Shown here: piece after piece, positions 1 to 64,000 of the stretch
How the letters are laid out: each line of letters starts with the position of its first letter
Position numbering within the stretch: the first letter of the stretch is position 1
Source: Ammoniphilus oxalaticus
GTDB taxonomy: Bacteria; Bacillota; Bacilli; Aneurinibacillales; RAOX-1
Direction: 5' to 3'
Assembly: GCF_003609605.1 (NCBI RefSeq)
Contig: NZ_MCHY01000007.1
Coordinates: forward strand, 124,001-188,000
Length of the DNA stretch: 64,000 bases
Program-made: the position numbers and the translations under genes
The notes under the pieces: generated by a model
Database searches by the model: none
Told to the model about the DNA's origin: nothing
The model's input: only the letters and a program-made list of their open reading frames with translations

Positions 1-61
1 TTTCAGAAAGTTATAAAGAGTGGGAATATTAAATGTGGGTAAGGGAAATGAGGAGGAGTTT

Positions 62-1669
62 ATGGGTATTGATATGACGCAAGTCGGTCTTCCGGATTTG
101 TCGATCCTCACATGGGGACTGGCTGCTCTCCCGGTTATTGTTGTACTGACGTTAATGATGGGTTTCAAAATGAGCGGCGCTCGCGCCGGTGTGATTGCTT
201 GGTTGGTGGCGTTAGCGGTTGCGTACTTTACGTTTGGCGGTGGAATTGAAGTTGTTGCAAGTGGCACAGCGAAAGGGCTTTGGACGACCATCTTTGTCCT
301 GTTTATCATTTGGTCTTCGATGTATATGTATAACATTGTTGACTTAACGGGCAGTTTCAAAGTGATTGCCGCCACGTTTACAAAATTAACAAACGGAAAT
401 AAAATGTTGCAATTGTTGATTTTGGGATGGGCCTTCCCCACGTTTGTTCAAGGAGTATGTGGATTCGGTGTTCCGGTTGCGGTTGCGACGCCGTTGTTGA
501 TTGGTCTTGGCTTTAGCCCGATTACAGCGGTGGTAACGACCTTGCTCGGACACTCCTGGGGAATCACGTTTGGTTCGCTTGGAGCATCTTACTCGGTTTT
601 ACTATCTTTAAGTCCGGTTGAAGCGGCTCCGATGGCGTTTTGGGGCTCGATCTTTATCGCTTTCGGCGGTGTGATTACAGGATTCTGTATTTTACACAAC
701 TATGGTAAAGGCGCGGCGCTTCGAGAAGGAACAGTAGCTGTTCTTTTCTTATCCATTGTAATGGGACTTGCGCTGATTGCCACTTGTTTCGTTTCACCAA
801 ACGTTGGTTGTTTTGTTGCGGGAGGCGTCGGGTTGATCGCGGGAAGCTTTGTCTTGCCGAAATTTAAAGCCTACCGTCCTGCAGCGGATGCTCCGCCATT
901 GAAAGAGGACCCCGAAGTTGCGGGGAAGTCTTTTATAGACGCATTCTCGGCTTATATCATTTTGATTGTCGTCGTGTTTGCTGTTTACTTAATCGCCCCA
1001 GTCAAAACATTTTTGGATCAGTTTCAGTTGGGTCTCCCGTTTATGGAAACAGTTACCTCCTTTGGTTACGCTCAAGAGGCGGCGGCTAAATACTCCGCTC
1101 TTAAAATTTTAACAACACCAGGCACCTTGATCGTCGTCTCTTGTATTCTTGCTGCTGCATACTACAAATCAAAGGGTTTCCTACCGCAAGGGGCATTTAA
1201 AACAGCCTGGGAAAGAACATTGAATCAGTCTTTGGGAGCAACAGCTACGATCATTTCGATGACGATGATGGCCGTATTGATGACGGCAAGCGGGTTGACC
1301 ACATATTTAGCTTACGGAATTGCCGTAGCAACGGGCTCGCTGTTTCCATTGTTATCTCCGTTCATTGGTATTTTGGGAGGATTCGTGACAAGCTCGGGGA
1401 CGTCTTCCAACATCTTATTTACCGGATTGCAATATGAGGTGGCAACGATCTTGAGCATCTCAGCAACGATTATTTTAGCTGCTCAGACAACGGGCTCATC
1501 GCTTTCTAACTCGTTTTCTCCAGGTAATGCGGCCTTAGGAGCTGGTGTTTCTGGCTTGTCGGGTCAAGAAGGCGAAATATTAAAAGTAACGCTCGTCTAT
1601 AACATTGTACAGGGCTTACTCGTTGGTATTCTCGCGTTTGCTCTGATCGGACTCGGAATGGGTCTCTAG
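62..1669 (+). CDS. lldP: L-lactate permease
   Basis: Integral membrane H+/lactate symporter of the LctP family, 535 aa, the usual family length. The protein is almost entirely hydrophobic, with about a dozen predicted membrane segments and the family-typical glycine-rich stretch VQGVCGFGVPVAVATPLL near residue 140 and a serine/glycine-rich TSSGTSSNILFTGLQ segment near residue 455. The ATG at 62 is chosen because GAGGAGG lies 5-10 bases before it; an upstream in-frame start at 20 has no ribosome site. A strong terminator follows, so it ends its transcription unit. The partner genes usually found with it (lactate oxidation lutABC, regulator) are not in the window and may lie upstream. Glycolate could also be a substrate. 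Confidence 0.93.
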   Translation: MGIDMTQVGLPDLSILTWGLAALPVIVVLTLMMGFKMSGARAGVIAWLVALAVAYFTFGGGIEVVASGTAKGLWTTIFVLFIIWSSMYMYNIVDLTGSFKVIAATFTKLTNGNKMLQLLILGWAFPTFVQGVCGFGVPVAVATPLLIGLGFSPITAVVTTLLGHSWGITFGSLGASYSVLLSLSPVEAAPMAFWGSIFIAFGGVITGFCILHNYGKGAALREGTVAVLFLSIVMGLALIATCFVSPNVGCFVAGGVGLIAGSFVLPKFKAYRPAADAPPLKEDPEVAGKSFIDAFSAYIILIVVVFAVYLIAPVKTFLDQFQLGLPFMETVTSFGYAQEAAAKYSALKILTTPGTLIVVSCILAAAYYKSKGFLPQGAFKTAWERTLNQSLGATATIISMTMMAVLMTASGLTTYLAYGIAVATGSLFPLLSPFIGILGGFVTSSGTSSNILFTGLQYEVATILSISATIILAAQTTGSSLSNSFSPGNAALGAGVSGLSGQEGEILKVTLVYNIVQGLLVGILAFALIGLGMGL

Positions 1670-1678
1670 GGCAGATGG

Positions 1679-1727
1679 CTTGCGCTTTCAATTGTTGCAG
1701 CATACAGTTGGAAGCGCAAGTTTTTTT
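1679..1727 (+). terminator. Rho-independent terminator after lldP
   Basis: A 13-bp imperfect stem (CTTGCGCTTTCAA paired with TTGGAAGCGCAAG) is followed by a run of seven T. Confidence 0.85.
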
Positions 1728-1935
1728 GCATGAGAATTGATAGGTTAGGAAATTTCTTTTTATGAAAAGGGGGCTTAGAGGAGCCTCTTTTTGCGATGGT
1801 TGGGTCAAACAGTCACGGGTAAAATCGCCCTGCACCTTTTTTGCTCACTAGGATTTAACATAGATAAACAATATATCAGTAGAGATACACTTTTCCCTCG
1901 TGTCCAGTTGACGGTCCCTGATGCCGATTCAAAAC

Positions 1936-2030
1936 TCAGGAAATCCTTTAATAAAGTCACGAAAAGCGCCACTATTCTCACGAACTCCCGCGCTAAACTC
2001 ACGAAAATCTCACTTATTCTCATCTTCCGG
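1936..2030. repeat. 21-bp tandem repeat, four copies plus a partial
   Basis: Four consecutive 21-bp units start at 1936, 1957, 1978 and 1999, with a partial fifth at 2020. Units 2-4 begin TCACGAA and share scattered positions; unit 1 begins TCAGGAA. They lie in the 444-bp gene-free stretch 1670-2113, which otherwise holds the lldP terminator and a short hairpin near 1768-1792 but no convincing gene. The unit is a multiple of three, but no frame across it has a start with a ribosome site or a recognisable product. Confidence 0.7.
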
Positions 2031-2113
2031 TAATGATTACAAACAAGTTGCTAGTATGTTACAATGGGGTCCAAATAATCTAGAATCTGTGGTACCTGCA
2101 GTAAGGAGCTAGA

Positions 2114-2860
2114 ATGATGTTTTTACGCGAAATTGAGTTATTAAAGGATAGAATTGAAGATGCTCATTCCTATCCCTTCACGATTCCAACCATCCAAACG
2201 TTAACTTCCATTGTGTTGGCGGAGCCTGTCTCGTTTTTCATCGGGGAAAATGGGACTGGAAAGTCGACTTTGCTTGAGGCGATCGCGTATCAATGCGAAT
2301 TTAATACTGCTGGCGGCGGGGTCAATAATACCTATGAGGTTAATTCCACTGAATCTTCGCTAGGAAACTATCTCCGTCTTTCTTGGTTACCTAAGATAAA
2401 ACAAGGTTTTTTCCTTAGGGCGGAAAGCTATTTTCAATTTGCTTCCCATCTAGATCAACTTGCGGAAGAAGACCCTACATTTCAATATCACGGTTACGGC
2501 GGAAAATCATTGCATGAACAGTCTCACGGAGAATCCTTTTTAAGTTTGTTTTTGAATCGATTTGGTTCACGAGGAATCTACCTATTAGATGAACCCGAAG
2601 CCGCGTTATCTCCTGCGAGACAACTCGCTTTCTTAAGATTAATTCATCAGCTTGTACAAACGAGGAAGGCGCAATTCATCATTGCCACCCATTCACCGAT
2701 TCTACTTGGTTATCCGAACGCTCATATTTTTAGTTTCGACGAACAAGCGATTGAAAAGATTGAATACGAGGATACAGACCATTATCGGATTACAAAAGGT
2801 TTTCTAAATGGAAGGGAGCGGTACCTGCAGGAACTGTTTCGTGCCGATTATGATGAATAA
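2114..2860 (+). CDS. AAA/ABC-type ATPase, RecF-like single-domain
   Basis: Soluble ATPase of 248 aa with a complete ABC-like nucleotide-binding core: Walker A GENGTGKST at residues 44-52, a degenerate signature SHGES at 137-141, Walker B YLLDEPEAALSP at 156-167 and an H-loop ATHSP at 191-195. There is no membrane segment and no transporter partner nearby, which fits the family of predicted ATP-binding proteins (AAA_15/AAA_21 type) rather than a transporter. Start ATG 2114 follows AAGGAG by five bases. The next gene is 34 bp downstream, so the two may be cotranscribed. The physiological role is unknown; related proteins occur both as housekeeping ATPases and as parts of defence systems, but no toxin or nuclease partner is seen. 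Confidence 0.8.
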   Translation: MMFLREIELLKDRIEDAHSYPFTIPTIQTLTSIVLAEPVSFFIGENGTGKSTLLEAIAYQCEFNTAGGGVNNTYEVNSTESSLGNYLRLSWLPKIKQGFFLRAESYFQFASHLDQLAEEDPTFQYHGYGGKSLHEQSHGESFLSLFLNRFGSRGIYLLDEPEAALSPARQLAFLRLIHQLVQTRKAQFIIATHSPILLGYPNAHIFSFDEQAIEKIEYEDTDHYRITKGFLNGRERYLQELFRADYDE

Positions 2861-2894
2861 CCAAATAGACTAATTAGAATGGGGGTAATGCAAA

Positions 2895-3845
2895 TTGATA
2901 AGAAGTATCTGGATAGTTAGCGCCGTCTTTTTATTGCTTGTAGGTTGTCAGGATCAGGGGCAAGGTCCAGGGGATCTCAATCCCATAAAACAAAGCGGCC
3001 CCCAAGCGGAAATCGACGGTGTTGAAATGAAGCTTGAATTAGATAAAGCGACGTATGCGGAAGATGAAATGGTTGTGGCTGTTGTGACGATAACGAATCA
3101 TAATGACGAATCGCAGCCGATCACGTTGATCGTTGACGATGGCCTGGCATGGGAAAGTTATGCGCTTGCCCAGCACCAAGCAGAAAAATGGTTTGGGAAT
3201 TTTCAAGCTGTAGATAAGATAGAGGGAAAGCAAGGGGGGGGTTCCGATAATACACGGGTGTATACGTTGGAACCGAACGAGATCCTTGAACAACATTTTG
3301 AGTGGGACCAGCGAGTGACCGACTTTGTGATTGATTATGAATCTGATTTAAGGCAACAACAGATCCCGGGTCCGACAGGAAAATATGACATTAAAGCTCT
3401 AGTCATGATTGGTGATGTTACCGCTATTCCAGGCGGTAACGTAGATGAGATGACACAACAATTCGACGCGCTGCCGCAGCTTGCGGTTCAGTCATCGGTT
3501 GAAATCTTGGGCGATCGAAAAGTGATGGGTTCAGAACAGGCTAAAGCGTTAGTGTTAGCTGATAAAAAAGCAGGCGAGTGGTACCGCGCTCATTCTTATG
3601 AAGAACTTGTCTGGAAAAGACGCGGTGACTGGTATCAGAAAGATGTAGACGGTAGCGATGTGAAAATTACGAAAGAGATGGCCGAACAACTAAAAGGTCT
3701 GGCGCCCCGTCTCGCAGGGGGGAAACGGACGGATGATACGTTGACATTGGAATACGGAGCGACACTTGGCGATGCGCCCCACAGTATGATTGTCGAAATC
3801 GATACCGTCAAAAATAACGTAGCCGCCGTCACTTTTAAAGAGTGA
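2895..3845 (+). CDS. Lipoprotein with BsuPI-like domain
   Basis: Exported lipoprotein of 316 aa. Residues 1-18 form a lipoprotein signal ending in the lipobox LLVGC, so it should be anchored to the outer face of the membrane. Residues about 45-140 resemble the immunoglobulin-like BsuPI domain (intracellular proteinase inhibitor family), with alternating strands around VVAVVTITNHNDE. The C-terminal half is unassigned. The start is a TTG at 2895, preceded by GGGGGT at a workable distance. It follows the ATPase gene closely. The BsuPI assignment is by pattern only. Confidence 0.68.
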   Translation: MIRSIWIVSAVFLLLVGCQDQGQGPGDLNPIKQSGPQAEIDGVEMKLELDKATYAEDEMVVAVVTITNHNDESQPITLIVDDGLAWESYALAQHQAEKWFGNFQAVDKIEGKQGGGSDNTRVYTLEPNEILEQHFEWDQRVTDFVIDYESDLRQQQIPGPTGKYDIKALVMIGDVTAIPGGNVDEMTQQFDALPQLAVQSSVEILGDRKVMGSEQAKALVLADKKAGEWYRAHSYEELVWKRRGDWYQKDVDGSDVKITKEMAEQLKGLAPRLAGGKRTDDTLTLEYGATLGDAPHSMIVEIDTVKNNVAAVTFKE

Positions 3846-3850
3846 TTGGG

Positions 3851-3881
3851 AAAGGCAGCCCGACGCAGGGATGCCTTTTTT
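3851..3881 (+). terminator. Rho-independent terminator
   Basis: Stem AAAGGCA with TGCCTTT and an inner CCC/GGG pairing, followed by T7. Confidence 0.75.
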
Positions 3882-3983
3882 TAGTTTATATTAAGCGGAA
3901 TCGGACCATGTATCATCTTTAAATTTGGCGCAAAATTAGGTATGATAAGGCATTATGTTGGCTTATTTAGGGAGGGTAATAGG

Positions 3984-4448
3984 ATGAGAAAGTGGATGAT
4001 GTTTGTTATGGCGGGTGTGATTGCTTTGTCTGTAACAGGATGCCAGGAAAAAGGACCCAGCAATGAACCACAAGGGGAACGGCTAATGCTAGATAAGGAA
4101 TACACGAATTCATTTGATAGCTATAAGCTAGATTTACCGCAGGACTGGGCTCGTGTGGAAATTTTGGAAGATGAAGAGGAGCGGACAACCGTTTTTATTT
4201 TTCCTTCAGAAGATCCAACAAAACAACAAGCGTTGATGACAATCATCGGTATGAGCGCTGCGGAATGGGATGCGATTAAAGCAGAAGGGAAGCCATCATT
4301 GACGCAGTTTAAAGAAATTAAGGAACATGAAGGCAGCTACTACATTCTCTTGACCCCATTGGATCAGGTATTAGAGGGCGAAGAATTAGAGCGATACGAA
4401 CAAATGGTGAAGCAAGTCCCTGTCATCGTGGCCGGGATGCATTTTTAA
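3984..4448 (+). CDS. Putative lipoprotein of unknown function
   Basis: A 154-aa protein with a lipoprotein signal (MRKWMMFVMAGVIALSVTGC) whose lipobox cysteine is residue 20. The mature part is acidic and soluble and has a pattern (a ‘YKLDLPQDW’ stretch followed by strands and a C-terminal helix) seen in small surface lipoproteins that bind or shield something at the membrane, but I do not recognise a named family. ATG 3984 is chosen over the in-frame start at 3942 because GGAGGG lies seven bases upstream and the shorter form starts with the signal peptide. Confidence 0.65.
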   Translation: MRKWMMFVMAGVIALSVTGCQEKGPSNEPQGERLMLDKEYTNSFDSYKLDLPQDWARVEILEDEEERTTVFIFPSEDPTKQQALMTIIGMSAAEWDAIKAEGKPSLTQFKEIKEHEGSYYILLTPLDQVLEGEELERYEQMVKQVPVIVAGMHF

Positions 4449-4568
4449 CGCGCGTGTATTCAAGATTGTGTTCAAAATAGACGCGAAATCCCTTTTGTAC
4501 TTTATACAAAGTCAAAAAGACCTTATAATAGGAAGTGACGAAAGTAAATTTTGGAGGGGATTAAGCAT

Positions 4569-5498
4569 ATGTCGTTACGTCCGCATATAGAAGAAGCGAT
4601 TCGCAACATGCCAACGGCTCAACCGGAAAAGCCGGAGGAAATGTTATTATCTCGTAAGGTGGAGCATGATGTGCTCACACCAGTAGAAGAGCGTCCAGCT
4701 GTTCATAAAATGGAAGATTTTACAGTTCCAGGACCGGCAGGGGATATTCCGATCCGCGTCTATTCCCCAGAAGGGGAAGGACCGTTTCCGATCCTTATGT
4801 TCTTCCATGGCGGCGGATTCGTCTTGCAAAGTATTGAAACGCATGATGAATTGTGCCGTTACTTAACATTAAATACAGGCTGTAAAGTCGTTTCGGTTCA
4901 ATATCGTTTGGCTCCTGAAAATCCGTTTCCAGCAGCTCCCGAGGATTGTTACGCGGCCACAAAATGGGCAGCGGAAAACGCGGATAAAATCGATGGAGAC
5001 GTATCCAATTTATTTGTTACAGGCGATAGCTCTGGCGGAAACTTAGCAGCGGTCGTTTGTTTAATGGCCAAAGACAGAGGTGGTCCGAAAATCGCCAAGC
5101 AAGTGTTGATCTATCCGATCACCGATTACCATACGAAAGACGAGACATCTCGCTATCCATCATATGAAGAAAATGCGCTTGGTTACGGTTTGTCCAACAT
5201 TAAGATGAGTCATTACTGGGCTCTTTATGTGAAAGATCGCAAAGATGGCGAACATCCTTACGCGTCGCCGATTCGCGCGGAGGATTTAAGCGGCTTGCCG
5301 CCGGCGCTCGTGATTAGCATCGAAAAAGATGTGCTGCGGGACGAAGGCGAGGCCTACGGAAAGCGATTAGAAGAAGCAGGTGTTCCCGTTACGTTTGAAA
5401 GAGTGCAGGGTACGATTCATGGCTTCCTAAAAGCGTTCCCGAAAGCGGAGGAAAGTGTAGAAACGTTTGAATTGATTAATGCTTATTTAAAAGAATAG
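4569..5498 (+). CDS. Alpha/beta hydrolase (hormone-sensitive lipase family esterase)
   Basis: Carboxylesterase of 309 aa. The oxyanion-hole motif HGGGF is at residues 80-84, the nucleophile elbow GDSSGG places Ser154 as catalytic, and Asp254 (EKDVLRDE) and His284 (TIHGF) complete the triad. There is no signal peptide, so it is cytoplasmic. The family hydrolyses short to medium chain esters. The ATG at 4569 follows GGAGGGG; it stands alone between the lipoprotein gene and a terminator. The natural substrate cannot be told from sequence. Confidence 0.88.
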   Translation: MSLRPHIEEAIRNMPTAQPEKPEEMLLSRKVEHDVLTPVEERPAVHKMEDFTVPGPAGDIPIRVYSPEGEGPFPILMFFHGGGFVLQSIETHDELCRYLTLNTGCKVVSVQYRLAPENPFPAAPEDCYAATKWAAENADKIDGDVSNLFVTGDSSGGNLAAVVCLMAKDRGGPKIAKQVLIYPITDYHTKDETSRYPSYEENALGYGLSNIKMSHYWALYVKDRKDGEHPYASPIRAEDLSGLPPALVISIEKDVLRDEGEAYGKRLEEAGVPVTFERVQGTIHGFLKAFPKAEESVETFELINAYLKE

Positions 5499-5512
5499 GT
5501 TTTGATTCCTTG

Positions 5513-5543
5513 CGGGGCTGTCGATGAAGACAGTCCCGTTTTT
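5513..5543 (+). terminator. Rho-independent terminator after esterase gene
   Basis: Stem CGGGGCTGTC with GACAGTCCCG (one mismatch), then T5. Confidence 0.85.
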
Positions 5544-5612
5544 AATATCTTTGTTCCTTATGTAAACCAAGGAATTTTTACTATAATAAATTAAATTTTA
5601 ATCATACATATC

Positions 5613-5645
5613 GAGCCTGATTTCATTGTAATTGAAATCAGGCTC
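5613..5645. terminator. Second hairpin between esterase and ccdA-like operon
   Basis: A perfect 13-bp stem, GAGCCTGATTTCA and its complement, separated by a seven-base loop and followed by an AT-rich tract. It may be a backup terminator or a remnant of a small repeated element. Confidence 0.5.
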
Positions 5646-5724
5646 ATTATTTAGTTGCGATCTATTTCGTTGGGACAATAGGTCTCATTTTACGCAGTGG
5701 CTCCTCTCTTTCGCGCTTATGTGC

Positions 5725-5753
5725 TTATATTAAAAATAAGGTTATGTTATAAT
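5725..5753 (+). promoter_or_regulatory. Predicted sigma-A promoter of the ccdA-like operon
   Basis: A consensus -10 TATAAT at 5748-5753 with a weak -35 TTATAT at 5725-5730, spacer 17. The AAAGGAGG ribosome site follows at 5771-5778. Confidence 0.55.
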
Positions 5754-5786
5754 TTGATTTACTTTCATAGAAAGGAGGAAAGCTAG

Positions 5787-6533
5787 GTGGATCAATTTTC
5801 AGTATTGCTCACGTTTGGCGTCGGCGCTCTTGCTTTTTGCGCCCCTTGAGTGCTTTCCATGATGCCCGCTTTGTTCGGTTATTTAAGCGGGGAAGCAGCC
5901 AGTTCGGTTGCGGATGGAAAAACATTGCGACAAAGATTTTGGAAAAATGCTTTATTTTTTATCCTGGGCTTTATCGTCGTGATGATGACACTCGGGGCGA
6001 TCGCTTCCTTTATTGGCGAATCCGTGCGATCGATTGTGCAGTGGGTACAGGTTGTAGCTGGATTCATCTTGATCTTATTAGGGTTTTACCAGATGAAGAT
6101 CTTGCGATTTAAGCTTCCAAACCAACTAGTTAAGCTTGAAACAGCGGCAACGGGTTCAGTGGGCTCGGTTAAACCTGGGTACGTTCGTTCTTTTGTAGCG
6201 GGCATGGTAATCGCGCCTGGGTGGGGTCCGATCTTTTTAGGAACCGTTTTACTCGTGATTACGGTCAACGGTAATTTTCTAAGCAATTTGGCCCTCATGT
6301 TTGCTTATTGTTTAGGTTTCGCCCTTATGTTTTTGCTCTCATTCCTGTTTTTTGAGCCGCTGCGACTTTTGACTCAAAAATTGGGCGACAAAATGAGACG
6401 GGTTGAACAAGCAGGCGGAGCCTTGATGATGTCGATTGGTGTCCTCATGGTCGTTGGTAAGTTGAATTGGATTACCGATTTAGGAAAATGGAAAATTAGC
6501 GTGGCCATTAAAGGATTGCTTGGAATGAACTAA
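5787..6533 (+). CDS. CcdA-like membrane protein with in-frame TGA (predicted selenoprotein)
   Basis: Thiol-disulfide membrane transporter of the CcdA/DsbD family, 248 aa with about six membrane segments, if the TGA at 5847-5849 is read as selenocysteine 21. The start is GTG 5787, eight bases after AAAGGAGG. The first membrane segment then reads GVGALAFCAP-U-VLSMMPALFGYLSGE, which lines up residue for residue with the conserved CcdA motif (SPCVLPL.P..LSYLSG); the TGA sits on its redox cysteine. The TGA splits the frame, so a conventional call would start at 5850 and lose the first helix. The second redox cysteine usually found in the GW.PC.GP motif is absent here (APGWGPIFLG), but Cys18 makes a CxxU pair with residue 21. 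First gene of a five-gene operon with TusA, DsrE and OsmC-like proteins, which suggests moving reducing power or sulfur across the membrane. Confidence 0.88.
5847..5891 (+). promoter_or_regulatory. TGA codon and SECIS-like hairpin in ccdA-like gene
   Basis: The in-frame TGA (5847-5849) is followed by a perfect 7-bp stem, CCCGCTT at 5865-5871 with AAGCGGG at 5885-5891, around a 13-base loop that begins TG. The loop starts 22 nt after the TGA. A bacterial SECIS is a stem-loop inside the coding sequence just downstream of the UGA, with a G near the start of the loop; this fits. Confidence 0.7.
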
Positions 6534-6548
6534 GCGAGGTGAAGTATC

Positions 6549-6779
6549 TTGTATCAAGTGGCTAGGGTGTATGACGCCGGTCCAACAGGATGCGGTGAAT
6601 TGATCATGAATTTGTTTATGACGATGAAAAAGATGGAGTCGCAACAGATCATTGAAGTGATCTCATATGATCTGGGCGCGCGAGAAGATATCCCCGCCTG
6701 GTGCCGACTACAAGGTCATACGTTATTAGACCGTAAAGACGAAGGCGGCATCCATCACTATTATATTCAAAAAAAATAA
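6549..6779 (+). CDS. TusA-like sulfurtransferase family protein
   Basis: Small cytoplasmic protein of 76 aa with the TusA (SirA-like) fold pattern. Near the N-terminus the conserved cysteine sits in DAGPTGCGEL instead of the usual CPxP motif, followed by an amphipathic helix, a strand and a second cysteine in IPAWCR. TusA proteins carry sulfur as a persulfide between partners. Start is TTG 6549, seven bases after GAGGTG. It lies 15 bp downstream of the CcdA-like gene and 22 bp upstream of the DsrE-like gene. The PxWCR cysteine is shared with the N-terminal half of the OsmC fusion at 7177, which suggests two related carriers in one pathway. Confidence 0.75.
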   Translation: MYQVARVYDAGPTGCGELIMNLFMTMKKMESQQIIEVISYDLGAREDIPAWCRLQGHTLLDRKDEGGIHHYYIQKK

Positions 6780-6801
6780 AACATAACTGGAGGAAAAGAA
6801 G

Positions 6802-7161
6802 ATGTCAAAATTAGCAGTGAGTATTACAAGCGCAAAAAATGATTCGGATAAAGCGACAGTAGGTTTTGTTGTCGCCAACGCCGCGGTCGCGTCTGGTCAG
6901 GAAACGGTTGTATTTCTTAATGTGGAAGGATCGTATTTAGCGTCGAAAGGGTATGCTGATGAAATCCATGAAGAAGGTTTTGCGCCATTGAAACAATTAA
7001 TGGATCAATTTATAGAAGCTGGCGGGACAGTTTGGGTGTGCAGCCCTTGCTACAATAAGCGTGATTTAACCGAGGAGCAACTAATTGCTGGGGCGACGAT
7101 TGTCGGCGGAGCAAGGTTAGTGGAATTTTTATCGCAAGGCGCCGCTTGTATTACATACTAG
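6802..7161 (+). CDS. DsrE/DsrF-like family protein
   Basis: A 119-aa cytoplasmic protein of the DsrE superfamily, whose members bind and pass on sulfane sulfur. The Rossmann-like layout is visible: an N-terminal strand, a helix after AVASGQET, and a conserved cysteine pair in TVWVCSPCY near residue 78, where sulfur-carrying DsrE/TusD proteins have their active cysteine. ATG 6802 follows GGAGG. Its position between two TusA-like genes supports a sulfur relay. A peroxiredoxin-family label is sometimes given to such proteins, without enzymatic support. Confidence 0.82.
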   Translation: MSKLAVSITSAKNDSDKATVGFVVANAAVASGQETVVFLNVEGSYLASKGYADEIHEEGFAPLKQLMDQFIEAGGTVWVCSPCYNKRDLTEEQLIAGATIVGGARLVEFLSQGAACITY

Positions 7162-7176
7162 GAGGCATAAAAAACA

Positions 7177-7896
7177 ATGGACTTTCCAAACCCACAGGCG
7201 ATCTGTGATGGCGGAGACCTGGACTGCGGTTCAGGTCTTCTGCTCATCATTAAAAATAGTATCGATCCATTGCAAGTTGGAAACGTGTTAGAAGTGCGAA
7301 GTAGAGATAAAACGGTTGCGGATGATTTGCCGATCTGGTGTCGGATGGTCAAGCATGATTTTATCGGCGCGCGACCGAATGAACTGGATGTGAGCTATTT
7401 CATTCGTAAAGGTGGGGAGGAGGACGATTTACAACAAGATTTAGAAGCGGCCCGAGGCTATCAGTGGGCGGTTCGTGTTCGCGGTGAGGCGGGCGCGACA
7501 GCGCAAATTTATAGCCGCAATCATTCGTTTCGATCGGGTCAACCCGCTGATTTCAGCGCGCAAGTCGATCAACCCAGCAGCGTTGATTATTTATTGGCTG
7601 CGCTCGGCTCTTGTTTGACGGTCGGGTTTCAACTTAACTGTTCCCGCCAAAACCTAATCATAGATGCGGTCGAATGCAGTTTGCGCGGAAGACTAGACAA
7701 TGTGCTCTATCATTTGCAACTGGAAGATACGGGCACACCTGCCTTTTCTAAGATAACCGGAACGTTTTATGTCAGTTCGCCTGAAGAGGAAGACAAATTA
7801 GAAGAAGTTTGGCAACGCGTAATTGAACGTTCGCCGATCTACCAAACATTATGTAAACAGGTAGAGTTGAAAATTAATTTATCGGTTGTATTTTAA
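7177..7896 (+). CDS. TusA-like / OsmC-like fusion protein
   Basis: A 239-aa cytoplasmic fusion. Residues 1-75 are TusA-like: CDGGDLDCGSGLLLI carries the N-terminal cysteine and LPIWCRMVKHDF the second, matching the separate TusA-like protein encoded at 6549. Residues about 95-239 are OsmC/Ohr-like: SSVDYLLAALGSC is the OsmC signature with its first reactive cysteine, and further cysteines occur at LNCSRQN, VECSL and TLCKQ. OsmC-family proteins reduce peroxides or bind reactive sulfur species. ATG 7177 lies eight bases after AGGAGG and 15 bp after the DsrE-like gene. The fusion argues that the TusA sulfur carrier hands its cargo to the OsmC thiols. Confidence 0.8.
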   Translation: MDFPNPQAICDGGDLDCGSGLLLIIKNSIDPLQVGNVLEVRSRDKTVADDLPIWCRMVKHDFIGARPNELDVSYFIRKGGEEDDLQQDLEAARGYQWAVRVRGEAGATAQIYSRNHSFRSGQPADFSAQVDQPSSVDYLLAALGSCLTVGFQLNCSRQNLIIDAVECSLRGRLDNVLYHLQLEDTGTPAFSKITGTFYVSSPEEEDKLEEVWQRVIERSPIYQTLCKQVELKINLSVVF

Positions 7897-7920
7897 TGAA
7901 TGATAGGGAGGATGATGTTG

Positions 7921-9087
7921 ATGTCATTGCCATTATTTCCAACCACAGTCGTCGGAAGTTGGCCACGGACGAGAGAAGTGCTTGTTGGCCTAAGAGAAAA
8001 AAGAGCGGGGCGGATAACGGACGAAGAGTTTCAAAAAATCGCTGACCAAGCGACGCTTGATTGTTTGCGAGCTCAAGAGGAAGTTGGTTTAGATATTGTG
8101 TCCGATGGGGAGCAACGGCGCGATAATTTTATCTCTTTTGTCGCGGAAAAACTAGACAACGTGAAGATGTTAACCGTTTCCGAATTACTCGACTATGTTG
8201 AAGATAAAGCCGGCTTCGAAGAGATTCTTGGGGCGTTAGATGTGCCCGCATATTCGCTTTCCAACCCAGCCGCCGTCGGTAAAATTAAAAGAAAAACGTC
8301 ACTTGCGCTGGATGAATATGAATTTTTGCGCCAACACACTGACCGTCCTATTAAAATCGCTTTACCAGGTCCGTACCTTTTAACGCGGTCAATGTGGGTG
8401 GAAGGGTTATCTGCGGCGACGTATCCTACGAAAGAGTCATTAGCGGAAGATGTCGTTCGGATTTTACGAGAAGAGCTAGAGGATTTGATTAAGGCAGGCG
8501 TCTTCTTTATTCAACTAGATGAACCAGTCTTGACTGAACTTGTTTTTACACAGAAGAACGCGAATCGGACATTTATGTGCGGCGCTCTGACAGCGAAAGC
8601 GGACAAAGAGGAGGAGCTTCGTTTTGCGACAGATCTGATTAATCAAGTAGTCGATGATATGCGTGGACGAGGAACGCTAATTGGCGTTCATATTTGTCGC
8701 GGCAACTGGAGCACTCAGGAGGACGTTCTTTTACGCGGGCCTTATTCGCCGCTGATTCCATACTTGGAGCAAATGGATGTTGACCAATTCATTCTTGAAT
8801 ATGCGACGCCGCGCGCGGGGGAACTTGATGTGATCAAGAGCCTCGAAGGGAAGCAGCTAGGTCTAGGTATTGTCAATCCTCGAACAGAGGAGATTGAGTC
8901 TATTGAACAACTCGTAGAGCGGGGAAGAGAGGCGGCTAATTTTTTAGCGCCTGAGCATATTTTTCTCAATCCTGACTGCGGTTTTGGGACATTTGCCCAG
9001 CGACCGATGAACTCAATCGAGAACGCTAAACAGAAACTAAAGGTGATGGTTGAGGCCGCCAAACGATTGAGACAACAAATAGATTGA
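7921..9087 (+). CDS. Cobalamin-independent methionine synthase family protein (core MetE-like)
   Basis: 388-aa cytoplasmic enzyme corresponding to the C-terminal catalytic barrel of MetE, without the N-terminal duplicated domain. It starts with the family signature PTTVVGSWPR; zinc-ligand positions are present as HICRGNW (His and Cys), a Glu in LDEPVL, and NPDCGFG near the C-terminus. Core MetE proteins make methionine from homocysteine with a methyl donor that may not be methyl-folate. ATG 7921 is chosen because GGGAGG at 7905-7910 precedes it by ten bases. It closes the operon with the sulfur-carrier genes, hinting that the carried sulfur ends in methionine or that the enzyme recycles a thiol methyl group. 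Confidence 0.87.
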   Translation: MSLPLFPTTVVGSWPRTREVLVGLREKRAGRITDEEFQKIADQATLDCLRAQEEVGLDIVSDGEQRRDNFISFVAEKLDNVKMLTVSELLDYVEDKAGFEEILGALDVPAYSLSNPAAVGKIKRKTSLALDEYEFLRQHTDRPIKIALPGPYLLTRSMWVEGLSAATYPTKESLAEDVVRILREELEDLIKAGVFFIQLDEPVLTELVFTQKNANRTFMCGALTAKADKEEELRFATDLINQVVDDMRGRGTLIGVHICRGNWSTQEDVLLRGPYSPLIPYLEQMDVDQFILEYATPRAGELDVIKSLEGKQLGLGIVNPRTEEIESIEQLVERGREAANFLAPEHIFLNPDCGFGTFAQRPMNSIENAKQKLKVMVEAAKRLRQQID

Positions 9088-9147
9088 GGCAACCTTCTAT
9101 TCGATGCTATCATATGGTTAAATCATATGAAAAAGAGTGATACGATA

Positions 9148-9576
9148 ATGAAAGTCATTTTTTTAGATTTTGATGGAGTAATGATTACAGGGAATGTCAT
9201 CGGTCAAGGGAAATTTGATTCCGAATGTGTGCGCAATCTTCAAGAAATCTTGAAGCAAACGAACGCTAAAATCGTTGTTAGTTCGACGTATCGACAGATG
9301 GGTTTGACAATGTTACGCGATCTATTTACGAGAAATGGAATTCCGTCAGATGTTTTGATCGGCGTTACTCCAATTACGCGCGGTCCACGCGGCGAGGAAA
9401 TTCAACAGTATTTGGAAGAGGCGGAGCTTGATCCAGCGACACAGATCGAAAAGTTTGTGATCATTGATGATTACGATAACATGGGGAAGGTTCGCCCTTA
9501 TTTAGTGCAGACGAATCGAGACACAGGGTTAGACGAAACTGCTCGCGATCGAGCGATTGAAATGTTGTCCTCTTAA
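9148..9576 (+). CDS. HAD-fold phosphatase-like protein (HAD_SAK type)
   Basis: 142-aa protein of the HAD superfamily. The nucleophile motif is at the very N-terminus (FLDFDGVM, with the first and third acidic residues present), motif II is the serine of VVSSTYR, and the acidic motif IV is FVIIDDYDNM. There is no cap domain. The pattern, ending with a threonine-rich DTGLDE stretch, matches small HAD domains related to those in RNA-repair ‘Swiss army knife’ proteins. ATG 9148 is preferred to 9127 because it starts directly at the first strand and has GAGTGA upstream. The substrate is unknown. Confidence 0.72.
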   Translation: MKVIFLDFDGVMITGNVIGQGKFDSECVRNLQEILKQTNAKIVVSSTYRQMGLTMLRDLFTRNGIPSDVLIGVTPITRGPRGEEIQQYLEEAELDPATQIEKFVIIDDYDNMGKVRPYLVQTNRDTGLDETARDRAIEMLSS

Positions 9577-9633
9577 TTATTTCGGTCAAAAAAATTAAAT
9601 AGACATGAACTAGGTTAAGCGTACAATCAAAAG

Positions 9634-9681
9634 GCATGCTTGCGGCATCTTCTATAAGTAGAAGGGAGGTGCCGCATATGC
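9634..9681 (+). promoter_or_regulatory. Hairpin enclosing the ribosome site and start codon of the next gene
   Basis: Three nested stems: GCAT (9634-9637) with ATGC (9678-9681, containing the start codon), TGCGGCA (9641-9647) with TGCCGCA (9670-9676), and CTTCTA (9649-9654) with TAGAAG (9659-9664). The GGAGG at 9665-9669 lies in an internal loop between the last two. It could hold translation off until melted or bound. Confidence 0.6.
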
Positions 9682-9881
9682 ATTGTCAACATTGCAGACG
9701 CCGTCGCCACCGCAGCGTTTATAAAAACATTAGCTGTGTCATAAGAGACGGAAATCGTTACTTTGCAATCCTTGTCGACGATAAATTGTTTCGTAGAGAT
9801 GAAGTTGTTATTAAGCGAATTTCAAAAGAGCGATACGAAGCGTACCGACACCGTGGGGTTCCGCGCTGTCGAATCGTTTAA
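9678..9881 (+). CDS. Small basic CxxC protein of unknown function
   Basis: A 67-aa protein that begins MHCQHC and is rich in Arg and His, with another pair of cysteines at ISCV and PRCR. A metal-binding or nucleic-acid role is possible, but I recognise no family. The ATG at 9678 is used because GGGAGGTGCC lies just upstream; the longer in-frame reading from 9636 has no ribosome site. The start is folded into the hairpin described above and a terminator follows the gene, so it is a separate unit. Confidence 0.68.
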   Translation: MHCQHCRRRRHRSVYKNISCVIRDGNRYFAILVDDKLFRRDEVVIKRISKERYEAYRHRGVPRCRIV

Positions 9882-9893
9882 TCTCTGGCAAGT

Positions 9894-9928
9894 AAAGAGC
9901 CACCGTTTGATTGCGCGGTGGCTTCTTT
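9894..9928 (+). terminator. Rho-independent terminator
   Basis: Stem AAAGAGCCACCG with CGGTGGCTTCTTT around an eleven-base loop. Confidence 0.8.
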
Positions 9929-10023
9929 AGTGTGACTAAACTTGACAAGAATCGGCTCTTCTACCATACTATTTTAAGATATGGATAATTTTTCTCAGAA
10001 AATGAAGTGGGGAGTGACAAAAT

Positions 10024-10476
10024 ATGAGTAAGACCTATACTAAAATTTTGGTGGCTGTAGATGAATCTGATGCCTCAGAAGTTGCGTTTAATCGAGCGAT
10101 TCGTCTTGCCAGGGAAAATGAAGCGAAATTAATCATTTGTCATGTGATAGATGATCGTCCATTTGGAAAGGTCGATGCAACTTATCAAAAACAACTTTAT
10201 GAACAGTTGGAACAAGACGCGCAAGACTTATTAGATGGTTTTGAGACGAAAGCCAAAGGAAGCAGTTTAACAAATGTTGAAACATTTGTCGCGTTTGGAT
10301 CAGCTAAAGCTAAAATCGTCAATGAAATTATTCCGGAGCGTAAAGTTGATTTAGTTGTCTGCGGCGCAACGGGATTCAGTGGCTTACCGCGATATATCAT
10401 CGGGAGTGTGGCTGAACATATTGTTCGCTATGCAAAATGCGACGTGCTTGTTGCTCGTTCCGACGACAACATCTAG
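10024..10476 (+). CDS. Universal stress protein, UspA family
   Basis: 150-aa cytoplasmic UspA-fold protein. The N-terminal strand ILVAVDESDASE and the C-terminal ATP-binding signature GATGFSGLPRYIIGSVAEHI (G-2x-G-9x-G-S) are both intact, so it belongs to the nucleotide-binding Usp subgroup. ATG 10024 follows GGGGAGTG. Monocistronic, with a strong terminator immediately after it. Such proteins are induced by stationary phase or stress; the particular trigger is not visible here. Confidence 0.92.
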   Translation: MSKTYTKILVAVDESDASEVAFNRAIRLARENEAKLIICHVIDDRPFGKVDATYQKQLYEQLEQDAQDLLDGFETKAKGSSLTNVETFVAFGSAKAKIVNEIIPERKVDLVVCGATGFSGLPRYIIGSVAEHIVRYAKCDVLVARSDDNI

Positions 10477-10494
10477 CGCCTATATAACAATGGT

Positions 10495-10532
10495 AAAAAA
10501 GACGTCACGTTAGGTAGTAGACGTCTTTTTAT
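10495..10532. terminator. Bidirectional terminator between usp gene and the small minus-strand gene
   Basis: GACGTC arms at 10501-10506 and 10520-10525, preceded by A6 and followed by T5, so it can work in both directions. Confidence 0.8.
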
Positions 10533-10705
10533 TTGATAAATTGTGGGGTCATGCGGTTCAAATAGGATGCCATCTCTAAACCGCTTTGTAGCGAACCGGG
10601 TCGACCGATATGTTGTTCTAATAAGGAATCGTAGATAATAAATGTATTCGATTGTTTCAAATCAGGCATAATAACAAATCGGTTTCGTGGTTGTGTTTTC
10701 GTCAC
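10529..10705 (-). CDS. Small protein of unknown function (58 aa)
   Basis: A 58-aa reading frame starting with GTG at 10705, eight bases after AGAGGAGTG, and ending in the terminator region. The sequence has a strand-rich start (NRFVIMPDL), a ‘FIIYDSLLEQ’ segment and a C-terminal helix; it looks like a folded small protein but matches no family I know. It is divergent from the bacilliredoxin gene at 10837. Confidence 0.6.
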   Translation of the reverse strand: MTKTQPRNRFVIMPDLKQSNTFIIYDSLLEQHIGRPGSLQSGLEMASYLNRMTPQFIK

Positions 10706-10836
10706 GTGATCACTCCTCTAAATGAAAGTGTGTTATACAGTCAAGTTTAAGCAGGGAGAATGAAAATTATTCCTTTATTTTCCTTTGTTTGCGCTATAAT
10801 CAAATGTAATCAAATAGATAAAGGATGGTAATTGAT

Positions 10837-11187
10837 ATGAATTGGAAAGAATTAACGGATCTTGAACAATGGAACGAAGCGTTGGGAGCATCGAATCAAC
10901 AACCTCTGTTTGTGTTTAAACATAGCACAACATGTCCAATTAGCTCAGAGGCTCTGCAACAATTTGAAAAATACTTAAAGGAAGAGCCCCGATCCGATGT
11001 TAACTACGTTTTTGTGAAAGTAATTGAGACAAGGCCCGTTTCAAATCGGATCACGGATGATACCCAGGTAAAACACGAGTCACCGCAAGCAATTCTGATC
11101 GAAAACAAGCAAGCGGTATGGCATGCGTCACATTGGAAAATTACGAGCAAGGCGATTCATGAAGCGATGCAAACGGATGAATCTTAA
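10837..11187 (+). CDS. ytxJ: Monothiol bacilliredoxin (YtxJ/BrxC family)
   Basis: 116-aa thioredoxin-fold protein. The active site is the monothiol TCPIS after FKHSTTCPIS near residue 37, the family hallmark. These proteins remove bacillithiol from S-bacillithiolated proteins; the bacillithiol biosynthesis deacetylase BshB2 encoded at 52059 shows the thiol is made. ATG 10837 follows AAGGATGG. After the TAA stop the same frame stays open for 48 codons, rich in arginine and lysine, up to the terminator at 11294; this extension has no start codon of its own. Confidence 0.88.
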   Translation: MNWKELTDLEQWNEALGASNQQPLFVFKHSTTCPISSEALQQFEKYLKEEPRSDVNYVFVKVIETRPVSNRITDDTQVKHESPQAILIENKQAVWHASHWKITSKAIHEAMQTDES

Positions 11188-11293
11188 GGGTCAAAAGATG
11201 AGGCCGCTTCAAACTTCTATAGCGAACAATTAAAGATCCCGATTGAACAATGGCGCCCGAAAAGACAAAGAAGAAGGGGACGAAAGAAATTCA

Positions 11294-11316
11294 AACGACC
11301 GAGCTGGTCGTTTTTT
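11294..11316 (+). terminator. Rho-independent terminator after ytxJ
   Basis: Arms AACGACC and GGTCGTT around a five-base loop, then a run of T. Confidence 0.8.
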
Positions 11317-11374
11317 GTTTTGATTTTATATGATTAAAATAGGGTTACAAAATGCAAGTTTTGTTACGTTATAT

Positions 11375-11406
11375 ATAAGAAAGAAGGCATCGAATGCAGA
11401 TACCTT
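11375..11406 (-). terminator. Terminator of the metal ATPase operon
   Basis: On the minus strand AAGGTATC pairs with GATGCCTT around TGCATTC, followed by CTTTCTT. Confidence 0.65.
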
Positions 11407-11426
11407 CCTTTTATCATATTATCATA

Positions 11427-13556
11427 TCATGTGTCTTTGACGCGAAGCAATCGCAAGCCATTTAACGTGACGAGAATCGTCGCTCCCATATCTGAGAAAA
11501 TGGCTAACCACAACGTTAACCAACCAGGAATGACAAGTAACAACGCAATTAATTTAATCCCGATTGCGAATGAAATATTTTGTTTTATGATGCTCATTGT
11601 CTTGCGGCTCAAACCTACTGCAAACGGCAATTTCTGAATATCATCCGCCATCAGCGCAATATCGGCTGTTTCGAGAGCTGTATCGGCGCCGATGCCGCCC
11701 ATCGCGATTCCAACCGTGGACGCGGCTAAAGCTGGCGCATCATTGACGCCATCTCCAACCATCGCGACCCGCTTACCGTCATCGCGTAGTTTCTTAATAA
11801 ACGCAAGTTTGTCTTGCGGTAACAATTCCGCTTTTGTTTCCTGAATCCCTACGGAATTGGCGATTGTTTTCGCTGCGGCCTGATTGTCTCCTGTTAGCAT
11901 TAAAGTCTGTTTTATGCCTAAATGATGCAATCGTTTAATTACGCCTGCAGCGCCCGAACGGATTTGATCGCCGACAGCAATCAGCAATTGAAGACGTTTG
12001 TCTGTTCCCAACAACATCACAGTGTAACCTTGCTCTTGCAGATATTTCACTTGTTGCTTTATATCATCCGTTAATTCAACTTCTAATTCTCCGAAAAGTT
12101 TTGGGCTGCCTAAATAATACCATTCATTATTTATTTTTCCTTTGATTCCTCTCCCTGTTAAAGAGGTAAACTGGTCAACCTGCAGCTCGCTATAATCGAC
12201 GCTCTCCTCTTCCGCCCTTTTTATAATGGAAGCGGCAAGTGGATGCGCCGATCCTTTTTCCAAAGCAGCTGCGATTTTAAGCGCTTCGGCTTGATCCACA
12301 TCGTATGCGATCAATTCTGCCACTTGAGGAACGCCATACGTTAACGTACCCGTTTTATCAAATGCAATCGCTGAAATTCGTCCGAGCTCTTCCAAATGAA
12401 CGCCGCCTTTAATCAATATTCCATTGCGGGCGGCATTGCCAACTGCAGTTACGATTGAAACGGGTGTAGAAATAATTAAGGCGCACGGACAACCGACGAC
12501 TAACACGGCTAGCCCCTCATAAATCCACTTATTCCAATCCGCTCCAAAAAGAAGCGGCGGAACGATGATAACACAAAGAGACAAGAGCATAATCAAAGGT
12601 GTATAATATTTCGCAAAACGATCGACGAATGCTTGCGTTGGGGCCCGTTCCGCTTGCGCTTCCTCAACCAAATGAATAATTTTCGCAAGCGTCGTATCCT
12701 CCGAGCGTTTGGTTACGGTTACTTCAAGCAGCCCTTCTTCATTTAACGTGCCCGCATAAACAGAATCACCAAGCCCTTTTTCAACGGGGATCGGCTCACC
12801 TGTAATTGGCGCTTGGTTAACTGTCGAGAATCCTTTCTGAACAATGCCATCCATCGCTATTTTTTGGCCTGGTTTAACGATCATTTGGTCACCGATCACG
12901 ATTTCTTCTACTGAAATAAGCAGTTCTTTGTCACCGCGTCTTACCCATGTTTCTTTTGGCGCAATATCGATGAGCGATCGAATGGATTGGCGGGCGCGAT
13001 CCATGGAGTATCTTTCAAGGGCTTCGCTGATCGCAAACAACAACACAACTGTTGCCGCTTCCCCCCACTCCCCGATGATTCCCGCTCCGATTACAGCGAC
13101 AGTCATTAAGGTTCGCATATCAAAATCAAAACGGACCAATTGTTGTAAGCCAGCCCTAAACAAGCGATGCCCGCCAATGATCATGGAACTGGCATAAAAC
13201 AGGACCGGAACTACTGCGTGCGTTGAACCATACTTACCGATGAACCAGCCGAGTATGAGCAGGAGTGTGGAGATAAGGACAGGGATATTTTGTTTCTTTT
13301 TCCACTGTGGACCGCGCTTAGCTTCTAGCTGCTGGCCCTCGGGTATCACGGTTATGTTTTCGAAAGCTCCCGCTTGTTCTAACTGCTCAACTGTCGCTAC
13401 TCCATATAAGGTCAATTTGGCCGCTCCAAAATTAACGATGGCGTCCTGTACCGTCGTGATCGCCTTAACATTCTTCTCGAACCGAGAAGCGCATCCTGCT
13501 CATGTAAAGCCATGAATCCGATAGACGGATTTTTGTAAACTTCGCGCTTGACTCAT
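11427..13556 (-). CDS. cadA: CadA/ZntA-type heavy-metal P-ATPase with in-frame TGA (predicted selenoprotein)
   Basis: Metal efflux ATPase (P1B type), 709 aa when the TGA at 13502-13500 is read as selenocysteine 19. The start is ATG 13556, after GGAAGGAAG. Residues 14-29 then read IHGFT-U-AGCASRFEKNV, the metal-binding HMA motif of CadA (GFTCA.CA..FEKNV), with Sec in place of the first metal-binding Cys and the second at Cys22. The rest is intact: TGEP near 252, the membrane CPC motif at 356-358, the phosphorylation site DKTGT at 400-404, the SAHP locus and GDGVNDAP. A conventional call would begin at 13415 and lose the whole HMA domain. It follows its ArsR repressor by 30 bp. Cd, Zn, Pb or Co are likely substrates; a selenolate ligand should favour soft metals. 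Confidence 0.9.
13473..13502 (-). promoter_or_regulatory. TGA codon and SECIS-like hairpin in cadA
   Basis: On the minus strand the TGA (13502-13500) is followed by CTTCTC (13489-13484), a GGTTC loop and GAGAAG (13478-13473). The stem is perfect, and a further G-C pair can close the loop to three bases. The loop starts 16 nt after the TGA with GG, resembling the G-rich loop of the E. coli formate dehydrogenase SECIS. Confidence 0.75.
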
Positions 13557-13586
13557 TACCTTCACTTCCTTCCTGTTCCCACGGCT

Positions 13587-13895
13587 TCAATCGTGTAAGA
13601 TGTGATGAACCATCTGCTTTAGGATTGTGATCACATGTTCATCGTCGTATGTATAGTAGAAAGTTTGGCCTTCCCTACGGTTCTTAACCAAACGCAACTG
13701 TCGTAGATAAGACAACTGATGAGAGACGGCAGATTGAGATAATTTTAAGACACTGGAAATATGTCCAACTGAACACTCTTGTTGTGATAACAAGTGTAGT
13801 ATTCTTACGCGAGTTGGATCAGCGAGCGCTTTAAAAGTGCGCGCGACATCTTCAATCGTTTGATCGGATAAAAAATCGTATTTTTCTTCTTCCAT
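13587..13895 (-). CDS. ArsR/SmtB-family metal-sensing repressor (CzrA-like)
   Basis: 102-aa winged-helix regulator. The recognition helix reads LKLSQSAVSHQLSYLR. The C-terminal helix carries the alpha-5 metal-site pattern D-x-H...H-x-x-H (DDEHVITILKQMVHHILHD), as in zinc/cobalt sensors of the CzrA/SmtB type; the CadC-type CVC motif is replaced by QQECSVG. This predicts a Zn/Co rather than Cd/Pb sensor. ATG 13895 is preferred over the GTG at 13904 because AAAGGTGG lies five bases before it. It is first in the operon with cadA and is preceded by a matching operator. Confidence 0.9.
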   Translation of the reverse strand: MEEEKYDFLSDQTIEDVARTFKALADPTRVRILHLLSQQECSVGHISSVLKLSQSAVSHQLSYLRQLRLVKNRREGQTFYYTYDDEHVITILKQMVHHILHD

Positions 13896-13916
13896 ATTTT
13901 CCACCTTTGCTATTTA

Positions 13917-13940
13917 ATATATGAGCATGTGTTCATATAT
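13917..13940. promoter_or_regulatory. ArsR-family operator
   Basis: A 24-bp imperfect palindrome with outer arms ATATATGA and TCATATAT, the standard half-sites for CadC/CzrA-type repressors. It lies 22 bases upstream of the regulator start and should control the whole regulator-cadA unit. Confidence 0.8.
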
Positions 13941-14095
13941 GGTACTATGTTGCTTTGAAAATGGCAAGCTTTAAGAGACGAAGCCTCTACTCCAACATCC
14001 ATATTCTGGATTAACTGCGGCGTAATATACTTTTTATAAAAGAGAAAGGACGCTTCTTTCGTCAACTTATTGAACATGGGTCATAGTCGGCAACA

Positions 14096-14134
14096 AAAAA
14101 AAGACAGCATTTGTTGCCGCCGTCTTTTTTTTGT
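14096..14134 (-). terminator. Terminator after aspartokinase gene
   Basis: On the minus strand GACGGCGGC pairs imperfectly with GCTGTC across an A-rich loop and is followed by T8. The A run on the other side also allows a plus-strand reading. Confidence 0.65.
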
Positions 14135-14145
14135 TGCCTTTATTT

Positions 14146-15498
14146 TTAGTTTGAAAAGAATTCTTCGTATAACGCTTGAACCGCTCGTTTTTCGTCGACG
14201 CCTTTTACACCAAACATCATACTGACTTCAGATGAGCCTTGATTAATCATTTCAATATTAACTCCAGCTTGGGCTAAAGCGTTGGCGGCTCTAGCTGTCG
14301 TGCCGACATTGTGCCGCATCCCTTCGCCGACGATCATGACCATCGTTAAGTTCCGTTCTACAACGACGTTATCAGCGCCAAGTTCTTTATAAATGCGCTC
14401 AACAATCTTCTCTTCGGTTTCAGGGTCTAATTGATTCTGATGGAAAATAACCGAAATATCGTCAATCCCTGATGGTGTATGTTCATATGAAATGTTGTCA
14501 TCTTCTAAAATCTGAAGTAGTCGACGACCGAAACCAATCTCTCTGTTCATTAAATATTTACTGACATACAGGCTGCAAAATCCGTTGTCACTGGCAATAC
14601 CTACGACTGGCCCATTTGTGTACGAACGGACGTGCACAATTTTCGTCCCTGTCGCAGTCGGATTGTTCGTATTTTTAATTTGCACTGGTATTTGCGCGCG
14701 AAACGCGGGAATCAATGCCTCGTCATGAAATACAGCAAATCCCGCATACGATAGTTCACGCATTTCTCGGTACGTTAACTCTGCGATTTCTTTTGGATTT
14801 TCTACGATGTTTGGATTGACCGAAAAGACAGAATCCACATCTGTAAAGTTTTCATACACTTCGGCTTGAACGCCTGCCGCTAAGATCGAGCCAGAAATAT
14901 CAGAACCACCTCTTGAAAAAGTGACAATTTGACCGTCTTGCGAGTAGCCAAAAAAGCCAGGAAAAACGAGCACGCCTGTTCGATCACGTAACAACCGCAA
15001 ACGATCATACGATTCAGGCAGCACTTGGGCATTGCCTGGCTCATCGCTTACAATTAAACCCGCCTCTTTTGGACTGACATAGTGGGCTTCTAATCCTTCA
15101 CTATTAAAGTAGTGAGCAATTAGCTTTGCGTTATTGTCTTCCCCGCTTGCTTTGACCGCGTCCATAAAACGATTGGGATTGCTTCGATCACCGTGCAGAA
15201 TTTCTAATAGATCCATTGAAATTCGGTCAATAATATCCATTGTTAAGTTTAAATATTTTGCAATTTCAGTATATCTTGAAATAACAGCTTCGAACTGTTC
15301 TTTGCCTTCACCATGTTTTAGAAACTGTTCCGCGCAAGCGATCAGTAAATCTGTGACCTTCGTGTCATCTTGATCTCGCTTACCTGGCGCGGAAACGACG
15401 ACAAACTTACGCAACGGATCCGCTTTAATAATTTGAAATACTTTCTGTATTTGTTCTCCAGATGCGAGTGAAGTCCCGCCAAATTTCGCTACCTTCAT
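14146..15498 (-). CDS. lysC: Aspartate kinase
   Basis: 450-aa monofunctional aspartokinase, catalysing the ATP-dependent phosphorylation of aspartate at the head of the lysine, threonine, methionine and diaminopimelate pathways. The N-terminal KFGGTS nucleotide motif and the SRGGSDISG substrate loop near residue 195 are present, followed by two ACT domains; the last contains the SSEVSMMFGV regulatory strand. The length and the absence of an internal beta-subunit start resemble the threonine-sensitive class III enzyme (YclM type) rather than the dimeric LysC type. The ATG follows GGGGGAAGAG. No lysine riboswitch is visible upstream. Confidence 0.9.
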   Translation of the reverse strand: MKVAKFGGTSLASGEQIQKVFQIIKADPLRKFVVVSAPGKRDQDDTKVTDLLIACAEQFLKHGEGKEQFEAVISRYTEIAKYLNLTMDIIDRISMDLLEILHGDRSNPNRFMDAVKASGEDNNAKLIAHYFNSEGLEAHYVSPKEAGLIVSDEPGNAQVLPESYDRLRLLRDRTGVLVFPGFFGYSQDGQIVTFSRGGSDISGSILAAGVQAEVYENFTDVDSVFSVNPNIVENPKEIAELTYREMRELSYAGFAVFHDEALIPAFRAQIPVQIKNTNNPTATGTKIVHVRSYTNGPVVGIASDNGFCSLYVSKYLMNREIGFGRRLLQILEDDNISYEHTPSGIDDISVIFHQNQLDPETEEKIVERIYKELGADNVVVERNLTMVMIVGEGMRHNVGTTARAANALAQAGVNIEMINQGSSEVSMMFGVKGVDEKRAVQALYEEFFSN

Positions 15499-15710
15499 CT
15501 CTCTTCCCCCATAGCCCTATCATTTTACTACCGATATAAATTAGCCAACAACCCAAACATACACCAAGCAAAGCGATGCGAACCAATGCTTTGAATAAAT
15601 TCTATTATCGCTCGATTCCGTGTAGGATGCAATCCCTTTCTTCACCCAAATTGATTACAAACAAGTAATCCATCATAATAAGCGTAAGATTAGCTTTCGG
15701 AGGGGTTTGA

Positions 15711-16211
15711 ATGGAGCCAATTCCTGATCATTTAAGAGAAAATCTCGATATTTTGTTTGTTGGTTTTAATCCAAGCATTCGTTCCAGTGAAACAGGACAT
15801 CACTATGCCAATCCGAATAATCGTTTCTGGACTATTTTGTATCAAGCTGGTTTAACCGATCGAAAATATTCGGCGCAAGAGGATGGACAATTGCTATCGC
15901 TTGGTTACGGCTTAACCAATATCGTTGCTAGGCCAACCAAAACAGCCGCGGAAATTAGTAATGAGGAGTATGAACAAGGAAGAAAGATTTTAGTTAAAAA
16001 GCTTAAACTTTATTGGCCACGTGTCGTTTGTTTTGTCGGTAAAGGGGTTTATCAACAATATAGCAGGAAAAGACAAGTAAACTGGGGTGTTCAAGGAGAT
16101 CCGGTGATTCAAGGGATAGACGAGTTTGTCGCTCCGTCCTCAAGCGGCTTAGTTCGAATGAAATTGAACGAGATTGTTGGCATCTATAAACAAATTCATG
16201 CGTTATTATAA
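15711..16211 (+). CDS. mug: G/U mismatch-specific uracil-DNA glycosylase
   Basis: 166-aa DNA repair enzyme of the TDG/Mug family. The catalytic motif FVGFNPSIRS is at residues about 15-24, with the conserved HHYANPNNRFW segment after it, and the C-terminal SSSGLVR wedge loop. It removes uracil or ethenocytosine opposite guanine. ATG 15711 follows GGAGGGG. The 212-bp gap before it holds no gene. The next gene, tatD-like, starts 22 bp downstream and is also linked to nucleic-acid metabolism, so the two are probably cotranscribed. Confidence 0.88.
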   Translation: MEPIPDHLRENLDILFVGFNPSIRSSETGHHYANPNNRFWTILYQAGLTDRKYSAQEDGQLLSLGYGLTNIVARPTKTAAEISNEEYEQGRKILVKKLKLYWPRVVCFVGKGVYQQYSRKRQVNWGVQGDPVIQGIDEFVAPSSSGLVRMKLNEIVGIYKQIHALL

Positions 16212-16233
16212 ATAATGAAAGGAGCGATGAACG

Positions 16234-17040
16234 ATGCGGGGTTATATTGATGCTCATCTTCACCTTGACCAATACCCACCCGCCCAGTTGGCGGCGCTAG
16301 TTGATCAGTGGCAACATGCCGGGATTGCTGGCGTCATGGCGGTCTCAAGCGACTTGGCATCCGCCTATCGGACCCTGGAGTTGCGGGAGAAATATCCAAC
16401 CTTTGTGTTTATTGCCCTTGGGATTCATCCAGAACAACCACTCCCTTGCGAGCGAGATCAACAAGAATTATTTTCTTTGCTTCGAGGTGAACGAAACGTG
16501 ATTTCCGCTATTGGCGAAGTTGGCTTGCCTCATTATATTTATCAGGAACAAACGATGAGCGCTCCGCCCGCATTTGCTGACGCTTTAAAATTACTTGAAC
16601 AATTTTGTTTACTCTCCAATGAACTTGACTTGCCTATGCTGCTGCATGCTGTTCACGAACGCGCGCAGGTCGCTTTCGATCTATTGCAGAAATATAACAT
16701 TGCTCGGGCTCACTTTCATTGGCTCAAGGCTCCCGCTGCTACCGTAGATCAATTGTTGCGAGCGGGTTACTTTATCTCTGTCACCCCTGAAGTGTGTTAC
16801 CGTGAACGCGATCAACAATTGTTGGCAAGGGTTCCATTGAATCAGCTATTGATAGAAACGGATGGTCCTTGGCCGTTCCAAGGACCTTTTGAAGGGCAAT
16901 CTACAACTCCTTTATTTTTGAAAGAGGTCGCCAATCATGTCGCTCATCAAAAGGGAATCCCGCTTGAAACCGTCATCAACACAACCGCCCAAAACGTTCT
17001 AAACTTAATCGGCCCTTGTCGAGTTGGAGGGATCGGATGA
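16234..17040 (+). CDS. TatD-family metal-dependent hydrolase
   Basis: 268-aa TIM-barrel hydrolase. Metal ligands can be placed at the N-terminal DAHLHLD, at E in IGEVGLP, at H in LLHAVHE, at H in FHWL and at D in IETDGPWP. Family members are Mg-dependent DNases or aminoacyl-tRNA quality-control enzymes. AAAGGAG precedes ATG 16234. Its stop overlaps the start of the DUF393 gene by four bases, which indicates translational coupling. This is shorter and more divergent than the housekeeping TatD (YabD), so it is probably a paralogue. Confidence 0.85.
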   Translation: MRGYIDAHLHLDQYPPAQLAALVDQWQHAGIAGVMAVSSDLASAYRTLELREKYPTFVFIALGIHPEQPLPCERDQQELFSLLRGERNVISAIGEVGLPHYIYQEQTMSAPPAFADALKLLEQFCLLSNELDLPMLLHAVHERAQVAFDLLQKYNIARAHFHWLKAPAATVDQLLRAGYFISVTPEVCYRERDQQLLARVPLNQLLIETDGPWPFQGPFEGQSTTPLFLKEVANHVAHQKGIPLETVINTTAQNVLNLIGPCRVGGIG

Positions 17041-17438
17041 ATCACGCTGTCATCTTATTCGATGGAGTATGCTCCTTTTGTAATGGATCTGTCCAATTTA
17101 TATTAAACCGGGACGATGCGGATCGTTTTCGTTTTTGTTCGTTGCAATCTGCTGCGGGGCAAGCGTTATTAGCTCATTACCAGCTTCCGAACGATCTTCA
17201 ATCATTGGCGGTAATTGACGCGGGAAAGGTATATCTACAGTCTGACGCTGTTTTGCGCATTTGTAAGCAATTAGGTGGCGCCTGGAAGCTTTTGTATGTT
17301 TTTAGGGGCATACCAAAATGGGCGCGCGATCCAGTTTATCGGATGGTTGCAAACAATCGGTATCGTTGGTTCGGAAAACAAGAAACATGTATGATCCCCT
17401 CCCCTGAGGTTCGGGCTAAATTTCTAGATCTAGACTAA
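17037..17438 (+). CDS. Thiol-disulfide oxidoreductase-like DCC family protein (DUF393)
   Basis: 133-aa protein with the signature LFDGVCSFCNGSVQF at residues 6-20; the DxxCxxC motif gives the family its DCC name. A conserved ‘FCSLQSAAGQALL’ segment and a C-terminal basic stretch are also typical. Family members are predicted thioredoxin-like enzymes, but a reaction has not been shown to my knowledge. ATG 17037 overlaps the preceding stop (ATGA) and follows GGAGGGATCGG. Both cysteines are encoded by normal codons here. Confidence 0.85.
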   Translation: MNHAVILFDGVCSFCNGSVQFILNRDDADRFRFCSLQSAAGQALLAHYQLPNDLQSLAVIDAGKVYLQSDAVLRICKQLGGAWKLLYVFRGIPKWARDPVYRMVANNRYRWFGKQETCMIPSPEVRAKFLDLD

Positions 17439-17520
17439 ATTGGGACTTTCGCTCACCGATTCGCGGACTGTTCAATATGCTGTTATCGTACGAAGTAACG
17501 ATTCTAAATGAGGTGAACGT

Positions 17521-17952
17521 ATGGCAGTTGTGAAGGCGCGGGCCGAAGAAATAGACCTCTTAGCAAGACTGCTGCGAGCGGAAGCGGAAGGCGAAGGGGA
17601 AATGGGCATGCTACTCGTTGGTAATGTCGGGATCAACCGAGTTAGGGTCTCATGTTCGGATTTTGAGGGGATTCGCACGATCCAACAAATGATTTTTCAA
17701 AGTCCTGGCGGATTTGAGGCGGTTCAAAAACCTTACTTTTATCAAAAGGCAAGGGAGCGTGACAAACAGATCGCGCAAAGGGTCATTAATGGCGAACGTT
17801 TTTGGCCGGGAAAATTTAGCTTGTGGTATTTTCGACCGACAGGAAATTGTCCGCCGCAATGGTGGAATCAACCGTTCATAGGTCAATATAAAGCGCATTG
17901 CTTCTATGAACCAACGGGCGCAACATGCGCCGATATTTATAACACATATTAA
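17521..17952 (+). CDS. cwlJ: Cell wall hydrolase CwlJ, spore germination
   Basis: 143-aa cortex-lytic enzyme of the SleB/CwlJ Hydrolase_2 family. The catalytic glutamate region reads LLRAEAEGEG near residue 20, and conserved blocks VGNVGINRV, FQSPGGFEAV and FWPGKFSLWYFRPTGNCPPQW follow. There is no signal peptide, as in CwlJ, which is put into the spore coat from the mother cell; SleB has one. It degrades spore cortex during germination. ATG 17521 follows GAGGTG. A terminator follows. No gerQ is seen nearby. Confidence 0.9.
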   Translation: MAVVKARAEEIDLLARLLRAEAEGEGEMGMLLVGNVGINRVRVSCSDFEGIRTIQQMIFQSPGGFEAVQKPYFYQKARERDKQIAQRVINGERFWPGKFSLWYFRPTGNCPPQWWNQPFIGQYKAHCFYEPTGATCADIYNTY

Positions 17953-17966
17953 AGTTCTAGCAATGT

Positions 17967-18006
17967 GACCTGGAAAAAGCGAATTGCTCTTTCCAGGTCA
18001 TTTTTA
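17967..18006. terminator. Bidirectional terminator between cwlJ and the glycosyltransferase gene
   Basis: Arms GACCTGGAAA and TTTCCAGGTC, followed by T5 in the plus direction. Confidence 0.75.
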
Positions 18007-19176
18007 CTTCTGCTGTTTCCTCAGTTCGTCTAAAGTGTAAAACGTGCCGCGCCAGTACATGCCCCCCCTGTTTAAGGTAAGCAAACAGGAGCGGATTGTA
18101 ACAAATAGGAACAATAGAATGAGCAGTGGTATGACGATTACCTCTATCGCTCGTTCCCCGCTCATTTGATACGTATAACGCGTATAGAGAATTAAAATCA
18201 ACCCGATCGTCACGCCATAGGCAAGTAGTGTCCATCCTGTAGCAAACCAAATCGCAATAAAAGGAAGAAAATAGAAGATCAATTTCCCTAAGATGGCCCC
18301 AATTAAAAGCGGAATGGAATAGCGAAGGCCTGCAAACATATTTTTCTCTAATCCAACGATTGCGTCCCGTAAACTGGGGTACCATTCCACTTCCAGCAAT
18401 TGTTTACCAACCAAGAAGCGTTGTTTTAAACCTGCCTGCTTCACTTTCGCGCCTAACTGTAAATCGTCATCTGGACGCATCGCAATCGCCTCATGCTTAC
18501 CGATCTGTTCATAAGCATTTCTTGACAATAGATTAAAGGCTCCGATCCCATAACCCGATTTTCGTTGGCGATCATTGTTCGGAAGCCAGGGCCATTTAAC
18601 CATCGATAAAGAAAACATAAAATAATGTACAAAGCCGCGTAGCCAAAAACCCCGCGCTTTCATGAACGGGGCCAGTGTCAAATGATCAAGTTGATGATCA
18701 AGCGTATAGCTAATCGCTGAACGAATCGTATCGGGATGAAATCGCGCGTCGGCATCGGTGAATAAGAGATAATCGCCTCTCGCTTGCTTATAGCCTGTCT
18801 GTAAAGCATTATTTTTGCCTAGCCAGCCGTTTGGAAGATGATCAATGTGAATGATCTTTATAGCCATTCCACTTGTTGCTTGCGCCGCGGTTTGCTCGGC
18901 GATGAGCCCCGTTTGATCCGTTGAACGATCATTGACGACTATCAATTCCATCTTTCCATACTGTTGAGCCAACAAACGCTTCATCGTTTGAGCAATCGAC
19001 GGCGCTTCATCTTTAGCGGCAATAATTACGGAAACAAACGGTTCATCACGCAGCGCGCGATAAACAATTGGTAAGCGCGGTAGGCGTTTTAGTCCAAACC
19101 AATGAATTAAAAAATTACAGACCCAAACGACAAAGATGATCGTGGCTAACAACTGAAAAAACGATGTCAACAACAT
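18004..19176 (-). CDS. Family 2 glycosyltransferase, membrane-anchored
   Basis: 390-aa enzyme with an N-terminal membrane segment, a GT-A catalytic domain and four C-terminal membrane segments. The nucleotide-sugar motifs are visible: VSVIIAAKDEAPSI, VVNDRSTDQTG, the DxD in LFTDADARF and the acceptor-side RPDDDLQLG near residue 235. The layout is that of CrtQ-like and other polytopic GT2 enzymes that modify lipids or carotenoids. No carotenoid gene is nearby, so the acceptor is unknown. The start at 19176 lies only a few bases after AAAGGAGC, and TTG 19173 is an alternative. It follows a 44-aa gene by eight bases. Confidence 0.82.
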   Translation of the reverse strand: MLLTSFFQLLATIIFVVWVCNFLIHWFGLKRLPRLPIVYRALRDEPFVSVIIAAKDEAPSIAQTMKRLLAQQYGKMELIVVNDRSTDQTGLIAEQTAAQATSGMAIKIIHIDHLPNGWLGKNNALQTGYKQARGDYLLFTDADARFHPDTIRSAISYTLDHQLDHLTLAPFMKARGFWLRGFVHYFMFSLSMVKWPWLPNNDRQRKSGYGIGAFNLLSRNAYEQIGKHEAIAMRPDDDLQLGAKVKQAGLKQRFLVGKQLLEVEWYPSLRDAIVGLEKNMFAGLRYSIPLLIGAILGKLIFYFLPFIAIWFATGWTLLAYGVTIGLILILYTRYTYQMSGERAIEVIVIPLLILLFLFVTIRSCLLTLNRGGMYWRGTFYTLDELRKQQK

Positions 19177-19184
19177 CTGCTCCT

Positions 19185-19319
19185 TTATCGATACCGACTT
19201 TTAGAATTTTTTTGTTTAATTTTGGACAAGACCTCTTCTTTTTCGAGATGTGTTAGGATACCTAGATTGTAACCAATTTTGGCAAAACCCTTTAGTCGGG
19301 TAATCATGCGATTTTTCAT
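19185..19319 (-). CDS. Small basic protein upstream of the glycosyltransferase gene
   Basis: A 44-aa frame starting with ATG 19319 and ending eight bases before the glycosyltransferase start, with a modest GGGGTAGTGAG ribosome site. It begins MKNRMITRLKGFAKIG and is strongly basic with an amphipathic helical pattern. Its tight spacing with the next gene suggests cotranscription. No family is recognised, and the reality of the protein is uncertain. Confidence 0.5.
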   Translation of the reverse strand: MKNRMITRLKGFAKIGYNLGILTHLEKEEVLSKIKQKNSKSRYR

Positions 19320-19390
19320 TGAACTCACTACCCCTTTCTGAAAAAATGTTTCCCTTAACCAAATTATATGCGCTTGCGCAACAAGGAGTC

Positions 19391-19417
19391 AAAAAAACCG
19401 CCTCAATATAGGCGGTC
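19391..19417 (-). terminator. Terminator after the polysaccharide deacetylase gene
   Basis: On the minus strand GACCGCC and GGCGGTT enclose an eight-base loop and lead into a T run. Confidence 0.8.
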
Positions 19418-19460
19418 ATTTGCAAGAACACACTGAAGCATAGTCAAATTTACTTTAGAT

Positions 19461-20249
19461 TTAATAATGTTTTGTCGTTAACTCGTCTAAACTTTTAAAC
19501 TCATACCCCTGTTTACGGGCTTCATCAATGATCTTTCCGAGCGCATCCGCATTATCTTTAGAAATGGAGTGCAATAAAATGACAGCTCCTGGGTGTAATT
19601 GGGAAGTTACTTTATCGAAGGCATGCTGCCAACCCTTGATGGACTTTACATCCCAATCCATATAGGCAATCGACCAGAACACATTCGTGTAACCCAATTC
19701 TTTACTTACTGCTAAAGTGCGTTCATTGAAAATACCCCGCGGTGTTCTTAAAAACTTCATTTCCTTTTGTCCCGCGCTCTCAAGAACAGCATCGCGCACG
19801 GAATTAAGCTCATTTTCCATCTTTTCGTTAGAAACTGTAGTAATGTCCGGGTGATTCCATGAATGGTTGCCAATAATATGTCCCTCTTTTACCATTCGCT
19901 GTAACAATTCAGGTTCCTGCTTAATATAATGACCTGTTACGAAAAAGGTTGCGGGCGCTTTCTTTTCCTTAAGCGTATCTAATATTTGTGGGGTAAAACC
20001 ATTCTCGTATCCATTGTCAAAAGTAAGATACAACTCTTTCTTGCTTGTATCTCCAAGGAAGATCGCTTCATGTTTTTCCAAAATTTCTTTAAATCCCTCT
20101 TGATCGATCGAGGCGACTTCGCCATTTTTCGACTTTTTAAATCCAAAATGAAATGGCTTGTCCGAATATGCGGACCCGAAAGCAAGCGGTTGCAATACAA
20201 GTAAACAGAGGATTGCTAACATAGAGGCGCGGAAGAGATGTCTGCTCAT
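19461..20249 (-). CDS. pdaA: Polysaccharide deacetylase, PdaA-type
   Basis: About 262 aa with an N-terminal signal peptide (hydrophobic residues 8-25) and a NodB deacetylase domain. The substrate/metal motifs are FDNGYENG near residue 75, the HSWNHPD metal triad near 137, and RTPRGIFNERT. PdaA removes acetyl groups from N-acetylmuramic acid as the first step of muramic-lactam formation in the spore cortex. A TTG three bases upstream (20252) is an alternative start; AAGGAG lies 10-13 bases before. It stands alone with its own terminator. Confidence 0.87.
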   Translation of the reverse strand: MSRHLFRASMLAILCLLVLQPLAFGSAYSDKPFHFGFKKSKNGEVASIDQEGFKEILEKHEAIFLGDTSKKELYLTFDNGYENGFTPQILDTLKEKKAPATFFVTGHYIKQEPELLQRMVKEGHIIGNHSWNHPDITTVSNEKMENELNSVRDAVLESAGQKEMKFLRTPRGIFNERTLAVSKELGYTNVFWSIAYMDWDVKSIKGWQHAFDKVTSQLHPGAVILLHSISKDNADALGKIIDEARKQGYEFKSLDELTTKHY

Positions 20250-20352
20250 CAAAAAATGCTCACTCCTTCTTTTGTTCTTGATTCTCCTCTATTTACTGTT
20301 CCACCCCGCGTGAAAGATATGTAAATCAGTTATGGGAATAGATCCCATTCAT

Positions 20353-21279
20353 TTATAAGTTGCGAAGGTAAATCTTTTCCATATGATGGTGTGGTCCTTT
20401 TCGCAAAATCATTTTAGCTCGACCGCGTGTCGGCAAGATATTACGATACAAATTTACTTCATTGATCTCTTTCCAAACTTGCGATGCCTTCTCAATCGCT
20501 TCTTCCTCCGAAATATTAGCATAGACGCGAAAATACGAGTCGGGGTCACGGAATGCGGTATCGCGCAATAATAGGAATCGTTCGATATACCAACGCTTAA
20601 TATTTTCTTGATCGGCGTCGACGTAAATGGAGAAATCAAAGAAATCGCTGACAAATACGCGATCACTTCGATTTGTTTGCAACACGTTCAGCCCTTCGAA
20701 AATGAGGATGTCCGGGTTATCAACGACTTCAAATTGATCCGGCAAAATATCATACTCCAAGTGAGAGTAGATTGGCGCTTTAACAGCGGGTTTCCCTGCT
20801 TTTACGTCCGAAATAAATTGCAGCAGTTTCCGTCTATCATAACTTTCAGGGAATCCTTTTCGATTCATAATCCCTTTCTTCTCCAAAATTTCATTCGGAT
20901 ATAGAAATCCGTCGGTCGTTACAAGGCTTACATTTGGACGGTTGGAAAGTCGAGATAGGAGTGTTTGCAACAAGCGAGCTGTAGTGCTTTTACCGACCGC
21001 CACACTTCCAGCAATTCCAATGATATAGGGAGATTTTTTGGCGCGACTGCCTAAATATTGATTATTTTGCTGTTGTAGCTCTTGGTAAGCGTTAACATAT
21101 AGGTGAAGCAGACGAGTCAAAGGGATATAAATGTCCTCAACCTCTTGGATGGAGATTTTTTCATTTACCCCTTTTAGTCGTTGCAGCTCCGCTTCAGATA
21201 AAGGAACATAGGTTTCATCTAACAATGAAGCCCAATCATCTCTATTAAATTCTATAAATGGTAAGTAATAGTTCATCAT
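20353..21279 (-). CDS. coaA: Pantothenate kinase, type I
   Basis: 308-aa kinase catalysing the first step of coenzyme A synthesis. The P-loop [12 protein letters not shown] is near residue 90, with the DGFLYPN and GFPESYD substrate segments and the [10 protein letters not shown] strand typical of bacterial CoaA. Many Bacillales use type III CoaX instead or in addition. ATG 21279 follows GGAGAAG by three to six bases. It is monocistronic as far as can be seen. Confidence 0.93.
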
Positions 21280-21359
21280 GATCTTCTCCAAGGTAGTAGA
21301 TTAATGGTAAACCCCTTTATTTTTCGCGAAAAAATGTTCGTTTTTTCACAAGCGGAGCT

Positions 21360-22088
21360 TTATCGCTTCATCATTTCTTCATGTAAATGTTGGTACATCA
21401 ATGCTTCTGATTCTGCGATGCGACGGCCGACATCAAGCATCGTCCGCAAATCTTGCGGTTCAGTAAATTGCTCCAAAATATCCTTGCAAAGCTGGTAGTG
21501 ATGTGGTTCGTGTTCGTCGGCATGCACGTCCCAAAATAAAACGTTAATTTCACGTTTACGGTTATAATTTGGATGTTTAAATCCTTTCCCAATCTGCCCC
21601 ATCACATCGCCTGCGAACAACTCAGAACCGAGCCCGACTGCGGCCATTGCTTCTAACGGCGAAGCCATTCGGAAAAAATCAATGAATGTTTGTATCGCTG
21701 TTTCAACCGCGGGCGAGATTGGTTCATCGCGCGGAATTCCGTGTTCATCTGTTTTAATGCTCGGATCGACGGTTAGCATAAACGTAAGATAAAGTTTTTC
21801 GTGGGCTTTTCCGGGAATGCCTTTGCCCGCCTCATCCCACAGATTTTCCGCTAAAGGAACCCACCATGTATCAATTGGCGCCATCGCGGAAATCGCTGCG
21901 CCTAACACTCTTGGAAAATGGCGACTATAATAACTGTATTGAATCGTAAAATAACGTAACTGCGCCTCGGTATAATCCCCATTCACTAATGTTTGTAAAA
22001 AATCAGCTTGAAAAAACGCTTCTTGTACAAGCCGATCCATTTCCTGTTCAACTTGTTGATAGTTTTCGAGTAAGATCCCGTTGGACAA
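21360..22088 (-). CDS. Haem-oxygenase-fold iron-containing redox enzyme-like protein
   Basis: 242-aa all-helical protein of the TenA/PqqC/haem-oxygenase-like superfamily. Candidate metal ligands lie in LWDEAGKG, in the central ELFAGDVM helix and in FWDVHADEHEPHH near residue 180, the pattern of haem-oxygenase-like diiron oxidases. Proteins of this group carry out oxidative decarboxylation or fragmentation of amino- or fatty-acid-like substrates, but the substrate here is not deducible. TTG 22088 is chosen because GAGGTG lies a few bases before it; GTG 22097 has no ribosome site. No thiamine gene is adjacent, arguing against TenA. Confidence 0.72.
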   Translation of the reverse strand: MSNGILLENYQQVEQEMDRLVQEAFFQADFLQTLVNGDYTEAQLRYFTIQYSYYSRHFPRVLGAAISAMAPIDTWWVPLAENLWDEAGKGIPGKAHEKLYLTFMLTVDPSIKTDEHGIPRDEPISPAVETAIQTFIDFFRMASPLEAMAAVGLGSELFAGDVMGQIGKGFKHPNYNRKREINVLFWDVHADEHEPHHYQLCKDILEQFTEPQDLRTMLDVGRRIAESEALMYQHLHEEMMKR

Positions 22089-22174
22089 ATTTATCACCTC
22101 AACAACAATCTATATATACTGTCTCCTATTATAATACGAAGCTTAGGAAAGTAAAATGGATTCGGAAAAAATAA

Positions 22175-22204
22175 AAAACTGGCTTCATGTAGGAAGCCAG
22201 TTTT
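22175..22204. terminator. Bidirectional terminator downstream of cysE
   Basis: Arms AAAACTGGCTTC and GAAGCCAGTTTT around a six-base loop. Confidence 0.82.
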
Positions 22205-22212
22205 AAACCTTT

Positions 22213-23127
22213 TTATCGCCATTCAATGGCTGGTTTGGAAATGATTTTGCTGTTCGCGGGAACACTTTGAATTAACCAAACGTTCCCTCCAATCACGGAA
22301 CCTTCTCCGATGACCGTATTCCCGCCAAGGATCGTCGCCCCAGAATAAATCGTGACATGATCCTCAATGGTCGGATGACGCTTCGTTCCGCGCACAAGAT
22401 TCCCAACCTCATCTGTTTTAAAGCTGAGGGCGCCGAGTGTAACCCCTTGATATACTTTTACATGGTTACCAATCTCGCAGGTCTCGCCAATAACTACGCC
22501 CGTACCATGATCAATAAAGAAGTGACTTCCGATTGTAGCCCCTGGATGAATATCAATTCCTGTTAGGTTGTGAGCATGTTCTGTCATGATCCGGGGAATT
22601 AAACGAACACCTAACGTATGCAACTCATGCGCTAGACGATGGGACATGATTGCGTAAATGCCTGGATATGACAAGATAATTTCTTCATAGCTTCCTGTGG
22701 CGGGATCCCCATCATAAGCCGCTTGCACATCATGAGCCAACATGTGTCTAATCGTTGGCAATTTTTCAATCAATTGACTAGCAATTTTAAATGACTCCTT
22801 GAATCGCTTACAGCAATGCGCATCATTTTTTTTCGTTTCTGGATCGTTTGAGGCGCAACATTCATGATCCTCGCTATCATGGATTTGTCTGGCCAATGTC
22901 CAATGAATACTGCCGAGATGCTCCATTAAAGTAGTCGGATTATAGACGAACTCTTGGGGACCAAAATGACCCGGAAATAACACTTGTTGAAAATCATCCA
23001 TCAATTGCACAATTGTTTCTCGATTAACCGAACTTGGAGACGTTTTGATCGGATTATTTTGAAATTCCTGTTGTAAACGTCGGACAACTTGTGGAAGTTG
23101 GGTAATCATACTTTCAAGGTATTGCAC
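22213..23127 (-). CDS. cysE: Serine O-acetyltransferase, EpsC type
   Basis: 304-aa acetyltransferase making O-acetylserine from serine and acetyl-CoA, the precursor of cysteine. The C-terminal left-handed beta-helix is clear from hexapeptide repeats and the motifs DIHPGATIG, FIDHGTGVVIGE and QGVTLGAL; the N-terminal helical domain is extended as in the EpsC family (about 300 aa rather than 220-270). GTG 23127 follows GAAGGAGATGG. It lies in an unusually long, structured 5' region (see next entry). No cysK is adjacent. Confidence 0.9.
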   Translation of the reverse strand: MQYLESMITQLPQVVRRLQQEFQNNPIKTSPSSVNRETIVQLMDDFQQVLFPGHFGPQEFVYNPTTLMEHLGSIHWTLARQIHDSEDHECCASNDPETKKNDAHCCKRFKESFKIASQLIEKLPTIRHMLAHDVQAAYDGDPATGSYEEIILSYPGIYAIMSHRLAHELHTLGVRLIPRIMTEHAHNLTGIDIHPGATIGSHFFIDHGTGVVIGETCEIGNHVKVYQGVTLGALSFKTDEVGNLVRGTKRHPTIEDHVTIYSGATILGGNTVIGEGSVIGGNVWLIQSVPANSKIISKPAIEWR

Positions 23128-23129
23128 GT

Positions 23130-23345
23130 TCTACCATCTCCTTCTCCGCATACGACTGGCGTCGAAAAATGCTGTCTTTCTATCTATGCGCCTTTGGGAT
23201 TTCAGGTTCTCTTGTAGCCTGTATCCGCCAAGGCTTTAACTAAATTCAAGTCAAACAGAGCGTCCTGCTTGAATCCAATTAATATCATTTGTTAAAACCA
23301 TCTAATGTCATCTAGTATACTAGATTTTCTCTATTTACACCAATG
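23130..23345 (-). promoter_or_regulatory. Promoter, palindrome and structured leader of cysE
   Basis: On the minus strand TTGGTG and TATACT (spacer 18) form a possible promoter. The -10 lies in a perfect 16-bp palindrome (23310-23325), which is like a GntR-family site. The next roughly 170 nt can form ATTCAAG/CTTGAAT and two competing hairpins, AGCCT/AGGCT and GGATACAGG/CCTGAAATCC. A 28-codon frame beginning MILIGFKQDALF runs through the first hairpin. No T-box or SAM riboswitch motif is seen. The rest of the gap (23346-23463) holds nothing clear beyond short inverted repeats. Confidence 0.45.
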
Positions 23346-23463
23346 TAAACTTTTTTAAAAATAGAAAGAGCATGGGAATACGTGGATTTAGGAAAGGGAG
23401 TATATAGGCGGGATAAAAGAGATGCGCCTCCAGACAATGCCTGAAGGCAAAGCAGGACGTAAT

Positions 23464-23598
23464 TTAGGACTTGTCCAACCTGGTGAAATATTCTTTGATT
23501 AAACTTGAAACAAGGTTTTCTAAATTTTCTTCGGATTCTACTTTTTTTATGAAATCTTCTAGGTTTACAGGAAGAATATGTTGTTGATCTTTAAACAT
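23464..23598 (-). CDS. Small acidic-helical protein, 44 aa
   Basis: A 44-aa frame from ATG 23598, preceded by GGGGTTGT, beginning MFKDQQHILPVNLEDF and ending LDKS. The amphipathic helical pattern and the good ribosome site support expression. It stands alone between the cysE leader and the ThrE genes. No family is recognised. Confidence 0.5.
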   Translation of the reverse strand: MFKDQQHILPVNLEDFIKKVESEENLENLVSSLIKEYFTRLDKS

Positions 23599-23730
23599 CT
23601 ATAACAACCCCTTTTTCAAAAAAGCCTGTGTATTGTTTGCGCTTTCATTATACTAAAAATGGGTTGAACAGTGGATACTTTCGACAAAACTAGTGTCCAA
23701 TCGCTGTTTTTTTATTGCGTTTCTGATCGT

Positions 23731-24198
23731 TTAACGACTTGATTCTACGCCAATCTTCTTTTGCTTCCTCTTTTGCCAAACTTGCTCAATTACCTCAGAG
23801 CAAACGAGACCGAGCGTGATCGCCCCTGATAGCATGAAAGCTTTTGCCGCCAAAGTGAGCGCTAGCCCATACTCATTCTCTACAAAATTTCGGGTGGCGT
23901 GATAAGCGAGCCCGCCTGGAACGAGTGGAATGATTCCCATTACACTGAAAATGATACTCGGTTTTTTGTAGCGACGGGCCATGATTTGGCTCAAAATCGC
24001 AACGACAAACGCGCCAGCTAACGTCGCCACGACGGCGTCCACGTCTGCTTGGGCCAGGGAAAAATAAACGATCCACCCCGTCATTCCGACAAAACCGCAT
24101 TTTATAATAGAAACCCGCGGCGCTTGAAAAATGATCCCAAATCCGGCTGATGCGCAAAAACTCGTCAGCAATTGTTGTAAAATAATGATCCCATCCAC
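23731..24198 (-). CDS. Threonine/serine exporter, ThrE C-terminal half (YjjB-like)
   Basis: 155-aa membrane protein with about five hydrophobic segments. It corresponds to the C-terminal half of ThrE, containing GIIPLVPGGLAYHATR, the signature of the ThrE_2/DUF3815 family. GTG 24198 lies nine bases after AAAGGAGC; an ATG nearby is out of frame. It works with the partner encoded just upstream (24216), the two halves making one exporter of threonine and serine or possibly of dicarboxylates. Confidence 0.85.
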   Translation of the reverse strand: MDGIIILQQLLTSFCASAGFGIIFQAPRVSIIKCGFVGMTGWIVYFSLAQADVDAVVATLAGAFVVAILSQIMARRYKKPSIIFSVMGIIPLVPGGLAYHATRNFVENEYGLALTLAAKAFMLSGAITLGLVCSEVIEQVWQKRKQKKIGVESSR

Positions 24199-24215
24199 TT
24201 CATGCTTGCTCCTTT

Positions 24216-24971
24216 TTATAAAAATGAAAACACTACCGCTACGCCCGTCCCGATTGCAAATGCAGTTAGAAATGCTTCTGCTCCTTTCGATAACCCCGCT
24301 ATTAAGTGACCCGCTAATAGATCACGCACTGCGTTGGTGATTAACAATCCAGGCACAAGCGGCATGACCGCTCCAATGATGATCTTATCTAGCTGGTGGC
24401 CCAGTCCTAAGTAAACAAGCCCAAGGGCAGCGGCGCCAATCAACAGAGCAGCAAAAAATTCCGCAAAGAATCTAATTTCTACAATTCGATGAAAGAAAAT
24501 GACAGCGGAAAAGCCGAGCCCGCCTGTGAATAGCGCGGGAAGAAAATCAATCCACTGTCCTTTGAACATAATGACAAAACAGCCGCTAGCAATCGCGGCC
24601 GCAGCAATCTGAGCGCTAATTGAATAAGTATCGCCGCTTCGTTCAATCTCCCGCAGTTGTTGATAGATGTCCTCCAATAAGAACTCTCCTGTAGCCATTT
24701 GCCTAGAAAGCTGATTAACCATCGTGACTTTTTCTAAATTCGTAAATCGATCTTTTATTCGAATTAACTTAGTTGGTTCAATTCCTTCCATGGAAAAAAT
24801 AATTCCAGTTGGCGTCACAAAACTGTGCGATTGTTCAAAGCCCGCGGCTGCTGCCATGCGGACCATTGTATCTTCAACACGATAAGTTTCGGCTCCATTT
24901 TGTAGCATAATTTTCCCGGCTAATAAACAAACATCGAGGGGCAAACAAGATTTATCCTGTATTCTTTCCAT
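24216..24971 (-). CDS. Threonine/serine exporter, ThrE N-terminal half (YjjP-like)
   Basis: 251-aa protein: a soluble N-terminal domain of about 115 residues (LLAGKIMLQNGAETYRVEDTM is the family opening), then five membrane segments with MPLVPGLLITNAVRDL. This is the ThrE/DUF1212 half of the exporter. It is first in a two-gene operon and ends 18 bases before the start of the second half. Confidence 0.87.
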   Translation of the reverse strand: MERIQDKSCLPLDVCLLAGKIMLQNGAETYRVEDTMVRMAAAAGFEQSHSFVTPTGIIFSMEGIEPTKLIRIKDRFTNLEKVTMVNQLSRQMATGEFLLEDIYQQLREIERSGDTYSISAQIAAAAIASGCFVIMFKGQWIDFLPALFTGGLGFSAVIFFHRIVEIRFFAEFFAALLIGAAALGLVYLGLGHQLDKIIIGAVMPLVPGLLITNAVRDLLAGHLIAGLSKGAEAFLTAFAIGTGVAVVFSFL

Positions 24972-25000
24972 TTAACTCCATCCTGTACTCTTATCTATAG

Positions 25001-25042
25001 TAAAATACCTCTAAAGACCAATCGTCCTTAGAGGTATTTTAT
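25001..25042. terminator. Bidirectional terminator between thrE promoter region and binding protein gene
   Basis: ATACCTCTAA and TTAGAGGTAT arms flanked by TAAAA and TTTTA on either side. Confidence 0.75.
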
Positions 25043-25043
25043 A

Positions 25044-26048
25044 CTATTCTTTCCCAACTATGACAGCATCTTGGGTTTGTTCAGGCGTCAGTTCAAGTCC
25101 TAATAATTCAGCAGTTTGTTCATGAATATACAATTGAACACCTTCGGGGAAAACGACAGGAATATCGCCGACTTTTTTGCCATTCAATATTTCAACCGCG
25201 ATTTGCCCTGCTTTGTATCCCATGTCATACTGCTCAAAACCGTAAGCGGCAAATGCGCCACGCTTCACAGAGTCTACGTCTCCGGCAAAGAAAGGAATTT
25301 GATGCTCGTTCGCTAGCTTAATAACAGACTCTAACGCGCTGGCTACGGTATTGTCTTGAAAATAAGCGAATGCATCGACTTGTCCAATGAGTGATTCCGC
25401 GGCTTGTTGAACTTCGGAGCTCCTAGAAGCGGAAGCTTTGACTGCCTCAAGTCCGAGCTCTTGCATATGTTTTTCAACAACGGCAAATGTTTGAACGGAA
25501 TTTTGTTCACCGGAATTATAGAGCACCCCTACCTTTTTTGCATTCGGATAGAAATCTTTAATCGCCTTTACTGCATGGTAAAAGTTATCTGGGTCCATGT
25601 CAGAAACACCCGTTACATTTCCGCCTGGTTTATCATAATCCGTCACCAAATTGGCATCCATTGGATCCGTCACAGCTGAGAAAACAACCGGAATGTCGGT
25701 TCCTTCCGCTGCCTTTACTGCGGATAAAGCGCTCGGCGTAGAAATAGCGAGTATTAAGTCGTTCTTGTCGCCGACCAACTTCTGCCCGATTGAGATGCTA
25801 TTGTTCATATCATCTTGGGCGTTTTGATAATCGATTAGAAGATTCTTTTTATTTTCATAACCGGCGTCTTTCAAAGCGGCTATGAAACCTCTCCTATTTT
25901 CATCCAAAGATGGATGCTCGACAATCTGTGTAATTCCAATTTTGACCATCTCGGACTTGCCTGTTTCGTCCTCTGTTTGTGTTTCATTTGAACTACAACC
26001 CGTTAGTAATAATAATGCTGCGCATGATGCTGCAAAAAACTTTCTCAT
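25044..26048 (-). CDS. ABC transporter substrate-binding lipoprotein (TrpX/PF04392 type)
   Basis: 334-aa extracellular lipoprotein. The signal ends in the lipobox LLLTGCSS; the mature part opens VKIGITQIVEHPSLDENRRG, the hallmark of the tryptophan/tyrosine ABC binding-protein family, and two Rossmann-like lobes follow. ATG 26048 follows GAGGAGG. The permease and ATPase genes that usually lie next to it are missing in both directions, so this is an orphan copy. The ligand may be an aromatic amino acid, which is inferred from the family only. Confidence 0.85.
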   Translation of the reverse strand: MRKFFAASCAALLLLTGCSSNETQTEDETGKSEMVKIGITQIVEHPSLDENRRGFIAALKDAGYENKKNLLIDYQNAQDDMNNSISIGQKLVGDKNDLILAISTPSALSAVKAAEGTDIPVVFSAVTDPMDANLVTDYDKPGGNVTGVSDMDPDNFYHAVKAIKDFYPNAKKVGVLYNSGEQNSVQTFAVVEKHMQELGLEAVKASASRSSEVQQAAESLIGQVDAFAYFQDNTVASALESVIKLANEHQIPFFAGDVDSVKRGAFAAYGFEQYDMGYKAGQIAVEILNGKKVGDIPVVFPEGVQLYIHEQTAELLGLELTPEQTQDAVIVGKE

Positions 26049-26145
26049 CTCAAATGTTCCTCCTCGTCTCTTCTCTCTCAACTCAATTGCATTTCACAAT
26101 TATGATAGGAATTATATCCTAGTTATCTTAATTGATCAACTACTT

Positions 26146-26373
26146 TTAACGTAGGTCAGACGGCGGGTTCAGTTCCGCCCAATCCGCATAATTGCCGCTG
26201 CCCGCGCAGTCGAAGCATTCACCGACGGGATAGTATACGAATTCTGAAAGACCAATCGGATAATCGATCCCTCTTCCCGCGCATGTGGGACATTTGCCTT
26301 GCTCCCGCATGCGGGCCATCCGTTTTTCCTCTCGATCCCGACTCCACTGCATGATCCCATTTAATAGATCCAT
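26146..26373 (-). CDS. Small zinc-ribbon-like protein
   Basis: 75-aa protein with two CxxC knuckles, KCPTCAGRG and ECFDCAGSG, resembling the DnaJ-type zinc motif (CxxCxGxG), after a short basic N-terminal helix. It probably binds one zinc ion. ATG 26373 follows AGAGGTGG. The function is unknown; the gene lies between the binding protein gene and the BASS transporter gene, on the same strand. Confidence 0.75.
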   Translation of the reverse strand: MDLLNGIMQWSRDREEKRMARMREQGKCPTCAGRGIDYPIGLSEFVYYPVGECFDCAGSGNYADWAELNPPSDLR

Positions 26374-26433
26374 CTATTTCCACCTCTTGCTTTTTGTTCT
26401 TAGCATGTAGAAATAGGAGGAAAATATGCATGG

Positions 26434-27396
26434 TCAAGGGGAAGCCGTTGCTTTCCTTCCTTTATCTGGGCGAAGCCGAAGGAAACGACCTGCCAAAGAA
26501 GCTAACACTTGTTGGAAAACCATCGCTAACACAACGGGAATCGATACTTCATATGGAAAATAGGCGATGGCGATGACGGCGCCTGTTGTAATATTCCTCA
26601 TCCCCCCGCAAAATGTAAGCGTCACAATCTCCTCCCGCTTCCAGTTCAATAGTTTGCCGATTAGACGACTACATAGATAGCCGATGAACGCAATCGCCCC
26701 AACGGCAGCGGCAATGATCAACAACTTCTTGTTTATCGGAAAAATATAGGGAGCAATTGCAGAGCTATTGACCATTACCACAAAGTTCAAGCCGACTTTT
26801 GTGAAAGGAGCAAGAACGGGACCGACTTTTTGGGGGATCGCGCCAATACTCACTTCATTAAGTAACATGCCGAATAAGGAGGGCAAGCCAATCATAAACA
26901 ATAGCCCTTTCATCATCTCAAGGCTATTAATCATTACTAATTTTCCGACGAATAGGGAAAGAAGATAAGGAACAAGCAGAGGGGCTAGCAACGTATCGAT
27001 TAAAATGATCGTCAATGCTAACACCTGATTTCCTTTATAAATAGAAACCCATATAAAACTAGTCACCCCTGTGGGAATAATCATCCCCAGAATGAGTCCT
27101 GTCATCGTTAGCGGATCGTCGGCAAACAGTAATTTTCCGGTCCCCCATGCAACGAGCGGCATCCATAGGTGCAAGATAAAAAATGTGACTAGAATAGGCC
27201 ACGGATGAGCGATTACCCGTCCGAAGCTTTTTAAATCAGAGTTCATTCCCCCTGAAAATGTCATGATGGCAAATACCCACGGGATCAAAAATGGCAAAGA
27301 TGTAAAGTAGTCGCTGAAAAGGATCCCGATTACGACGCTGAGCGGGGTGAATATCGGCATTCCCTTCTCCAATACGTGATTTATTTTTACAAACAA
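26434..27396 (-). CDS. Bile acid:sodium symporter family (BASS) transporter
   Basis: 320-aa membrane protein with nine to ten hydrophobic segments. The family motifs GGMNSDLKSFGR, GMIIPTGVTSF and TLTFCGGMRNITTGAVIA place it in the BASS family, whose bacterial members move organic anions such as pantoate, 2-keto acids or taurine with Na+. TTG 27396 follows CGAGGAG by six bases and starts at the first hydrophobic region; the upstream in-frame start at 27438 has no ribosome site. It is divergent from the gene at 27533 over a 37-bp palindrome. Confidence 0.84.
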   Translation of the reverse strand: MFVKINHVLEKGMPIFTPLSVVIGILFSDYFTSLPFLIPWVFAIMTFSGGMNSDLKSFGRVIAHPWPILVTFFILHLWMPLVAWGTGKLLFADDPLTMTGLILGMIIPTGVTSFIWVSIYKGNQVLALTIILIDTLLAPLLVPYLLSLFVGKLVMINSLEMMKGLLFMIGLPSLFGMLLNEVSIGAIPQKVGPVLAPFTKVGLNFVVMVNSSAIAPYIFPINKKLLIIAAAVGAIAFIGYLCSRLIGKLLNWKREEIVTLTFCGGMRNITTGAVIAIAYFPYEVSIPVVLAMVFQQVLASLAGRFLRLRPDKGRKATASP

Positions 27397-27438
27397 TCTC
27401 TTTTCTCCTCGAACGCTAAATTTGTTTGATTGTACCAC

Positions 27439-27475
27439 ATTTCAACCATGGACATTTAATGTCCATGGTTGAAAT
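27439..27475. promoter_or_regulatory. 37-bp perfect palindrome in a divergent promoter region
   Basis: Two 18-bp arms, ATTTCAACCATGGACATT and its complement, around a single central base (27457). The right arm holds TTGAAA, which with a 17-bp spacer and TAAAAT at 27492 makes a good plus-strand promoter. In the mirrored orientation the left arm overlies the BASS gene promoter region (TACAAT nearby). The position suits a shared operator. Confidence 0.65.
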
Positions 27476-27532
27476 AAAAGTCCCAATGCTGTAAAATAAG
27501 TTTTAATTCAAATTTAAGTGGGGGGAATCCGA

Positions 27533-27778
27533 ATGTATTATAATACCGATGACCAGTTTGAGGTTGAATATTTTGACAAAGAGGATTACGAAGAGGCTCG
27601 GCGTAAGGATTCAGCTAAACTCCACCGAGCCACGATCCAAATGATGGAGAAGCGTTACAGCTGTTCTTACCCGGAGTTCATTATGCAAGCGAAGTCTCCA
27701 GAGCAAAGATCCGCTTTGCAACAATGGTCATTAGCGATCCGCTATTTGGCCAGATACGATGAAAAATTATATGTTTAA
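27533..27778 (+). CDS. Small conserved-looking acidic protein, 81 aa
   Basis: 81-aa soluble protein starting MYYNTDDQFEVEYFDKED, tyrosine-rich and acidic at the N-terminus and helical at the C-terminus. ATG 27533 follows GTGGGGGG. No family is recognised. A terminator follows, so it is monocistronic under the promoter described at the palindrome. Confidence 0.62.
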   Translation: MYYNTDDQFEVEYFDKEDYEEARRKDSAKLHRATIQMMEKRYSCSYPEFIMQAKSPEQRSALQQWSLAIRYLARYDEKLYV

Positions 27779-27821
27779 TCCTTCGATATGAGAACGACAT
27801 GTTACATTTCATTCATATAAT

Positions 27822-27873
27822 AAAAGGCTGTAAGCGCGGTGATGATACTCACTGGTTTACAGCCTTTCTTTTA
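27822..27873. terminator. Bidirectional terminator
   Basis: Arms AAAAGGCTGTAA and TTACAGCCTTT, with A- and T-rich flanks, between the 81-aa protein gene and the GDYXXLXY gene. Confidence 0.78.
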
Positions 27874-28656
27874 TCTTTTTTCCTCGAGTATATCGCCGCT
27901 TATTGCGTCAACAATAACAGCGAACATATCATTTGATGGCTGCTCCGATTGAACAAGTGTCGATTCGACCTCTATAATCCATACGGATCGCTCTCGATCT
28001 TGATAACGGTCTGCTAACGAGGAGCGAATGATCTCATAGTCGCGTCCATGCTGTTGTCTATTTAGGTAGGATATGACGCGTTGGTGAGCCTCATCTTCAC
28101 TGATCAAGTCGACGGCGTTAAAAGAAAGTTTAGAAATCGATTTGCCCCATGTCGTCACTTTCACGAGGACATCAAACTGTCCTCTTTTGTTTTCGATCTC
28201 CATTCCTTCTCCTTCAGGAACATAATAGCGTTCAATGCCGTAGATCGCGCGAATAGAGCGGATCGCGGACGGATCCTCTTGTTTGTCCCGCCAATCCCTT
28301 AGAACGTAATCCACCCTTCCTTTCATCATATGTTCGTCCGCCGCAAGTTTCGGTTTTTCAAGATGCGCAGAAACTACGCGATCATAGTTCCCTTCTCGTT
28401 TCAACACCGTATAGACTGTAGCTCCTTTTTTCGGCGCGGCGCCTTCAGGGAAAAGGCGGATATCAAGTTCACTCATTTCATAATTTAAGATCACATAATC
28501 TCCATAGAAAACGTCGCGCGGATCGACAGGCGCTGTTTTAAGTCTAATTTCATCCCCTGTTTTCGAAATGAAAAGCTGGGCGCCTACGATCAACAACAGT
28601 ACAAGAACTTGAATACCTATCACTAAGAAGATCTTATTTTTGTTTGTTTTCGCCAT
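27871..28656 (-). CDS. GDYXXLXY domain protein
   Basis: 261-aa membrane-anchored protein with a single N-terminal membrane helix (residues 8-28). The name-giving motif reads GDYVILNY near residue 53, preceded by DPRDVFYG. The C-terminal part contains a second region with a ‘DAISGDIL’ PepSY-like ending. The family is always found with DUF2157 membrane proteins, as here (one base apart). The molecular role is not known. Start 28656 follows GAGGGGGCG. Confidence 0.88.
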   Translation of the reverse strand: MAKTNKNKIFLVIGIQVLVLLLIVGAQLFISKTGDEIRLKTAPVDPRDVFYGDYVILNYEMSELDIRLFPEGAAPKKGATVYTVLKREGNYDRVVSAHLEKPKLAADEHMMKGRVDYVLRDWRDKQEDPSAIRSIRAIYGIERYYVPEGEGMEIENKRGQFDVLVKVTTWGKSISKLSFNAVDLISEDEAHQRVISYLNRQQHGRDYEIIRSSLADRYQDRERSVWIIEVESTLVQSEQPSNDMFAVIVDAISGDILEEKR

Positions 28657-28657
28657 C

Positions 28658-29851
28658 TCATTCGCCCCCTCTGACTAGCCAGCGATTTCGTCTGCGCAAA
28701 ATCCAATGAATCATGAATAACAATGCCCCGCCAAATAAGAAGAAAATGGATTTATCAAGAAAAGCCCAAGCTAATTGAAAATATCCGACGACACTGCTGA
28801 TGAGGAACATGATTACACCGAGATTTGCTTTCCAAGCATGTCGCTCTTCGTCTCCAATGTAGATTAAGAACGATGCGTATACAAACATGCTGATTAAATA
28901 AATGAACCCTCCAAACGAAAGATAGAACAAAGGAAGGAACAAAAGGATTGGCGTCCATTTCCACACATCTCGCTTAATCTTCCATCCAGCTAACAGTAAC
29001 AATAAGAAATAAACAATCGCAAATGTAATCGGGTTTGGAAAGAACTCCTCATATTCGTAACTAAAATCATGTAGAAAGACCATAAATACAGCAAATCCAA
29101 AACCGAATACAATCGGTCCGACATGAAAGCCATGCGCAACAGGGCGTTCGCCTAACCATAGTCCGAACGCGTACAAGATGAACGGAATCAGACTAACCCA
29201 AGCCCAAGGCAGTTGTTGTTCAATGAGTAAAAACAGCATTTGTAGGCCTAGCAGGTTGACCAAGATGAAACCAAACGAAACCTTTTTCCCTTTGAAGGCG
29301 TAATACCCTAACCCTACTATGGTAATGGCAAACAACAGGTAACTCATCTGACCAAAGGAGGTCATTGCATACACTTGCCCCGCGAATATCAAGGCGCTTG
29401 CTAAATAAAAAAAGAAGGAGCGACGGAGTAAATACAGCAATCCAACCGCGGCTAACGACCATAAGACAAACAGACGCGCGTCATAAGCGATTAAATGATA
29501 CATCTGTCCAATTAGGATCATACTTCCCCCAAACGTGATGACGCCAAGTCCTAATAAGCCTTGCCCAACCCATTGATGACCCTTGTTGTAGAAGGAAAAT
29601 CCAAATGAATAAAAACCAGTCATTGTGACTATCAAGATCATCAATCTGACTAGATGAGATAATCCAGCCCAATTGGAGGCGACGAATGTCAGTAAACTAA
29701 GTCCAATCAGAATGGAAGCCAACACGGGCAATAGTTGCATTCGCCGTTGATGCGGCGGATATAGATTAATAATTTCCTCGAATTGTTCGGACGTTATGAT
29801 TTGTTGATTGACCCAGTTCGGGCCCTCTTGTTCAAGCCATTTTCTATTCAT
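28658..29851 (-). CDS. DUF2157 multi-pass membrane protein
   Basis: 397-aa protein with about a dozen hydrophobic segments after a short soluble N-terminus (LEQEGPNWVNQQIITSEQFEEI shows the helix typical of DUF2157). It is translated with the GDYXXLXY protein. ATG 29851 follows AGAGGGG. Function unknown; a membrane complex of the two is a reasonable inference. Confidence 0.88.
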   Translation of the reverse strand: MNRKWLEQEGPNWVNQQIITSEQFEEIINLYPPHQRRMQLLPVLASILIGLSLLTFVASNWAGLSHLVRLMILIVTMTGFYSFGFSFYNKGHQWVGQGLLGLGVITFGGSMILIGQMYHLIAYDARLFVLWSLAAVGLLYLLRRSFFFYLASALIFAGQVYAMTSFGQMSYLLFAITIVGLGYYAFKGKKVSFGFILVNLLGLQMLFLLIEQQLPWAWVSLIPFILYAFGLWLGERPVAHGFHVGPIVFGFGFAVFMVFLHDFSYEYEEFFPNPITFAIVYFLLLLLAGWKIKRDVWKWTPILLFLPLFYLSFGGFIYLISMFVYASFLIYIGDEERHAWKANLGVIMFLISSVVGYFQLAWAFLDKSIFFLFGGALLFMIHWILRRRNRWLVRGGE

Positions 29852-30039
29852 GGTATCCCCTCTTTTCATACCCTTTGACATTTAACTCTTTCCTTATAAT
29901 CTATTGTACGAATTTCCCAGTGGTTTCAAAAGTACCAATATTTTATAGTACCCTTCTTTCGGGATAAATTGACCGAATGGGCAATTTTGACTATGATAAG
30001 TTAATGTTTTAATTAAGGAAGTGAGGGGGGCAAGGTAAG

Positions 30040-31440
30040 TTGGACAAATATCAGCGCAATATCTTGCTGGCGTTATTGATCGCAACTTTTTTATCGGCGA
30101 TTGAAGTCACCATTGTCAGTACGGCGATGCCCGTCATCGTAAACCAATTGGGAGGTCTCGAACTAATTAGTTGGGTGTTTGCGATCTACCTGTTAACATC
30201 TGCAATTACAACCCCGATCTTTGGAAAACTATCTGACCTTTATGGACGAAAGGTGATCTTTATGGTCGGGACCACTATATTTTTGGTTGGGTCGATTCTA
30301 TGTGGTTTTTCACAAACGATGACCCAATTAATTTGGTTTCGCGCGCTGCAAGGGTTGGGCGCAGGCGCCTTGATGCCTGTCACCTTTACGATCGTCGGCG
30401 ATATTTTCAATTTTGAACAACGCGCGAAAGCGCAAGGGTTAATTAGCTCCATGTGGGGGATTGCCGGTGTTTTCGGACCGCTTGTCGGTGGTTTCTTTGT
30501 CGATTATTTATCATGGCATTGGATCTTTTTCATCAACATTCCGTTTGGAATCTTATCGATGTGGATGATCGGGGCGTTCCTAAAGGAAGACATCGTGAAA
30601 AAGAAGCAAAAAATTGATTATGGCGGAGCGATCACTTTTATGGTAGGAATGACGGCCCTTTTGTACGCGTTGCTGTCTGGCGGGAACGAATGGGATTGGA
30701 ACTCGCTTCCTATTTATAGTTTGTTCATCGTAGCTGTGTTCTTTCTAATCCTATTTACGTGGATTCAATTAAAACACCCAGATCCGCTTATCCCGTTTAA
30801 ACTGTTTAAGATTAGAGATCTGGCTGTTTCTAACTTAATTAGCTTTTTGACATCGGGGATATTGATTGGATTAACGGCCTATATGCCATTGTGGGTGCAA
30901 GGAGTACTTTCGCTTGGCGCAACAGCATCTGGCCTAACCTTGACCCCTATGTCTATTGCCTGGCCATTGGGCGCCGTATTGTGCGGTAGAATCTTGGTTC
31001 GGTTTGGGGCTCGAAAGATGTCTCTATACGGTCTCTTGTTTATTTTAATCGGTACTGCGCCTCTTATGATCATCGGAATGAGCACGCCTAATCTGATATT
31101 GGTAGTGACGATGTTGATCGTTGGTTTTGGCTTTGGAATCGCGTTCACCGTCTTCACCGTCGTTGTTCAGTCTTCTGTCGAGTGGGAGTTACGCGGAGCG
31201 GCAGCATCTTCCAACACTTTTTTGCGGATACTCGGTCAGACACTTGGGATTGCGGTATTGGGAACAATTTTAAATCAACATATTGCTGGTTATTCAGAAG
31301 GACAAGTTCCCGCGGATGTTTTGGCGACGGGTATTCACATGATTTTTATTAGTTTAGCGGCGCTTGCGCTTGTTAGTTTGATTGCTGGTTTTTGGATTCC
31401 AAAACAGCAAGCCAACGAGGAAGACGCGCAAGTATCGTAA
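30040..31440 (+). CDS. MFS drug transporter, DHA2 family (14 segments)
   Basis: 466-aa proton-coupled exporter of the DHA2 (EmrB/QacA-like) family. Motif A reads [10 protein letters not shown], motif C is in GVFGPLVGG, and [12 protein letters not shown] is the family-typical loop after the fifth segment. TTG 30040 is preceded by GAGGGGGG at a longish distance. There is no adjacent TetR or MarR regulator, and the substrate is not predictable. A terminator follows. Confidence 0.9.
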
Positions 31441-31441
31441 A

Positions 31442-31505
31442 AAAAAGCTGACACAGAACGCGACAAACCAACATTTTTGGGTCTGAAACGTTTAGGTCAG
31501 CTTAT
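31442..31505. terminator. Terminator between MFS and NlpC genes
   Basis: AAGCTGAC pairs with GGTCAGCTT, with further AGAACG/CGTTT pairing inside and AT-rich flanks. Confidence 0.6.
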
Positions 31506-31513
31506 TTACTTAC

Positions 31514-32413
31514 TTATTTAAGCGGGCTACCACCTGCAATGAAGCGATAGTCCCAATGTCTGGCAATCGTATCGACTCGTACCCCGCCAGAATCTTTTGA
31601 ATACGTGTGAAGCACTTTTCCATCCCCCATATAGATACCATTGTGTCCAATCGATGAACGATTTTTTTCATAAAGGTCTTTGCTTGTCCCGCGATACGGC
31701 ATGAAAAACATAATATCCCCGACCTTCAAATCACGCCAATCCGTCTTAAATGAGACACCATTCTTTACCATGTTTTGATATTGCGATGTCGCCCCACCGC
31801 GTCCAATATCGATTCCTGTCGCATCTAAATAAGCTTGACGCGTAAAAGCGGAACAATCAAATGTCTTTGTGCTGCTTCGACTTGAGCCATATTCATACGG
31901 GGTTCCTAAATACTTCTTCCCCGCCTTGATGACTGCTTCACGCTGCTGTGATGCGGATGGCTCTTGTTTTGGCGGCTTGACTTCCTCAGCCGCATAGCGT
32001 CGCAATCCAACAAAGTTGTTTTGAACGATTCGATCATTAATCGAGAACACTTTTACACTGCCATAAGGTTTGTAGGCGATCGCGATTTGGTTGTTGCCAA
32101 GATAGACTCCCGCGGCAAATAAATCTTTTGAACTGTTTCCAAAAAAGGCGATATCACCTGATTTGATTTGTGAGGTTGAAACGGATTTTCCTTGTTGATA
32201 AAGAGTTGAAAGACTGCTTGATGATTTAATACCCGAATCTTTTAGTGTGTAGAAAATAAAATCGCCCGCTGTATAGTTGGTTAGTGAATAGCCTATGTAC
32301 TTTTGCGCTGATTTGGCGATCGGTTGAGAAGCGGCTGCCGCCTGCGCGGGACTTAACGAGGAAAAAGCAAGCAATCCTGCCAGTGTTAAACTTAAAACAG
32401 TGATTTTCTTCAT
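31514..32413 (-). CDS. Secreted NlpC/P60 peptidoglycan hydrolase with a degenerate first domain
   Basis: 299-aa exported protein with a signal peptide (cleavage after AQA near residue 26). The C-terminal NlpC/P60 domain (about 155-299) is complete: catalytic Cys in FDCSAFTRQAYL, His in IGHNGIYMGDG and the third polar residue in the ‘HTYSKDSG’ region. Residues 35-140 look like a second, weaker copy (YIGYSLTNYTAGDFIF, GDIAFFGNSS, AGVYLGNNQ) lacking the catalytic Cys and His, so it is probably a binding domain. ATG 32413 (MKKITV) has GGGGGA nine bases upstream; the ATG at 32422 is too close to it. It cleaves D-gamma-glutamyl-diamino acid bonds by family. Confidence 0.87.
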   Translation of the reverse strand: MKKITVLSLTLAGLLAFSSLSPAQAAAASQPIAKSAQKYIGYSLTNYTAGDFIFYTLKDSGIKSSSSLSTLYQQGKSVSTSQIKSGDIAFFGNSSKDLFAAGVYLGNNQIAIAYKPYGSVKVFSINDRIVQNNFVGLRRYAAEEVKPPKQEPSASQQREAVIKAGKKYLGTPYEYGSSRSSTKTFDCSAFTRQAYLDATGIDIGRGGATSQYQNMVKNGVSFKTDWRDLKVGDIMFFMPYRGTSKDLYEKNRSSIGHNGIYMGDGKVLHTYSKDSGGVRVDTIARHWDYRFIAGGSPLK

Positions 32414-32565
32414 CTTATTCATTCCCCCAATTTCTTGTTTACTTAAACTTTGGCATGTTTGGAATTAGTTCCCTGCCAAATTAAATCTACCAGAGGGAAA
32501 ATAAGGAGTCTAGCGGTAAAATATGATAGATTACCCAGAAAATGTAACAATATATTTTTGTAAGT

Positions 32566-32602
32566 AAAAAAGAAGGGATTAGCCGATTAAGGCTCTCCCT
32601 TC
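32566..32602 (-). terminator. Terminator after the Dabb gene
   Basis: Minus-strand arms AAGGGA..AGCC and GGCT..TCCCTT, followed by CTTTTTT. Confidence 0.75.
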
Positions 32603-32617
32603 CTCATGTAACAGATG

Positions 32618-32911
32618 TTAAATTACAAAATCTACGCCGATACTATCTAGTCTGCCAACTTCTTTAATATAAGCTGCAACTGCGCCATGTTCGGCGCTCG
32701 CTTCATACGTTTCCAACGCGTTCTGATCCGAAAAACGAACATTTAAAATGAGCTGATATTCTTGATTTCGCTTGGAAACATTACGTCCTGCATGAATTTC
32801 AGCAATACCCGGCAACTGGCTTTCCAATGCTTTAAAACGAGTAATGACTTCCTGATACTGTTCTTCTGTTGTTTTATCTGAAAATTTTAATAGAACAACC
32901 CGATTAATCAC
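32618..32911 (-). CDS. Dabb-family stress-responsive A/B barrel protein
   Basis: 97-aa dimeric alpha/beta-barrel protein. The opening INRVVLLKFSD, the central ‘GIAEIHAGRNVS’ strand and the AYIKEVGRLDS ending match the Dabb family. GTG 32911 follows GGAGAGGGAT. Members include stress proteins and small cyclases; nothing in the context shows which. Confidence 0.85.
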   Translation of the reverse strand: MINRVVLLKFSDKTTEEQYQEVITRFKALESQLPGIAEIHAGRNVSKRNQEYQLILNVRFSDQNALETYEASAEHGAVAAYIKEVGRLDSIGVDFVI

Positions 32912-33006
32912 AGGATCCCTCTCCTTCTTTTATGTCTCATGGTATGCGCTCCATTTTACCTGAATTTCATAAGACAAGAAAGAGAGCAAGAGGTTAGTAT
33001 GATTTA

Positions 33007-33840
33007 TTAGTCATCATCGTCATCGTCATCATCATTTGCATATTTTTCTTTATACTTTACTTTGCGATCCGCTTTGTTTTCGATCTCAAGCTCGACTTCT
33101 CTTCCATTGCTGAATTCAATTTCCACTTCCAATTCCCTGAATCCATGTTCAAGTTGAAACGCGGCAATGACTCTCTCTGCTAACTCTTGTTTATCCATCT
33201 GTGGGTTGATGCCCAATTTTTTAATGAATGCTTCTACTTCCGCTGCGTTACGATAGCCGTTCTTTTTAGCTTTTTGTTTGCCTTTTACTTCCCATTTGCT
33301 CTCGACTTCCCCATCTTTGTTTTTATACTTTAGCTGATATTTGTGGCCAGGCTGAACCTTTAGTTCGATTTCTAATTCTCGTATTGAAGCGAGGTCCGTT
33401 TGGGAATCAGCCGCGCGGCGTATCGGAATCTCCTTTACGATGGGTTTTTCCACTTGTTCTTCCGCTTGTTTCGTGACAGGCTCAGTCGTTACAGCTTTAA
33501 CCGCAACGGTATTTGGAGTTGAATCAGCATTCTCTCTGTGAGAAGCCGCGACGACATAACGAACTTTTTGGTCTGAGTTCAGTAAAACTTTTAGATCATC
33601 ATCCATCAATAGAGCGGATAATTGGGTCTTCTGATTATCCCGATAAATGATTGTGTCCGCGTCAACCGTAAATTCTCGACTATTTTTCCCATCGTATATG
33701 GTTAGCTGCCGATTATTTTCATCCAGCGCCGTTAATGTTCCAACGACTTCGGAACTAGATGATGCGAATGACAACCATGTGAAAGATACGATTAGGGTAA
33801 AGACGACGCCAATAGACATGTAAGCCATTTTTTGCTTCAA
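33007..33840 (-). CDS. Membrane-anchored YusW-like protein with poly-Asp tail
   Basis: 277-aa protein with one N-terminal membrane helix (about residues 5-25) and an extracellular part of two units: residues about 30-95, a strand-rich domain (VVGTLTALDENNRQLTIYDG), and residues about 160-265, a YusW-like region of repeated charged strands (IRELEIELKVQPG, FRELEVEIEFSNG). The last eight residues are all Asp. TTG 33840 follows AAAGGAGGG by ten bases; an upstream in-frame ATG (33885) would put this ribosome site inside the gene. Function unknown. Confidence 0.72.
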   Translation of the reverse strand: MKQKMAYMSIGVVFTLIVSFTWLSFASSSSEVVGTLTALDENNRQLTIYDGKNSREFTVDADTIIYRDNQKTQLSALLMDDDLKVLLNSDQKVRYVVAASHRENADSTPNTVAVKAVTTEPVTKQAEEQVEKPIVKEIPIRRAADSQTDLASIRELEIELKVQPGHKYQLKYKNKDGEVESKWEVKGKQKAKKNGYRNAAEVEAFIKKLGINPQMDKQELAERVIAAFQLEHGFRELEVEIEFSNGREVELEIENKADRKVKYKEKYANDDDDDDDD

Positions 33841-33924
33841 AGTAAAATCTCCCTCCTTTAGGTCTCTTATAACATACGTATCCATTCCATGATTTACTAG
33901 GGTCGGAAGATCAATAAAATAATA

Positions 33925-33959
33925 AAAAAGAGCAAACTCAGATGAGAGTTGCTCTTTTG
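33925..33959. terminator. Bidirectional terminator
   Basis: AAAAGAGCAA and TTGCTCTTTT arms with an inner CTC/GAG pairing. Confidence 0.75.
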
Positions 33960-33962
33960 AAC

Positions 33963-34292
33963 TTATTCGTTGTCTTTGTGGTATTTTTTATGTTCCCACT
34001 TCGGAATGAAACCGTTTTGTTCTAATTTTTCGTATTTCTTATCTAACATGGCATCTATTTTCTCTCCCTTGTCTTTGGAGAAGACACCGAATTCTACATA
34101 TTTAGCTACAACTTTCTTATGTTGCTCGATCATCTTTTTATGCAGTTTTGCAAGCTCTTGTTGTTGTTGCTCTGTTAATTGAACAGTTTCGTTCACTCCG
34201 CTCTCTTCTGCTTGAATCAAGGCCCCGCCACCGAAACTGAGTGATCCGGTGAAAAAGGCCATTGCTAAAACAAAACGCCCCAATTTTGACAT
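33963..34292 (-). CDS. Secreted DUF2680/YckD-like protein
   Basis: 109-aa protein with a signal peptide (cleavage after IQA near residue 27) and a mature part made of two amphipathic helices rich in Lys and Gln, ‘LTEQQQQELAKLHKKMIEQHK’ shortened here, followed by VEFGVFSKDKGEKIDAML. This matches the YckD/DUF2680 family of small exported proteins. Function unknown. It ends in its own terminator. Confidence 0.75.
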   Translation of the reverse strand: MSKLGRFVLAMAFFTGSLSFGGGALIQAEESGVNETVQLTEQQQQELAKLHKKMIEQHKKVVAKYVEFGVFSKDKGEKIDAMLDKKYEKLEQNGFIPKWEHKKYHKDNE

Positions 34293-34400
34293 ACGTTGTC
34301 GCTCCTTTTTTTAATAATAATGGACTTCCATCCTAGTTTTGCTTCTTTTGCTTTATTTATGTATCACGTTAAACAAATTAAGTAAGCCTACCGCGTAAGC

Positions 34401-34428
34401 AAAAAAGGATTGCCTGCGCGGCAATCCA
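34401..34428 (-). terminator. Terminator after bioY
   Basis: Minus-strand arms GGATTGCC and GGCAATCC around five bases, followed by T6. Confidence 0.85.
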
Positions 34429-34456
34429 AACTCCATCTTTATGTAAATTAAATGAA

Positions 34457-35020
34457 TTAGGCAATAAACGTTTTGTCTTGTTCAATGATCGGCTTCATTC
34501 GCTTCATCTTCACAGCAATATAAGCGGCGATAACTGCTTTCATAAAGTCACCGGGAAGATAGGCAACATTAGATAAAAAAGCCGCTCTTATGTCCATTTC
34601 TGTCACAAAACTTAACACAGGACTTCCAATCGCGTAAACGAGGATGATCCCGCCGCACACATTAATCAAAATAGCTTTCAAAAACGTCAGGTTATTCCAA
34701 AAACGTTCGGTAAAGAATCCAATCATCAAAGCGGATAGAGGAAAACTCCATAAATAACCAGCTGTAGGAGCGACAAAAGCGGAAAGACCTCCGCGTCCTC
34801 CAGAAAGAACCGGCGCGCCGACAGCAACAATCGCTAAAAAGACAAGCATACTGCCCGCGCCGCGCTTCGCTCCTAATAAGCCGCCTGCCAGCATGACTCC
34901 AAGTGTTTGAGCCGTGATCGGCACAGTCGGATTAAGCGGGTTAGGAACCGACGGGGCAAAACCTAAGGCGCAGACGATCGACGTAAGCATCGCCATATAA
35001 ACCATATCTTTTGTATTTAT
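34457..35020 (-). CDS. bioY: Biotin transporter S component BioY
   Basis: Substrate-binding membrane subunit of an ECF-type biotin importer, about 187 aa with six hydrophobic segments. The family motifs NPTVPITAQTLGVMLAGGLLGAKRG and GPxxG-like ‘APTAGYLWSFPLSA’ are present (shortened). The start is unusual: AAGGAGGAGG lies five bases before an ATA codon (35020) that begins the expected NTKDMVYMAM N-terminus; in-frame canonical starts are a TTG at 35041, which overlaps the operator, and an ATG at 35005, 20 bases from the ribosome site. The coordinate given follows the ribosome site. A BirA-like box lies just upstream. Confidence 0.85.
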   Translation of the reverse strand: MNTKDMVYMAMLTSIVCALGFAPSVPNPLNPTVPITAQTLGVMLAGGLLGAKRGAGSMLVFLAIVAVGAPVLSGGRGGLSAFVAPTAGYLWSFPLSALMIGFFTERFWNNLTFLKAILINVCGGIILVYAIGSPVLSFVTEMDIRAAFLSNVAYLPGDFMKAVIAAYIAVKMKRMKPIIEQDKTFIA

Positions 35021-35035
35021 TGCGTCCTCCTCCTT

Positions 35036-35064
35036 TGTCAACTACGATTTATAATAGGTTAACA
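35036..35064 (-). promoter_or_regulatory. BirA (biotin repressor) box upstream of bioY
   Basis: On the minus strand TGTTAACC and AGTTGACA are separated by 13 bases. The Gram-positive BirA operator has TGTTAACC and GGTTAACA half-sites with the same spacing; two bases differ in the right half. A TATTAT -10-like sequence lies inside. Confidence 0.75.
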
Positions 35065-35152
35065 TTGTGCAAGATCGGGCGCAACATAAAAGTTTGAATC
35101 TAAGACCATCTTCCGCTACATTTAATGGAGGAATAAAGGAGGCATCCACACG

Positions 35153-36160
35153 ATGACAAAAAAACTGACAGAGATTCCATTTTCCGTACTGGACCTCGTC
35201 CCGATTGGCCAGGGAAGTTCGGCGCAAGAGGCGCTTCATAATAGCTTAGAGCTTGCCCAGCATGCAGAGCAATTGGGCTTTCACCGTTACTGGATCGCGG
35301 AGCACCACAATATGCCGGGTATTGCGAGTTCAGCAACTTCCGTTGTAATCGGCCATATTGCGGCTGGAACATCAACGATTCGCGTCGGAGCCGGCGGCAT
35401 TATGCTTCCTAACCACGCTCCTTTAGTGATTGCTGAACAATTCGGCACATTGGAGTCACTGTTTCCCGGACGGATTGATCTCGGCTTAGGGAGGGCTCCA
35501 GGTTCGGATCAAACAACGGCGCGAGCTTTGCGTCGCGATCGACATGGCGGTCTTGATTTTCCGCATCAATTAGCGGAGTTGCGCGGTTATTTCGACCCGT
35601 CATTGGCAACAGAACAAAATCAGGTGAGAGCGATTCCCGGCGAAGGACTGTCCATTCCAATTTATTTGCTCGGTTCAAGCGATTTTAGCGCCCGTCTAGC
35701 CGGACAGTTAGGTCTGCCGTTTGCTTTCGCAAGTCATTTTTCACCTGACTTTACAGCGCCGGCCATCCAGCTGTATCGCCAAAGTTTTCAACCATCCGCT
35801 ATATTAAATGAACCGTATTGTATGGTAGCAGTTAATGTGATTGTCGCTGAATCCGATGATGAAGCGCAACGACTCTCTACTTCCATGCAACAGTCCTTTC
35901 TTCATTTAATCCGCAATCAACCGGCTCAGTTACAGCCGCCTGTCGAAGACATTAGCGCCTTATGGTTGCCGCATGAAAAGCAAGCAATTGAACGACAACT
36001 GGCTGGTTCAATTATCGGCAGTTCCGAAACGGTTGAAAAAAACCTCGGCGCATTTATCGATTTAACGGATGCTGACGAAATCATCGCAAACGCGATGATC
36101 TATGATCATCAAGCCCGTTTGAGCAGTTATCAGCTACTTGCTGAACTTGTTCAGGCATAA
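35153..36160 (+). CDS. LLM-class flavin-dependent oxidoreductase (luciferase-like)
   Basis: 335-aa TIM-barrel flavoprotein of the bacterial luciferase-like monooxygenase family, subgroup MsnO8/YtmO-like. Visible family segments are [52 protein letters not shown] and the [11 protein letters not shown] loop. It uses reduced FMN and oxygen; the substrate is unknown. ATG 35153 follows AAAGGAGG. Confidence 0.9.
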
Positions 36161-36215
36161 TTGGTAAAGATGTGAAGGAAAAAGAGGGATTTTATTCGAC
36201 ATTGAAGAAATAGTA

Positions 36216-36351
36216 GTGTAGCAGGGACAGGGATCGGGTGATTTATTGAATTTAATTACGCCTCAACACGCGCATTTGCGTCAAATGATTTTAACTAGGG
36301 TTCGACCGATTCAGATGAATTCCGAGTAACAGCGCATTTTCCCTGCCACAC
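36216..36351 (+). ncRNA. Possible structured RNA upstream of the ftsA-like gene
   Basis: GTGT-A-GCAGGG (36216-36226) pairs with CCCTGC-C-ACAC (36341-36351), a ten-pair stem with one mismatch, enclosing about 114 nt. Inside, ATCGG (36233-36237) can pair with CCGAT (36306-36310), and ACGC..GCGT makes a small hairpin near 36270. The 226-bp gap 36161-36394 has no other feature. This could be a leader element of the next gene or an independent RNA; no known riboswitch motif is recognised. Confidence 0.4.
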
Positions 36352-36394
36352 CGAAAGGCTCTTCCGCTGAATTTAGTTAAAGGAGTTGTCATTA

Positions 36395-38569
36395 TTGACA
36401 CATAATCATAGCGATTTTATATTCTCCCTCGATATCGGCACGCGCGCGATTGTCGGTATGATTTTACAACAGACGGGCGACTCGCTGACGATTGTCGATT
36501 ATGAGTCGATTGAACACCGTGAACGTTCGATGCTGGACGGACAAATTCATCATGTGTCAGAAGTGGCTGAAAGTATTGCCTGTGTCAGGGATCGGCTGGT
36601 TGAACGAAACAATCCGTTAAAATATGTATCGGTCGCGGCAGCGGGTAGAACGTTAATCACAACGACAGCATCGTTTGAGCATGCGATTGCGGGGTATCCG
36701 CTGCTAAATCAAAATGATACGCTCAGTCTAGAATTATCCGCAATTCAGGAAGCCCAAAAGCAAATAGCGGATAAACATTCCGATTCGGGTTTTCGCGATT
36801 ATTATTGCGTGGGATACAGTGTTATCAATTATTATTTGGACGGCGAAATCATCGGTAATTTGATCGACCAACGCGGTCAGTCAGCAAAGGTTGAAATCAT
36901 CGCCACCTTTTTGCCCCGACTCGTTGTCGACTCATTAATGACCGCCTTACAAAAAGCGGATTTGCAGATGAAAACATTAACTTTAGAACCAATTGCCGCG
37001 ATTAATGCGCTTGTCCCCGCTTCTATGCGCAAGTTAAATATCGCATTGATTGATATTGGCGCGGGCACTTCAGATATTGCGATTACGGCCGATGGAACAA
37101 TTGTCGCCTACGGCATGGTTGCGGTGGCAGGCGATGAAATTACGGAGGCGCTAAGTCAAGCGTACTTGCTTGACTTCAACGAAGCAGAACAGCTAAAGCG
37201 CGTATTGGCTGTTCAATCTGAGGTTCGATATACCGATATCCTTGGTATGGAACATGTTGCCTTTGCGGCAGAAATTATTGAACAACTTAATGAAGTGATC
37301 GAGCAACTAGCTGAACAAATTACGCACAAAATTTTAGAATTAAATGAACAAGCGCCGCAAGCAGTGATGTTAATTGGAGGCGGTAGCCTGACCCCTACCT
37401 TACCCGAAAGTATTGCAAAAAAATTGCAACTCCCAACTAGTCGTGTCGCTGTTCGTGGAGCTGATGCTATCAAGGGATTAAAGGTAGATGAACAGTTAAA
37501 AGGGCCTGAGTTTGTTACCCCGATTGGAATTGCTGTCGCTGCTCAACGCCATCCGATCAAATATGTAACCGTTCGACTAAATGATGAAGAAGTACGTATT
37601 TTTGATTTAAAGAAAATTACAGTCGGTGATGTGTTGTTGCATGCGGGCTGGGATTTGCGAACAGTGAAGCCACGTCCAGGTCTCGCTTTGTCCGTTGTCA
37701 TCAATGGCGATGTAAAATTCATTCCTGGAAAGCTGGGCAAACCACCGCTGATTCTCATAAATGGGCAGGTTGGGCGGTTGAATTCGATTGTTTACGACCA
37801 AGATAATTTGCGGATTGAAGCGGGCGCGGATGGCCAAGCTCCGCAAGTGATTGTCAAGGATCTGATTGCAGAGTTTGGCGCAATGACGATCCATCTCGAC
37901 GATGAAGTCTACCCGCTCCAGCCAATGGTGTTGAAAAATGGCAAGCGATGTCAACCAACCGATCAAGTAAACGACCGAGATGCATTCGATATTCGCTGGC
38001 CGCAAACGGTTGCGGACGTTTTAAAGCAAACAGGATATGGCGATCAGGTCCGTTCAATCAATTGTGAGCTGAAGATCAATGGCCAAACGAAACGTGTAAA
38101 AGAGCATGATACGGGATGGCGACTGAATGATGAACCAGCTTCGCCGCAGCAATCGATTCGCGAAGGGGATCACCTGACATTTGTTCAGGAAACTGGCTCC
38201 AAACAGCCAACCGTTAGAACTTTGATTACCCCAGAAATCGCTCATCTTGCGCAGATTTCGGTGACATTTAACGGACAACCGCTCTCGATCCCTTTACATA
38301 GGGTGACTGTCTTACTCAACGGGATTAGCGCTGATTGGGACCAACCGCTGCAGAATGGCGACATCGTCGAATTGGAAATAGCCAAACACCCTACTCGCCC
38401 AGTCTACCACGATGTGTTTGCGTATACGATAGCTGACATTACAAAACCAGATGGGGCGATCCATATGAAAACACTAGTCAATGGAAAAGCAGCTGATTTT
38501 CAAACCGCTTTACATGATGGGGACGAGATTGAACTACGCTGGGATATAAAAAGAGACGAAACAATCTAG
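36395..38569 (+). CDS. FtsA/PilM-like actin-fold protein with C-terminal repeat region
   Basis: 724-aa cytoplasmic protein. Residues 1-390 follow the FtsA actin fold: phosphate loop FSLDIGTRAIVGMI, a second phosphate segment IALIDIGAGTSDIA near 215, and the adenosine motif VMLIGGGSLTP near 330. Housekeeping FtsA is about 420-440 aa; here about 330 residues follow that contain repeated strands of the type ‘LNG...LQNGDIVELE’ and ‘LHDGDEIELRW’, suggesting several small beta-grasp-like modules. TTG 36395 follows AAAGGAG by nine bases. Such proteins are reported as a second FtsA-like family in Bacillales; the role is unknown. Confidence 0.75.
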   Translation: MTHNHSDFIFSLDIGTRAIVGMILQQTGDSLTIVDYESIEHRERSMLDGQIHHVSEVAESIACVRDRLVERNNPLKYVSVAAAGRTLITTTASFEHAIAGYPLLNQNDTLSLELSAIQEAQKQIADKHSDSGFRDYYCVGYSVINYYLDGEIIGNLIDQRGQSAKVEIIATFLPRLVVDSLMTALQKADLQMKTLTLEPIAAINALVPASMRKLNIALIDIGAGTSDIAITADGTIVAYGMVAVAGDEITEALSQAYLLDFNEAEQLKRVLAVQSEVRYTDILGMEHVAFAAEIIEQLNEVIEQLAEQITHKILELNEQAPQAVMLIGGGSLTPTLPESIAKKLQLPTSRVAVRGADAIKGLKVDEQLKGPEFVTPIGIAVAAQRHPIKYVTVRLNDEEVRIFDLKKITVGDVLLHAGWDLRTVKPRPGLALSVVINGDVKFIPGKLGKPPLILINGQVGRLNSIVYDQDNLRIEAGADGQAPQVIVKDLIAEFGAMTIHLDDEVYPLQPMVLKNGKRCQPTDQVNDRDAFDIRWPQTVADVLKQTGYGDQVRSINCELKINGQTKRVKEHDTGWRLNDEPASPQQSIREGDHLTFVQETGSKQPTVRTLITPEIAHLAQISVTFNGQPLSIPLHRVTVLLNGISADWDQPLQNGDIVELEIAKHPTRPVYHDVFAYTIADITKPDGAIHMKTLVNGKAADFQTALHDGDEIELRWDIKRDETI

Positions 38570-38638
38570 GTATAGGTTTGTCTTGCCAAAAAAGAAAAAT
38601 AAGATTGATGGGTATATGTAGATTTGAGGTGCGCCCAT

Positions 38639-39916
38639 TTGGATGGATTAAGTGAATTATTGATTAATATTTTAATTATTGTGTCATCTATTTTGGTTTA
38701 TTTTCATTTTTCATCAGATGAGAAGTATGCAAGACTTAGGTTCGCCGTTTTGGCAACGATGACGATACTGTTATGTATGTCTTTTCCGTTCAGTTTCATA
38801 GCTGGATATAAATACGATCTGCGAACAATTCCACTTGTGATTGGAATTTTATACGGGGGCTGGCAGACAAGCGCGCTTGTCTGTCTCGTCATGTTCTTAT
38901 ACCGTTTTTACTTAGGCGGTCCAGGATTTTTGCTGACCGTCTACTCTTTTCCAGCTGTCATTCTTTTGGCCTTTGTGTTTAAGGGTCATTTTAATCAAGG
39001 CGGTCGTTTGTTAAAAATCATGTTGGCCTCCGGGTTCGCTTTTTTATGGGCATTTATTTGCTCGATGATTTCCTTTTTTGGTTCAAATCCTTTACCATTC
39101 ACTTTGGAGAACACTTTGTTCTATGCTGGTTTTTGTTTATTGCATGTGTTAGCGATGTGGATCGCCATCTTTTTAATCGAAAGCTTGGATGAGGTTCGTA
39201 CGATGCGACAGGAAATGCAGCGAGCCGAAACGTTAAATGCGTTGAGTGAATTGGCTGCTTCGGTTGCGCATGAGATTCGCAATCCGATGACCGTAGTCAG
39301 AGGGTTTATGCAGCTATTGAATGAACGGCATAAGGATGAGACGGAACGAAAATATTTAAAGATGATGATCGGTGAACTCGATCATGCGGAATCGATTATT
39401 AACAATTTTCTATCGCTCTCAAAACCACAGACAGAAATTATGGAACACATAGATGCCGCCGAACAAATCACCCATGTAGTAAGTGTGATTTCTTCCTATG
39501 CAACTTTGAACGGAGTGGAAATAAAACTAAGCATGGATGATGCCCCTCTATCCATTAAAGCAAATCAAGCCAAACTGGGCCAAGTTCTATTAAATCTTAT
39601 CAAAAACGGAATTGAAGCGATGCCTGACGGGGGAACCATTGAAATCATCGGTTCTGTTCAAGATAGCCATGTTTGGATCGAAGTGGTAGATCAAGGGATC
39701 GGCATGACAGAGAAAGAATTAAGTCGGCTCGGCTCCCCATTTTATTCAACGAAAAAGCAAGGAACAGGGATTGGATTATTAACGAGTTATCGGATCATTC
39801 ACATGATGAAGGGTAATATTCAAGTTTATAGTGAAAAAGGAAAGGGAACGCAATTTATTGTGCAACTGCCTCTTTTCTCCAGGCAAGCTCAAAAGGAAAG
39901 CGCCGCCCATTGTTAA
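38639..39916 (+). CDS. Sporulation-type sensor histidine kinase (KinB-like)
   Basis: 425-aa membrane kinase. Residues 1-185 hold about six membrane segments of the 5TM-LYT type (LRTIPLVIGILYGGWQTSALVC), followed by a short linker, a HisKA domain with His211 in SVAHEIRNPMTVVRGF and an HATPase_c domain with N-box (LLNLIKNGIEAM), G1 (DQGIGM) and G2 (GTGIGL) motifs. The arrangement is that of KinB, which feeds the sporulation phosphorelay. TTG 38639 follows GAGGTG by seven bases. No response regulator is adjacent, which is typical of phosphorelay kinases. Confidence 0.86.
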   Translation: MDGLSELLINILIIVSSILVYFHFSSDEKYARLRFAVLATMTILLCMSFPFSFIAGYKYDLRTIPLVIGILYGGWQTSALVCLVMFLYRFYLGGPGFLLTVYSFPAVILLAFVFKGHFNQGGRLLKIMLASGFAFLWAFICSMISFFGSNPLPFTLENTLFYAGFCLLHVLAMWIAIFLIESLDEVRTMRQEMQRAETLNALSELAASVAHEIRNPMTVVRGFMQLLNERHKDETERKYLKMMIGELDHAESIINNFLSLSKPQTEIMEHIDAAEQITHVVSVISSYATLNGVEIKLSMDDAPLSIKANQAKLGQVLLNLIKNGIEAMPDGGTIEIIGSVQDSHVWIEVVDQGIGMTEKELSRLGSPFYSTKKQGTGIGLLTSYRIIHMMKGNIQVYSEKGKGTQFIVQLPLFSRQAQKESAAHC

Positions 39917-39977
39917 CGTACGTAATACTGAGCGGCGCGATCAATTTGAGCTTTTTTAAATTGTGTCAACAGTGTTT

Positions 39978-40613
39978 TTAGAATTTGATCGCGGCTTTTT
40001 TCGCCTCATCTATTGCCTTTGCTTTGATTTCCTCTGCTTGATCCGGCAGCTGAGCCATTCCTTCCACGATCACCGATTCAATTGAAGGAACGCCTAAAAA
40101 AGTTAAGATACTGCGAATAAAGCGGTCACCCATTTCTAGTTCGCTCATAGGAGGTTCAACATAGATCCCGCCACGCGCTTGAATATGAATGGCCTTTTTA
40201 CCCGTTAATAAACCAACAGAGCCTTGATCCGTATATTTAAACGTCTTGCCTGCTACACAGATGGCATCAATGTAGTCTTTGACGACAGATGGAAAACTTA
40301 AATTCCACAATGGTGTAACAAATACATACTTATCCATCGATATAAATTGATCGACGATTTCATTGAGTCTTCCGACCTTTCTTGTTTCCTCGTCGGTAAG
40401 TTCACTGAAATCTACGCCTTGTTGGAGTTTTCCCCAAGCGCTGAACACATCATGATCTAATTTGGGAAACTCTTCCTCAAAAAGGTTGAGGGTAATGATC
40501 TCGTCCGTCGGGTTTTCCTGTTGATAAGTCTCAAGAAAGGCTTGGCCTACGCTAAGACAATAAGAGTGTTCAACTGATTTCGGATTTGCTGTGATGTAAA
40601 GTACTTTTGCCAT
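39978..40613 (-). CDS. azoR: FMN-dependent NADH-azoreductase
   Basis: 211-aa flavodoxin-like quinone/azo reductase. N-terminal FMN loop [17 protein letters not shown], the [21 protein letters not shown] segment near residue 100 (PLWN-motif), and the QARGGIY strand are typical of AzoR. It reduces quinones and azo dyes with NADH and protects against thiol stress. Start ATG 40613 follows AAGGGGGAG. Monocistronic. Confidence 0.92.
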
Positions 40614-40812
40614 GATTTCTCCCCCTTAGTTTGTATTACCTTCATTTAAGGCTACTAGATTTTTTTTAAAAAAACAACCGATTTGTGAGTTTAAACATGC
40701 GCCCAACCTCTAACACCACACTCCATATCAAAAGATAGTTCTTTTGTCTAGTCCTTTTTCACGACAAACTGCATATCATTTAGTAAGCTCGAAAGATTGG
40801 AGGTGAAGAAAA

Positions 40813-41100
40813 ATGACTTTCGCTCTTTCAGGGTTAATGCTGTATACGATGTGGGCAATCTTTGGACTAATGTTTATCGATTTTCTGGTTGGCTTCTTTC
40901 GCTCTCTATCATCCAACTCCTTCCCGCTCAATCTATTCCTAGGAACTCTACAAGACATTCTACAATATGTTTTCCCGCTACTTCTTATCGCAGTCTTGAT
41001 GAGCCTAGATCCAACAGGTTGGGTCATGCTAATTGCCTATTATGTCGGCGGGCTTGCTGTGATTTGGAAGTATCTGTCCTCCATTAAAAACAGGTTTTAA
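40813..41100 (+). CDS. Small membrane protein of unknown function
   Basis: 95-aa protein with about three hydrophobic segments (MLYTMWAIFGLMFIDFLVG, LQYVFPLLLIAVLMSL and a third near AYYVGGLAVIW). ATG 40813 follows GGAGGTG. No family is recognised. A terminator follows, separating it from the two-component genes. Confidence 0.68.
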   Translation: MTFALSGLMLYTMWAIFGLMFIDFLVGFFRSLSSNSFPLNLFLGTLQDILQYVFPLLLIAVLMSLDPTGWVMLIAYYVGGLAVIWKYLSSIKNRF

Positions 41101-41112
41101 TTCAATTTGACG

Positions 41113-41142
41113 GAAGCTGTCCCGAGGGGCAGCTTCTTTTCC
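41113..41142 (+). terminator. Rho-independent terminator
   Basis: GAAGCTG-T-CCC pairs with GGG-GCAGCTTC, then T4. Confidence 0.85.
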
Positions 41143-41179
41143 TTCGTTTAAGGGGACTAGCTCACTACGCGCGGGGACT

Positions 41180-41236
41180 TCTTAAGAAAGTCTTAAGATT
41201 ATTCCTTCCTTCTTTTTAAGAAACGAGCGATACAAT
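41180..41236 (+). promoter_or_regulatory. Direct-repeat operator and promoter of the VanRS-like pair
   Basis: TCTTAAGA occurs at 41180-41187 and 41191-41198, an 11-bp direct repeat, with a third related TTTTAAGA near 41214. A TACAAT -10 lies at 41231-41236. OmpR-family regulators bind such repeats, so self-activation is likely. Confidence 0.55.
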
Positions 41237-41281
41237 GTTCTTAGAAAGAAATGCTATACTCTGGAAAGGAGGGTTGCAAAC

Positions 41282-41974
41282 ATGAGTGATTACACAATCC
41301 TAGTTGTAGACGATGAAAAAGAAATACGGGACGCGATCCAGATTTACTTGAAAAATGAAGGCATGACCGTGTTAAAAGCAAAAGACGGATTTGAGGCGCT
41401 AGATATTTTGGACCAGCAGCGCGTCCATTTAGTCATATTAGATATTATGATGCCCCGACTTGATGGAATTTCAGTCACATTTAAGATAAGAGAAGAAAAA
41501 AACATCCCAATCATTATGCTTAGCGCTAAAAGCGAAGACACGGATAAAATATTGGGGCTTCAGGTCGGCGCCGATGACTACTTAACCAAGCCGTTTAATC
41601 CGTTGGAATTGATCGCTCGGGTCAAATCACAGTTGAGAAGATATGTGAAGCTTGGCACGTATGAAGGCGCTGAAACGATCATTGAATTAAACGGATTGAC
41701 CTTGGATGAAGCGTCCAAAGAAGTGACAGCGCATGGAGAAGTTGTGCGACTAACGCCACTTGAATATAAAATTGTTGAATTATTGATGAAACATGCGGGA
41801 AGGGTCTTTTCAATTGATGAAATTTATGAACGGGTATGGCGAGAGCCGAGCTACAATCCTGCAAATACGGTTGCTGTTCATATTCGAAAAATCCGCGAAA
41901 AAATTGAAATCGATCCGAAAAATCCGAGATATTTAAAGGTGGTTTGGGGAATTGGATACAAAATGGAAAAATAA
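41282..41974 (+). CDS. OmpR-family response regulator (VanR-like)
   Basis: 230-aa regulator: receiver domain with phospho-acceptor Asp54 in LVILDIMMP, acidic pocket VVDDE and Lys in LTKPF, then a winged-helix DNA-binding domain from about residue 130. Start ATG 41282 follows AAAGGAGG. It overlaps the kinase gene by 23 bases and is preceded by direct repeats it may bind itself. Confidence 0.92.
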   Translation: MSDYTILVVDDEKEIRDAIQIYLKNEGMTVLKAKDGFEALDILDQQRVHLVILDIMMPRLDGISVTFKIREEKNIPIIMLSAKSEDTDKILGLQVGADDYLTKPFNPLELIARVKSQLRRYVKLGTYEGAETIIELNGLTLDEASKEVTAHGEVVRLTPLEYKIVELLMKHAGRVFSIDEIYERVWREPSYNPANTVAVHIRKIREKIEIDPKNPRYLKVVWGIGYKMEK

Positions 41975-44165
41975 TTGGGCGCGGGTGATTGTATGGCTGT
42001 TACTTTTCTCTCATGGGGTTCATGGCGTGATGACAACGATCACGCAAGGTCCTGATTATATCGGGAAGAATTATTTTGGAACTCATTCGTTTCAATTTGA
42101 GCTGAATAGATATATCGACGATTTACTTGTATTCGAATTAAATTACATCCCGATTGAGGAAGCAAAAAAACAAATTACAGTCACATCGGAGGAAATTGAA
42201 GAGCATCGTCTTCGTTATGGAGAATTGCCTGATCAAGTTCAAAATATAAAAGACCAGTATGAAGATAAAATTAATCAAGCAATCGCAAATAACAATCAAC
42301 AAAATGCCGACGCATATACTGCGGAACGAGATCGGAAAATCGAAGACATTACAGAAAACTTCCGAAATGATGAGCATGTTCTGGCCAAAGTCGCGAAGGA
42401 AAAGGAGGCGGAAATCGATGAGATTTATAAGGGATTGGATCGAGGGCGAACAGGATTTAAACAACATTATCGCTATTTTGTGTACCGTATAACAGACAAA
42501 GAAACAGGACAAGTATACAGTAATCTTTCAGCGAAAGATCGGGAACAAAAGATTAGAGACGGCCAAATGGCTTATCTAAGGGACTATTCACTTGGTAATT
42601 CTCAGTCGGTTCAAGAAAGCCATCACAGAACGGGTGGGATTAGTTACTCAGGCGATATTCCTGTAGATCACCCCTACAAGCTTCCGATTGAGACATCTCC
42701 AAGAAATTTTGAAGGCCAAATTGGAGTTACGAATGCAATCAAAACATCGTCTGATTACGCAGCGTTTCAATCCCAACAACGCCTCTTTTATGTGTATGCG
42801 ATTAGCGGAGTGGTTTCCTTGCTCATCAGTCTATTTGTGGTGAATCGATGGCAGATTATAGAGCGTATTGCTCCACGGACAGGACAAGCGACTTTTAATC
42901 GAGTTCCACTTGATTTCGCCGCTGGAATTACCGCCATTGCCTTGTTCATCGCGTTTAACCGACTGGACACCGTTCGTTTCATTCGTGTGGAATCTGTAAG
43001 CAGAGCCATTAGATTTTTGTTTTATAACAGTTTATGGACAGGTCTGGCTATTGCGCTATTGATCTATCTGTATCGCCGTTTGAAAGAAGGATCAGACCCG
43101 CAGGCCGATTTTCGCGGCAGCATGACCGCGCGAATTTGGCAAACAGCGCAAGAGTCCTTTCTAATCCGAAGTACAGGGGTACAGATTTTTCTGATCTTGT
43201 TGTTTGCTCTAGGGCTTGGTCCCGGCGCAATCATCGTTTATTTGTTTAATTCTAGCTTCTTATTTGTTTTGTATTGCGGCATCGCTTTACTAATTGGGTT
43301 GCCCCTGCTCTATCTTATCTTAAGACAAGCGGGTTATTTCAATAAGATTGCGCTTTATTTGGAAAATATCGTTCAAGGGTACGCAGTCCCTGATTTAACA
43401 ATAAAAGGTCAATCGAAATTAGCCAAAATAGCCGAAAATGTGAATCGATTAAAGCAAGGCGTTAAGGTGTCCCAACAAGAGCAAGCAAAAAGCGAACGAT
43501 TAAAAACAGAATTAATCACCAATGTGAGCCATGACTTGCGGACGCCGTTAACATCGGTGATCACTTATACGGAATTGTTAAAACAACCCAACCTATCAGA
43601 TGAAGAACGCGCATCGTATGTAGGGATCATTGATCAAAAATCTAAGCGGTTAAAGGTGTTGATTGATGACCTGTTTGAAGCGTCAAAAATGGCGAGTGGA
43701 AGTGTAGAGTTAACGAAACAAAAAGTCGATCTTGTGCAATTGTTACAGCAGGCTTTAGCCGAATATGATGAACAGATCAAAACTTCAGGCTTACAATTTC
43801 GGATTACAACACCAGAAACACCCGTCTACGCGCTAGTCGATGGACAAAAGGTGTGGCGCGCGTTTGATAATTTGATCTACAACATCTTAAAATACAGTTT
43901 GGAACATACTCGCGTCTATATTTCAGTTCAAGCCGACGGTTCCATTGCCCGCATTATTTTTAGAAATATTGCTAAATATGAGCTGGGTGAAAATGTAGAC
44001 GAATTGTTTGAACGATTTAAACGTGGCGATACGTCACGGCAAACAGAAGGCTCAGGATTAGGACTAGCAATCGCTAAATCGATCATTGATCTTCATGATG
44101 GTTCGCTAGACATTGAAGTGGATGGCGACCTGTTCAAAGTGACGATTTCTTTACAAAGCGCCTAA
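41952..44165 (+). CDS. Membrane sensor histidine kinase with long extracellular coiled-coil region
   Basis: 737-aa kinase. One N-terminal membrane segment is followed by an extracellular region of about 240 residues, rich in Glu/Gln/Asn/Lys (YGELPDQVQNIKDQYEDKIN) and probably coiled coil; then about five further membrane segments (280-465), a linker and a catalytic half with His527 in NVSHDLRTPLTSVITY, N-box FDNLIYNILKYS and G2 motif EGSGLGLAI. The domain order resembles YclK/VanS relatives with a large sensor, and the ligand is unknown. TTG 41952 follows AAAGGTGG. It is translated with the overlapping regulator. Confidence 0.86.
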   Translation: MDTKWKNNWARVIVWLLLFSHGVHGVMTTITQGPDYIGKNYFGTHSFQFELNRYIDDLLVFELNYIPIEEAKKQITVTSEEIEEHRLRYGELPDQVQNIKDQYEDKINQAIANNNQQNADAYTAERDRKIEDITENFRNDEHVLAKVAKEKEAEIDEIYKGLDRGRTGFKQHYRYFVYRITDKETGQVYSNLSAKDREQKIRDGQMAYLRDYSLGNSQSVQESHHRTGGISYSGDIPVDHPYKLPIETSPRNFEGQIGVTNAIKTSSDYAAFQSQQRLFYVYAISGVVSLLISLFVVNRWQIIERIAPRTGQATFNRVPLDFAAGITAIALFIAFNRLDTVRFIRVESVSRAIRFLFYNSLWTGLAIALLIYLYRRLKEGSDPQADFRGSMTARIWQTAQESFLIRSTGVQIFLILLFALGLGPGAIIVYLFNSSFLFVLYCGIALLIGLPLLYLILRQAGYFNKIALYLENIVQGYAVPDLTIKGQSKLAKIAENVNRLKQGVKVSQQEQAKSERLKTELITNVSHDLRTPLTSVITYTELLKQPNLSDEERASYVGIIDQKSKRLKVLIDDLFEASKMASGSVELTKQKVDLVQLLQQALAEYDEQIKTSGLQFRITTPETPVYALVDGQKVWRAFDNLIYNILKYSLEHTRVYISVQADGSIARIIFRNIAKYELGENVDELFERFKRGDTSRQTEGSGLGLAIAKSIIDLHDGSLDIEVDGDLFKVTISLQSA

Positions 44166-44169
44166 AAAT

Positions 44170-44217
44170 GAAGAGCCCTGATCTACGGCCTCAGCTGGTC
44201 GTTTATCAGGGCTCTTG
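44170..44217. terminator. Terminator between kinase gene and minus-strand cluster
   Basis: AAGAGCCCTGAT and ATCAGGGCTCTT arms, perfect over 12 bp. It can act in both directions. Confidence 0.8.
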
Positions 44218-44220
44218 TTG

Positions 44221-44352
44221 TTATTCTTGCCACTTCATGTCACCGATACACGGTTCACAAACATAGAGGTGGTATGAATTTTCTAAGTGATCTGCTTGCT
44301 CCTCATCAGGAGGGCTTTCGAGTTGGCCGCAAACTTCACAAATTTTACTCAC
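44221..44352 (-). CDS. Small double-CxxC zinc-ribbon protein
   Basis: 43-aa protein, too short for a usual gene call, with two zinc knuckles, ICEVCGQ at the N-terminus and YVCEPCIGD at the C-terminus. GTG 44352 overlaps the stop of the preceding gene by one base (TAGTG), so translation is coupled. It resembles YlaI-like small zinc proteins. It is the last gene of the formate dehydrogenase-like cluster. Confidence 0.7.
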   Translation of the reverse strand: MSKICEVCGQLESPPDEEQADHLENSYHLYVCEPCIGDMKWQE

Positions 44353-44570
44353 TACACTTCCTCCCTATCCAATGCATAGCCTTGGTCAATGACTGCTTGT
44401 TCAATATCTATTGCGGAAGCCGCAGCGTCATTATAGGATACTTTCGCCTCCGCTTGCGGCAAGTTGATTTCCACTTGGCGAACGCCCCATACATCTAGCA
44501 GAGCGCCTTTTATGAGTTCAACGTCTTTTTGCTCATGCATCCCTTGAATCGATAGCTTCTTTATTTTCAT
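44352..44570 (-). CDS. HMA-like domain protein without metal cysteines
   Basis: 72-aa protein with the ferredoxin-like fold of heavy-metal-associated domains: strand IKKLSIQGM, helix DVELIKGALLDVWGV, strands VEINLPQAEAKVSY and the C-terminal ‘IEQAVIDQGYAL’. The metal motif GMxCxxC is replaced by GMHEQKD, so it cannot bind metal in the usual way. ATG 44570 follows GAGGAGG. It lies in the formate dehydrogenase-like cluster between the DUF1641 gene and the zinc ribbon gene. Confidence 0.72.
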   Translation of the reverse strand: MKIKKLSIQGMHEQKDVELIKGALLDVWGVRQVEINLPQAEAKVSYNDAAASAIDIEQAVIDQGYALDREEV

Positions 44571-44595
44571 CAAAAAAGCCTCCTCGGAATTAAGA

Positions 44596-45096
44596 TTAGT
44601 GAACAGAAGGAGGGCCTTTACGCAAACCTTCGCCCATTCCTTTCATGAATTCAAGCGCTGTATATAACGTAGAATTCACATCTGAGTCCCGCAAGTTTTT
44701 GGTTAAGCCCCATAGACCGCTAGGTTTTCCTTCGTCTGTTGGGTCGCTTGTTGTTTTCTGTAAGCCATGCGCGACCCCATTTAAGATGCGGCTTAATTGT
44801 TCCGGTTCAATTTGACCTATAAATCTTGCTAAGCTCGTCACGTTTTTAACCGAGTGATAGACAGACTGTTGGTTTAATTGCTGGAGGGCCAGCATGCTAA
44901 CTTCCTCCCGCGTCTTCAATACCCCTTGTAAAATGTCCAATAGTCCAGCTTCATGCGCTTCCTTGAGGATGTCTAAAAAAACGATTAACGCATCCTTACT
45001 TTCCGCGACAGCCCCAAGCACCTCTTGGATATCTTGACTTTGCGCTTCCGCTGGATCTATCTGCTCCCTCTCGATGTTACGGATGGCTTTGGCCAT
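44596..45096 (-). CDS. DUF1641 protein, YrhD-like partner of formate dehydrogenase
   Basis: 166-aa helical protein of the DUF1641 family. In Bacillus the yrhD gene lies next to the formate dehydrogenase-like gene yrhE, as here. The GGAGG eight bases before ATG 45096 lies inside the end of the dehydrogenase gene, giving a 20-base overlap and coupled translation. The region VLKTREEVSMLALQQL and the ending MKGMGEGLRKG are family-like. The function is unknown; it may help anchor or mature the dehydrogenase. Confidence 0.85.
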   Translation of the reverse strand: MAKAIRNIEREQIDPAEAQSQDIQEVLGAVAESKDALIVFLDILKEAHEAGLLDILQGVLKTREEVSMLALQQLNQQSVYHSVKNVTSLARFIGQIEPEQLSRILNGVAHGLQKTTSDPTDEGKPSGLWGLTKNLRDSDVNSTLYTALEFMKGMGEGLRKGPPSVH

Positions 45097-48058
45097 GTTG
45101 TTCGCCTCCATTTTCTAACCATTCTGGGATCGGCGTGAAGTCTGCCCGTTTCCATTTGTCTTCCACTTTGATGCCGATTTGAGGGACACGGTTACCAAAA
45201 CGATGATTCACATCAGGCAAAGGTGGTTCTCCTTGCGCTTCGAGCACGACCATTTTCACGTTCATTTCCTTGTAATTTGGCGTATGGGTAATCCGATCAT
45301 GATAGCTACTCGTCAAACGGTTCACCATGTCTTCATCCGTTGTTGAGTTCATCGTTAGATATAGCTCATTCCCTTTTACTGTATCTGTTACATGAGCTCT
45401 CACTTCGACCTCTCCATATGGGGAAGTCAACTGAACTAAAGCTCCATCGTCAATCCCTCGTTGTTCAGCTAATTCCGGCGAAACCTCTAGCCACGGCTGA
45501 GATACTTTGTGAACAATCCCCGGCACACGGTACGTTAAATTCCCTTCATGGAAATGTTCAAGCAACCTTCCGTTGTTTAAGTGCAGATCATAATCTTCTC
45601 CAGGATCAAATGGCGGCGTCCAATCGACTGGGAACAAGCGGGCTTTGCCATCTGGAAAAGCAAATTTATCGGTGTAAAGCAGTTCAGTGTCTGTTCCATC
45701 GGCTTGAACTGGCCATAGTTGCGAGTTGAACCCTTCCAAACGTTCGTAGCTAACCCCCGCAAAAACAGGCGCCAACCGCGCGGCTTCGGCCATAATTTCG
45801 CTTGGATGCGTATAATTCCAATTGGCTCCGAGTTTGTTAGCGAGCAGTTGGAAAATTTCCCAATCGGGTTTCGACTCGCCCATCGGTTCTAACACACGGT
45901 AAAACCGTTGAATGCGTCGCTCCGTGTTCGTAAAGGTTCCCTCTTTTTCCAAACTCGGCGCGGCTGGCAACACAACATCCGCAAACTGAGCGGTTCTTGA
46001 AAAAAAGATGTCCTGGACAACAAAAAAGTCTAGTTTTTCAAACGCAGAGTCAACATGGTTGCTATTCGAGTCGACAATGGCCATTTCTTCTCCGAACAAA
46101 TACATCGCTTTGAGCTTGCCTTTATGAATCATCTCGACCATTTGATGGTTGTTCAATCCAGGCTTAGCGGGTAGCTCAACACCCCAAGCATGCCCGTATT
46201 TTTTCCGAACTTGCGCGTCTTCCACGGGCTCATATCCAGGCATCCAAGCAGGCATCGTGCCGAAATCGCAAGCGCCTTGAACGTTATTATGGCCACGCAG
46301 CGGATAAGCTCCAGCCCCTGGTTTACCGTAATTGCCCGTAACGAGCAACAAATTAGATATAGCTGTGCTCGTATCCGTCGCCCCGAGGTGTTGGGTAACC
46401 CCCATCCCCCATAAAATACAGACACCTTCTGCTTCGTGTACCATTTTAGCCAGTTGGATCAAGGTCTGTTGCTCAATTCCTGTCGTTTCTTCAGCGTATT
46501 CCAGCGTAAACTTTTCTAAAGATGCAACGTATTCTTCATATCCATTGACACGTTCTTCAATAAACGATTGCGCCCCCCACCCTTGATCAATGATATATTT
46601 GGTAATCGCATTCAATAACACCAAGTCTGTCGATGGTTTAGGGTGAATAAACAAATCCGCTCGTTCTGCAAGTTCATTCTTCCTTAAATCAACAACCGCT
46701 AATTTTTGCCCATGTAATTTATGAGCCCGTTTAATCCGAGTTGCCAACACGGGATGGGATTCCGCGGGATTCGCTCCAATCACGAGCACGAGACCAGCGG
46801 AGTAAATATCTTGAATCGTTCCAGAGTCCCCTCCGATTCCGACAGTTCGAATTAGACCAGCGGTAGCTGGGGACTGACAATATCGTGAACAGTTGTCCAC
46901 ATTATTTGTACCCATCACTGCGCGGGCCAACTTTTGAAACAAATAGTTCTCTTCATTCGTACACTTCGATGAGGCAATGTATCCGATGGAATCAGAACCC
47001 TCTCGTTCCTTGATTTCTGTTAACTTAGAGGCGATTAAATCAAGCGCCTCATCCCAGCTCGCCTCGACAAAGCGGTCTCCTTTTCGGATCAATGGCTTTG
47101 TTAACCGCTCCTCGCTGTTGACAAAATCCCAGCCAAATTTCCCTTTAATGCAAGTGGAAATTCCGTTGGCAGGCGCCTCCTGTTGCGGCTCGACTTTTAG
47201 TATTTTCCGATCTTTTGTCCAGATTTCAAAACTACAGCCAACCCCGCAATACGTACAGACTGTTTTTGTCCGCTTGATCCGAGCTTTTCTCATCGCTGCT
47301 TCCATCTCAGATATCACAAAGATTTCTTTGTAACCTGGCTCGATTTCTTTCGTGAGATCGATCATCGGCTCAAGCGCTTGTTTCGGTATCCCTGTCAAAT
47401 AACCGGCCTCACCGAGCATTGATTTTTCCATTAGAGCATTACAAGGACATACAGTGACACAATGCCCACACGATACGCAGGAGGATTCATCGATCGACAC
47501 ATCGTTATCCCAAATGACGCGGGGATGTTCGCGGTTCCAATCGATCGTTAATGTTTCGTTGACTTGTAAATCTTGACAAGCCTCCACACATAAACCACAT
47601 AAAATACATTGATCTGGTTCGTAACGATAGAATGGATGGGTATTGTCGGGAGGATACGGTTTCGGTTTAAATTCATACTGCTGATGCTCAATTTCGAAAT
47701 ATTCCGCTGTATTATGGACGGTACAATTTCCATTGTTGTTATCGCACACTGTGCAGTACAGTTCATGGCGCGTTAAAATGCGTTCCATTCCTTCACGTTG
47801 AGCCGCCTTCGCCTTGTCTGAAATAGAGCTGATTTCCATGCCCGGTTTAGCTTCAGTCGCGCACGAGCGAACCAGTTCCCCGTTTATTTCAACATAACAT
47901 GTATCACACGACTGGATTGCTCCCAATTGATCATGAAAACAAATACTTGGGATGTACAAGTCTTGTTCTCTTGCCGCCTCTAAAACCTTTTGACCCGGCT
48001 TTGCAAACAAATCTTGGTTATTGATCCGAATCGAAAATTGCTCCTGTCTCGATCCCAT
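45077..48058 (-). CDS. Formate dehydrogenase-like molybdopterin oxidoreductase, alpha subunit (Cys form)
   Basis: 993-aa cytoplasmic oxidoreductase of the YrhE/YjgC family. From the N-terminus: a 2Fe-2S ferredoxin-like domain (SCDTCYVEINGELVRSC), a histidine/cysteine cluster site (HELYCTVCDNNNGNC), two 4Fe-4S sites (CILCGLC, CVSCGHCVTVCPC), the catalytic-domain cluster (CTYCGVGCSFE) and the bis-MGD domain. The catalytic residue is an ordinary cysteine in CSRYCQSPATAG, where some formate dehydrogenases have Sec. ATG 48058 follows AAGGGAG. Oxidation of formate coupled to NAD is likely; no fdhD is in the window. Confidence 0.9.
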   Translation of the reverse strand: MGSRQEQFSIRINNQDLFAKPGQKVLEAAREQDLYIPSICFHDQLGAIQSCDTCYVEINGELVRSCATEAKPGMEISSISDKAKAAQREGMERILTRHELYCTVCDNNNGNCTVHNTAEYFEIEHQQYEFKPKPYPPDNTHPFYRYEPDQCILCGLCVEACQDLQVNETLTIDWNREHPRVIWDNDVSIDESSCVSCGHCVTVCPCNALMEKSMLGEAGYLTGIPKQALEPMIDLTKEIEPGYKEIFVISEMEAAMRKARIKRTKTVCTYCGVGCSFEIWTKDRKILKVEPQQEAPANGISTCIKGKFGWDFVNSEERLTKPLIRKGDRFVEASWDEALDLIASKLTEIKEREGSDSIGYIASSKCTNEENYLFQKLARAVMGTNNVDNCSRYCQSPATAGLIRTVGIGGDSGTIQDIYSAGLVLVIGANPAESHPVLATRIKRAHKLHGQKLAVVDLRKNELAERADLFIHPKPSTDLVLLNAITKYIIDQGWGAQSFIEERVNGYEEYVASLEKFTLEYAEETTGIEQQTLIQLAKMVHEAEGVCILWGMGVTQHLGATDTSTAISNLLLVTGNYGKPGAGAYPLRGHNNVQGACDFGTMPAWMPGYEPVEDAQVRKKYGHAWGVELPAKPGLNNHQMVEMIHKGKLKAMYLFGEEMAIVDSNSNHVDSAFEKLDFFVVQDIFFSRTAQFADVVLPAAPSLEKEGTFTNTERRIQRFYRVLEPMGESKPDWEIFQLLANKLGANWNYTHPSEIMAEAARLAPVFAGVSYERLEGFNSQLWPVQADGTDTELLYTDKFAFPDGKARLFPVDWTPPFDPGEDYDLHLNNGRLLEHFHEGNLTYRVPGIVHKVSQPWLEVSPELAEQRGIDDGALVQLTSPYGEVEVRAHVTDTVKGNELYLTMNSTTDEDMVNRLTSSYHDRITHTPNYKEMNVKMVVLEAQGEPPLPDVNHRFGNRVPQIGIKVEDKWKRADFTPIPEWLENGGEQHGQSHP

Positions 48059-48245
48059 TAAATCCAACTCCCTTCAACTTACCTGTACCTTATTTTGGTT
48101 CAGAGTTGGTATTTATATGTAAAAATTTTCAATTTAATTGAATAATAGGATGAGGATCGAGGGTGGTAAGCGAAAAGGGCAAAGGCGCGCAGAAAACCGA
48201 ACTGAATGAGCACTGAAATTCCCGCTATTTTCACTAGAACACTTC

Positions 48246-48614
48246 TTAAGGTTTGATCAACAAGTTTCTCAATAAAAAACTAATGAAATAATGGATGGAA
48301 CCGACAATTAGCAATACGAAAAAACCTTCCGCAATCCGCAAATAGACAGTTAACCACGCGCTGTATAAAATGGTGTACAAAAGGAGCAACAGAACCGCCG
48401 TAAATATCGCTAAAATAATTCTTTCCTTTCTTCCTTTGTAAAAGAGAGCCCCCGCTGAACTAATTGAACCCAAAAGGATCGCTTCCCCGGACAAGAATCG
48501 CAAACTGTTAAGAGAATTAGTCATCTCATCCTCTATCGGTAAATTAGCGTTACAAATCGATAATGCGACGATGAATGAAAGCAACAGATAAGCCCCAAAT
48601 AAGTATTTCTTCAA
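48246..48614 (-). CDS. Small four-helix membrane protein
   Basis: 122-aa protein with four predicted membrane segments (AYLLLSFIVALSIC, GEAILLGSISSAGALF, AIFTAVLLLLLYTIL, FFVLLIVGSIHYFISFLL). AGGGAGAG lies upstream of ATG 48614. No family is recognised. It is separated from the formate dehydrogenase-like cluster by a 187-bp gap without visible genes. Confidence 0.6.
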   Translation of the reverse strand: MKKYLFGAYLLLSFIVALSICNANLPIEDEMTNSLNSLRFLSGEAILLGSISSAGALFYKGRKERIILAIFTAVLLLLLYTILYSAWLTVYLRIAEGFFVLLIVGSIHYFISFLLRNLLIKP

Positions 48615-48639
48615 ATTTAAATATCTCTCCCTTGTAATG

Positions 48640-48674
48640 TAACAGCCGCGCAGAGGAACTCCGCGCGGCTGTTA
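48640..48674. terminator. Strong hairpin downstream of frnE
   Basis: TAACAGCCGCGC and GCGCGGCTGTTA form a perfect 12-bp stem; there is no clear T run on the minus side, so it may be a terminator or an mRNA 3' stabiliser. Confidence 0.55.
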
Positions 48675-48688
48675 ACATTTTCCTCTAT

Positions 48689-49414
48689 TTACGATTTATT
48701 ATTTGGATCGATCTGACAGCCTGTCTCATCACACGCGTCGCCAGAATGCTCATCATCGTTATTGACGATTGAAAGCGGCTGGCTTTCTTGCCATGCTTTG
48801 TCTAACGTTTTTAAAAAGAATTCGCTTGGATGGGCTCCAGAAATCCCATATTTCCGATCTATTACATAAAAAGGGACAGCGCGGACCCCCAACTCCTGAG
48901 CTTCTCGTTGTTCAGTTCGAACTTGTTCACTATACGCGGTACCATCTAGCATCGCGGCGATTTGCTTTGTGTCCAGTCCAACCTCTTCGCCAAGCTCCAA
49001 GAGTGTTTCTCGATCGCTCAGCCGTTTTCCTTCAATAAAGTAAGCGGAAAACAAACGCTCAACCATTTGCGGTTGCTTGCCTGACGCGGTCGCTAATAGC
49101 GTTAACCGATGGGCATCAAACGTATTAGCGGGAATCATCTTGTCAAACTGAAAATCAAGTCCTTCAGCTTGCGCTTGTTGGTTCATATCGGCGTACGTTT
49201 TTTTCGCCTGTTCCCGACTCATCCCATATTTCGTCGCTAGGTTATCATAAGCATCCATTGTCGCATCTTTTGGTTTTTCTGGGTCTAATTCAAAACTTTT
49301 GTAAGTAATTTTAACATGTTCGCTATGAGCAAACTCTTTTAACGCGGCCTCCAGCCGACGAGCGCCAATATAGCAAAACGGTCACATGTAATCAGACCAA
49401 ATTTCAATCTTCAT
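48689..49414 (-). CDS. FrnE/DsbA-family oxidoreductase with in-frame TGA (predicted selenoprotein)
   Basis: 241-aa DsbA-like (FrnE) thioredoxin-fold protein if the TGA at 49384-49382 is read as selenocysteine 11. ATG 49414 follows GGAGGTG; the N-terminus then reads MKIEIWSDYM-U-PFCYIGARRLE, aligning exactly with the FrnE opening (IEIWSD.VCPFCYIG), with Sec at the first, catalytic cysteine of CPFC and the second at Cys14. The conserved later segments are FELDPEKPKD, an SREQAKKTY helix and GVRAVPFYVIDRKYGISGAHP (the cis-Pro loop, shortened). A conventional call would begin at 49258 and lose the active site. The C-terminus has an extra cysteine pair DACDETGC. No signal peptide, so the protein is cytoplasmic. 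Confidence 0.9.
49346..49384 (-). promoter_or_regulatory. TGA codon and SECIS-like hairpin in frnE
   Basis: On the minus strand the TGA (49384-49382) is followed by GGC-G-CTC (49366-49360), an eight-base GTCGGCTG loop and GAG-GCC (49351-49346): six pairs with one bulged G. The loop starts 22 nt after the TGA, the same distance as in the ccdA-like gene. Confidence 0.6.
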
Positions 49415-49527
49415 TCCGACACCTCCATCTTTCATCTATTCTAACTTAGTTTACCAAAGCCATTCAACTCTATGGCGCCGACCGCGTCAGACTATGTACA
49501 TCGTATGAATTTGCTCCTCACTCGCGG

Positions 49528-50334
49528 CTATATCCGTTCAAACAATCCTAGTTCTCTAATTTGTTTGCCGTCGAGTCGGGCTAATTGATTTAGAAATTCA
49601 ATTTGGAAACTCCCTGGTCCTTCTGCGCCTTTCAGGCGCGCGGCCGTTTCGGCGGCTATACCATAACTTACAAGCGCCGCGATGGACGCAATTAATAAAT
49701 TGGATTCAACCGCGGCGAACGCGCCGATTACAGCGGTTACTAAGCAGCCGGTACCCGTCACCTTTGTCAGTAAAGCATTCCCATTTTTTACAGCATAGGT
49801 AACTTTTCCATCGCTAATAATGTCCGTTTCACCGGTAATGACGACAACTGTCTTCAGCGCTACTGCAGCTTTTTTGGCTAAATCGACGATATCTCCATCG
49901 CCCTCTCCAGCGTCAACCCCTTTAATCGCCCACTCCTGTCCAACGACATTAGCGACCTCAGCGGCATTTCCTCTAAGGATGGAAACGCGGGTATCTCGAA
50001 CGATTTTTCGAGCAGTATTTGTTCGATAAGGAGTTGCGCCCGCGCCGACGGGATCAAATAATAACGGAACACCCGCGCTATTCGCAGCTTGCCCCGCTAG
50101 TAACATCGCCTCTACTTCTGTTTCATTTAATGTGCCGATATTTAAAACGACAGCCCCTGCGATGCGCGCCATGTCGGCGACCTCTTGTTTCGCGTAGGCC
50201 ATCACAGGTGAGGCGCCTAAAGCTAATAAACCGTTTGCAGTAAAATTTGTGACGACGACATTAGTCATGCTGTGCACAAGTGGATTATGGTTACGAATTC
50301 GTTCTAATAGTTCAGCAATCTTATCGTTTTGCAT
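49528..50334 (-). CDS. thiM: Hydroxyethylthiazole kinase
   Basis: 268-aa kinase of the thiamine salvage pathway, phosphorylating 4-methyl-5-(2-hydroxyethyl)thiazole. The opening [20 protein letters not shown], the LRGNAAEVA segment, and the C-terminal [14 protein letters not shown] anion hole are all present. ATG 50334 has AAAGGGG ten bases upstream. It is alone; thiD and thiE are not adjacent and no TPP riboswitch is seen. Confidence 0.93.
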
Positions 50335-50410
50335 CGGTACCAATCCCCTTTATATATAGTTTACAGCCTATTCCTATTTTACTGCTACAGCATTTCGCTT
50401 GTCTAATGTA

Positions 50411-50448
50411 TTAAAAAAGACCCGCCGCTTTGCAACGGTCAGGTCAGG
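50411..50448 (-). terminator. Terminator after the 44-aa gene
   Basis: On the minus strand AGACC and CCG arms pair with CGG and GGTCT, followed by T6. Confidence 0.7.
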
Positions 50449-50471
50449 TCTGGCTAACTTGTCATCGAGCA

Positions 50472-50606
50472 TTAACCCCAGTTTATATAGTCAATTTCAG
50501 TCTCGTGATCAAGTATAAAAACTAACAACTCTTCATAATCCTGAAACTGCTGTTCCAGCGCGTCTTCGTTTCGCATATACACCGTGGCAATCCGTTCTTG
50601 GCTCAT
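50472..50606 (-). CDS. Small acidic protein, 44 aa
   Basis: A 44-aa frame from ATG 50606 with GGGGTG nine bases upstream, beginning MSQERIATVYMRNEDALEQ and ending YINWG. The pattern is one or two helices with acidic residues. It has its own terminator, is divergent from the cysteine desulfurase gene, and belongs to no family I recognise. Confidence 0.6.
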   Translation of the reverse strand: MSQERIATVYMRNEDALEQQFQDYEELLVFILDHETEIDYINWG

Positions 50607-50724
50607 CGTCTTATTCACCCCTTTATTAGAATGCGTCGACCGTTAGTTACTTATCCGAACCTATTTTTCCTATCGGATTTCTGCTACAATTTGGTTACTA
50701 ACATTAAAAAAGGACGTGTTAATA

Positions 50725-51840
50725 ATGGACAATATTTATCTCGATTATAATGCGAGCACTCCAATTGACCAGGAAGTAGCCGAGGCGATGCAACCTTATC
50801 TGAGCGATTTTTTTGGCAATCCTTCAAGCAGCCATTGGGCGTCGAAACAAGCGGGATCTGCTATTCAACAAGCCCGAGCCCAAGTCGCTTCTTTATTAGG
50901 TTGCAGCTCTGATGAAATTATTTTCACTAGCGGCGGCAGCGAAGCGAATAATCACGCTCTGAAAGGAGTCTTTTATGCCCTGCAAGCGAAAGGAAAACAT
51001 ATCATTACGAGCAAGATCGAACATCCTGCGATCCTTGCCCCTTGTCATTTTCTTGAGAAATTGGGAGCCGAAGTAACGTATGTTGGCGTTGATGAATTTG
51101 GACAAGTGTCTGTCGAGGAAGTGAAGCGAGCGATTCGCGAAGATACAATTCTGATCTCGATTATGCACGCGAACAATGAGGTGGGAACGCTGCAACCGAT
51201 TGAAAAAATCTCCCATATCGCAAAAGAGCGTGGCATTTTGTTGCATACAGACGCGGCGCAATCCGTTGGAAAAGTTCCAACTCGCGTGGATGAACTTGGC
51301 GTGGATCTGCTAACGATTGCCGGTCATAAAATGTATGCTCCGAAAGGGGTTGGCGCCCTTTACATTCGCCAAGGGACTCCAATCGAGAGCTTTATCCATG
51401 GAGCGGGACATGAAAATGGCCGTCGAGCCGGCACGGAAAATGTGATGTTTATCGTCGGCTTAGGTAAAGCGTCCGCTCTCGCTGAACAAAACCTTGAGAA
51501 TCAAGGCGAAGGCCAGCTAAGGGATCACTTTGAACAGGCTTTGAAAAAGCATTTTGGAGAACGAGTAGTCATTAATGGGCATCCGACAGAACGCTTGCCA
51601 AACACAGCGAGTATAAGTTTTGTAGAACAAATAGGACAAGATATTTTGAAAAAGCTACCCGAAGTTGCTGCCTCAACAGGAGCCGCCTGTGACTCGGGAC
51701 AAGTCCAACTATCTTCGGTCCTAAAAGAGATGAAGGTGGAGCCTAGGGTTGGAATGGGAACGATCCGTTTCAGCCTTGGACGATATACGACATTAGAGCA
51801 AATTGAACATGTCGTTGAATCCTTAGTAAACACTATATAA
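50725..51840 (+). CDS. Cysteine desulfurase, NifS/IscS-like
   Basis: 371-aa PLP enzyme removing sulfur from cysteine as an enzyme-bound persulfide. The PLP lysine is in TIAGHKMYAPKG near residue 200, the His of HTDAAQSVGK contacts PLP, and the persulfide cysteine is in STGAACDSGQ near 322. This is not the SufS or YrvO sequence type and stands alone, so it is an auxiliary desulfurase; members of this superfamily can also release selenium from selenocysteine. ATG 50725 follows AAAGGA. A terminator follows. Confidence 0.9.
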   Translation: MDNIYLDYNASTPIDQEVAEAMQPYLSDFFGNPSSSHWASKQAGSAIQQARAQVASLLGCSSDEIIFTSGGSEANNHALKGVFYALQAKGKHIITSKIEHPAILAPCHFLEKLGAEVTYVGVDEFGQVSVEEVKRAIREDTILISIMHANNEVGTLQPIEKISHIAKERGILLHTDAAQSVGKVPTRVDELGVDLLTIAGHKMYAPKGVGALYIRQGTPIESFIHGAGHENGRRAGTENVMFIVGLGKASALAEQNLENQGEGQLRDHFEQALKKHFGERVVINGHPTERLPNTASISFVEQIGQDILKKLPEVAASTGAACDSGQVQLSSVLKEMKVEPRVGMGTIRFSLGRYTTLEQIEHVVESLVNTI

Positions 51841-51847
51841 AAATAGA

Positions 51848-51883
51848 AAAGGCGAGCCGCTCAATAACGGTTTGCCTTTTCCA
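51848..51883. terminator. Terminator after the cysteine desulfurase gene
   Basis: GAAAAGGC..CCG and CGG..GCCTTTTC arms, AT-rich flanks. Confidence 0.75.
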
Positions 51884-52058
51884 TTTCATTTCCCTTCCAA
51901 TATTTCCTAGGCAAGCGCAGGATTCAACAATTTACTTACAAATTCAACAAGAATCTGTATTTCTATTGTTTTTTCTACATAAATCAATTACATTTAAATT
52001 ACGGTAAACGCGTGTTTTTAGCGTACCATCATCCTTAGCTGAATGGAAGGAGGCTACT

Positions 52059-52709
52059 ATGACTGAACATCTTTTAATCATATTTCCTCACCCCGATGAT
52101 GAAGCATTTAGTTGCGCGGGAATGGTCCGCTCCTATACGGAACGGGGAGTCCCAACGACTTATATTTGTTTGACATTAGGTGAAATGGGTCGCAATATGG
52201 GCAATCCTATTTTCGCCAATCGAGAGACGCTACCTTTGATTCGTAAGAAAGAATTAGAACAAGCTTGTGAGGCGATGGGTGTTAACGATCTGCGATTATG
52301 GGGGATGCGAGATAAAACGATTGAATTTGAAGTAGAGCTTGCTGATCAGCTTTATGACGCGCTGTTAGCGATAAAACCAACCAAAGTCATTAGTTTCTAT
52401 CCAGGTTTCAGCGTCCATCCTGATCATGATGCCTGCGCGGAGGCCGTTGTCAAAGCCATCCGAAAATTAGAACCTACGCAAAGGCCCATCTTTTATGGTG
52501 TCGCTTTTGCCGCAGACTCAATAGAAAAATTAGGTCGACCGTCTTTCATTGTTGACGTTTCTCGATATCGAGACGTGAAGATGGCTGTTTTAGAAGCCCA
52601 CGCGTCACAAAGCGAAGGAATGCTCAATCGTGTAACGAAATACAAAGAACCAGCCCTATTGAAACGACTAGAGGAAGAATGGTTCTGGGGTATAGATTTT
52701 AGCAAGTAA
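52059..52709 (+). CDS. bshB2: Bacillithiol biosynthesis deacetylase BshB2
   Basis: 216-aa zinc deacetylase of the PIG-L/LmbE family, converting GlcNAc-malate to GlcN-malate in bacillithiol synthesis. Zinc motif IFPHPDDEAFSCAG at residues 8-21, third ligand in the SVHPDHDACAE segment, and the YICLTLGEMGRNMGNP region that is nearly identical in the BshB2 (YojG) group as I remember it. AAGGAGG precedes ATG 52059. It connects with the YtxJ bacilliredoxin at 10837. Confidence 0.9.
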   Translation: MTEHLLIIFPHPDDEAFSCAGMVRSYTERGVPTTYICLTLGEMGRNMGNPIFANRETLPLIRKKELEQACEAMGVNDLRLWGMRDKTIEFEVELADQLYDALLAIKPTKVISFYPGFSVHPDHDACAEAVVKAIRKLEPTQRPIFYGVAFAADSIEKLGRPSFIVDVSRYRDVKMAVLEAHASQSEGMLNRVTKYKEPALLKRLEEEWFWGIDFSK

Positions 52710-52724
52710 ATCAAATCATATGCT

Positions 52725-52777
52725 AAAAAAGGACTGTCTGGTACGTTCTACTCAAGAGCGTACCAGACAGTCCTTTT
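52725..52777. terminator. Strong bidirectional terminator
   Basis: AAAAGGACTGTCTGGTACG and its exact complement over 19 bp, serving bshB2 on one side and the SRP RNA on the other. Confidence 0.88.
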
Positions 52778-52786
52778 CGGTTATGT

Positions 52787-53057
52787 AAACCGCGCGCCCA
52801 TGTCCGAGTAGAATCAACCGAATATTCCAGAAGAAAGTTCACTCAGATCAAGCTGCCTCGCAGCGCGCAACAATTTTCACTTAGGGCTGCTTTCTTCCGA
52901 ACCTGACCCGATTCATGAATTGTTGCCGCGCGAGACTTGATCGTCATCGGCGCTTTCATCCGTTTTCCTCACTTGATTCACCCTCGCATAGGAGTTCAAT
53001 CCCGCTGGACGGATTGCGGGTTACAGGGCACCGTCAGCTCCCCATCTAGCGCGGTTT
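52787..53057 (-). ncRNA. scr: Signal recognition particle RNA, large Bacillus type (scRNA)
   Basis: A 271-nt RNA on the minus strand. Its ends pair (AAACCGCGC with GCGCGGTTT). The 5' part contains GATGGGGAGCTGACGGTGCC and CCCTGTAACCCGCAATCC, matching the Alu domain of Bacillus scRNA; domain IV reads GGTCAGGTTCGGAAGAAAGC with the GGAA tetraloop and AGCAGCC after it. Compared with the common CC-GGAA-GG, this has TC-GGAA-GA, a compensatory pair change. The RNA with Ffh and the HBsu-like protein targets membrane and secreted proteins. It lies outside its usual dnaX neighbourhood; 53058-53119 holds only promoter-like AT sequence. Confidence 0.92.
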
Positions 53058-53119
53058 ATAACGTAAACAGTTTGTTTTGTGGATTAACCTTACTATAACA
53101 TGCAAGAGCATAGATAACA

Positions 53120-54586
53120 TTAGTAGATGTCATCCACATTTTCCAAATCATCACCGTATTCAGCAATGATTGGTAACCACACCGTGAAAGTTGTCCCCTT
53201 GCCAAGTTCACTATGAACCGAGATCTTTCCATGATGCAACTTAACCAATTGCTGGACAATCGATAACCCAAGCCCAGTCCCTTTATTTGCTTTTGAACGG
53301 ACGCGATCCCCTTTAAAGAAACGCTCCCAGATTCTTTCCAAATCACCCGTTTCAATGCCTATCCCCGTATCTTTGATGTTAATTTTCAAATACTGTTCTT
53401 CACGGAGCACGAGCGCTTGCACATGACCTTTGGATGTGAATTTCACAGCATTCTGCAACAGGTTTTTAAATATTTGGGCGACGCGATCTCGATCGGCATA
53501 CACCATTGGTAACCCTGCCTCAGCTGTAATCTCTAGTTGCGTTTCCTTCGCATCGGCTTCAGGCTGAAATGCAAACATTAGTTTTTCCAATAAATCAACA
53601 ATATCAACAGGAGTTTTAAACAAGGTGATATCTTTATTTTCAAGTTTAATTAAGTCCATTAGATCTTCGACTAAACGATTAAGGTGCATCGTTTCTTGAT
53701 ACATCACTTGATAATAATGTTGGCGCGTTTCTTCCTCGCGAATAAGTCCATCCTGAAGCGCCTCCAAGAAACCTTGAATCGCTGTCAATGGTGTGCGTAG
53801 GTCATGTGAAATATTAGCTAAAAAGTCATTGCGAATCTTTTCTTCCCTTTTTAAATTCATTTCATCTTTTTCTACTTTTTCAGCTAATCGATTGACTGTT
53901 TTCGCCAAATCTGCCAACTCAGCAGGATTGTCAATTTCCAAGCGTTGGTGATAATTACCTTGTTCAATTTCCATCGCGGTGCGTTCAATATAGTGCAACG
54001 GTCTTGTAATCGACCACGATAAGTAAGAAACAATGGCAGTTGATAAAATGACTCCAAAAAGGATCGCCCAAAGAATCGTTTCGCGAATAAACACAAACGT
54101 TTGATTCAAACCCTCAACCGGGGCATGCAGCACAATTCCGCCGTAGATGTTCTTTTTTGCGCCCCAGGGTACAACCACTGAGATCATCGGCTTATTGAGG
54201 CCTTCGAAATGCAACTCTGACAAAACATCTTGTCCTTTTAAAGCTCGATCTACGATCCGCGGGGCAACTGATTTTCCGATAAACACTTCATCTTTCATTG
54301 AAGTTGCGATAATCTGCCCTTCTTTATCGAATACCCAAATCCGCGTATCAAAGGATTGATCGAGAAGCGCCAACATTTCGATCGTTTTTTCATCAATATT
54401 TTCGTGTCGTTGAATCGTCGCATTAACCCTTTTGGCCTTACGCACAAGTTCTTCTTGGGTTTGCGTATACATATAATCTTTTGTTAACCATGAAATAGAA
54501 AACCCGACAACTCCAAGTCCAATGAGGAGTGTCACCAAAAAACTGATCAGGATCCGCCTAAATAAAGTTTTGTTGAACCATTTCAA
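53120..54586 (-). CDS. Sensor histidine kinase, ResE/PhoR-like
   Basis: 488-aa membrane kinase: membrane segments at about 10-32 and 168-192, an extracellular Cache-like sensor (35-165, with TRIWVFDKEGQIIATS), a HAMP domain (190-242), HisKA with His261 in LANISHDLRTPLTAI, and HATPase_c with N-box FKNLLQNAVKF and G2 GTGLGLSI. ATG 54586 overlaps the regulator stop (ATGA). The pair resembles ResDE/PhoPR in layout, but the signal is not deducible. Confidence 0.9.
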   Translation of the reverse strand: MKWFNKTLFRRILISFLVTLLIGLGVVGFSISWLTKDYMYTQTQEELVRKAKRVNATIQRHENIDEKTIEMLALLDQSFDTRIWVFDKEGQIIATSMKDEVFIGKSVAPRIVDRALKGQDVLSELHFEGLNKPMISVVVPWGAKKNIYGGIVLHAPVEGLNQTFVFIRETILWAILFGVILSTAIVSYLSWSITRPLHYIERTAMEIEQGNYHQRLEIDNPAELADLAKTVNRLAEKVEKDEMNLKREEKIRNDFLANISHDLRTPLTAIQGFLEALQDGLIREEETRQHYYQVMYQETMHLNRLVEDLMDLIKLENKDITLFKTPVDIVDLLEKLMFAFQPEADAKETQLEITAEAGLPMVYADRDRVAQIFKNLLQNAVKFTSKGHVQALVLREEQYLKINIKDTGIGIETGDLERIWERFFKGDRVRSKANKGTGLGLSIVQQLVKLHHGKISVHSELGKGTTFTVWLPIIAEYGDDLENVDDIY

Positions 54587-55287
54587 TCTGATTCAACCTC
54601 AAACTTATATCCGACCCCCCACATCGTCCGAATAAAATCGGTCTTCAGACCAGACAGGTGTTTCCGAATTTTTTTAATATGGACATCAATCGTTCGAACA
54701 TCGCCAAAGAAATCATAGCCCCAAATTTGCTCTAGCAACTGTTCCCTCGAAAAAACGTGACCGGGGGATTTCGCCAAGCAAACGAGTAAATCAAATTCTT
54801 TGGGTCGAAAAGATAGTTTTTCTCCATTTGCAATCACTTCTCGACGTGAAATATCAATCGTTAATTCATCAAATCCGAGCACCTTTACACCATCATCCGT
54901 CTCAGGTTTCGTTTCTTTGACTTGCATTCTACGAAAGATAGCCTTCATCCGAGCGACGAGCTCTCGGGGACTGAACGGTTTACTCATATAGTCATCGGCG
55001 CCCAATTCGAGACCGAGAATTCGATCAATCTCCTCGTCCTTCGCAGTTAACATGATTATCGGCACATCTGAGTTTTTGCGAATTTCTCGACAAACATCAA
55101 ATCCATCAAGCCCAGGCATCATCACATCTAAGATGATTAAATCTAGTTCATGGCTTGTCGCTAATTCAAGCGCTGTTTTTCCATTATCCGCTTCAAGCAA
55201 ATCGATCTGTTGTTGCTCAAAATACAGGCGAATAATCTCACGAACATTTGGATCGTCATCAGCGAGCAATACCTTGCTAGTTACCAC
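54583..55287 (-). CDS. OmpR-family response regulator, ResD-like
   Basis: 234-aa regulator with the receiver acidic pocket LADDDPN, phospho-Asp in LIILDVMMPGLDG, and Lys in MSKPFSPREL, followed by a winged helix with FRPKEFDLL and IDVHIKKIRKHL. GTG 55287 follows GAGGAGG by nine bases; an upstream in-frame start has no ribosome site. First gene of the pair with the kinase. Confidence 0.92.
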   Translation of the reverse strand: MVTSKVLLADDDPNVREIIRLYFEQQQIDLLEADNGKTALELATSHELDLIILDVMMPGLDGFDVCREIRKNSDVPIIMLTAKDEEIDRILGLELGADDYMSKPFSPRELVARMKAIFRRMQVKETKPETDDGVKVLGFDELTIDISRREVIANGEKLSFRPKEFDLLVCLAKSPGHVFSREQLLEQIWGYDFFGDVRTIDVHIKKIRKHLSGLKTDFIRTMWGVGYKFEVESD

Positions 55288-55374
55288 TGATAGCAGCCTC
55301 CTCACTCATGAAAAATGTTACTAGATTATTATACCATACGTTACTAGATTTGCTTTGAAGCGGTGTTAAAAAAC

Positions 55375-55397
55375 CAAAAAAGACTTCCGCAGAAGTC
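55375..55397 (-). terminator. Terminator after the 70-aa gene
   Basis: GACTTC and GAAGTC around four bases, T6 on the minus strand. Confidence 0.75.
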
Positions 55398-55399
55398 CC

Positions 55400-55612
55400 C
55401 TAGAAAAGTCGTTCATGTTTTTTGAACCAGTCGTTTAGATTTTTATAGCACTTTATAGTGTGAAGGAGGGTACCTGAGGTTTCATTGGCGGGACGGGTCA
55501 TATAAATGTTAACCGATTGTTCTGGGTCTCTGAATTTTAATAACCACTTTGTCTTTTTCTCTGTACGATATAGGAGTTCTAATTGTTCAGCTTTTAATTG
55601 TTGTAATTCCAT
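55400..55612 (-). CDS. Small protein of unknown function, 70 aa
   Basis: 70-aa soluble protein beginning MELQQLKAEQLELLYRTEK, with an alternating basic/hydrophobic strand region (KTKWLLKFRDPEQSVNIYM) and a C-terminal helix WFKKHERLF. ATG 55612 has AAGGATGG upstream; a longer in-frame reading from 55654 is less likely. No family is recognised. Confidence 0.62.
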   Translation of the reverse strand: MELQQLKAEQLELLYRTEKKTKWLLKFRDPEQSVNIYMTRPANETSGTLLHTIKCYKNLNDWFKKHERLF

Positions 55613-55677
55613 GCTATGTTCACCATCCTTTTCATTCTCCTCCCTCAACCACATCTAAAAATTTGTCTATCTAGATG

Positions 55678-55708
55678 AAAACGCCCATCCCGCAAGGGAC
55701 GGGCGTTT
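55678..55708 (-). terminator. Terminator after the acidic lipoprotein gene
   Basis: AAACGCCCGTCCC and GGGATGGGCGTTTT around a four-base loop. Confidence 0.85.
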
Positions 55709-55718
55709 AAGTATGTTA

Positions 55719-55994
55719 TTATTGCTCTTCTTCTTCAGTATCCGCGTCAGCATCTGTTTCCGCGTCATCAGCGTCAGCGTCTGTCTCAGCATCTGCATCT
55801 TCAGCGTCCTCTTCGTCAATTCCATCGCCTGTTGTTGGAACACTGTCATTCTCATCTGTTTCTACATCATCTAGGCCAGTTACATCTTCGATTTGCTCAT
55901 CATCTGTTGGCTCCTCAGTTGTTCCTCCTGATGAACATGCCGCTAAACTTAAAGCTAATACAGACGCTAAACCTAACTTATATAATTTTTTCAT
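55719..55994 (-). CDS. Very acidic small lipoprotein with Asp/Ala repeats
   Basis: 91-aa protein with a lipoprotein signal ending in LSLAACSSGG (lipid Cys23). The mature part is almost entirely Asp, Glu, Ala and Thr, with a repeated ‘ETDADAD’ motif in the last 35 residues and a Glu-rich end. It has the look of a flexible surface linker or cation-binding protein. ATG 55994 follows AAAGGGG. Function unknown. Confidence 0.72.
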   Translation of the reverse strand: MKKLYKLGLASVLALSLAACSSGGTTEEPTDDEQIEDVTGLDDVETDENDSVPTTGDGIDEEDAEDADAETDADADDAETDADADTEEEEQ

Positions 55995-56176
55995 TTTCGA
56001 TAAATCCCCTTTCAACAACTTTGTTTGTTGCCTTCAATTATCATAATAGGTTAGAATTGTAAACGCGCTGTATCCAAAGCTTGACCTTTCTGTGATCTTT
56101 TTATGATCTTTTTATGACCATCTCCAGTTTGTTGTCGAAATTTGTCGGAATGGGTGAATCTAAGCTGAATATATAA

Positions 56177-56220
56177 AAACTGGCCTGTAAGTGTCTTTGC
56201 AACGACTCCAGGCCAGTTCC
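56177..56220. terminator. Terminator downstream of hemH
   Basis: AACTGGCCTG and CAGGCCAGTT arms, flanked by A5 and followed by T8 after a short gap. Confidence 0.78.
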
Positions 56221-56231
56221 TTTTTTTTCAC

Positions 56232-57152
56232 TTATATATTTAATTGTTTCAGGACAGCTTGAGCTAGCGCTTCAATGTATAACGGATCCGTATTTAATGA
56301 TTTTGTTCGCACAAATTGCATATTCAACTCTTCCGCAACTTGTTTACACTCGATATCGAGATCATACAAAATTTCGAGGTGATCACTTACAAACCCGGTC
56401 GCGCAAATAATCAAATTGTCCGTTCCCGCCTCTTTTAGCTCTCGCATCCGATCCAAAATATCTGGACCAAGCCAAGGCACATTCGTTTGCGCGGCGCTTT
56501 GCCAGCCTGTTTCCCAATTTTCAAGTTGCAATTGTTCAGCAATCGCTTCCGCTGTTTCTCTCAATTGGTCTACATATGGATCGTTCATCTCCACAATCTT
56601 TTCTGGCAGACTGTGGGCCGTGAAAACAACTTTTACAGCTTGACGATCATCAAATGATTGGAAAGCTTCTTCCACTCTTTCAACAAGGGCTTGGATATAT
56701 GTAGGCTCTAAATGATACTGATTGACAGACGTAAGTTCCACGCTATGTTTCTGAGCGGCTTCACTTGCTGTTTTATTGTACCCACCAACGCTCATTACGG
56801 AATAATGTGGCGCTAACACAATCGAAACCGCTTTTTTAATTCCGTCTTTAGCCATCTCTTCTACAGCGGTCTCAATAAACGGCGGCGCGTGTCTCATTCC
56901 CATGTAGGCCTTAAACTCATACTCCTCTGACGTTTCATTCAACTTTGCTTCTAGGTGTTCGACTTGGCCCCTTGTAATTACTTTTAAAGGTGAAATTCCA
57001 CCAATGGCATTGTAGCGATCCAAAAGATCTTGCAGTTGTTCTGGGCTTGGCGGTCTTCCCCTGCGGATATGTGTATAATAGGCTTCCACATCATCAAGGC
57101 TTGGCGGCGTGCCGTAAGCCATCACGAGTAAGCCGATCGTTTGCTTTGACAT
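56232..57152 (-). CDS. hemH: Ferrochelatase (coproporphyrin type in Bacillales)
   Basis: 306-aa enzyme inserting Fe2+ into (copro)porphyrin. Signature segments are LLVMAYGTPPSLDDVEAYYTHIRRGR, YMGMRHAPPFIETAV, VVFTAHSLPEKI with the catalytic His, and the C-terminal CATGFVSDHLEILYDLD (shortened in places). It has no C-terminal membrane segment. It lies 21 bases after hemE. The usual third gene hemY is absent; a terminator follows instead. The organism must encode coproporphyrinogen oxidase elsewhere. Confidence 0.95.
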   Translation of the reverse strand: MSKQTIGLLVMAYGTPPSLDDVEAYYTHIRRGRPPSPEQLQDLLDRYNAIGGISPLKVITRGQVEHLEAKLNETSEEYEFKAYMGMRHAPPFIETAVEEMAKDGIKKAVSIVLAPHYSVMSVGGYNKTASEAAQKHSVELTSVNQYHLEPTYIQALVERVEEAFQSFDDRQAVKVVFTAHSLPEKIVEMNDPYVDQLRETAEAIAEQLQLENWETGWQSAAQTNVPWLGPDILDRMRELKEAGTDNLIICATGFVSDHLEILYDLDIECKQVAEELNMQFVRTKSLNTDPLYIEALAQAVLKQLNI

Positions 57153-57172
57153 CCCTCGTTCGACTTCCCTTC

Positions 57173-58216
57173 TTATCTGTTTTTGATCACAGACGCGCTG
57201 TATTCATGGATAAATTCAGTTAATCTTCTTAACATGTCTCCAGGAACCTCAGGGAAAATCCCATGACCGAGATTAAATACAAAACCAGGTTTTTCAAGCC
57301 CTTGGTCAATGATTTGTTTCGCTTTTTCTTCTAGAACAGGCCATGGAGCCAACAATGTTCCTGGATCGAGATTTCCTTGAATAGCAAATTTCTCTCCGAC
57401 GCGCTTACGTCCTTCGGGAATGGTCACACGCCAATCTAAGCCGATTACCTCTGTGTCATATTCACTCCATAATGGCAGTAATTCGCCTGAAGCAACGCCA
57501 AAATATATTTTCGGCGCTGGTAAATCTTTTAATTCAGTGAAGATGCGTTGCATCGTTGGATAAACATACTTGGTATAGTCTTGCGCGGATAATGCTCCAA
57601 CCCAACTATCGAAAATTTGAACCGCTTTTGCTCCCGCGTCTACTTGGGCTCTTAAATACGTAATAATCATGTCAGCTAGCTTGTCCATGAGGCTCGTCCA
57701 AACTTCTGGATGACTATACATCAACTGTTTTGTGCGGATGTAGTTACGCGAAGGTCCGCCTTCAACGATGTAGCTAGCCAATGTGAACGGCGCGCCTGTA
57801 AAGCCGATCAGCGGCACTTTCAGTTCTCGAGCCAAAATTTTAATCGTTTCTAGGACGTAAGGCAAATCTTCCTCGGGTTCAAGGGCGCGTAAACTCGCAA
57901 TATCTTCCGCCGTTCGATAAGGCGTTTCGAGTACGGGTCCTCTATTTTCAATAATATCGTATTTGACGCCCATCGGCCCTAGCGGGACCATAATGTCTGA
58001 GAATAAAATGGCTGCGTCTACACCTAGCTGCTGCACTGGCAAAATCGTCACTTCAGCGCACAACTCAGGTATTTTACAAATTTCCAATAAGGAATATTTT
58101 TTTCTAATCTCACGATATTCCGATTGATATCGTCCTGCTTGACGCATATACCAAACTGGCGTATGGTCAACTTCTTGTTTTAAACACGCTTTTAAAAAAG
58201 TATCGTTAAAAGTCAT
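57173..58216 (-). CDS. hemE: Uroporphyrinogen decarboxylase
   Basis: 347-aa haem-pathway enzyme, decarboxylating uroporphyrinogen III to coproporphyrinogen III. The hallmark PVWYMRQAGRYQSEYR is at residues 20-35, with AILFSDIMVPLGPMG, FTGAPFTLASY and the FNLGHGIFPEVP C-terminal motif. It opens the hemEH operon. About 180 bp of non-coding sequence lie between it and the next minus-strand gene. Confidence 0.96.
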   Translation of the reverse strand: MTFNDTFLKACLKQEVDHTPVWYMRQAGRYQSEYREIRKKYSLLEICKIPELCAEVTILPVQQLGVDAAILFSDIMVPLGPMGVKYDIIENRGPVLETPYRTAEDIASLRALEPEEDLPYVLETIKILARELKVPLIGFTGAPFTLASYIVEGGPSRNYIRTKQLMYSHPEVWTSLMDKLADMIITYLRAQVDAGAKAVQIFDSWVGALSAQDYTKYVYPTMQRIFTELKDLPAPKIYFGVASGELLPLWSEYDTEVIGLDWRVTIPEGRKRVGEKFAIQGNLDPGTLLAPWPVLEEKAKQIIDQGLEKPGFVFNLGHGIFPEVPGDMLRRLTEFIHEYSASVIKNR

Positions 58217-58360
58217 TGAAAAATCCTCATTTCTATCATTTTAAGATCTTCTCAATATATTATGAATGTTTTACAAACATTTAACAAGGTGATTGATGTT
58301 ATCATCTGTGACACCTTTTCAACAATAATCACATTATCAACGTTTTTTAATGAATATGTA

Positions 58361-58382
58361 AAGACGACCATAAGGTCGCCTT
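58361..58382 (-). terminator. Hairpin after the 59-aa gene
   Basis: Minus-strand GGCGACC and GGTCGTC around TTAT, followed by TTTAC. The T run is short. Confidence 0.5.
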
Positions 58383-58396
58383 ATCAATCTTCCATA

Positions 58397-58576
58397 TTAT
58401 ACCGTATATTTCCCCGTTCTCGTATCATAAGGTCCCGGATGCGGTACAACGGGCGCCTCTATCTTTTCTGGCGTATCCGCTGTGCGTGTTTCGTGTAAAC
58501 GCGTCGCGCCCGCTGATCGGGTTCCTATATCGCGTAGTTGAGGATCGAGTTGTTTAGCCTTTTTCTTGTTGTCCAT
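58397..58576 (-). CDS. Small basic protein of unknown function, 59 aa
   Basis: A 59-aa frame from ATG 58576, beginning MDNKKKAKQLDPQLRD and ending GPYDTRTGKYTV. It is rich in charged residues, Pro and Thr, and probably unstructured. AGGGATGATC lies upstream. No family is recognised. Confidence 0.55.
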   Translation of the reverse strand: MDNKKKAKQLDPQLRDIGTRSAGATRLHETRTADTPEKIEAPVVPHPGPYDTRTGKYTV

Positions 58577-58742
58577 CTGGTGATCATCCCTCTCGCTTTT
58601 TTGATCAAAATCATACAGAATGATCTTGATCTTCTTTATCCTGCGCGTATAGGCTTAAAATAAATCTGTTAATTATTATCGATATCCAAAAATATCCAAA
58701 ACAAGCGTAATCAGGTATAATAGGTTGTGGGGGTGTGTTCGA

Positions 58743-59054
58743 GTGAAATTTAAATTTGAATATAATGAAAAGATTGAATTAGAGAAGCCGCTCATCCTCG
58801 TTCCTATGGAACGATGGAATCAGCGGGAGATAGATGAGTATTATGGAAAAGCGCGCAAGATCAGCGCCCAAATCCCATCAAGAATTCGGCAATTAGATGA
58901 ACAGTACATGGAAAAATATGAATCATTGCAGCTAAATCCGGATGATTTTTTTGAAATCATGGAAGAGCTGAATGGAATATCTAGTAAAATTAGCGAATTG
59001 AATGCGCTTTATTTAAAAATTGAAGGAAAGCATTTACAGTCAGACAAAAAATAA
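58743..59054 (+). CDS. Small helical protein of unknown function, 103 aa
   Basis: 103-aa soluble protein. A strand-rich start (KFKFEYNEKIELEKPLILV) is followed by two long helices with heptad-like spacing around IDEYYGKARKISAQI and FFEIMEELNGISSKISEL. GTG 58743 follows GGGGGTG by seven bases. No named family is recognised; the helical pattern resembles small regulators of the YlbF type. Confidence 0.66.
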   Translation: MKFKFEYNEKIELEKPLILVPMERWNQREIDEYYGKARKISAQIPSRIRQLDEQYMEKYESLQLNPDDFFEIMEELNGISSKISELNALYLKIEGKHLQSDKK

Positions 59055-59058
59055 TGAA

Positions 59059-59102
59059 ATCAGGCTAATCTCATTTCGGTTGCGAAACAAGATTAGCCTG
59101 AT
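59059..59102. terminator. Bidirectional terminator
   Basis: ATCAGGCTAATCT and AGATTAGCCTGAT, a perfect 13-bp stem. Confidence 0.72.
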
Positions 59103-59108
59103 CCGAAG

Positions 59109-59246
59109 TCACTCTATATCGTCAAAATCATGCGGGCTCAGGATTGTGGCGCTTAAATAATCGTCCGGATCATCTCCAGAGAAACACAGGTTACAAACTC
59201 CCCCATATAAGATCGCTGAGGTCCCGCAGCATGAACACCTTTCCAT
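59109..59246 (-). CDS. Small cysteine-rich zinc-ribbon protein, 45 aa
   Basis: 45-aa protein, RCSCCGTS and GGVCNLCFSGD giving two CxxC knuckles, with an acidic C-terminal tail ending FDDIE. ATG 59246 follows AGGGAGGAG. A zinc site is likely; the role is unknown. Confidence 0.65.
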   Translation of the reverse strand: MERCSCCGTSAILYGGVCNLCFSGDDPDDYLSATILSPHDFDDIE

Positions 59247-59335
59247 GGTGACTCCTCCCTTTCCTATCCTGGTCTTTAGTATATGGAGGCCCTGCCGGTT
59301 ACATGTCTGGTAAAAAAGGAGAATTCGCCGGCGCT

Positions 59336-61780
59336 TTAACCGATCACAATATTGACAAGTCGTCCAGGCACGGCAATACACTTTCGTACTTGTTTGCCCG
59401 CAAGCGCAGCTTGAACAGAATCAAGGGCCAGCGCTTGTTCCTTCATACTTTCCTGATCCGCGTCAGCAGCAAGCATCATCCGTTCTTTGATTTTTCCGTT
59501 GACTTGGACGACTATTTCTACTTCTTTTTCAACGGTCAACTCTTCGTTATACTCAGGCCAAGGCTCATAAGCCAGTGTTTCCGCATGTCCCAATCGATAC
59601 CACAACTCTTCCGCAACATGCGGAGCAAATGGAGAGAGGAGTTTCACAAACGCTTCCATCGCGGACTTTGGTAACACAGTTTCCCGATTGGCCTCATTAA
59701 CAAACACCATCAGCGCGCTAATCGCTGTGTTAAAACGAAGACCATCAATATCATGCGTCACTGTTTTAATTGTTTTGTGAAGCGTTTGCTGGAACGAAGC
59801 AGAACCTTCTCCATCTTGGATCTTTACGTTAAGTTGTTGGTTATCTTGAATAAACAAACGCCAAACACGATTGATAAATCGATATGACCCTTCCACTCCT
59901 TGGTCATTCCACGGTTTTGAAGCTTCCAACGGACCCATAAACATTTCATATATGCGTAACGTATCCGCTCCGTATGCCTCTACAATATCGTCTGGATTGA
60001 CAACGTTTCCACGCGATTTACTCATCTTCTCATTATTTTTACCAAGGATCATCCCTTGGTTCACTAACTTTTGAAATGGTTCTTTCGTTTCGACGATGCC
60101 AAGATCATACAACACTTTATGCCAAAACCGGGCGTAAAGAAGATGCAAAACAGCGTGCTCTGCGCCACCGATGTATAGGTCAACAGGTAACCAGGCCTGT
60201 TGTTTCTCTTTTGAACAAAGTTCCTGATCATTCTTTGGATCGATAAAACGCAAATAATACCAGCAACTTCCCGCCCATTGCGGCATCGTGTTCGTTTCGC
60301 GCTTGGCCTTCATCCCTGTTTCAGGATCAATCGTGTTCACCCACTCTTCGATATTCGCTAGCGGGGATTCACCTGTCCCAGAAGGTCGGATGGCATCCGT
60401 TTCCGGCAGGGTTAACGGCAGCTGATCCTCAGGCACCGGCTTCATCGTTCCATCTTCAAGATGCAAGATTGGAATCGGTTCTCCCCAATAACGTTGGCGA
60501 CTAAACAACCAATCACGCAAACGGTAAGTTACCTTTTTCTTCCCTTTATTATTTTCCTCTAACCAAGTGATCATCTTCGTAATTGCTTCCTGATTGGTTA
60601 AGCCATTCAGAAACTCGGAATTTACATGCGGACCGTCCCCGATATAAGGCCCTTCTTCCAAGTTGCCTCCCGAAACAACTTCAACAATCGGCAAATTAAA
60701 CTGAGTGGCAAACTCCCAGTCTCGTTGATCATGCCCCGGCACAGCCATAATCGCGCCCGTCCCATAGCTAATCAACACATAATCCGCGACCCAAACGGGA
60801 ACTTTTGCCCCATTTACAGGATTGATTGCGTAAGCTCCTGTGAAAACGCCTGACTTGTCTTTCGCTAAATCCGTTCGCTCCAGGTCTGTTTTATGGGCCG
60901 CAGAATCTACATAAGCCTGCACTGCCTGCTTTTGCTCCGCAGTCGTAATCACATCAACTAGTTTATGTTCTGGAGCGATGACACAGTAAGTGGCCCCGAA
61001 CAACGTGTCAGGCCTCGTTGTAAATACGTCTAGTTTTTGATCGGGATGACCGTCAATTAAAAATGAAAGTTCAGCACCTTCCGATTTGCCGATCCAATTG
61101 CGTTGCATGTCTTTGATGCTTTCGGACCAATCTAAATCCTCCAGATCATCCAATAGGCGATCCGCGTAAGCTGTAATCCGCAGCACCCATTGTCTCATCG
61201 GTTTCCGAATAACGGGATGTCCGCCGCGTTCGCTTTTGCCGTCGATCACTTCCTCATTAGCGAGCACGGTTCCTAAAGCGGGACACCAATTGACAGGAAC
61301 TTCATCAACATAGGCGAGGCCCTTCTTATAAAGTTGGATAAAGATCCATTGCGTCCATTTATAATAGTCTGGATCTGTAGTGGAGAATTCACGATCCCAG
61401 TCATAAGAAAAGCCTAGCGACTTAATTTGACGTCTAAAATTGTCTATATTTATTTTCGTAATTTCCCGCGGGTGTTCCCCCGTATCTAAAGCGTGCTGCT
61501 CCGCAGGCAGTCCAAACGCGTCCCAGCCCATCGGATGCAGAACCTGGTAGCCGCGCATTCTTTTGTATCTCGAAATAATATCTGTTGCCGTATATCCTTC
61601 GGGATGACCAACATGCAGCCCTGACCCCGATGGATAAGGAAACATATCTAACGCGTAAAATTTTGGCTTATGTTCGTCTTCCACCAATTTAAACGTTTTA
61701 TTATCTTCCCAATAACGTTGCCATTTTTGTTCTATTTTCTGATGGTCATAGGTGGTCGTAACTTTTTCACTCGAGCTCAT
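59336..61780 (-). CDS. leuS: Leucyl-tRNA synthetase
   Basis: 814-aa class I synthetase, close to the usual 800-805 aa of Bacillales. HIGH-like motif [16 protein letters not shown] near residue 50, the CP1 editing domain with [12 protein letters not shown] near 245, and [12 protein letters not shown] near 580 are all present. ATG 61780 follows GGAGG; an in-frame ATG upstream (61807) has none. Controlled by the T-box leader described next. Confidence 0.97.
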
Positions 61781-61904
61781 CTTTAAACCTCCAACTTTTT
61801 TTAACATTTTATACTATCAATAGCTTTATTAAGCAGTTTAAATCACTGGATATCATTTTAAAAAACGCGTCTTAAGTAAGACCACAAGCTTGTCCAATAA
61901 CCGA

Positions 61905-62160
61905 AAATAGAGCCCCCCATCCATAGCTTTCGCTAGGGACGAGAGGCTCTGTTTATCGCTCCCGCGGTACCACCCTAATTAGTACAGTGTACTCACTCAA
62001 ACAGTCCTTAACGCGGAAAACGGCAGACTCAGAATCATTAAAAATGGATGGATCATCTGCGGCTCTGAGGTAAGTTCCACGCCTTTCGGATTGACTCGCA
62101 CCATCCGTCAACTCTCTGAACCTGATCGGAACCGTGTACTAGTCCTCTTCTACGCCTTTG
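61905..62160 (-). promoter_or_regulatory. T-box leader of leuS with terminator
   Basis: On the minus strand the 3' part contains the T-box AATTAGGGTGGTACCGCGGG (61980-61961), then a terminator with AGAGCC and GGCTCT outer pairs (61952-61907) and a T-rich end. Stem I begins near AGAAGAGGACTAGTA and contains the AGAGAGTT and GGTGCGAG elements; the specifier loop GGAACTTACC puts a CTT leucine codon at 62074-62072. Uncharged tRNA-Leu should bind and prevent termination. Position 61781-61904 has no other feature. Confidence 0.92.
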
Positions 62161-62315
62161 CAAAATATAGTTCAAACGAATAGTTTCATTTTATGATTCA
62201 GATCAAAGGATGTCAATATCCTTTCAGAAGATATTCTATTTATCGCCATATTTATCATTCATTAAACATCAAAAATTCCGTATAACGCGCTTGTAACCTT
62301 GCCCGTCCACTTTTA

Positions 62316-62324
62316 TGCTATAAT
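62316..62324 (+). promoter_or_regulatory. Extended -10 promoter element upstream of the 144-aa protein gene
   Basis: TGCTATAAT ends at 62324, an extended -10; the -35 region is weak. The gap between the leuS T-box and this gene (62161-62423) is otherwise empty. Confidence 0.5.
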
Positions 62325-62423
62325 AAACACCGATAGATTTGAAACGTGAGGAGCGCGTCGGAAGGTTCCAAGAAATTCCATAAAAAGTTTGACTAGAAGT
62401 ATTGAGAAAGCGGTGATTATGAT

Positions 62424-62858
62424 ATGTCATCTATTTTTGGTTCATTTATTGTATTTTGGATGTTTGGACTCGCCTTTATTATGATGATTGGCGGTTTCTT
62501 TATGTTTCGAAAGTTTTTAAAATCAATGCCGAAACAAGACGGAAAATCGGAGTTGGATTGGCAAGACTACTATATAGATCAGACGCGCGCGCTTTGGTCA
62601 GAAGAAGGATTGCAATTGCTGAATGAGCTCGTGCATCCTGTTCCAGAACTGTTTAGGGATGTGGCGCGAAGGACGATTGCCGCAAAGATCGGAAAATTAG
62701 CGATTGAGGAAAATGCTGAATCAATTGATCAAAATCTTATTATTAAAGGTTATATTATAGCGACCCCTGCTCGAGATCATCGATTCTTAGTGAAAACGTT
62801 GAAAGAAAAACAAATTGACTTCTCACCGTTCAGAGAACATCTGAAGATAAAGGTATAA
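62424..62858 (+). CDS. Single-helix membrane protein of unknown function
   Basis: 144-aa protein with one N-terminal membrane helix (residues 7-27, rich in Phe, Met and Gly) and a cytoplasmic part of about 110 residues ending in FREHLKIKV. The region VARRTIAAKIGKLAIEENAE suggests a small helical domain similar to that of DUF2621-type proteins seen in Bacillus, but this is a weak resemblance. ATG 62424 has a poor ribosome site. A terminator follows. Confidence 0.6.
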   Translation: MSSIFGSFIVFWMFGLAFIMMIGGFFMFRKFLKSMPKQDGKSELDWQDYYIDQTRALWSEEGLQLLNELVHPVPELFRDVARRTIAAKIGKLAIEENAESIDQNLIIKGYIIATPARDHRFLVKTLKEKQIDFSPFREHLKIKV

Positions 62859-62878
62859 TTCACTTGCATTTAACATGA

Positions 62879-62920
62879 AAAAAAGGCGGGATTAGCTTTG
62901 AAATCCTGCCTTTTCTTTTT
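62879..62920. terminator. Bidirectional terminator
   Basis: AAAAGGCGGGATT and AATCCTGCCTTTT arms, T7 on the plus strand. Confidence 0.8.
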
Positions 62921-63466
62921 TTAACTTTTTGTTTCCATTCCAAGGTTCCGATAAGGAGGTGGATACGTAAGCCAGCCCTTTTCCATTAGCAGCTGCTTAA
63001 GTGTAACTGAAAATCCGGCTTTCTGCACAATTGCCTTTACAAATAAGGTTGCTACATCTTGCCTGACGGCTTCGGTAAGTCCCCTACCACAAAAGTTAAT
63101 CGCCCAGACAAGGTTAAACATAACTAGATTTGCTACTTCTTCATCTGTCATTTTTCCACCAGCTGGAACGCTCATTTTTAATTGCGGTTTTTCCACTGGC
63201 TTTTTAGGCAGCTCTACCCCTTCGCTTAATAATAAATTTTCAATATCGATAATGATCGGTTTATGATACCCTTCGATCAGTTCAAGCATCTTCCTTCGTA
63301 ATTGGGGATTTTCAACTGTATTCAAAGCGACAAGTTCACTATTCATAAAGTTTTCAGTCGCGGTCAAAAATGTCCACAAATTCATGACTTCCCCGATGTG
63401 AAGGGGCATCTCATTTTCTAGCTTATTCCCTTTAAATAAATCAGTTACTAATTCAATGACGTTCAC
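62921..63466 (-). CDS. DUF3231 spore-coat-like protein
   Basis: 181-aa helical protein. HIGEVMNLWTFLTATENFMN and LEIIEGYHKPI-like helices (LELIEGYHKPIIIDIENLL) match the DUF3231 family, a ferritin-like/CotF-related fold of spore-formers. A conserved ‘EVANLVMFNLVWAINFCG’ segment carries the likely metal-facing helix. GTG 63466 follows AAAGGAGGG. Ends at a terminator. Confidence 0.8.
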   Translation of the reverse strand: MNVIELVTDLFKGNKLENEMPLHIGEVMNLWTFLTATENFMNSELVALNTVENPQLRRKMLELIEGYHKPIIIDIENLLLSEGVELPKKPVEKPQLKMSVPAGGKMTDEEVANLVMFNLVWAINFCGRGLTEAVRQDVATLFVKAIVQKAGFSVTLKQLLMEKGWLTYPPPYRNLGMETKS

Positions 63467-63529
63467 AACGATAACCCTCCTTTAAGGATATTATGTCCAA
63501 AGAATGGGGAGTAAACGCCCTTTTTAAAA

Positions 63530-63570
63530 AGAAAAAAGACCTCCAATCCGAATCGGATGGAAGTCTCTTT
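63530..63570 (-). terminator. Terminator after the YugP-like gene
   Basis: GACTTCCATCCGATT and AATCGGATGGAGGTC-like arms (one mismatch) followed by T6 on the minus strand. Confidence 0.72.
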
Positions 63571-63572
63571 TA

Positions 63573-64000
63573 TTAGTCGTCGCTGCGCGTAAACAGCCAA
63601 ATATATTCAAGTAAGTGCAACACAGAAATTAAGGCTGCGGCGACATACGTTAAGGCTGCGGCTCCAAGCACTTTATTCACGCCTCGCTCCTCATTGTTGC
63701 GGATAAAGCCCATTTGAATCATCATATCCTTGGCCCGACTGCTCGCGTTGAATTCAACAGGTAGCGTCACCAGTTGGAAAGCGACTGCGGCGCTGAACAA
63801 AATGATACCAAGCAGTAACAAGCCGGACAGTTTCATTAAGAAACCACCGATGACCAACCAGGGAGCGATCCCTGAGGAAAAGTTAACGACTGGAAACATG
63901 CGGTGCCTTGCCACTAACATCGGATAATTGACTTTATCCTGCACAGCATGCCCGACCTCATGACAAGCAACGCTTAGCGATGAAATCGAATCGCCCCCAT
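63573..64000 (-). CDS. YugP-like zinc metallopeptidase, 5' end outside the window
   Basis: C-terminal 142 or so residues of a membrane zinc peptidase (the YugP/DUF-type neutral zinc metallopeptidase family). The partial frame enters the window upstream of 63944 with SVACHEVGHAVQ, the HExxH zinc motif, followed by three membrane segments, a conserved VEFNASSRAK loop and the C-terminal ARALS-like VNKVLGAAALTYVAAAL. The start and N-terminal membrane helix are beyond position 64000. Role in membrane protein quality control is inferred from the family. Confidence 0.85.
   Translation of the reverse strand, partial: GGDSISSLSVACHEVGHAVQDKVNYPMLVARHRMFPVVNFSSGIAPWLVIGGFLMKLSGLLLLGIILFSAAVAFQLVTLPVEFNASSRAKDMMIQMGFIRNNEERGVNKVLGAAALTYVAAALISVLHLLEYIWLFTRSDD

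Follow-up and report, generated by a model that had tools for sequence, protein, structure and literature searches.

A candidate selenocysteine-containing membrane protein of the CcdA/DsbD superfamily, encoded with sulfur-carrier genes in Ammoniphilus oxalaticus

The locus

The window (the whole 64,000-nucleotide stretch of Ammoniphilus oxalaticus DNA that was analysed) includes a five-gene module encoding a CcdA-like membrane protein and TusA, DsrE, TusA-OsmC and MetE-like proteins. The features are given in Table 1. The frame of the first gene is open from GTG 5787 to the stop codon at 6531–6533 and is interrupted by a single in-frame TGA.

Table 1. Features of the candidate selenoprotein gene and of the genes that follow it. 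Positions are those of the window.
Feature	Position	Strand	Remarks
Predicted Sec-containing CcdA/DsbD-TM-like membrane protein	5787..6533	+	248 residues, CAPU motif (Cys18, Sec21)
TGA codon 21, predicted selenocysteine	5847..5849	+	Frame, alignment, conservation
Cys18 codon, new cysteine of the CxxU motif	5838..5840	+	Alignment of homologues and orthologues
Shine-Dalgarno AAAGGAGG	5771..5778	+	8-nt spacing to GTG
-10-like TATAAT	5748..5753	+	Sequence; putative
SECIS-like hairpin	5865..5891	+	7 bp, 13-nt loop, 15 nt after TGA
TusA-like sulfur carrier	6549..6779	+	76 aa
DsrE-like protein, CSPC motif	6802..7161	+	119 aa
TusA-OsmC fusion protein	7177..7896	+	239 aa
MetE-like cobalamin-independent methyltransferase domain protein	7921..9087	+	

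The sequence-only reading had placed the TGA on the redox cysteine of a CcdA-like protein, with both flanks in the same frame, a ribosome-binding site before the GTG and a 7-bp stem downstream. All of these elements were found. The flanks LTFGVGALAFCAP and VLSMMPALFGYLSGE share one frame; strong Shine-Dalgarno sequences lie at the equivalent place in two genomes with close orthologues, G001 (Ammoniphilus resinae) and G002; and TATGTTATAAT occurs upstream of the gene in the window as well as in both of these genomes. The Pfam domain DsbD_TM (PF02683) covers residues 6–222 (2.1e-12), i.e. nearly the full length. The solved CcdA (PDB 5VKV) is matched at 9.3e-9 by a profile that combines the protein with its two nearest orthologues. 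The predicted structure is too poor (pLDDT 46) to be used, so the six-helix topology of a CcdA and the C18–U21 geometry are assumed from the family.

Conservation of the in-frame TGA

The TGA column is occupied by Cys in 36/36 aligned CcdA-type homologues. Bacterial selenoproteins were judged by the criteria of PMC1088965, which include a Cys opposite the TGA in two or more homologues and in over half of them; the presence of selenocysteine (Sec) machinery in the genome was added here as a criterion.

The same TGA is found in six genomes belonging to three families, with orthologue identities of 27–66%. Orthologues from G001 and G002 share 66% and 64% identity, respectively, with the window protein; those from G562, G715 and G662 (two other families) share 27–33%. 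The exact FCAPU motif is present in all six carriers. As five orthologues keep the TGA, a misread TGT or TGC, which the sequence-only reading had named as a refuting outcome along with a lack of Sec-decoding genes, is excluded in practice.

In the three genomes tested, dN/dS upstream of the TGA is 0.01–0.11. Downstream of it, synonymous differences reach 0.77–0.83 (saturated) and dN is 0.16–0.27. Judged by these rates, the gene is under purifying selection on both sides of the codon in these three genomes. The Cys column, the conservation in six genomes and the saturated synonymous divergence downstream in the three put the placement of the TGA far beyond chance. In a phylogenetic tree, for which the tool gave a warning of long branches, the six predicted Sec forms make up one clade apart from the Cys-containing CcdAs (support 99/97; 98% of bootstrap trees).

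Distribution

G562, G715 and G662 come from a class-wide sample of 399 genomes. A phylum-wide sample of 398 genomes, few of which belong to the class, yielded no further Sec form. Scoring in both samples was confined to about six top candidates per genome, so the known distribution is a lower bound. A scan of genome contigs matched Ammoniphilus resinae only. The plasmid collection gave distant CcdA homologues only (<60% identity), and scans of IMG/VR gave no match. When the TusA-OsmC protein was searched for in the 398-genome phylum sample, its own genome was the sole match.

The SECIS-like hairpin

The arms of the hairpin are CCCGCTT (5865–5871) and AAGCGGG (5885–5891). A hairpin is found at the expected place in 6/6 carriers. 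Four of the five orthologues have a hairpin that folds better than shuffled sequences (z: G001, -2.16; G562, -2.18; G715, -2.69; G662, -3.41), but those of the window (-0.29) and G002 (+0.49) fold no better. The second clade shows a bulged hairpin of 13 bp with 92% of cells paired and two compensatory changes; controls slid along the sequence reach at most 46%. Covariation counts are small and within reach of shuffles (three sequences per clade). Synonymous change is lower in codons 27–43 than in later codons (8/15 versus 81/101, p = 0.04, for a region picked to fit the hairpin). The loop of the window hairpin is large (13 nt), unlike the 5-nt GGUCU loop found with the FdhA genes of the same genome. 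The element is thus convincing in some genomes and just suggestive in the window; as evidence for Sec, it appears supporting rather than decisive.

Selenocysteine machinery and other genes with an in-frame TGA

The genome encodes the complete decoding machinery: selA (589 bits), selB (391 bits), selD (429 bits) and selC, the gene of a tRNA-Sec with a TCA anticodon. The selD gene carries one in-frame TGA of its own. In relatives, selB was found in G001–G003 and selA in G562, G715 and G662; selA or selB scores above cut-off in all six carrier genomes. Two FdhA genes of the genome carry an in-frame TGA within NRTUHAPS, followed by a hairpin with a GGUCU loop. A further formate dehydrogenase alpha subunit gene, located in the window (45254–47263, minus strand), has no TGA.

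Two other selenoproteins are predicted in the window. The first is a heavy-metal P-type ATPase (11427–13565, minus strand; TGA at 13502–13500), whose HMA motif reads GFTUAGCA (UxxC) and whose gene is preceded by an ArsR-like gene; the Sec form of this family is already catalogued. The second is a DsbA/FrnE-like oxidoreductase (48689–49435, minus strand; TGA at 49384–49382) with the motif WSDYMUPFCYIG (UxxC); DsbA-like Sec forms are known.

The sulfur-carrier module

The five-gene module is found in five of the six carriers. The CcdA gene comes first in the window, G001 and G002 and last in G562 and G715. In G662 it is also last, and a separate TusA gene is lacking. That the grouping is kept despite a changed order argues for a shared function.

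A related genome, G003, harbours the module (L054, 5919–8720), but all that is left of its CcdA gene encodes roughly 54 C-terminal residues, and its MetE gene is split into pieces. It is a natural case of loss in a Sec-utilising relative.

Redox residues

The protein was compared with a classical CcdA. The DsbD_TM domain is present over the whole length, and the redox residue of TM1 (SPC) is found as Sec in APU, aligned to Cys. The second redox Cys, in the TM4 motif (TPC), is absent from all six carriers: AAGWTPC, found in most homologues, is replaced by IAPGWG or LAFGWQ. Conversely, Cys18, three residues before the Sec, is invariant in the six, whereas I, V, L or F is found there in 36/36 homologues. 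Apart from Cys18 and Sec21, the six share no conserved thiol/selenol residue. With the TM4 Cys gone and Cys18 gained, the redox pair seems, from these alignments, to have given up its two-helix arrangement for a single CxxU motif. The sequence-only proposal of a Sec form of CcdA therefore stands as to the replacement of Cys by Sec but not as to a simple substitution in an otherwise ordinary CcdA.

Interpretation

Codon 21 is very probably read as selenocysteine, so that the gene would encode a selenoprotein. Translation would start at GTG 5787, and the UGA would be decoded by SelB and tRNA-Sec, aided by the hairpin just downstream. The predicted product, a polytopic membrane protein, belongs to the CcdA/DsbD transmembrane superfamily and there to a distinct subfamily with a relocated redox pair. 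It may well act as a membrane thiol/selenol redox relay. With Sec at the canonical attack position and a resolving Cys at a distance of three residues, Cys18 and Sec21 (C18-A-P-U21, first helix) would most likely cycle via a selenenylsulfide. Electrons or sulfane sulfur would cross the membrane in this way, linking a partner outside with the TusA, DsrE (CSPC) and TusA-OsmC proteins of the cytoplasm (direction and cargo are putative). The MetE-like methyl/thiol enzyme would work with these sulfur carriers. The whole is read as a new selenoprotein subfamily, a putative selenol-thiol relay in the membrane that would serve a sulfur-carrier module.

With the TM4 Cys of the electron shuttle missing and sulfur carriers as partners, sulfane sulfur competes seriously with electrons as the cargo. 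It is possible, though tentative, that the protein is no electron shuttle but conducts sulfane sulfur (or selenium) through the membrane in a Sec-dependent way. The CxxU motif of one helix would take up a sulfur atom in the form of a selenyl-persulfide and hand it to TusA, DsrE or TusA-OsmC inside. If true, this would give the CcdA fold a new function.

It is improbable that the protein is a selenoprotein whose CAPU motif binds and moves a metal or metalloid ion, in the manner of Sec-containing MerT or heavy-metal ATPases, instead of taking part in thiol redox chemistry. CxxU motifs are found in a Sec-containing mercuric transport protein (PMC13188914, Table 1), the predicted Sec-containing ATPase is encoded 5 kb away and the loss of the TM4 Cys fits such a role; however, the partners conserved in distant genomes are sulfur carriers and the conserved module is devoid of any metal gene.

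Three explanations dispense with selenium. According to the first, translation truly ends at the TGA: after a 20-codon leader it would restart at GTG 5850 or at an ATG close by, giving a protein of 227 residues. In the window this GTG directly follows the TGA, and the shorter product is the one that an ORF caller would annotate. Yet the codon after the TGA is ATT or CTN in other orthologues. The upstream peptide is conserved, as its dN/dS indicates, and ends in an invariant FCAP; its start is preceded by a strong Shine-Dalgarno sequence in the three genomes compared. The shortened protein would begin halfway through TM1 and lack the most conserved motif of the family. Re-initiation is thus very unlikely.

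According to the second, readthrough of the UGA inserts an ordinary amino acid such as Trp. Low-level UGA readthrough occurs in Bacilli. However, homologues have Cys and never Trp at this position, the carrier genomes possess Sec machinery, and TGA serves as an ordinary stop in 6/30 long ORFs of the window; there is little room left for this explanation. Sequencing error or pseudogenization, a frequent source of in-frame stops and one illustrated by the broken copy of G003, can be dismissed in view of the identical codon shared by six genomes from three families, and of the purifying selection on both sides of it in the three genomes measured.

The selenocysteine reading, if correct, would add one family to the catalogue of 119 (PMC13188914) and place Sec centrally in a polytopic membrane redox protein. 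The five-gene module would offer a direct genetic handle on the benefit of Sec in membrane sulfur chemistry. ORF callers that take the TGA as a stop truncate or miss the gene.

Comparison with known systems

No CcdA is among the 119 prokaryotic selenoprotein families inventoried in 2026 (PMC13188914). No model of NCBIfam 20 covers the window protein at cut-off, and the literature search found no description of a Sec-containing CcdA. One correction to the sequence-only reading is due here: a Sec protein with a DsbD domain, TsoB, has been described, although its Sec pair appears to lie elsewhere.

TsoB (NF045694; Haft and Tolstoy 2025) is a selenoprotein resembling a rhodanese/DsbD fusion, with two Sec in a UxxxxU motif (PMC13188914). 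It is the only catalogued selenoprotein found to share the DsbD-type membrane domain, and its model is the best NCBIfam match of the window protein (5.9e-9; 34.6 bits for a cut-off of 805; DsbD part only). The window protein differs by the lack of a rhodanese part and by a single Sec, in CAPU. When changed residues are scored, the TsoB profile favours Cys (or Sec) both at site 21 and at the site in TM4; a second Cys or Sec five residues to either side of site 21 brings no gain. By this indirect comparison with the profile, the Sec pair of TsoB appears to lie outside site 21.

The YeeE/YedE thiosulfate transporter selenoprotein (GUxSG) is likewise a membrane protein with a reactive Cys/Sec and a TusA-like partner (PMC13188914, PMC11582611). 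Its fold and motif are unrelated, and the likeness is one of analogy only. Sec forms of DsrE-like and OsmC-like families exist elsewhere (PMC13188914, Table 1), whereas the corresponding partners in this module carry Cys.

A further comparison is with CcdA (PDB 5VKV) and the transmembrane part of DsbD (PF02683), which share the domain and the position of the first redox Cys, here Sec. They have GW-TPC in TM4, whereas the proteins described here have GWG or GWQ without Cys, a new Cys at -3, a separate clade and a module of sulfur-carrier genes. The window protein would thus be a CcdA-fold protein in which the cysteine pair of two helices has been exchanged for a CxxU pair in one.

Follow-up and report, generated by a model that had tools for sequence, protein, structure and literature searches.

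Which chalcogen is handled by five closely packed genes in Ammoniphilus oxalaticus? These genes lie in a 64,000-nucleotide stretch of contig NZ_MCHY01000007.1 (hereafter, the window), where the original prediction, made from sequence, described a relay of sulfur (or selenium) that would serve homocysteine and methionine. As shown in Table 1, all five plus-strand ORFs and their families, as originally named, were confirmed by their frames and by Pfam matches. The intergenic gaps are 15, 22 and 15 bases, followed by 3 or 24 bases depending on whether MetE starts at 7900 or 7921; the ribosome site is better before 7921. Domain calls for all five proteins were made with Pfam profiles at the model cut-offs, and all five exceeded them: DsbD_TM in CcdA (47.2 bits against a cut-off of 27.1), TusA (50), DsrE (67.5), OsmC (53.5) and Meth_synt_2 (134). 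Upstream, a terminator-like hairpin would set the operon apart from a hydrolase gene at 4551-5498.

Table 1. Features of the five-gene operon and its upstream region (positions in the window).
Feature	Position	Strand	Remarks
Terminator-like hairpin upstream of operon	5613..5645	+	Consensus match only; second at 5512-5539
CcdA-like (DsbD_TM) putative selenoprotein	5787..6533	+	GTG start, 248 aa, one Sec; Pfam, alignment
In-frame TGA, codon 21, read as selenocysteine	5847..5849	+	Kept in relatives; selB and tRNA-Sec in genome
Candidate SECIS hairpin (weak), just 3' of TGA	5863..5892	+	Six consensus pairs, of which one shows a double change
TusA-like protein	6549..6779	+	C15 in GCGEL, not CPxP; second Cys C52 in PAWC
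DsrE-like protein	6802..7161	+	Conserved CSPC (C80, C83)
TusA-like/OsmC fusion	7177..7896	+	Invariant C10, C17, C55; OsmC domain without usual Cys pair
Core MetE-like Zn methyltransferase	7921..9087	+	Zn ligands and homocysteine-binding residues conserved; frame open from ATG 7900

Conservation of the genes as a group, on which the proposal of a common function had been staked, was found across phyla. The order DsrE-fusion-MetE was kept in all 80 fetched fusion loci, with TusA in front in 77; the loci span Bacilli, Sulfobacillus, Acidobacteria, Planctomycetota and NC10. TusA, DsrE, the fusion and MetE are a widespread four-gene core (the cassette), conserved far beyond chance. The idea of one functional unit holds. 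CcdA, which adjoins few of the 80 cassettes, was rejected as a core member; it is an optional partner.

The cassette was found to track selenocysteine decoding. In the class sample, selB exceeded its cut-off in 10/10 cassette genomes, compared with 84/398 genomes in the whole sample (chance of such an overlap, 1.1e-7 if genomes were independent). Of 72 further cassette genomes, 63 also had selB above the cut-off (48/50 plus 15/22). Most of the other nine are MAGs, but one is an isolate, Siminovitchia fordii, with a metE that is cut short. Within the class sample, 74 of the 84 genomes with selB had no cassette, so Sec synthesis in itself does not require it. The selenium regulator LysR_Se (NF040786) was located near the cassette in 26 of the 80 loci, all 26 matched by the model, and sel genes lay within ~6 kb in only 2/80. 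In Siminovitchia fortis (L066), the cassette, a Sec-type selD, selA, tRNA-Sec and selB fall within ~7.5 kb; in Paenibacillus thalictri (L064), the cassette has YedF, YedE/FdhT, two copies of LysR_Se, selB and selA as neighbours. These ties to selB, LysR_Se and sel genes favor the selenium alternative, which the original prediction had kept in parentheses for its relay-type proteins. Given that the core is found almost only in selenoprotein makers, and that one partner is itself a putative new selenoprotein, we infer that selenium rather than sulfur is the cargo. The five packed genes resemble a hitherto undescribed set of tools for selenium, and the four-gene core with its partners is very probably a selenium cassette of selenocysteine-decoding bacteria.

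The selenoprotein partner is CcdA, whose frame is open only when a TGA is read through (FCAP-TGA-VLSMMP), which would yield a CxxU motif (C18-A-P-U21) in the first membrane helix. The Sec label of the original prediction is justified because the genome contains selB (391 bits; cut-off 242) with a tRNA-Sec gene beside it, and because the TGA is conserved in relatives. It occupies one same codon in 7 genomes, at identities to the window protein down to 26%, and an in-frame TGA occurred in 0/110 other CcdA homologs. Sec-CcdA adjoins the cassette in 7 genomes. The DsbD_TM fold is shared with the canonical CcdA/DsbD membrane thiol reductants, and Sec would sit where these have their first canonical Cys: the canonical SPC motif aligns with APU, and the TGA takes the place of the TM1 Cys (eight loci were left out of this comparison, six that gave no canonical motif and two, L161 and L163, read in a wrong frame). 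Canonical proteins carry their second Cys in TM4, whereas it is lost in the window CcdA and throughout the five Sec-CcdAs aligned, and a new Cys gives CxxU within one helix. The candidate SECIS hairpin was no better than shuffled sequences (z -0.63; one compensated pair of six), and Rfam returned no SECIS, only chance matches. CcdA exceeded the cut-off of no NCBIfam model. It differs from the selenoprotein TsoB, a rhodanese/DsbD fusion with UxxxxU, against which it scored 34.6 bits (cut-off 805). Its form is absent from Table 1 of a 2026 review (PMC13188914), which itself puts the selenoproteins listed there at 119 families or subfamilies, and among the matches listed for selenoprotein plus CcdA, no title had a CcdA selenoprotein as its topic. 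The window CcdA has been filed as a putative new CxxU membrane selenoprotein.

The carriers retain cysteines and depart from sulfurtransferase motifs. CPxP is the hallmark of TusA sulfurtransferases. Two TusA-like carriers had been proposed, and the domains were indeed found (that of the fusion slightly below the Pfam cut-off, at 25.6 vs 28.6 bits), but both lack CPxP, with CGEL in the TusA-like protein and CGSGL in the fusion; the Cys itself is invariant. OsmC/Ohr peroxidases have two catalytic Cys. In the OsmC domain of the fusion, C146 is kept in 58/80 loci and the second position is Cys in 3/80 and Ser in the window; since the usual second catalytic Cys is missing in most, the fusion was rejected as an OsmC peroxidase. 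A structure model of the fusion (pLDDT 90) contains OsmC and TusA folds. Across the 80 cassette loci, the carrier cysteines are all but invariant; the 80/80 count for the TusA Cys includes L114, L138 and L142, which have no separate same-strand TusA upstream and whose best TusA match is another protein, such as the fusion. In an acidobacterial cassette (L136), the DsrE codon for C83 is replaced by TGA. Most cassette loci showed no in-frame TGA in any cassette gene.

MetE-type enzymes transfer methyl groups to homocysteine and do not accept sulfur. The cassette MetE conserves the HCEC set of Zn ligands as well as S, E and D for homocysteine: S and E occur in 80/80 loci, and the remaining five residues in each of the 78 that aligned. 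Three loci (L084, L087 and L103) had stops flagged in their metE matches, but these precede the real start of the gene. The protein exceeded no NCBIfam equivalog cut-off. Its catalytic residues are those of MesA-MesD (S433, E484, D599, H641, C643, E665 and C726 in E. coli numbering; Price et al. 2021, PMC7857596), but unlike MesA-MesD it is tied to selenium genes and occurs mostly alongside MetE or MetH. One or both of the latter exceeded the cut-off in 41/48 cassette genomes and neither did in 7/48; the cassette MetE was rejected as sole methionine synthase for most genomes. A. oxalaticus itself has a full-length MetE (1116 bits) and MetH (1297 bits). Plain methionine synthesis also fits the cassette MetE, because it keeps the homocysteine site and 7 of the 48 genomes have no other synthase above cut-off.

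We propose the following working of the cassette. At the Zn site of MetE, the methyl group of methylselenol (or a relative) would be passed to homocysteine, yielding methionine and free selenide. The invariant cysteines of the TusA-like protein would then bind selenium as a persulfide-like R-S-Se species and hand it to the CSPC cysteines of DsrE; from there it would go to the TusA/OsmC fusion, which would present it to SelD for making selenophosphate and selenocysteine. In the bacteria that have it, the CxxU CcdA would bring electrons through the membrane and hold the carriers reduced; such a role as electron entry, part of the original prediction, is likely. The full account, comprising Se-demethylation by MetE, the Cys carrier chain to SelD and electron supply by CcdA, has about an even chance of being correct. 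For the single step in which the cassette passes Cys-bound selenium by relay to SelD, the balance tips toward yes. Demethylation of methyl-Se by MetE is a tentative suggestion and rather unlikely, being weakened because a methyl group bound to neutral selenium is not readily donated. Marginally more doubtful still is a cobalamin-free route for methylated selenium, in which a fifth core MetE type would work with a dedicated TusA-DsrE-TusA/OsmC chain to SelD and, in some bacteria, with a CxxU CcdA reductant.

The cassette might instead carry or store selenium for SelD with no demethylation, MetE being either a methionine synthase for salvage, which would remove homocysteine, or an enzyme that methylates excess selenide for release; we consider this possible, though short of probable. 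The selB and LysR_Se ties fit it equally, and the MetE residues suit any Zn-thiol or selenol methyl transfer in either direction. However, a defence against toxic selenium would not need to track selB so closely, and no methyl donor protein was seen by eye in the cassette. Quite improbable is redox defence or protein repair with a selenoprotein partner, the selB tie then reflecting a need for Sec translation only. CcdA and OsmC do belong to redox families, and Sec-CcdA does adjoin some cassettes, but selB persists where the cassette genes have no in-frame TGA, the OsmC domain mostly lacks its second peroxidase Cys, and the LysR_Se and sel neighbours point to selenium supply. The sulfur relay toward methionine of the original prediction, with CcdA as electron source, is the least probable: every family is a sulfur handler by name and a few genomes lack another methionine synthase, but the reading is unsupported because MetE moves methyl groups rather than sulfur and the genome has both usual synthases, and it leaves LysR_Se and the tie to Sec decoding unexplained.

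The cassette resembles, and differs from, known selenium systems. According to PMC10418091, type I mlp clusters connect methyltransferases with the use of methyl selenide, and 87% of the species that have them make selenocysteine; PMC11097638 reports that, in Methanococcus maripaludis, TusA and TusD transcripts rose by 4.5-4.6 log2 when Se was depleted, as did the SdmABC methyl-selenide system. These systems, like the cassette, tie methyltransferases to Sec decoding and selenium genes, but they are corrinoid-dependent and found in anaerobes, whereas the cassette has a MetE core with a homocysteine site and carriers in the same operon. No corrinoid gene was recognised in the cassette, and no corrinoid protein or reductive activase was recognised by eye as a recurrent cassette neighbour in the 80 loci. 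Lin et al. (2015; PMC5322559) described YedF, YedE, LysR_Se and DUF3343 as selenium accessory genes and named CPxP for the SirA-like domain; OsmC, TusA, CcdA and methionine synthase are not mentioned in the text of that paper. YedF (TIGR03527) joins TusA-like and DsrE-like domains, both of which the cassette has, and LysR_Se is a neighbour here too; unlike YedF, the cassette has separate genes, CGEL/CGSGL in place of CPxP, and OsmC and MetE in addition. The window locus was not among the TIGR03527 matches above cut-off (110 bits), which occurred in only 4/80 genomes, too few to judge mutual exclusion of YedF and the cassette. No paper was found that combined a selenoprotein with TusA, CcdA and OsmC, and the set may have been described earlier by Haft and Tolstoy (2025).

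A long-standing question is how selenium gets to SelD and escapes being lost among sulfur, and PMC13188914 calls the in vivo form of selenium and its donor system incompletely elucidated. A four-gene set that tracks selB across several phyla would provide named candidate proteins for selenium delivery to SelD, and some bacteria that carry them, Neobacillus and Bacillus methanolicus for example, can be cultured.

All five tightly packed genes of the original prediction, encoding a CcdA-like membrane protein, a TusA-like protein, a DsrE-like protein, a TusA/OsmC fusion and a core MetE, were present in the window, and the tight packing was seen as claimed. The frame of the window CcdA gene is open solely through an in-frame TGA. 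In the same 3.3-Mb genome, selB is found with an adjoining tRNA-Sec gene, indicating selenocysteine (Sec) decoding; full MetE and MetH are both encoded as well. Judged by eye, a formate dehydrogenase-like molybdoprotein elsewhere in the window carries Cys at the usual Sec site.

The full-length fusion was detected in 10 of 398 class-sample genomes (all four of the window's family, plus three other families; three weaker OsmC-only matches were left out), and DsrE, fusion and MetE were in order in all 10. A scan with one genome per species, which searched for two peptide patterns lying in the TusA portion of the fusion and thus misses relatives lacking these patterns, yielded 88 relatives, the best 80 of which were kept. 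Among these best 80 of 88, DsrE preceded and MetE followed the fusion in every locus, and a same-strand TusA stood in front in 77. The taxa included Bacillaceae, Paenibacillus, Alicyclobacillus, Sulfoacidibacillus and Sulfobacillus, together with MAGs of Acidobacteria, Planctomycetota and NC10. The core of the locus is a four-gene cassette, tusA-dsrE-fusion-metE.

All 10 cassette genomes of the class sample had selB over the family cut-off, versus 84/398 in the whole sample; the chance of this overlap is 1.1e-7 assuming independent genomes, an assumption that holds only in part, although the genomes come from four families. Most selB genomes in the sample lack the cassette. Among 72 further cassette genomes, selB was over cut-off in 63 (48/50 and 15/22); the nine misses (G400, G447 and seven others) are mostly MAGs, and G400 is an isolate, Siminovitchia fordii. 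A selenium-metabolism LysR regulator gene (LysR_Se, NF040786) was near the cassette in 26 of the best 80 of 88 loci, divergent from it in all except L064 (Paenibacillus thalictri). At L064, YedF and YedE/FdhT are upstream, and selB and selA downstream. Downstream of the S. fortis cassette (L066) come selD, selA, tRNA-Sec and selB. The S. fordii locus (L067) matches S. fortis in its upstream flank, but metE ends early and selD-selA-tRNA-Sec-selB are missing, likely a natural loss of the Sec trait together with the cassette end. Because Ammoniphilus sp. YIM 78166 (G014; L040/L065) keeps intact tusA, dsrE and fusion genes and selB but has only the end of ccdA and an interrupted metE, the carriers may work without CcdA and MetE, or the operon may be decaying.

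Coordinates of the features discussed (L numbers are fetched cassette loci)
Locus	Position	Strand	Feature
Window	5787-9087	+	Five-gene locus
Window	45077-48067	minus	Molybdoprotein; Cys in NCSRYCQSP
L040	5950-8720		Reduced operon: ccdA, last 45 codons only; metE broken by frame break and TAA
L064	4248-9071		Two different LysR_Se genes, one each side of one cassette
L066	7960-9000	minus	selD with in-frame TGA (AG-U-GCKI), like Sec-type SelD
L091	7957-8397		OsmC-like gene after metE
L122	1742-2854	cassette strand	Recurrent protein upstream of tusA, 370 aa
L136	2385		In-frame TGA at DsrE C83, second Cys of CSPC

Seven distinct TGA-bearing CcdA genes were found (the window, genomes G012, G013, G180, G279 and G332, and Sulfobacillus harzensis, L132), lying upstream of the cassette in some genomes and downstream of metE in others. 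By our own sum over the results table, 116 CcdA matches were spread over 80 of the 84 class-sample genomes with selB; the six with an in-frame TGA each adjoin a cassette, and no stop was found in the remaining 110. A hairpin just after the TGA of the window gene is a weak SECIS candidate. When Sec-CcdA was aligned with canonical CcdA, Sec occupied the TM1 cysteine site with a new cysteine three residues N-terminal (CxxU), and the TM4 cysteine was absent in all five aligned Sec-CcdAs. No CcdA family is listed in Table 1 of a 2026 review, where TsoB and a DsrE-like UxxC protein come closest (PMC13188914).

The residues for Zn and homocysteine that Price et al. name (PMC7857596) are conserved in the cassette MetE. 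Fusion residues C10, C17 and C55 were invariant in 80/80. In the OsmC domain of the fusion, C146 was kept in 58/80 and Cys stood at the second place in 3/80. The predicted fusion structure (mean pLDDT 90, pTM 0.64) matched OsmC structures and, over a shorter stretch, TusA. DsrE C80 was Cys in 79/79 aligned sequences and C83 in 78/79. The DsrE of L136, an acidobacterial MAG, is only a candidate CxxU selenoprotein, because its genome shows no full selB but a fragment scoring 134 bits where a contig ends. A separate OsmC-like gene carrying ASCE and ARCP motifs came directly after metE in 26 of the best 80 of 88 loci, the match being short in one of them; for the one gene scanned (L091), the best model was OsmC_like_Se at 70.7 bits, below the cut-off of 95. 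Upstream of tusA in 11 Acidobacteria/Planctomycetota/NC10 loci, an exported-looking protein recurs on the cassette strand, for which no NCBIfam match was found.

MetE enzymes transfer a methyl group to homocysteine. Among 48 cassette genomes tested, MetH was over cut-off in 40, MetE in 12 and neither in 7; because MetH and/or MetE is present in most of them, the cassette MetE is mostly not the housekeeping methionine synthase, though it may still carry out plain methionine synthesis. Corrinoid methyltransferases release selenium from methyl-selenides in anaerobes (PMC10418091). In M. maripaludis, TusA/TusD were raised with the methyl-selenide system upon selenium loss, for reasons described by the authors as not obvious (PMC11097638). 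We infer that the cassette fits a cobalamin-free counterpart of this methyl-selenide demethylation, coupled to carriers.

Follow-up and report, generated by a model that had tools for sequence, protein, structure and literature searches.

A FrnE-type, DsbA-family oxidoreductase of Ammoniphilus oxalaticus with a predicted selenocysteine at its catalytic position

DsbA-like selenoproteins with a UXXC motif were reported from the Sargasso Sea in 2005, with assignment to COG2761 (PMC1088965), and they reappear in later surveys (PMC2398784, PMC9312934, PMC13188914). The named genomic examples that we encountered belong to Deltaproteobacteria and Clostridia (PMC1794560), or else they derive from marine metagenomes. 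The frnE gene of Deinococcus radiodurans (DR0659) was assigned to the same COG (PMC1978522). Its product (DR_0659; structures 5cnw and 5e59) has Cys in the active site and a C-terminal CX4C tail. This tail touches the active site in an adjacent molecule, shows a Cys244-Cys22 disulfide in crystals, and is required for full thioredoxin-reductase-linked activity (PMC8945050). We found no relevant literature naming FrnE as a selenoprotein, and the connection between the two bodies of work came through COG2761. Since Sec proteins of COG2761 were already reported in 2005, the frnE gene described here is a solid new example and not a new phenomenon.

We analysed a window of 64,000 nucleotides from the genome of Ammoniphilus oxalaticus (contig NZ_MCHY01000007.1, positions 124,001 to 188,000), in which frnE lies on the minus strand at 48689-49414. 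With its TGA read through, the gene encodes 241 amino acids, with Sec predicted at residue 11 in the motif U-P-F-C, and ends at a TAA stop (48691-48689). An earlier note, made from the sequence alone, had claimed a TGA at the first Cys of a CPFC motif and a ribosome binding site before the ATG at 49414, and the DNA reads accordingly: the TGA occupies 49384-49382 (minus strand, codon 11) and is followed by CCG TTT TGC TAT (P F C Y), and a GGAGGTG (49420-49426, minus strand) precedes the ATG by about 5 nt, with similar sites in relatives. The product is a full-length DsbA-family member (Pfam DSBA PF01323, 1.1e-46), and solved homologues span its whole length, the closest in sequence being SCO1869 of Streptomyces coelicolor (3gl5, 2.6e-56) and FrnE of D. 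radiodurans (5cnw, 5.5e-54, residues 2-238). The family alignment, which the note had proposed as a check, placed residue 11 at the first Cys of the CP(F/W)C motif of homologues, so that the active site typical of FrnE (COG2761, cd03024) is present as UPFC with the UGA in first position and a conserved frame beyond it. Against D. radiodurans FrnE, residue 11 corresponds to Cys22, Cys14 (TGC, 49373-49375, minus strand) to Cys25, and Cys228 and Cys233 to Cys239 and Cys244. Cys14, the resolving residue of the UxxC motif, and Pro181 are invariant in the alignment, and conservation runs from residue 1 on. The C-terminal CX4C motif, common but not universal in the FrnE family, is present here as CDETGC (residues 228-233; 48716-48733, minus strand).

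The protein thus has the fold, subfamily, active-site position and CX4C tail of D. radiodurans FrnE (PMC8945050), and SCO1869, the closest solved structure, also carries a C-terminal CX4C, but both of these have an active-site Cys where Sec is predicted here. By family and COG assignment it matches form 1 of the DsbA-like selenoproteins, which combines PF01323 and COG2761 with Sec for the first Cys of CxxC and a predicted SECIS; unlike the examples of that form, the Bacilli branch considered here also has the C-terminal CX4C tail. We conclude, with a probability of roughly 0.94, that the gene codes for a cytoplasmic FrnE-type (COG2761, DsbA-family) oxidoreductase with a predicted Sec as nucleophile and SECIS-directed insertion. 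Only one FrnE match was found in the host genome, and no NCBIfam model scored above its cut-off for the product; automatic annotation may therefore miss the gene or cut it to a fragment without the active site.

The earlier note had made its reading depend on the presence of selC and selB in the genome. The host genome (3.3 Mb, 99.9% complete) contains selA (589 bits), selB (391 bits, above cut-off), a tRNA-Sec with anticodon UCA, and selD (429 bits), which itself carries an in-frame UGA. In this genome at least five genes have in-frame UGA codons at catalytic sites, those besides frnE (selD, two FdhA genes and a peroxiredoxin gene) belonging to classical selenoprotein families; together with the Sec machinery this answers the main objection to a selenoprotein here. 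In two of the four FdhA copies (L170, L171) the UGA falls precisely on the Sec site (DSCNRT-U-HAPS), and the hairpin after it has the loop GGUCU, as in E. coli fdhF. The FdhA gene in the window (45077-48067, minus strand) has Cys at the usual Sec site (DNCSRYCQSP), as does the L169 copy. A further predicted selenoprotein is a peroxiredoxin (L173; G000:C8 near 304301) whose peroxidatic residue is encoded by an in-frame UGA (TPV-U, the TxxU form). The selD gene (L049 1396-2475, minus strand) adjoins a divergent rhodanese-type gene (L049 2535-3602, plus strand), which by eye looks like the tRNA 2-selenouridine synthase gene selU/ybbB. Among the neighbours of frnE in the window, those checked stop at TAA or TAG.

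One alternative is that the UGA arose through faulty sequencing or assembly, or that a nonsense mutation of an ancestral TGC or TGT has made the gene a pseudogene. TGA is one base away from both codons, and the Cys-containing relatives do use TGC or TGT. In a first set of 101 genomes, FrnE homologues were present in 64, and 30 loci were read: codon 11 was TGA in six (the present genome, G001, G002, G003, G014 and G098) and TGC or TGT in 24. In a second set, the DNA pattern D-x-x-TGA-P-x-C-Y-x-G was scanned over the GTDB genome collection and returned at least 117 stretches, about 115 of which were FrnE homologues; L127 and L159 seem to have matched by chance. The matches listed came from Bacillota, Chloroflexota, Actinomycetota, Thermodesulfobacteriota, Myxococcota, Planctomycetota, Nitrospirota and Pseudomonadota. 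A quick tree grouped the 23 Bacilli UGA-FrnEs among the matches listed as a cluster (SH-aLRT 92), and the protein downstream of the UGA is conserved together with the SECIS. The base error that the earlier note had named as the other danger to its claim is thus contradicted by a TGA recurring in five related genomes and in some 115 FrnE genes from several phyla; the same TGA in so many independent genomes excludes an error or pseudogene for practical purposes, and we leave that explanation next to no probability. With the machinery present and the codon recurrent, the note's claim of Sec at the catalytic position is supported.

The UGA codon was also accompanied by selenium genes. In the first set, selA was found in 6/6 UGA genomes versus 3/24 genomes with Cys-FrnE (Fisher p = 1.4e-4, a value that overstates independence because the compared sequences are related). 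In the second set, 18 of 19 further UGA-FrnE genomes had selA, the exception being a genome of 1.8 Mb.

The SECIS of E. coli fdhF is a short hairpin downstream of the UGA with a bulged U and a G in its apical loop. The supported bacterial SECIS hairpin of frnE, CG-(U bulge)-CGGC[UGGAG]GCCG-CG (49360-49343, minus strand), resembles it in the bulged U and the loop G, but its loop UGGAG lies farther from the UGA, after 28 nt. It consists of four core pairs, the bulge and two further pairs. The four core pairs were formed in 25/25 UGA genes from Bacilli versus 3/24 Cys genes (p = 5e-11, inflated likewise by the relatedness of the sequences), and the loop read UGGA(G/A/U) in all 25. Two-sided compensatory changes were seen, one pair going from G-C to A-U and another from U-A to G-C, and the outer pairs varied between subclades. 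Slid controls also scored well below the observed value, and the column shuffles used in this test leave the relatedness of the sequences in place. When the region was shuffled among synonymous codons, the UGA genes ranked close to the most stable end (median p 0.003), unlike the Cys genes (median 0.40). The hairpin agrees with the bSECIS model (PMC13188914) in the size of its loop, in having a G at one of the loop's first two positions, and in its 28-nt spacing. The energy of the 18-nt element is -7.3 kcal/mol here and down to -10.2 in relatives, against a quoted bSECIS cut-off of -7.5 (PMC13188914).

The hairpin drawn in the earlier note was a different one, GGC-G-CUC[GUCGGCUG]GAG-GCC (49366-49346, minus strand). 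It can form, with an energy of -7.6 kcal/mol, but relatives have lost most of its pairing: across the 25 Bacilli UGA genes, the inner pairs occurred in 2-5 and the pair 17-35 in four. Single-sequence folding placed neither hairpin above chance (z = +1.2; synonymous shuffles p = 0.10), so comparison across relatives was used, and the pair-by-pair test led us to reject 49366-49346 as the conserved SECIS. On this comparison the SECIS as first drawn is probably wrong, and the conserved hairpin starts 6 nt further along.

UGA read-through is known in Bacillus-type bacteria, and the codon might accordingly be read without selenium, as Trp or by another near-cognate tRNA, or act as a regulatory stop, with a product that is mostly truncated or starts at Met53. 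A table-11 reading does offer a 189-aa frame from the internal ATG at 49258. This frame omits the active site, and no obvious ribosome site precedes its ATG. We rejected it as the true product; conservation starting at residue 1 points the same way, and the UGA tracks with selA and a conserved SECIS. We consider decoding without selenium very improbable, if slightly less so than a base error.

We infer Sec insertion from the computed position of the UGA, the protein family, the Sec machinery, the conserved SECIS and the co-occurrence with selA. As a ribosome arrives at UGA11 of the frnE mRNA, the hairpin that begins 21 nt downstream, with its bulged U and loop UGGAG, would recruit SelB-GTP with Sec-tRNA(UCA), and the Sec delivered by SelB would be inserted at residue 11. 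In catalysis, the Sec selenolate would attack substrate disulfides, and Cys14 would resolve the resulting mixed selenenylsulfide. The U-S bond would be re-reduced by a thioredoxin-type reductant acting with the flexible CX4C tail at the C-terminus. The faster redox catalysis that the earlier note predicted from Sec is reasonable chemistry. Reductase and isomerase activities may be expected by extrapolation from D. radiodurans FrnE, and the protein probably serves in oxidative, disulfide or metal stress.

The direction of catalysis and the part played by the tail are likewise presumed here, and even with Sec inserted the protein could serve chiefly for oxidation, isomerisation or the binding of metal or selenium, instead of acting as a reductase. 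The DsbA fold is compatible with such roles, and D. radiodurans FrnE has isomerase activity while its gene responds to cadmium (PMC8945050). The same protein is, however, cytoplasmic and has been proposed as a disulfide reductase whose CX4C tail regenerates the active site (PMC8945050), and the absence of a visible signal peptide in the present sequence suggests a cytoplasmic location here too. We regard a role other than reduction as unlikely, although a good deal more plausible than either a base error or selenium-free decoding, and prefer a Sec-containing disulfide reductase.

Among the matches listed, the CX4C tail was present in 21/23 Bacilli UGA-FrnEs versus 1/84 other UGA-FrnEs. The Bacilli UGA cluster is nested in a clade (support 100) of mostly tailed FrnEs, the rest of which are Cys forms and one UGA form (Candidatus Aquicultor). 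Such a placement speaks for a change from Cys to Sec in Bacilli, on an unrooted tree and with a sample skewed by the selection of the second set for UGA. By analogy with D. radiodurans, the tail suggests a relay that resolves the selenenylsulfide in the Bacilli Sec-FrnEs. We give even odds to the idea that these proteins form a distinct subtype, in which UxxC and a CX4C resolving tail would make up an intramolecular or intersubunit selenenylsulfide relay like that of high-Mr thioredoxin reductase, and which would have arisen by a Cys-to-Sec change inside a clade of tailed Cys-FrnEs. A limited literature search, and hence weak evidence, returned no description of a Bacilli Sec-FrnE subtype with a CX4C tail. 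With the present gene, a Bacillota-like genome gains a well-supported selenoprotein. Among Bacilli, Sec-FrnE is a common protein, present in Bacillus, Cytobacillus, Fictibacillus, Neobacillus and others, and it occurs also in other groups, Chloroflexota, Actinomycetota and Myxococcota among them. Within the one tailed clade, Sec and Cys orthologues form a natural pair for gauging the benefit of selenium in a disulfide reductase.

No operon partner of frnE was evident among its neighbours in the window. Upstream on the same strand lies thiM (49528-50343), separated by a gap of 113 nt; beyond it, on the other strand, follow a cysteine desulfurase gene (50716-51840) and bshB2 of bacillithiol synthesis (52059-52709). 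The desulfurase, 0.4 kb from thiM on the plus strand, is of NifS/IscS type, reaches the cut-off of no named NCBIfam subfamily, and could supply sulfur or selenium. Downstream of frnE on the same strand are a small unknown ORF and the Cys-type FdhA gene. Right after the frnE stop, a very stable hairpin (48636-48679, minus strand; about -32 kcal/mol for the stretch) lacks a clear T-run and is perhaps a terminator. Rfam matches on the minus strand of the window included a large bacterial SRP RNA (52790-53054) and a T-box leader (61932-62161).
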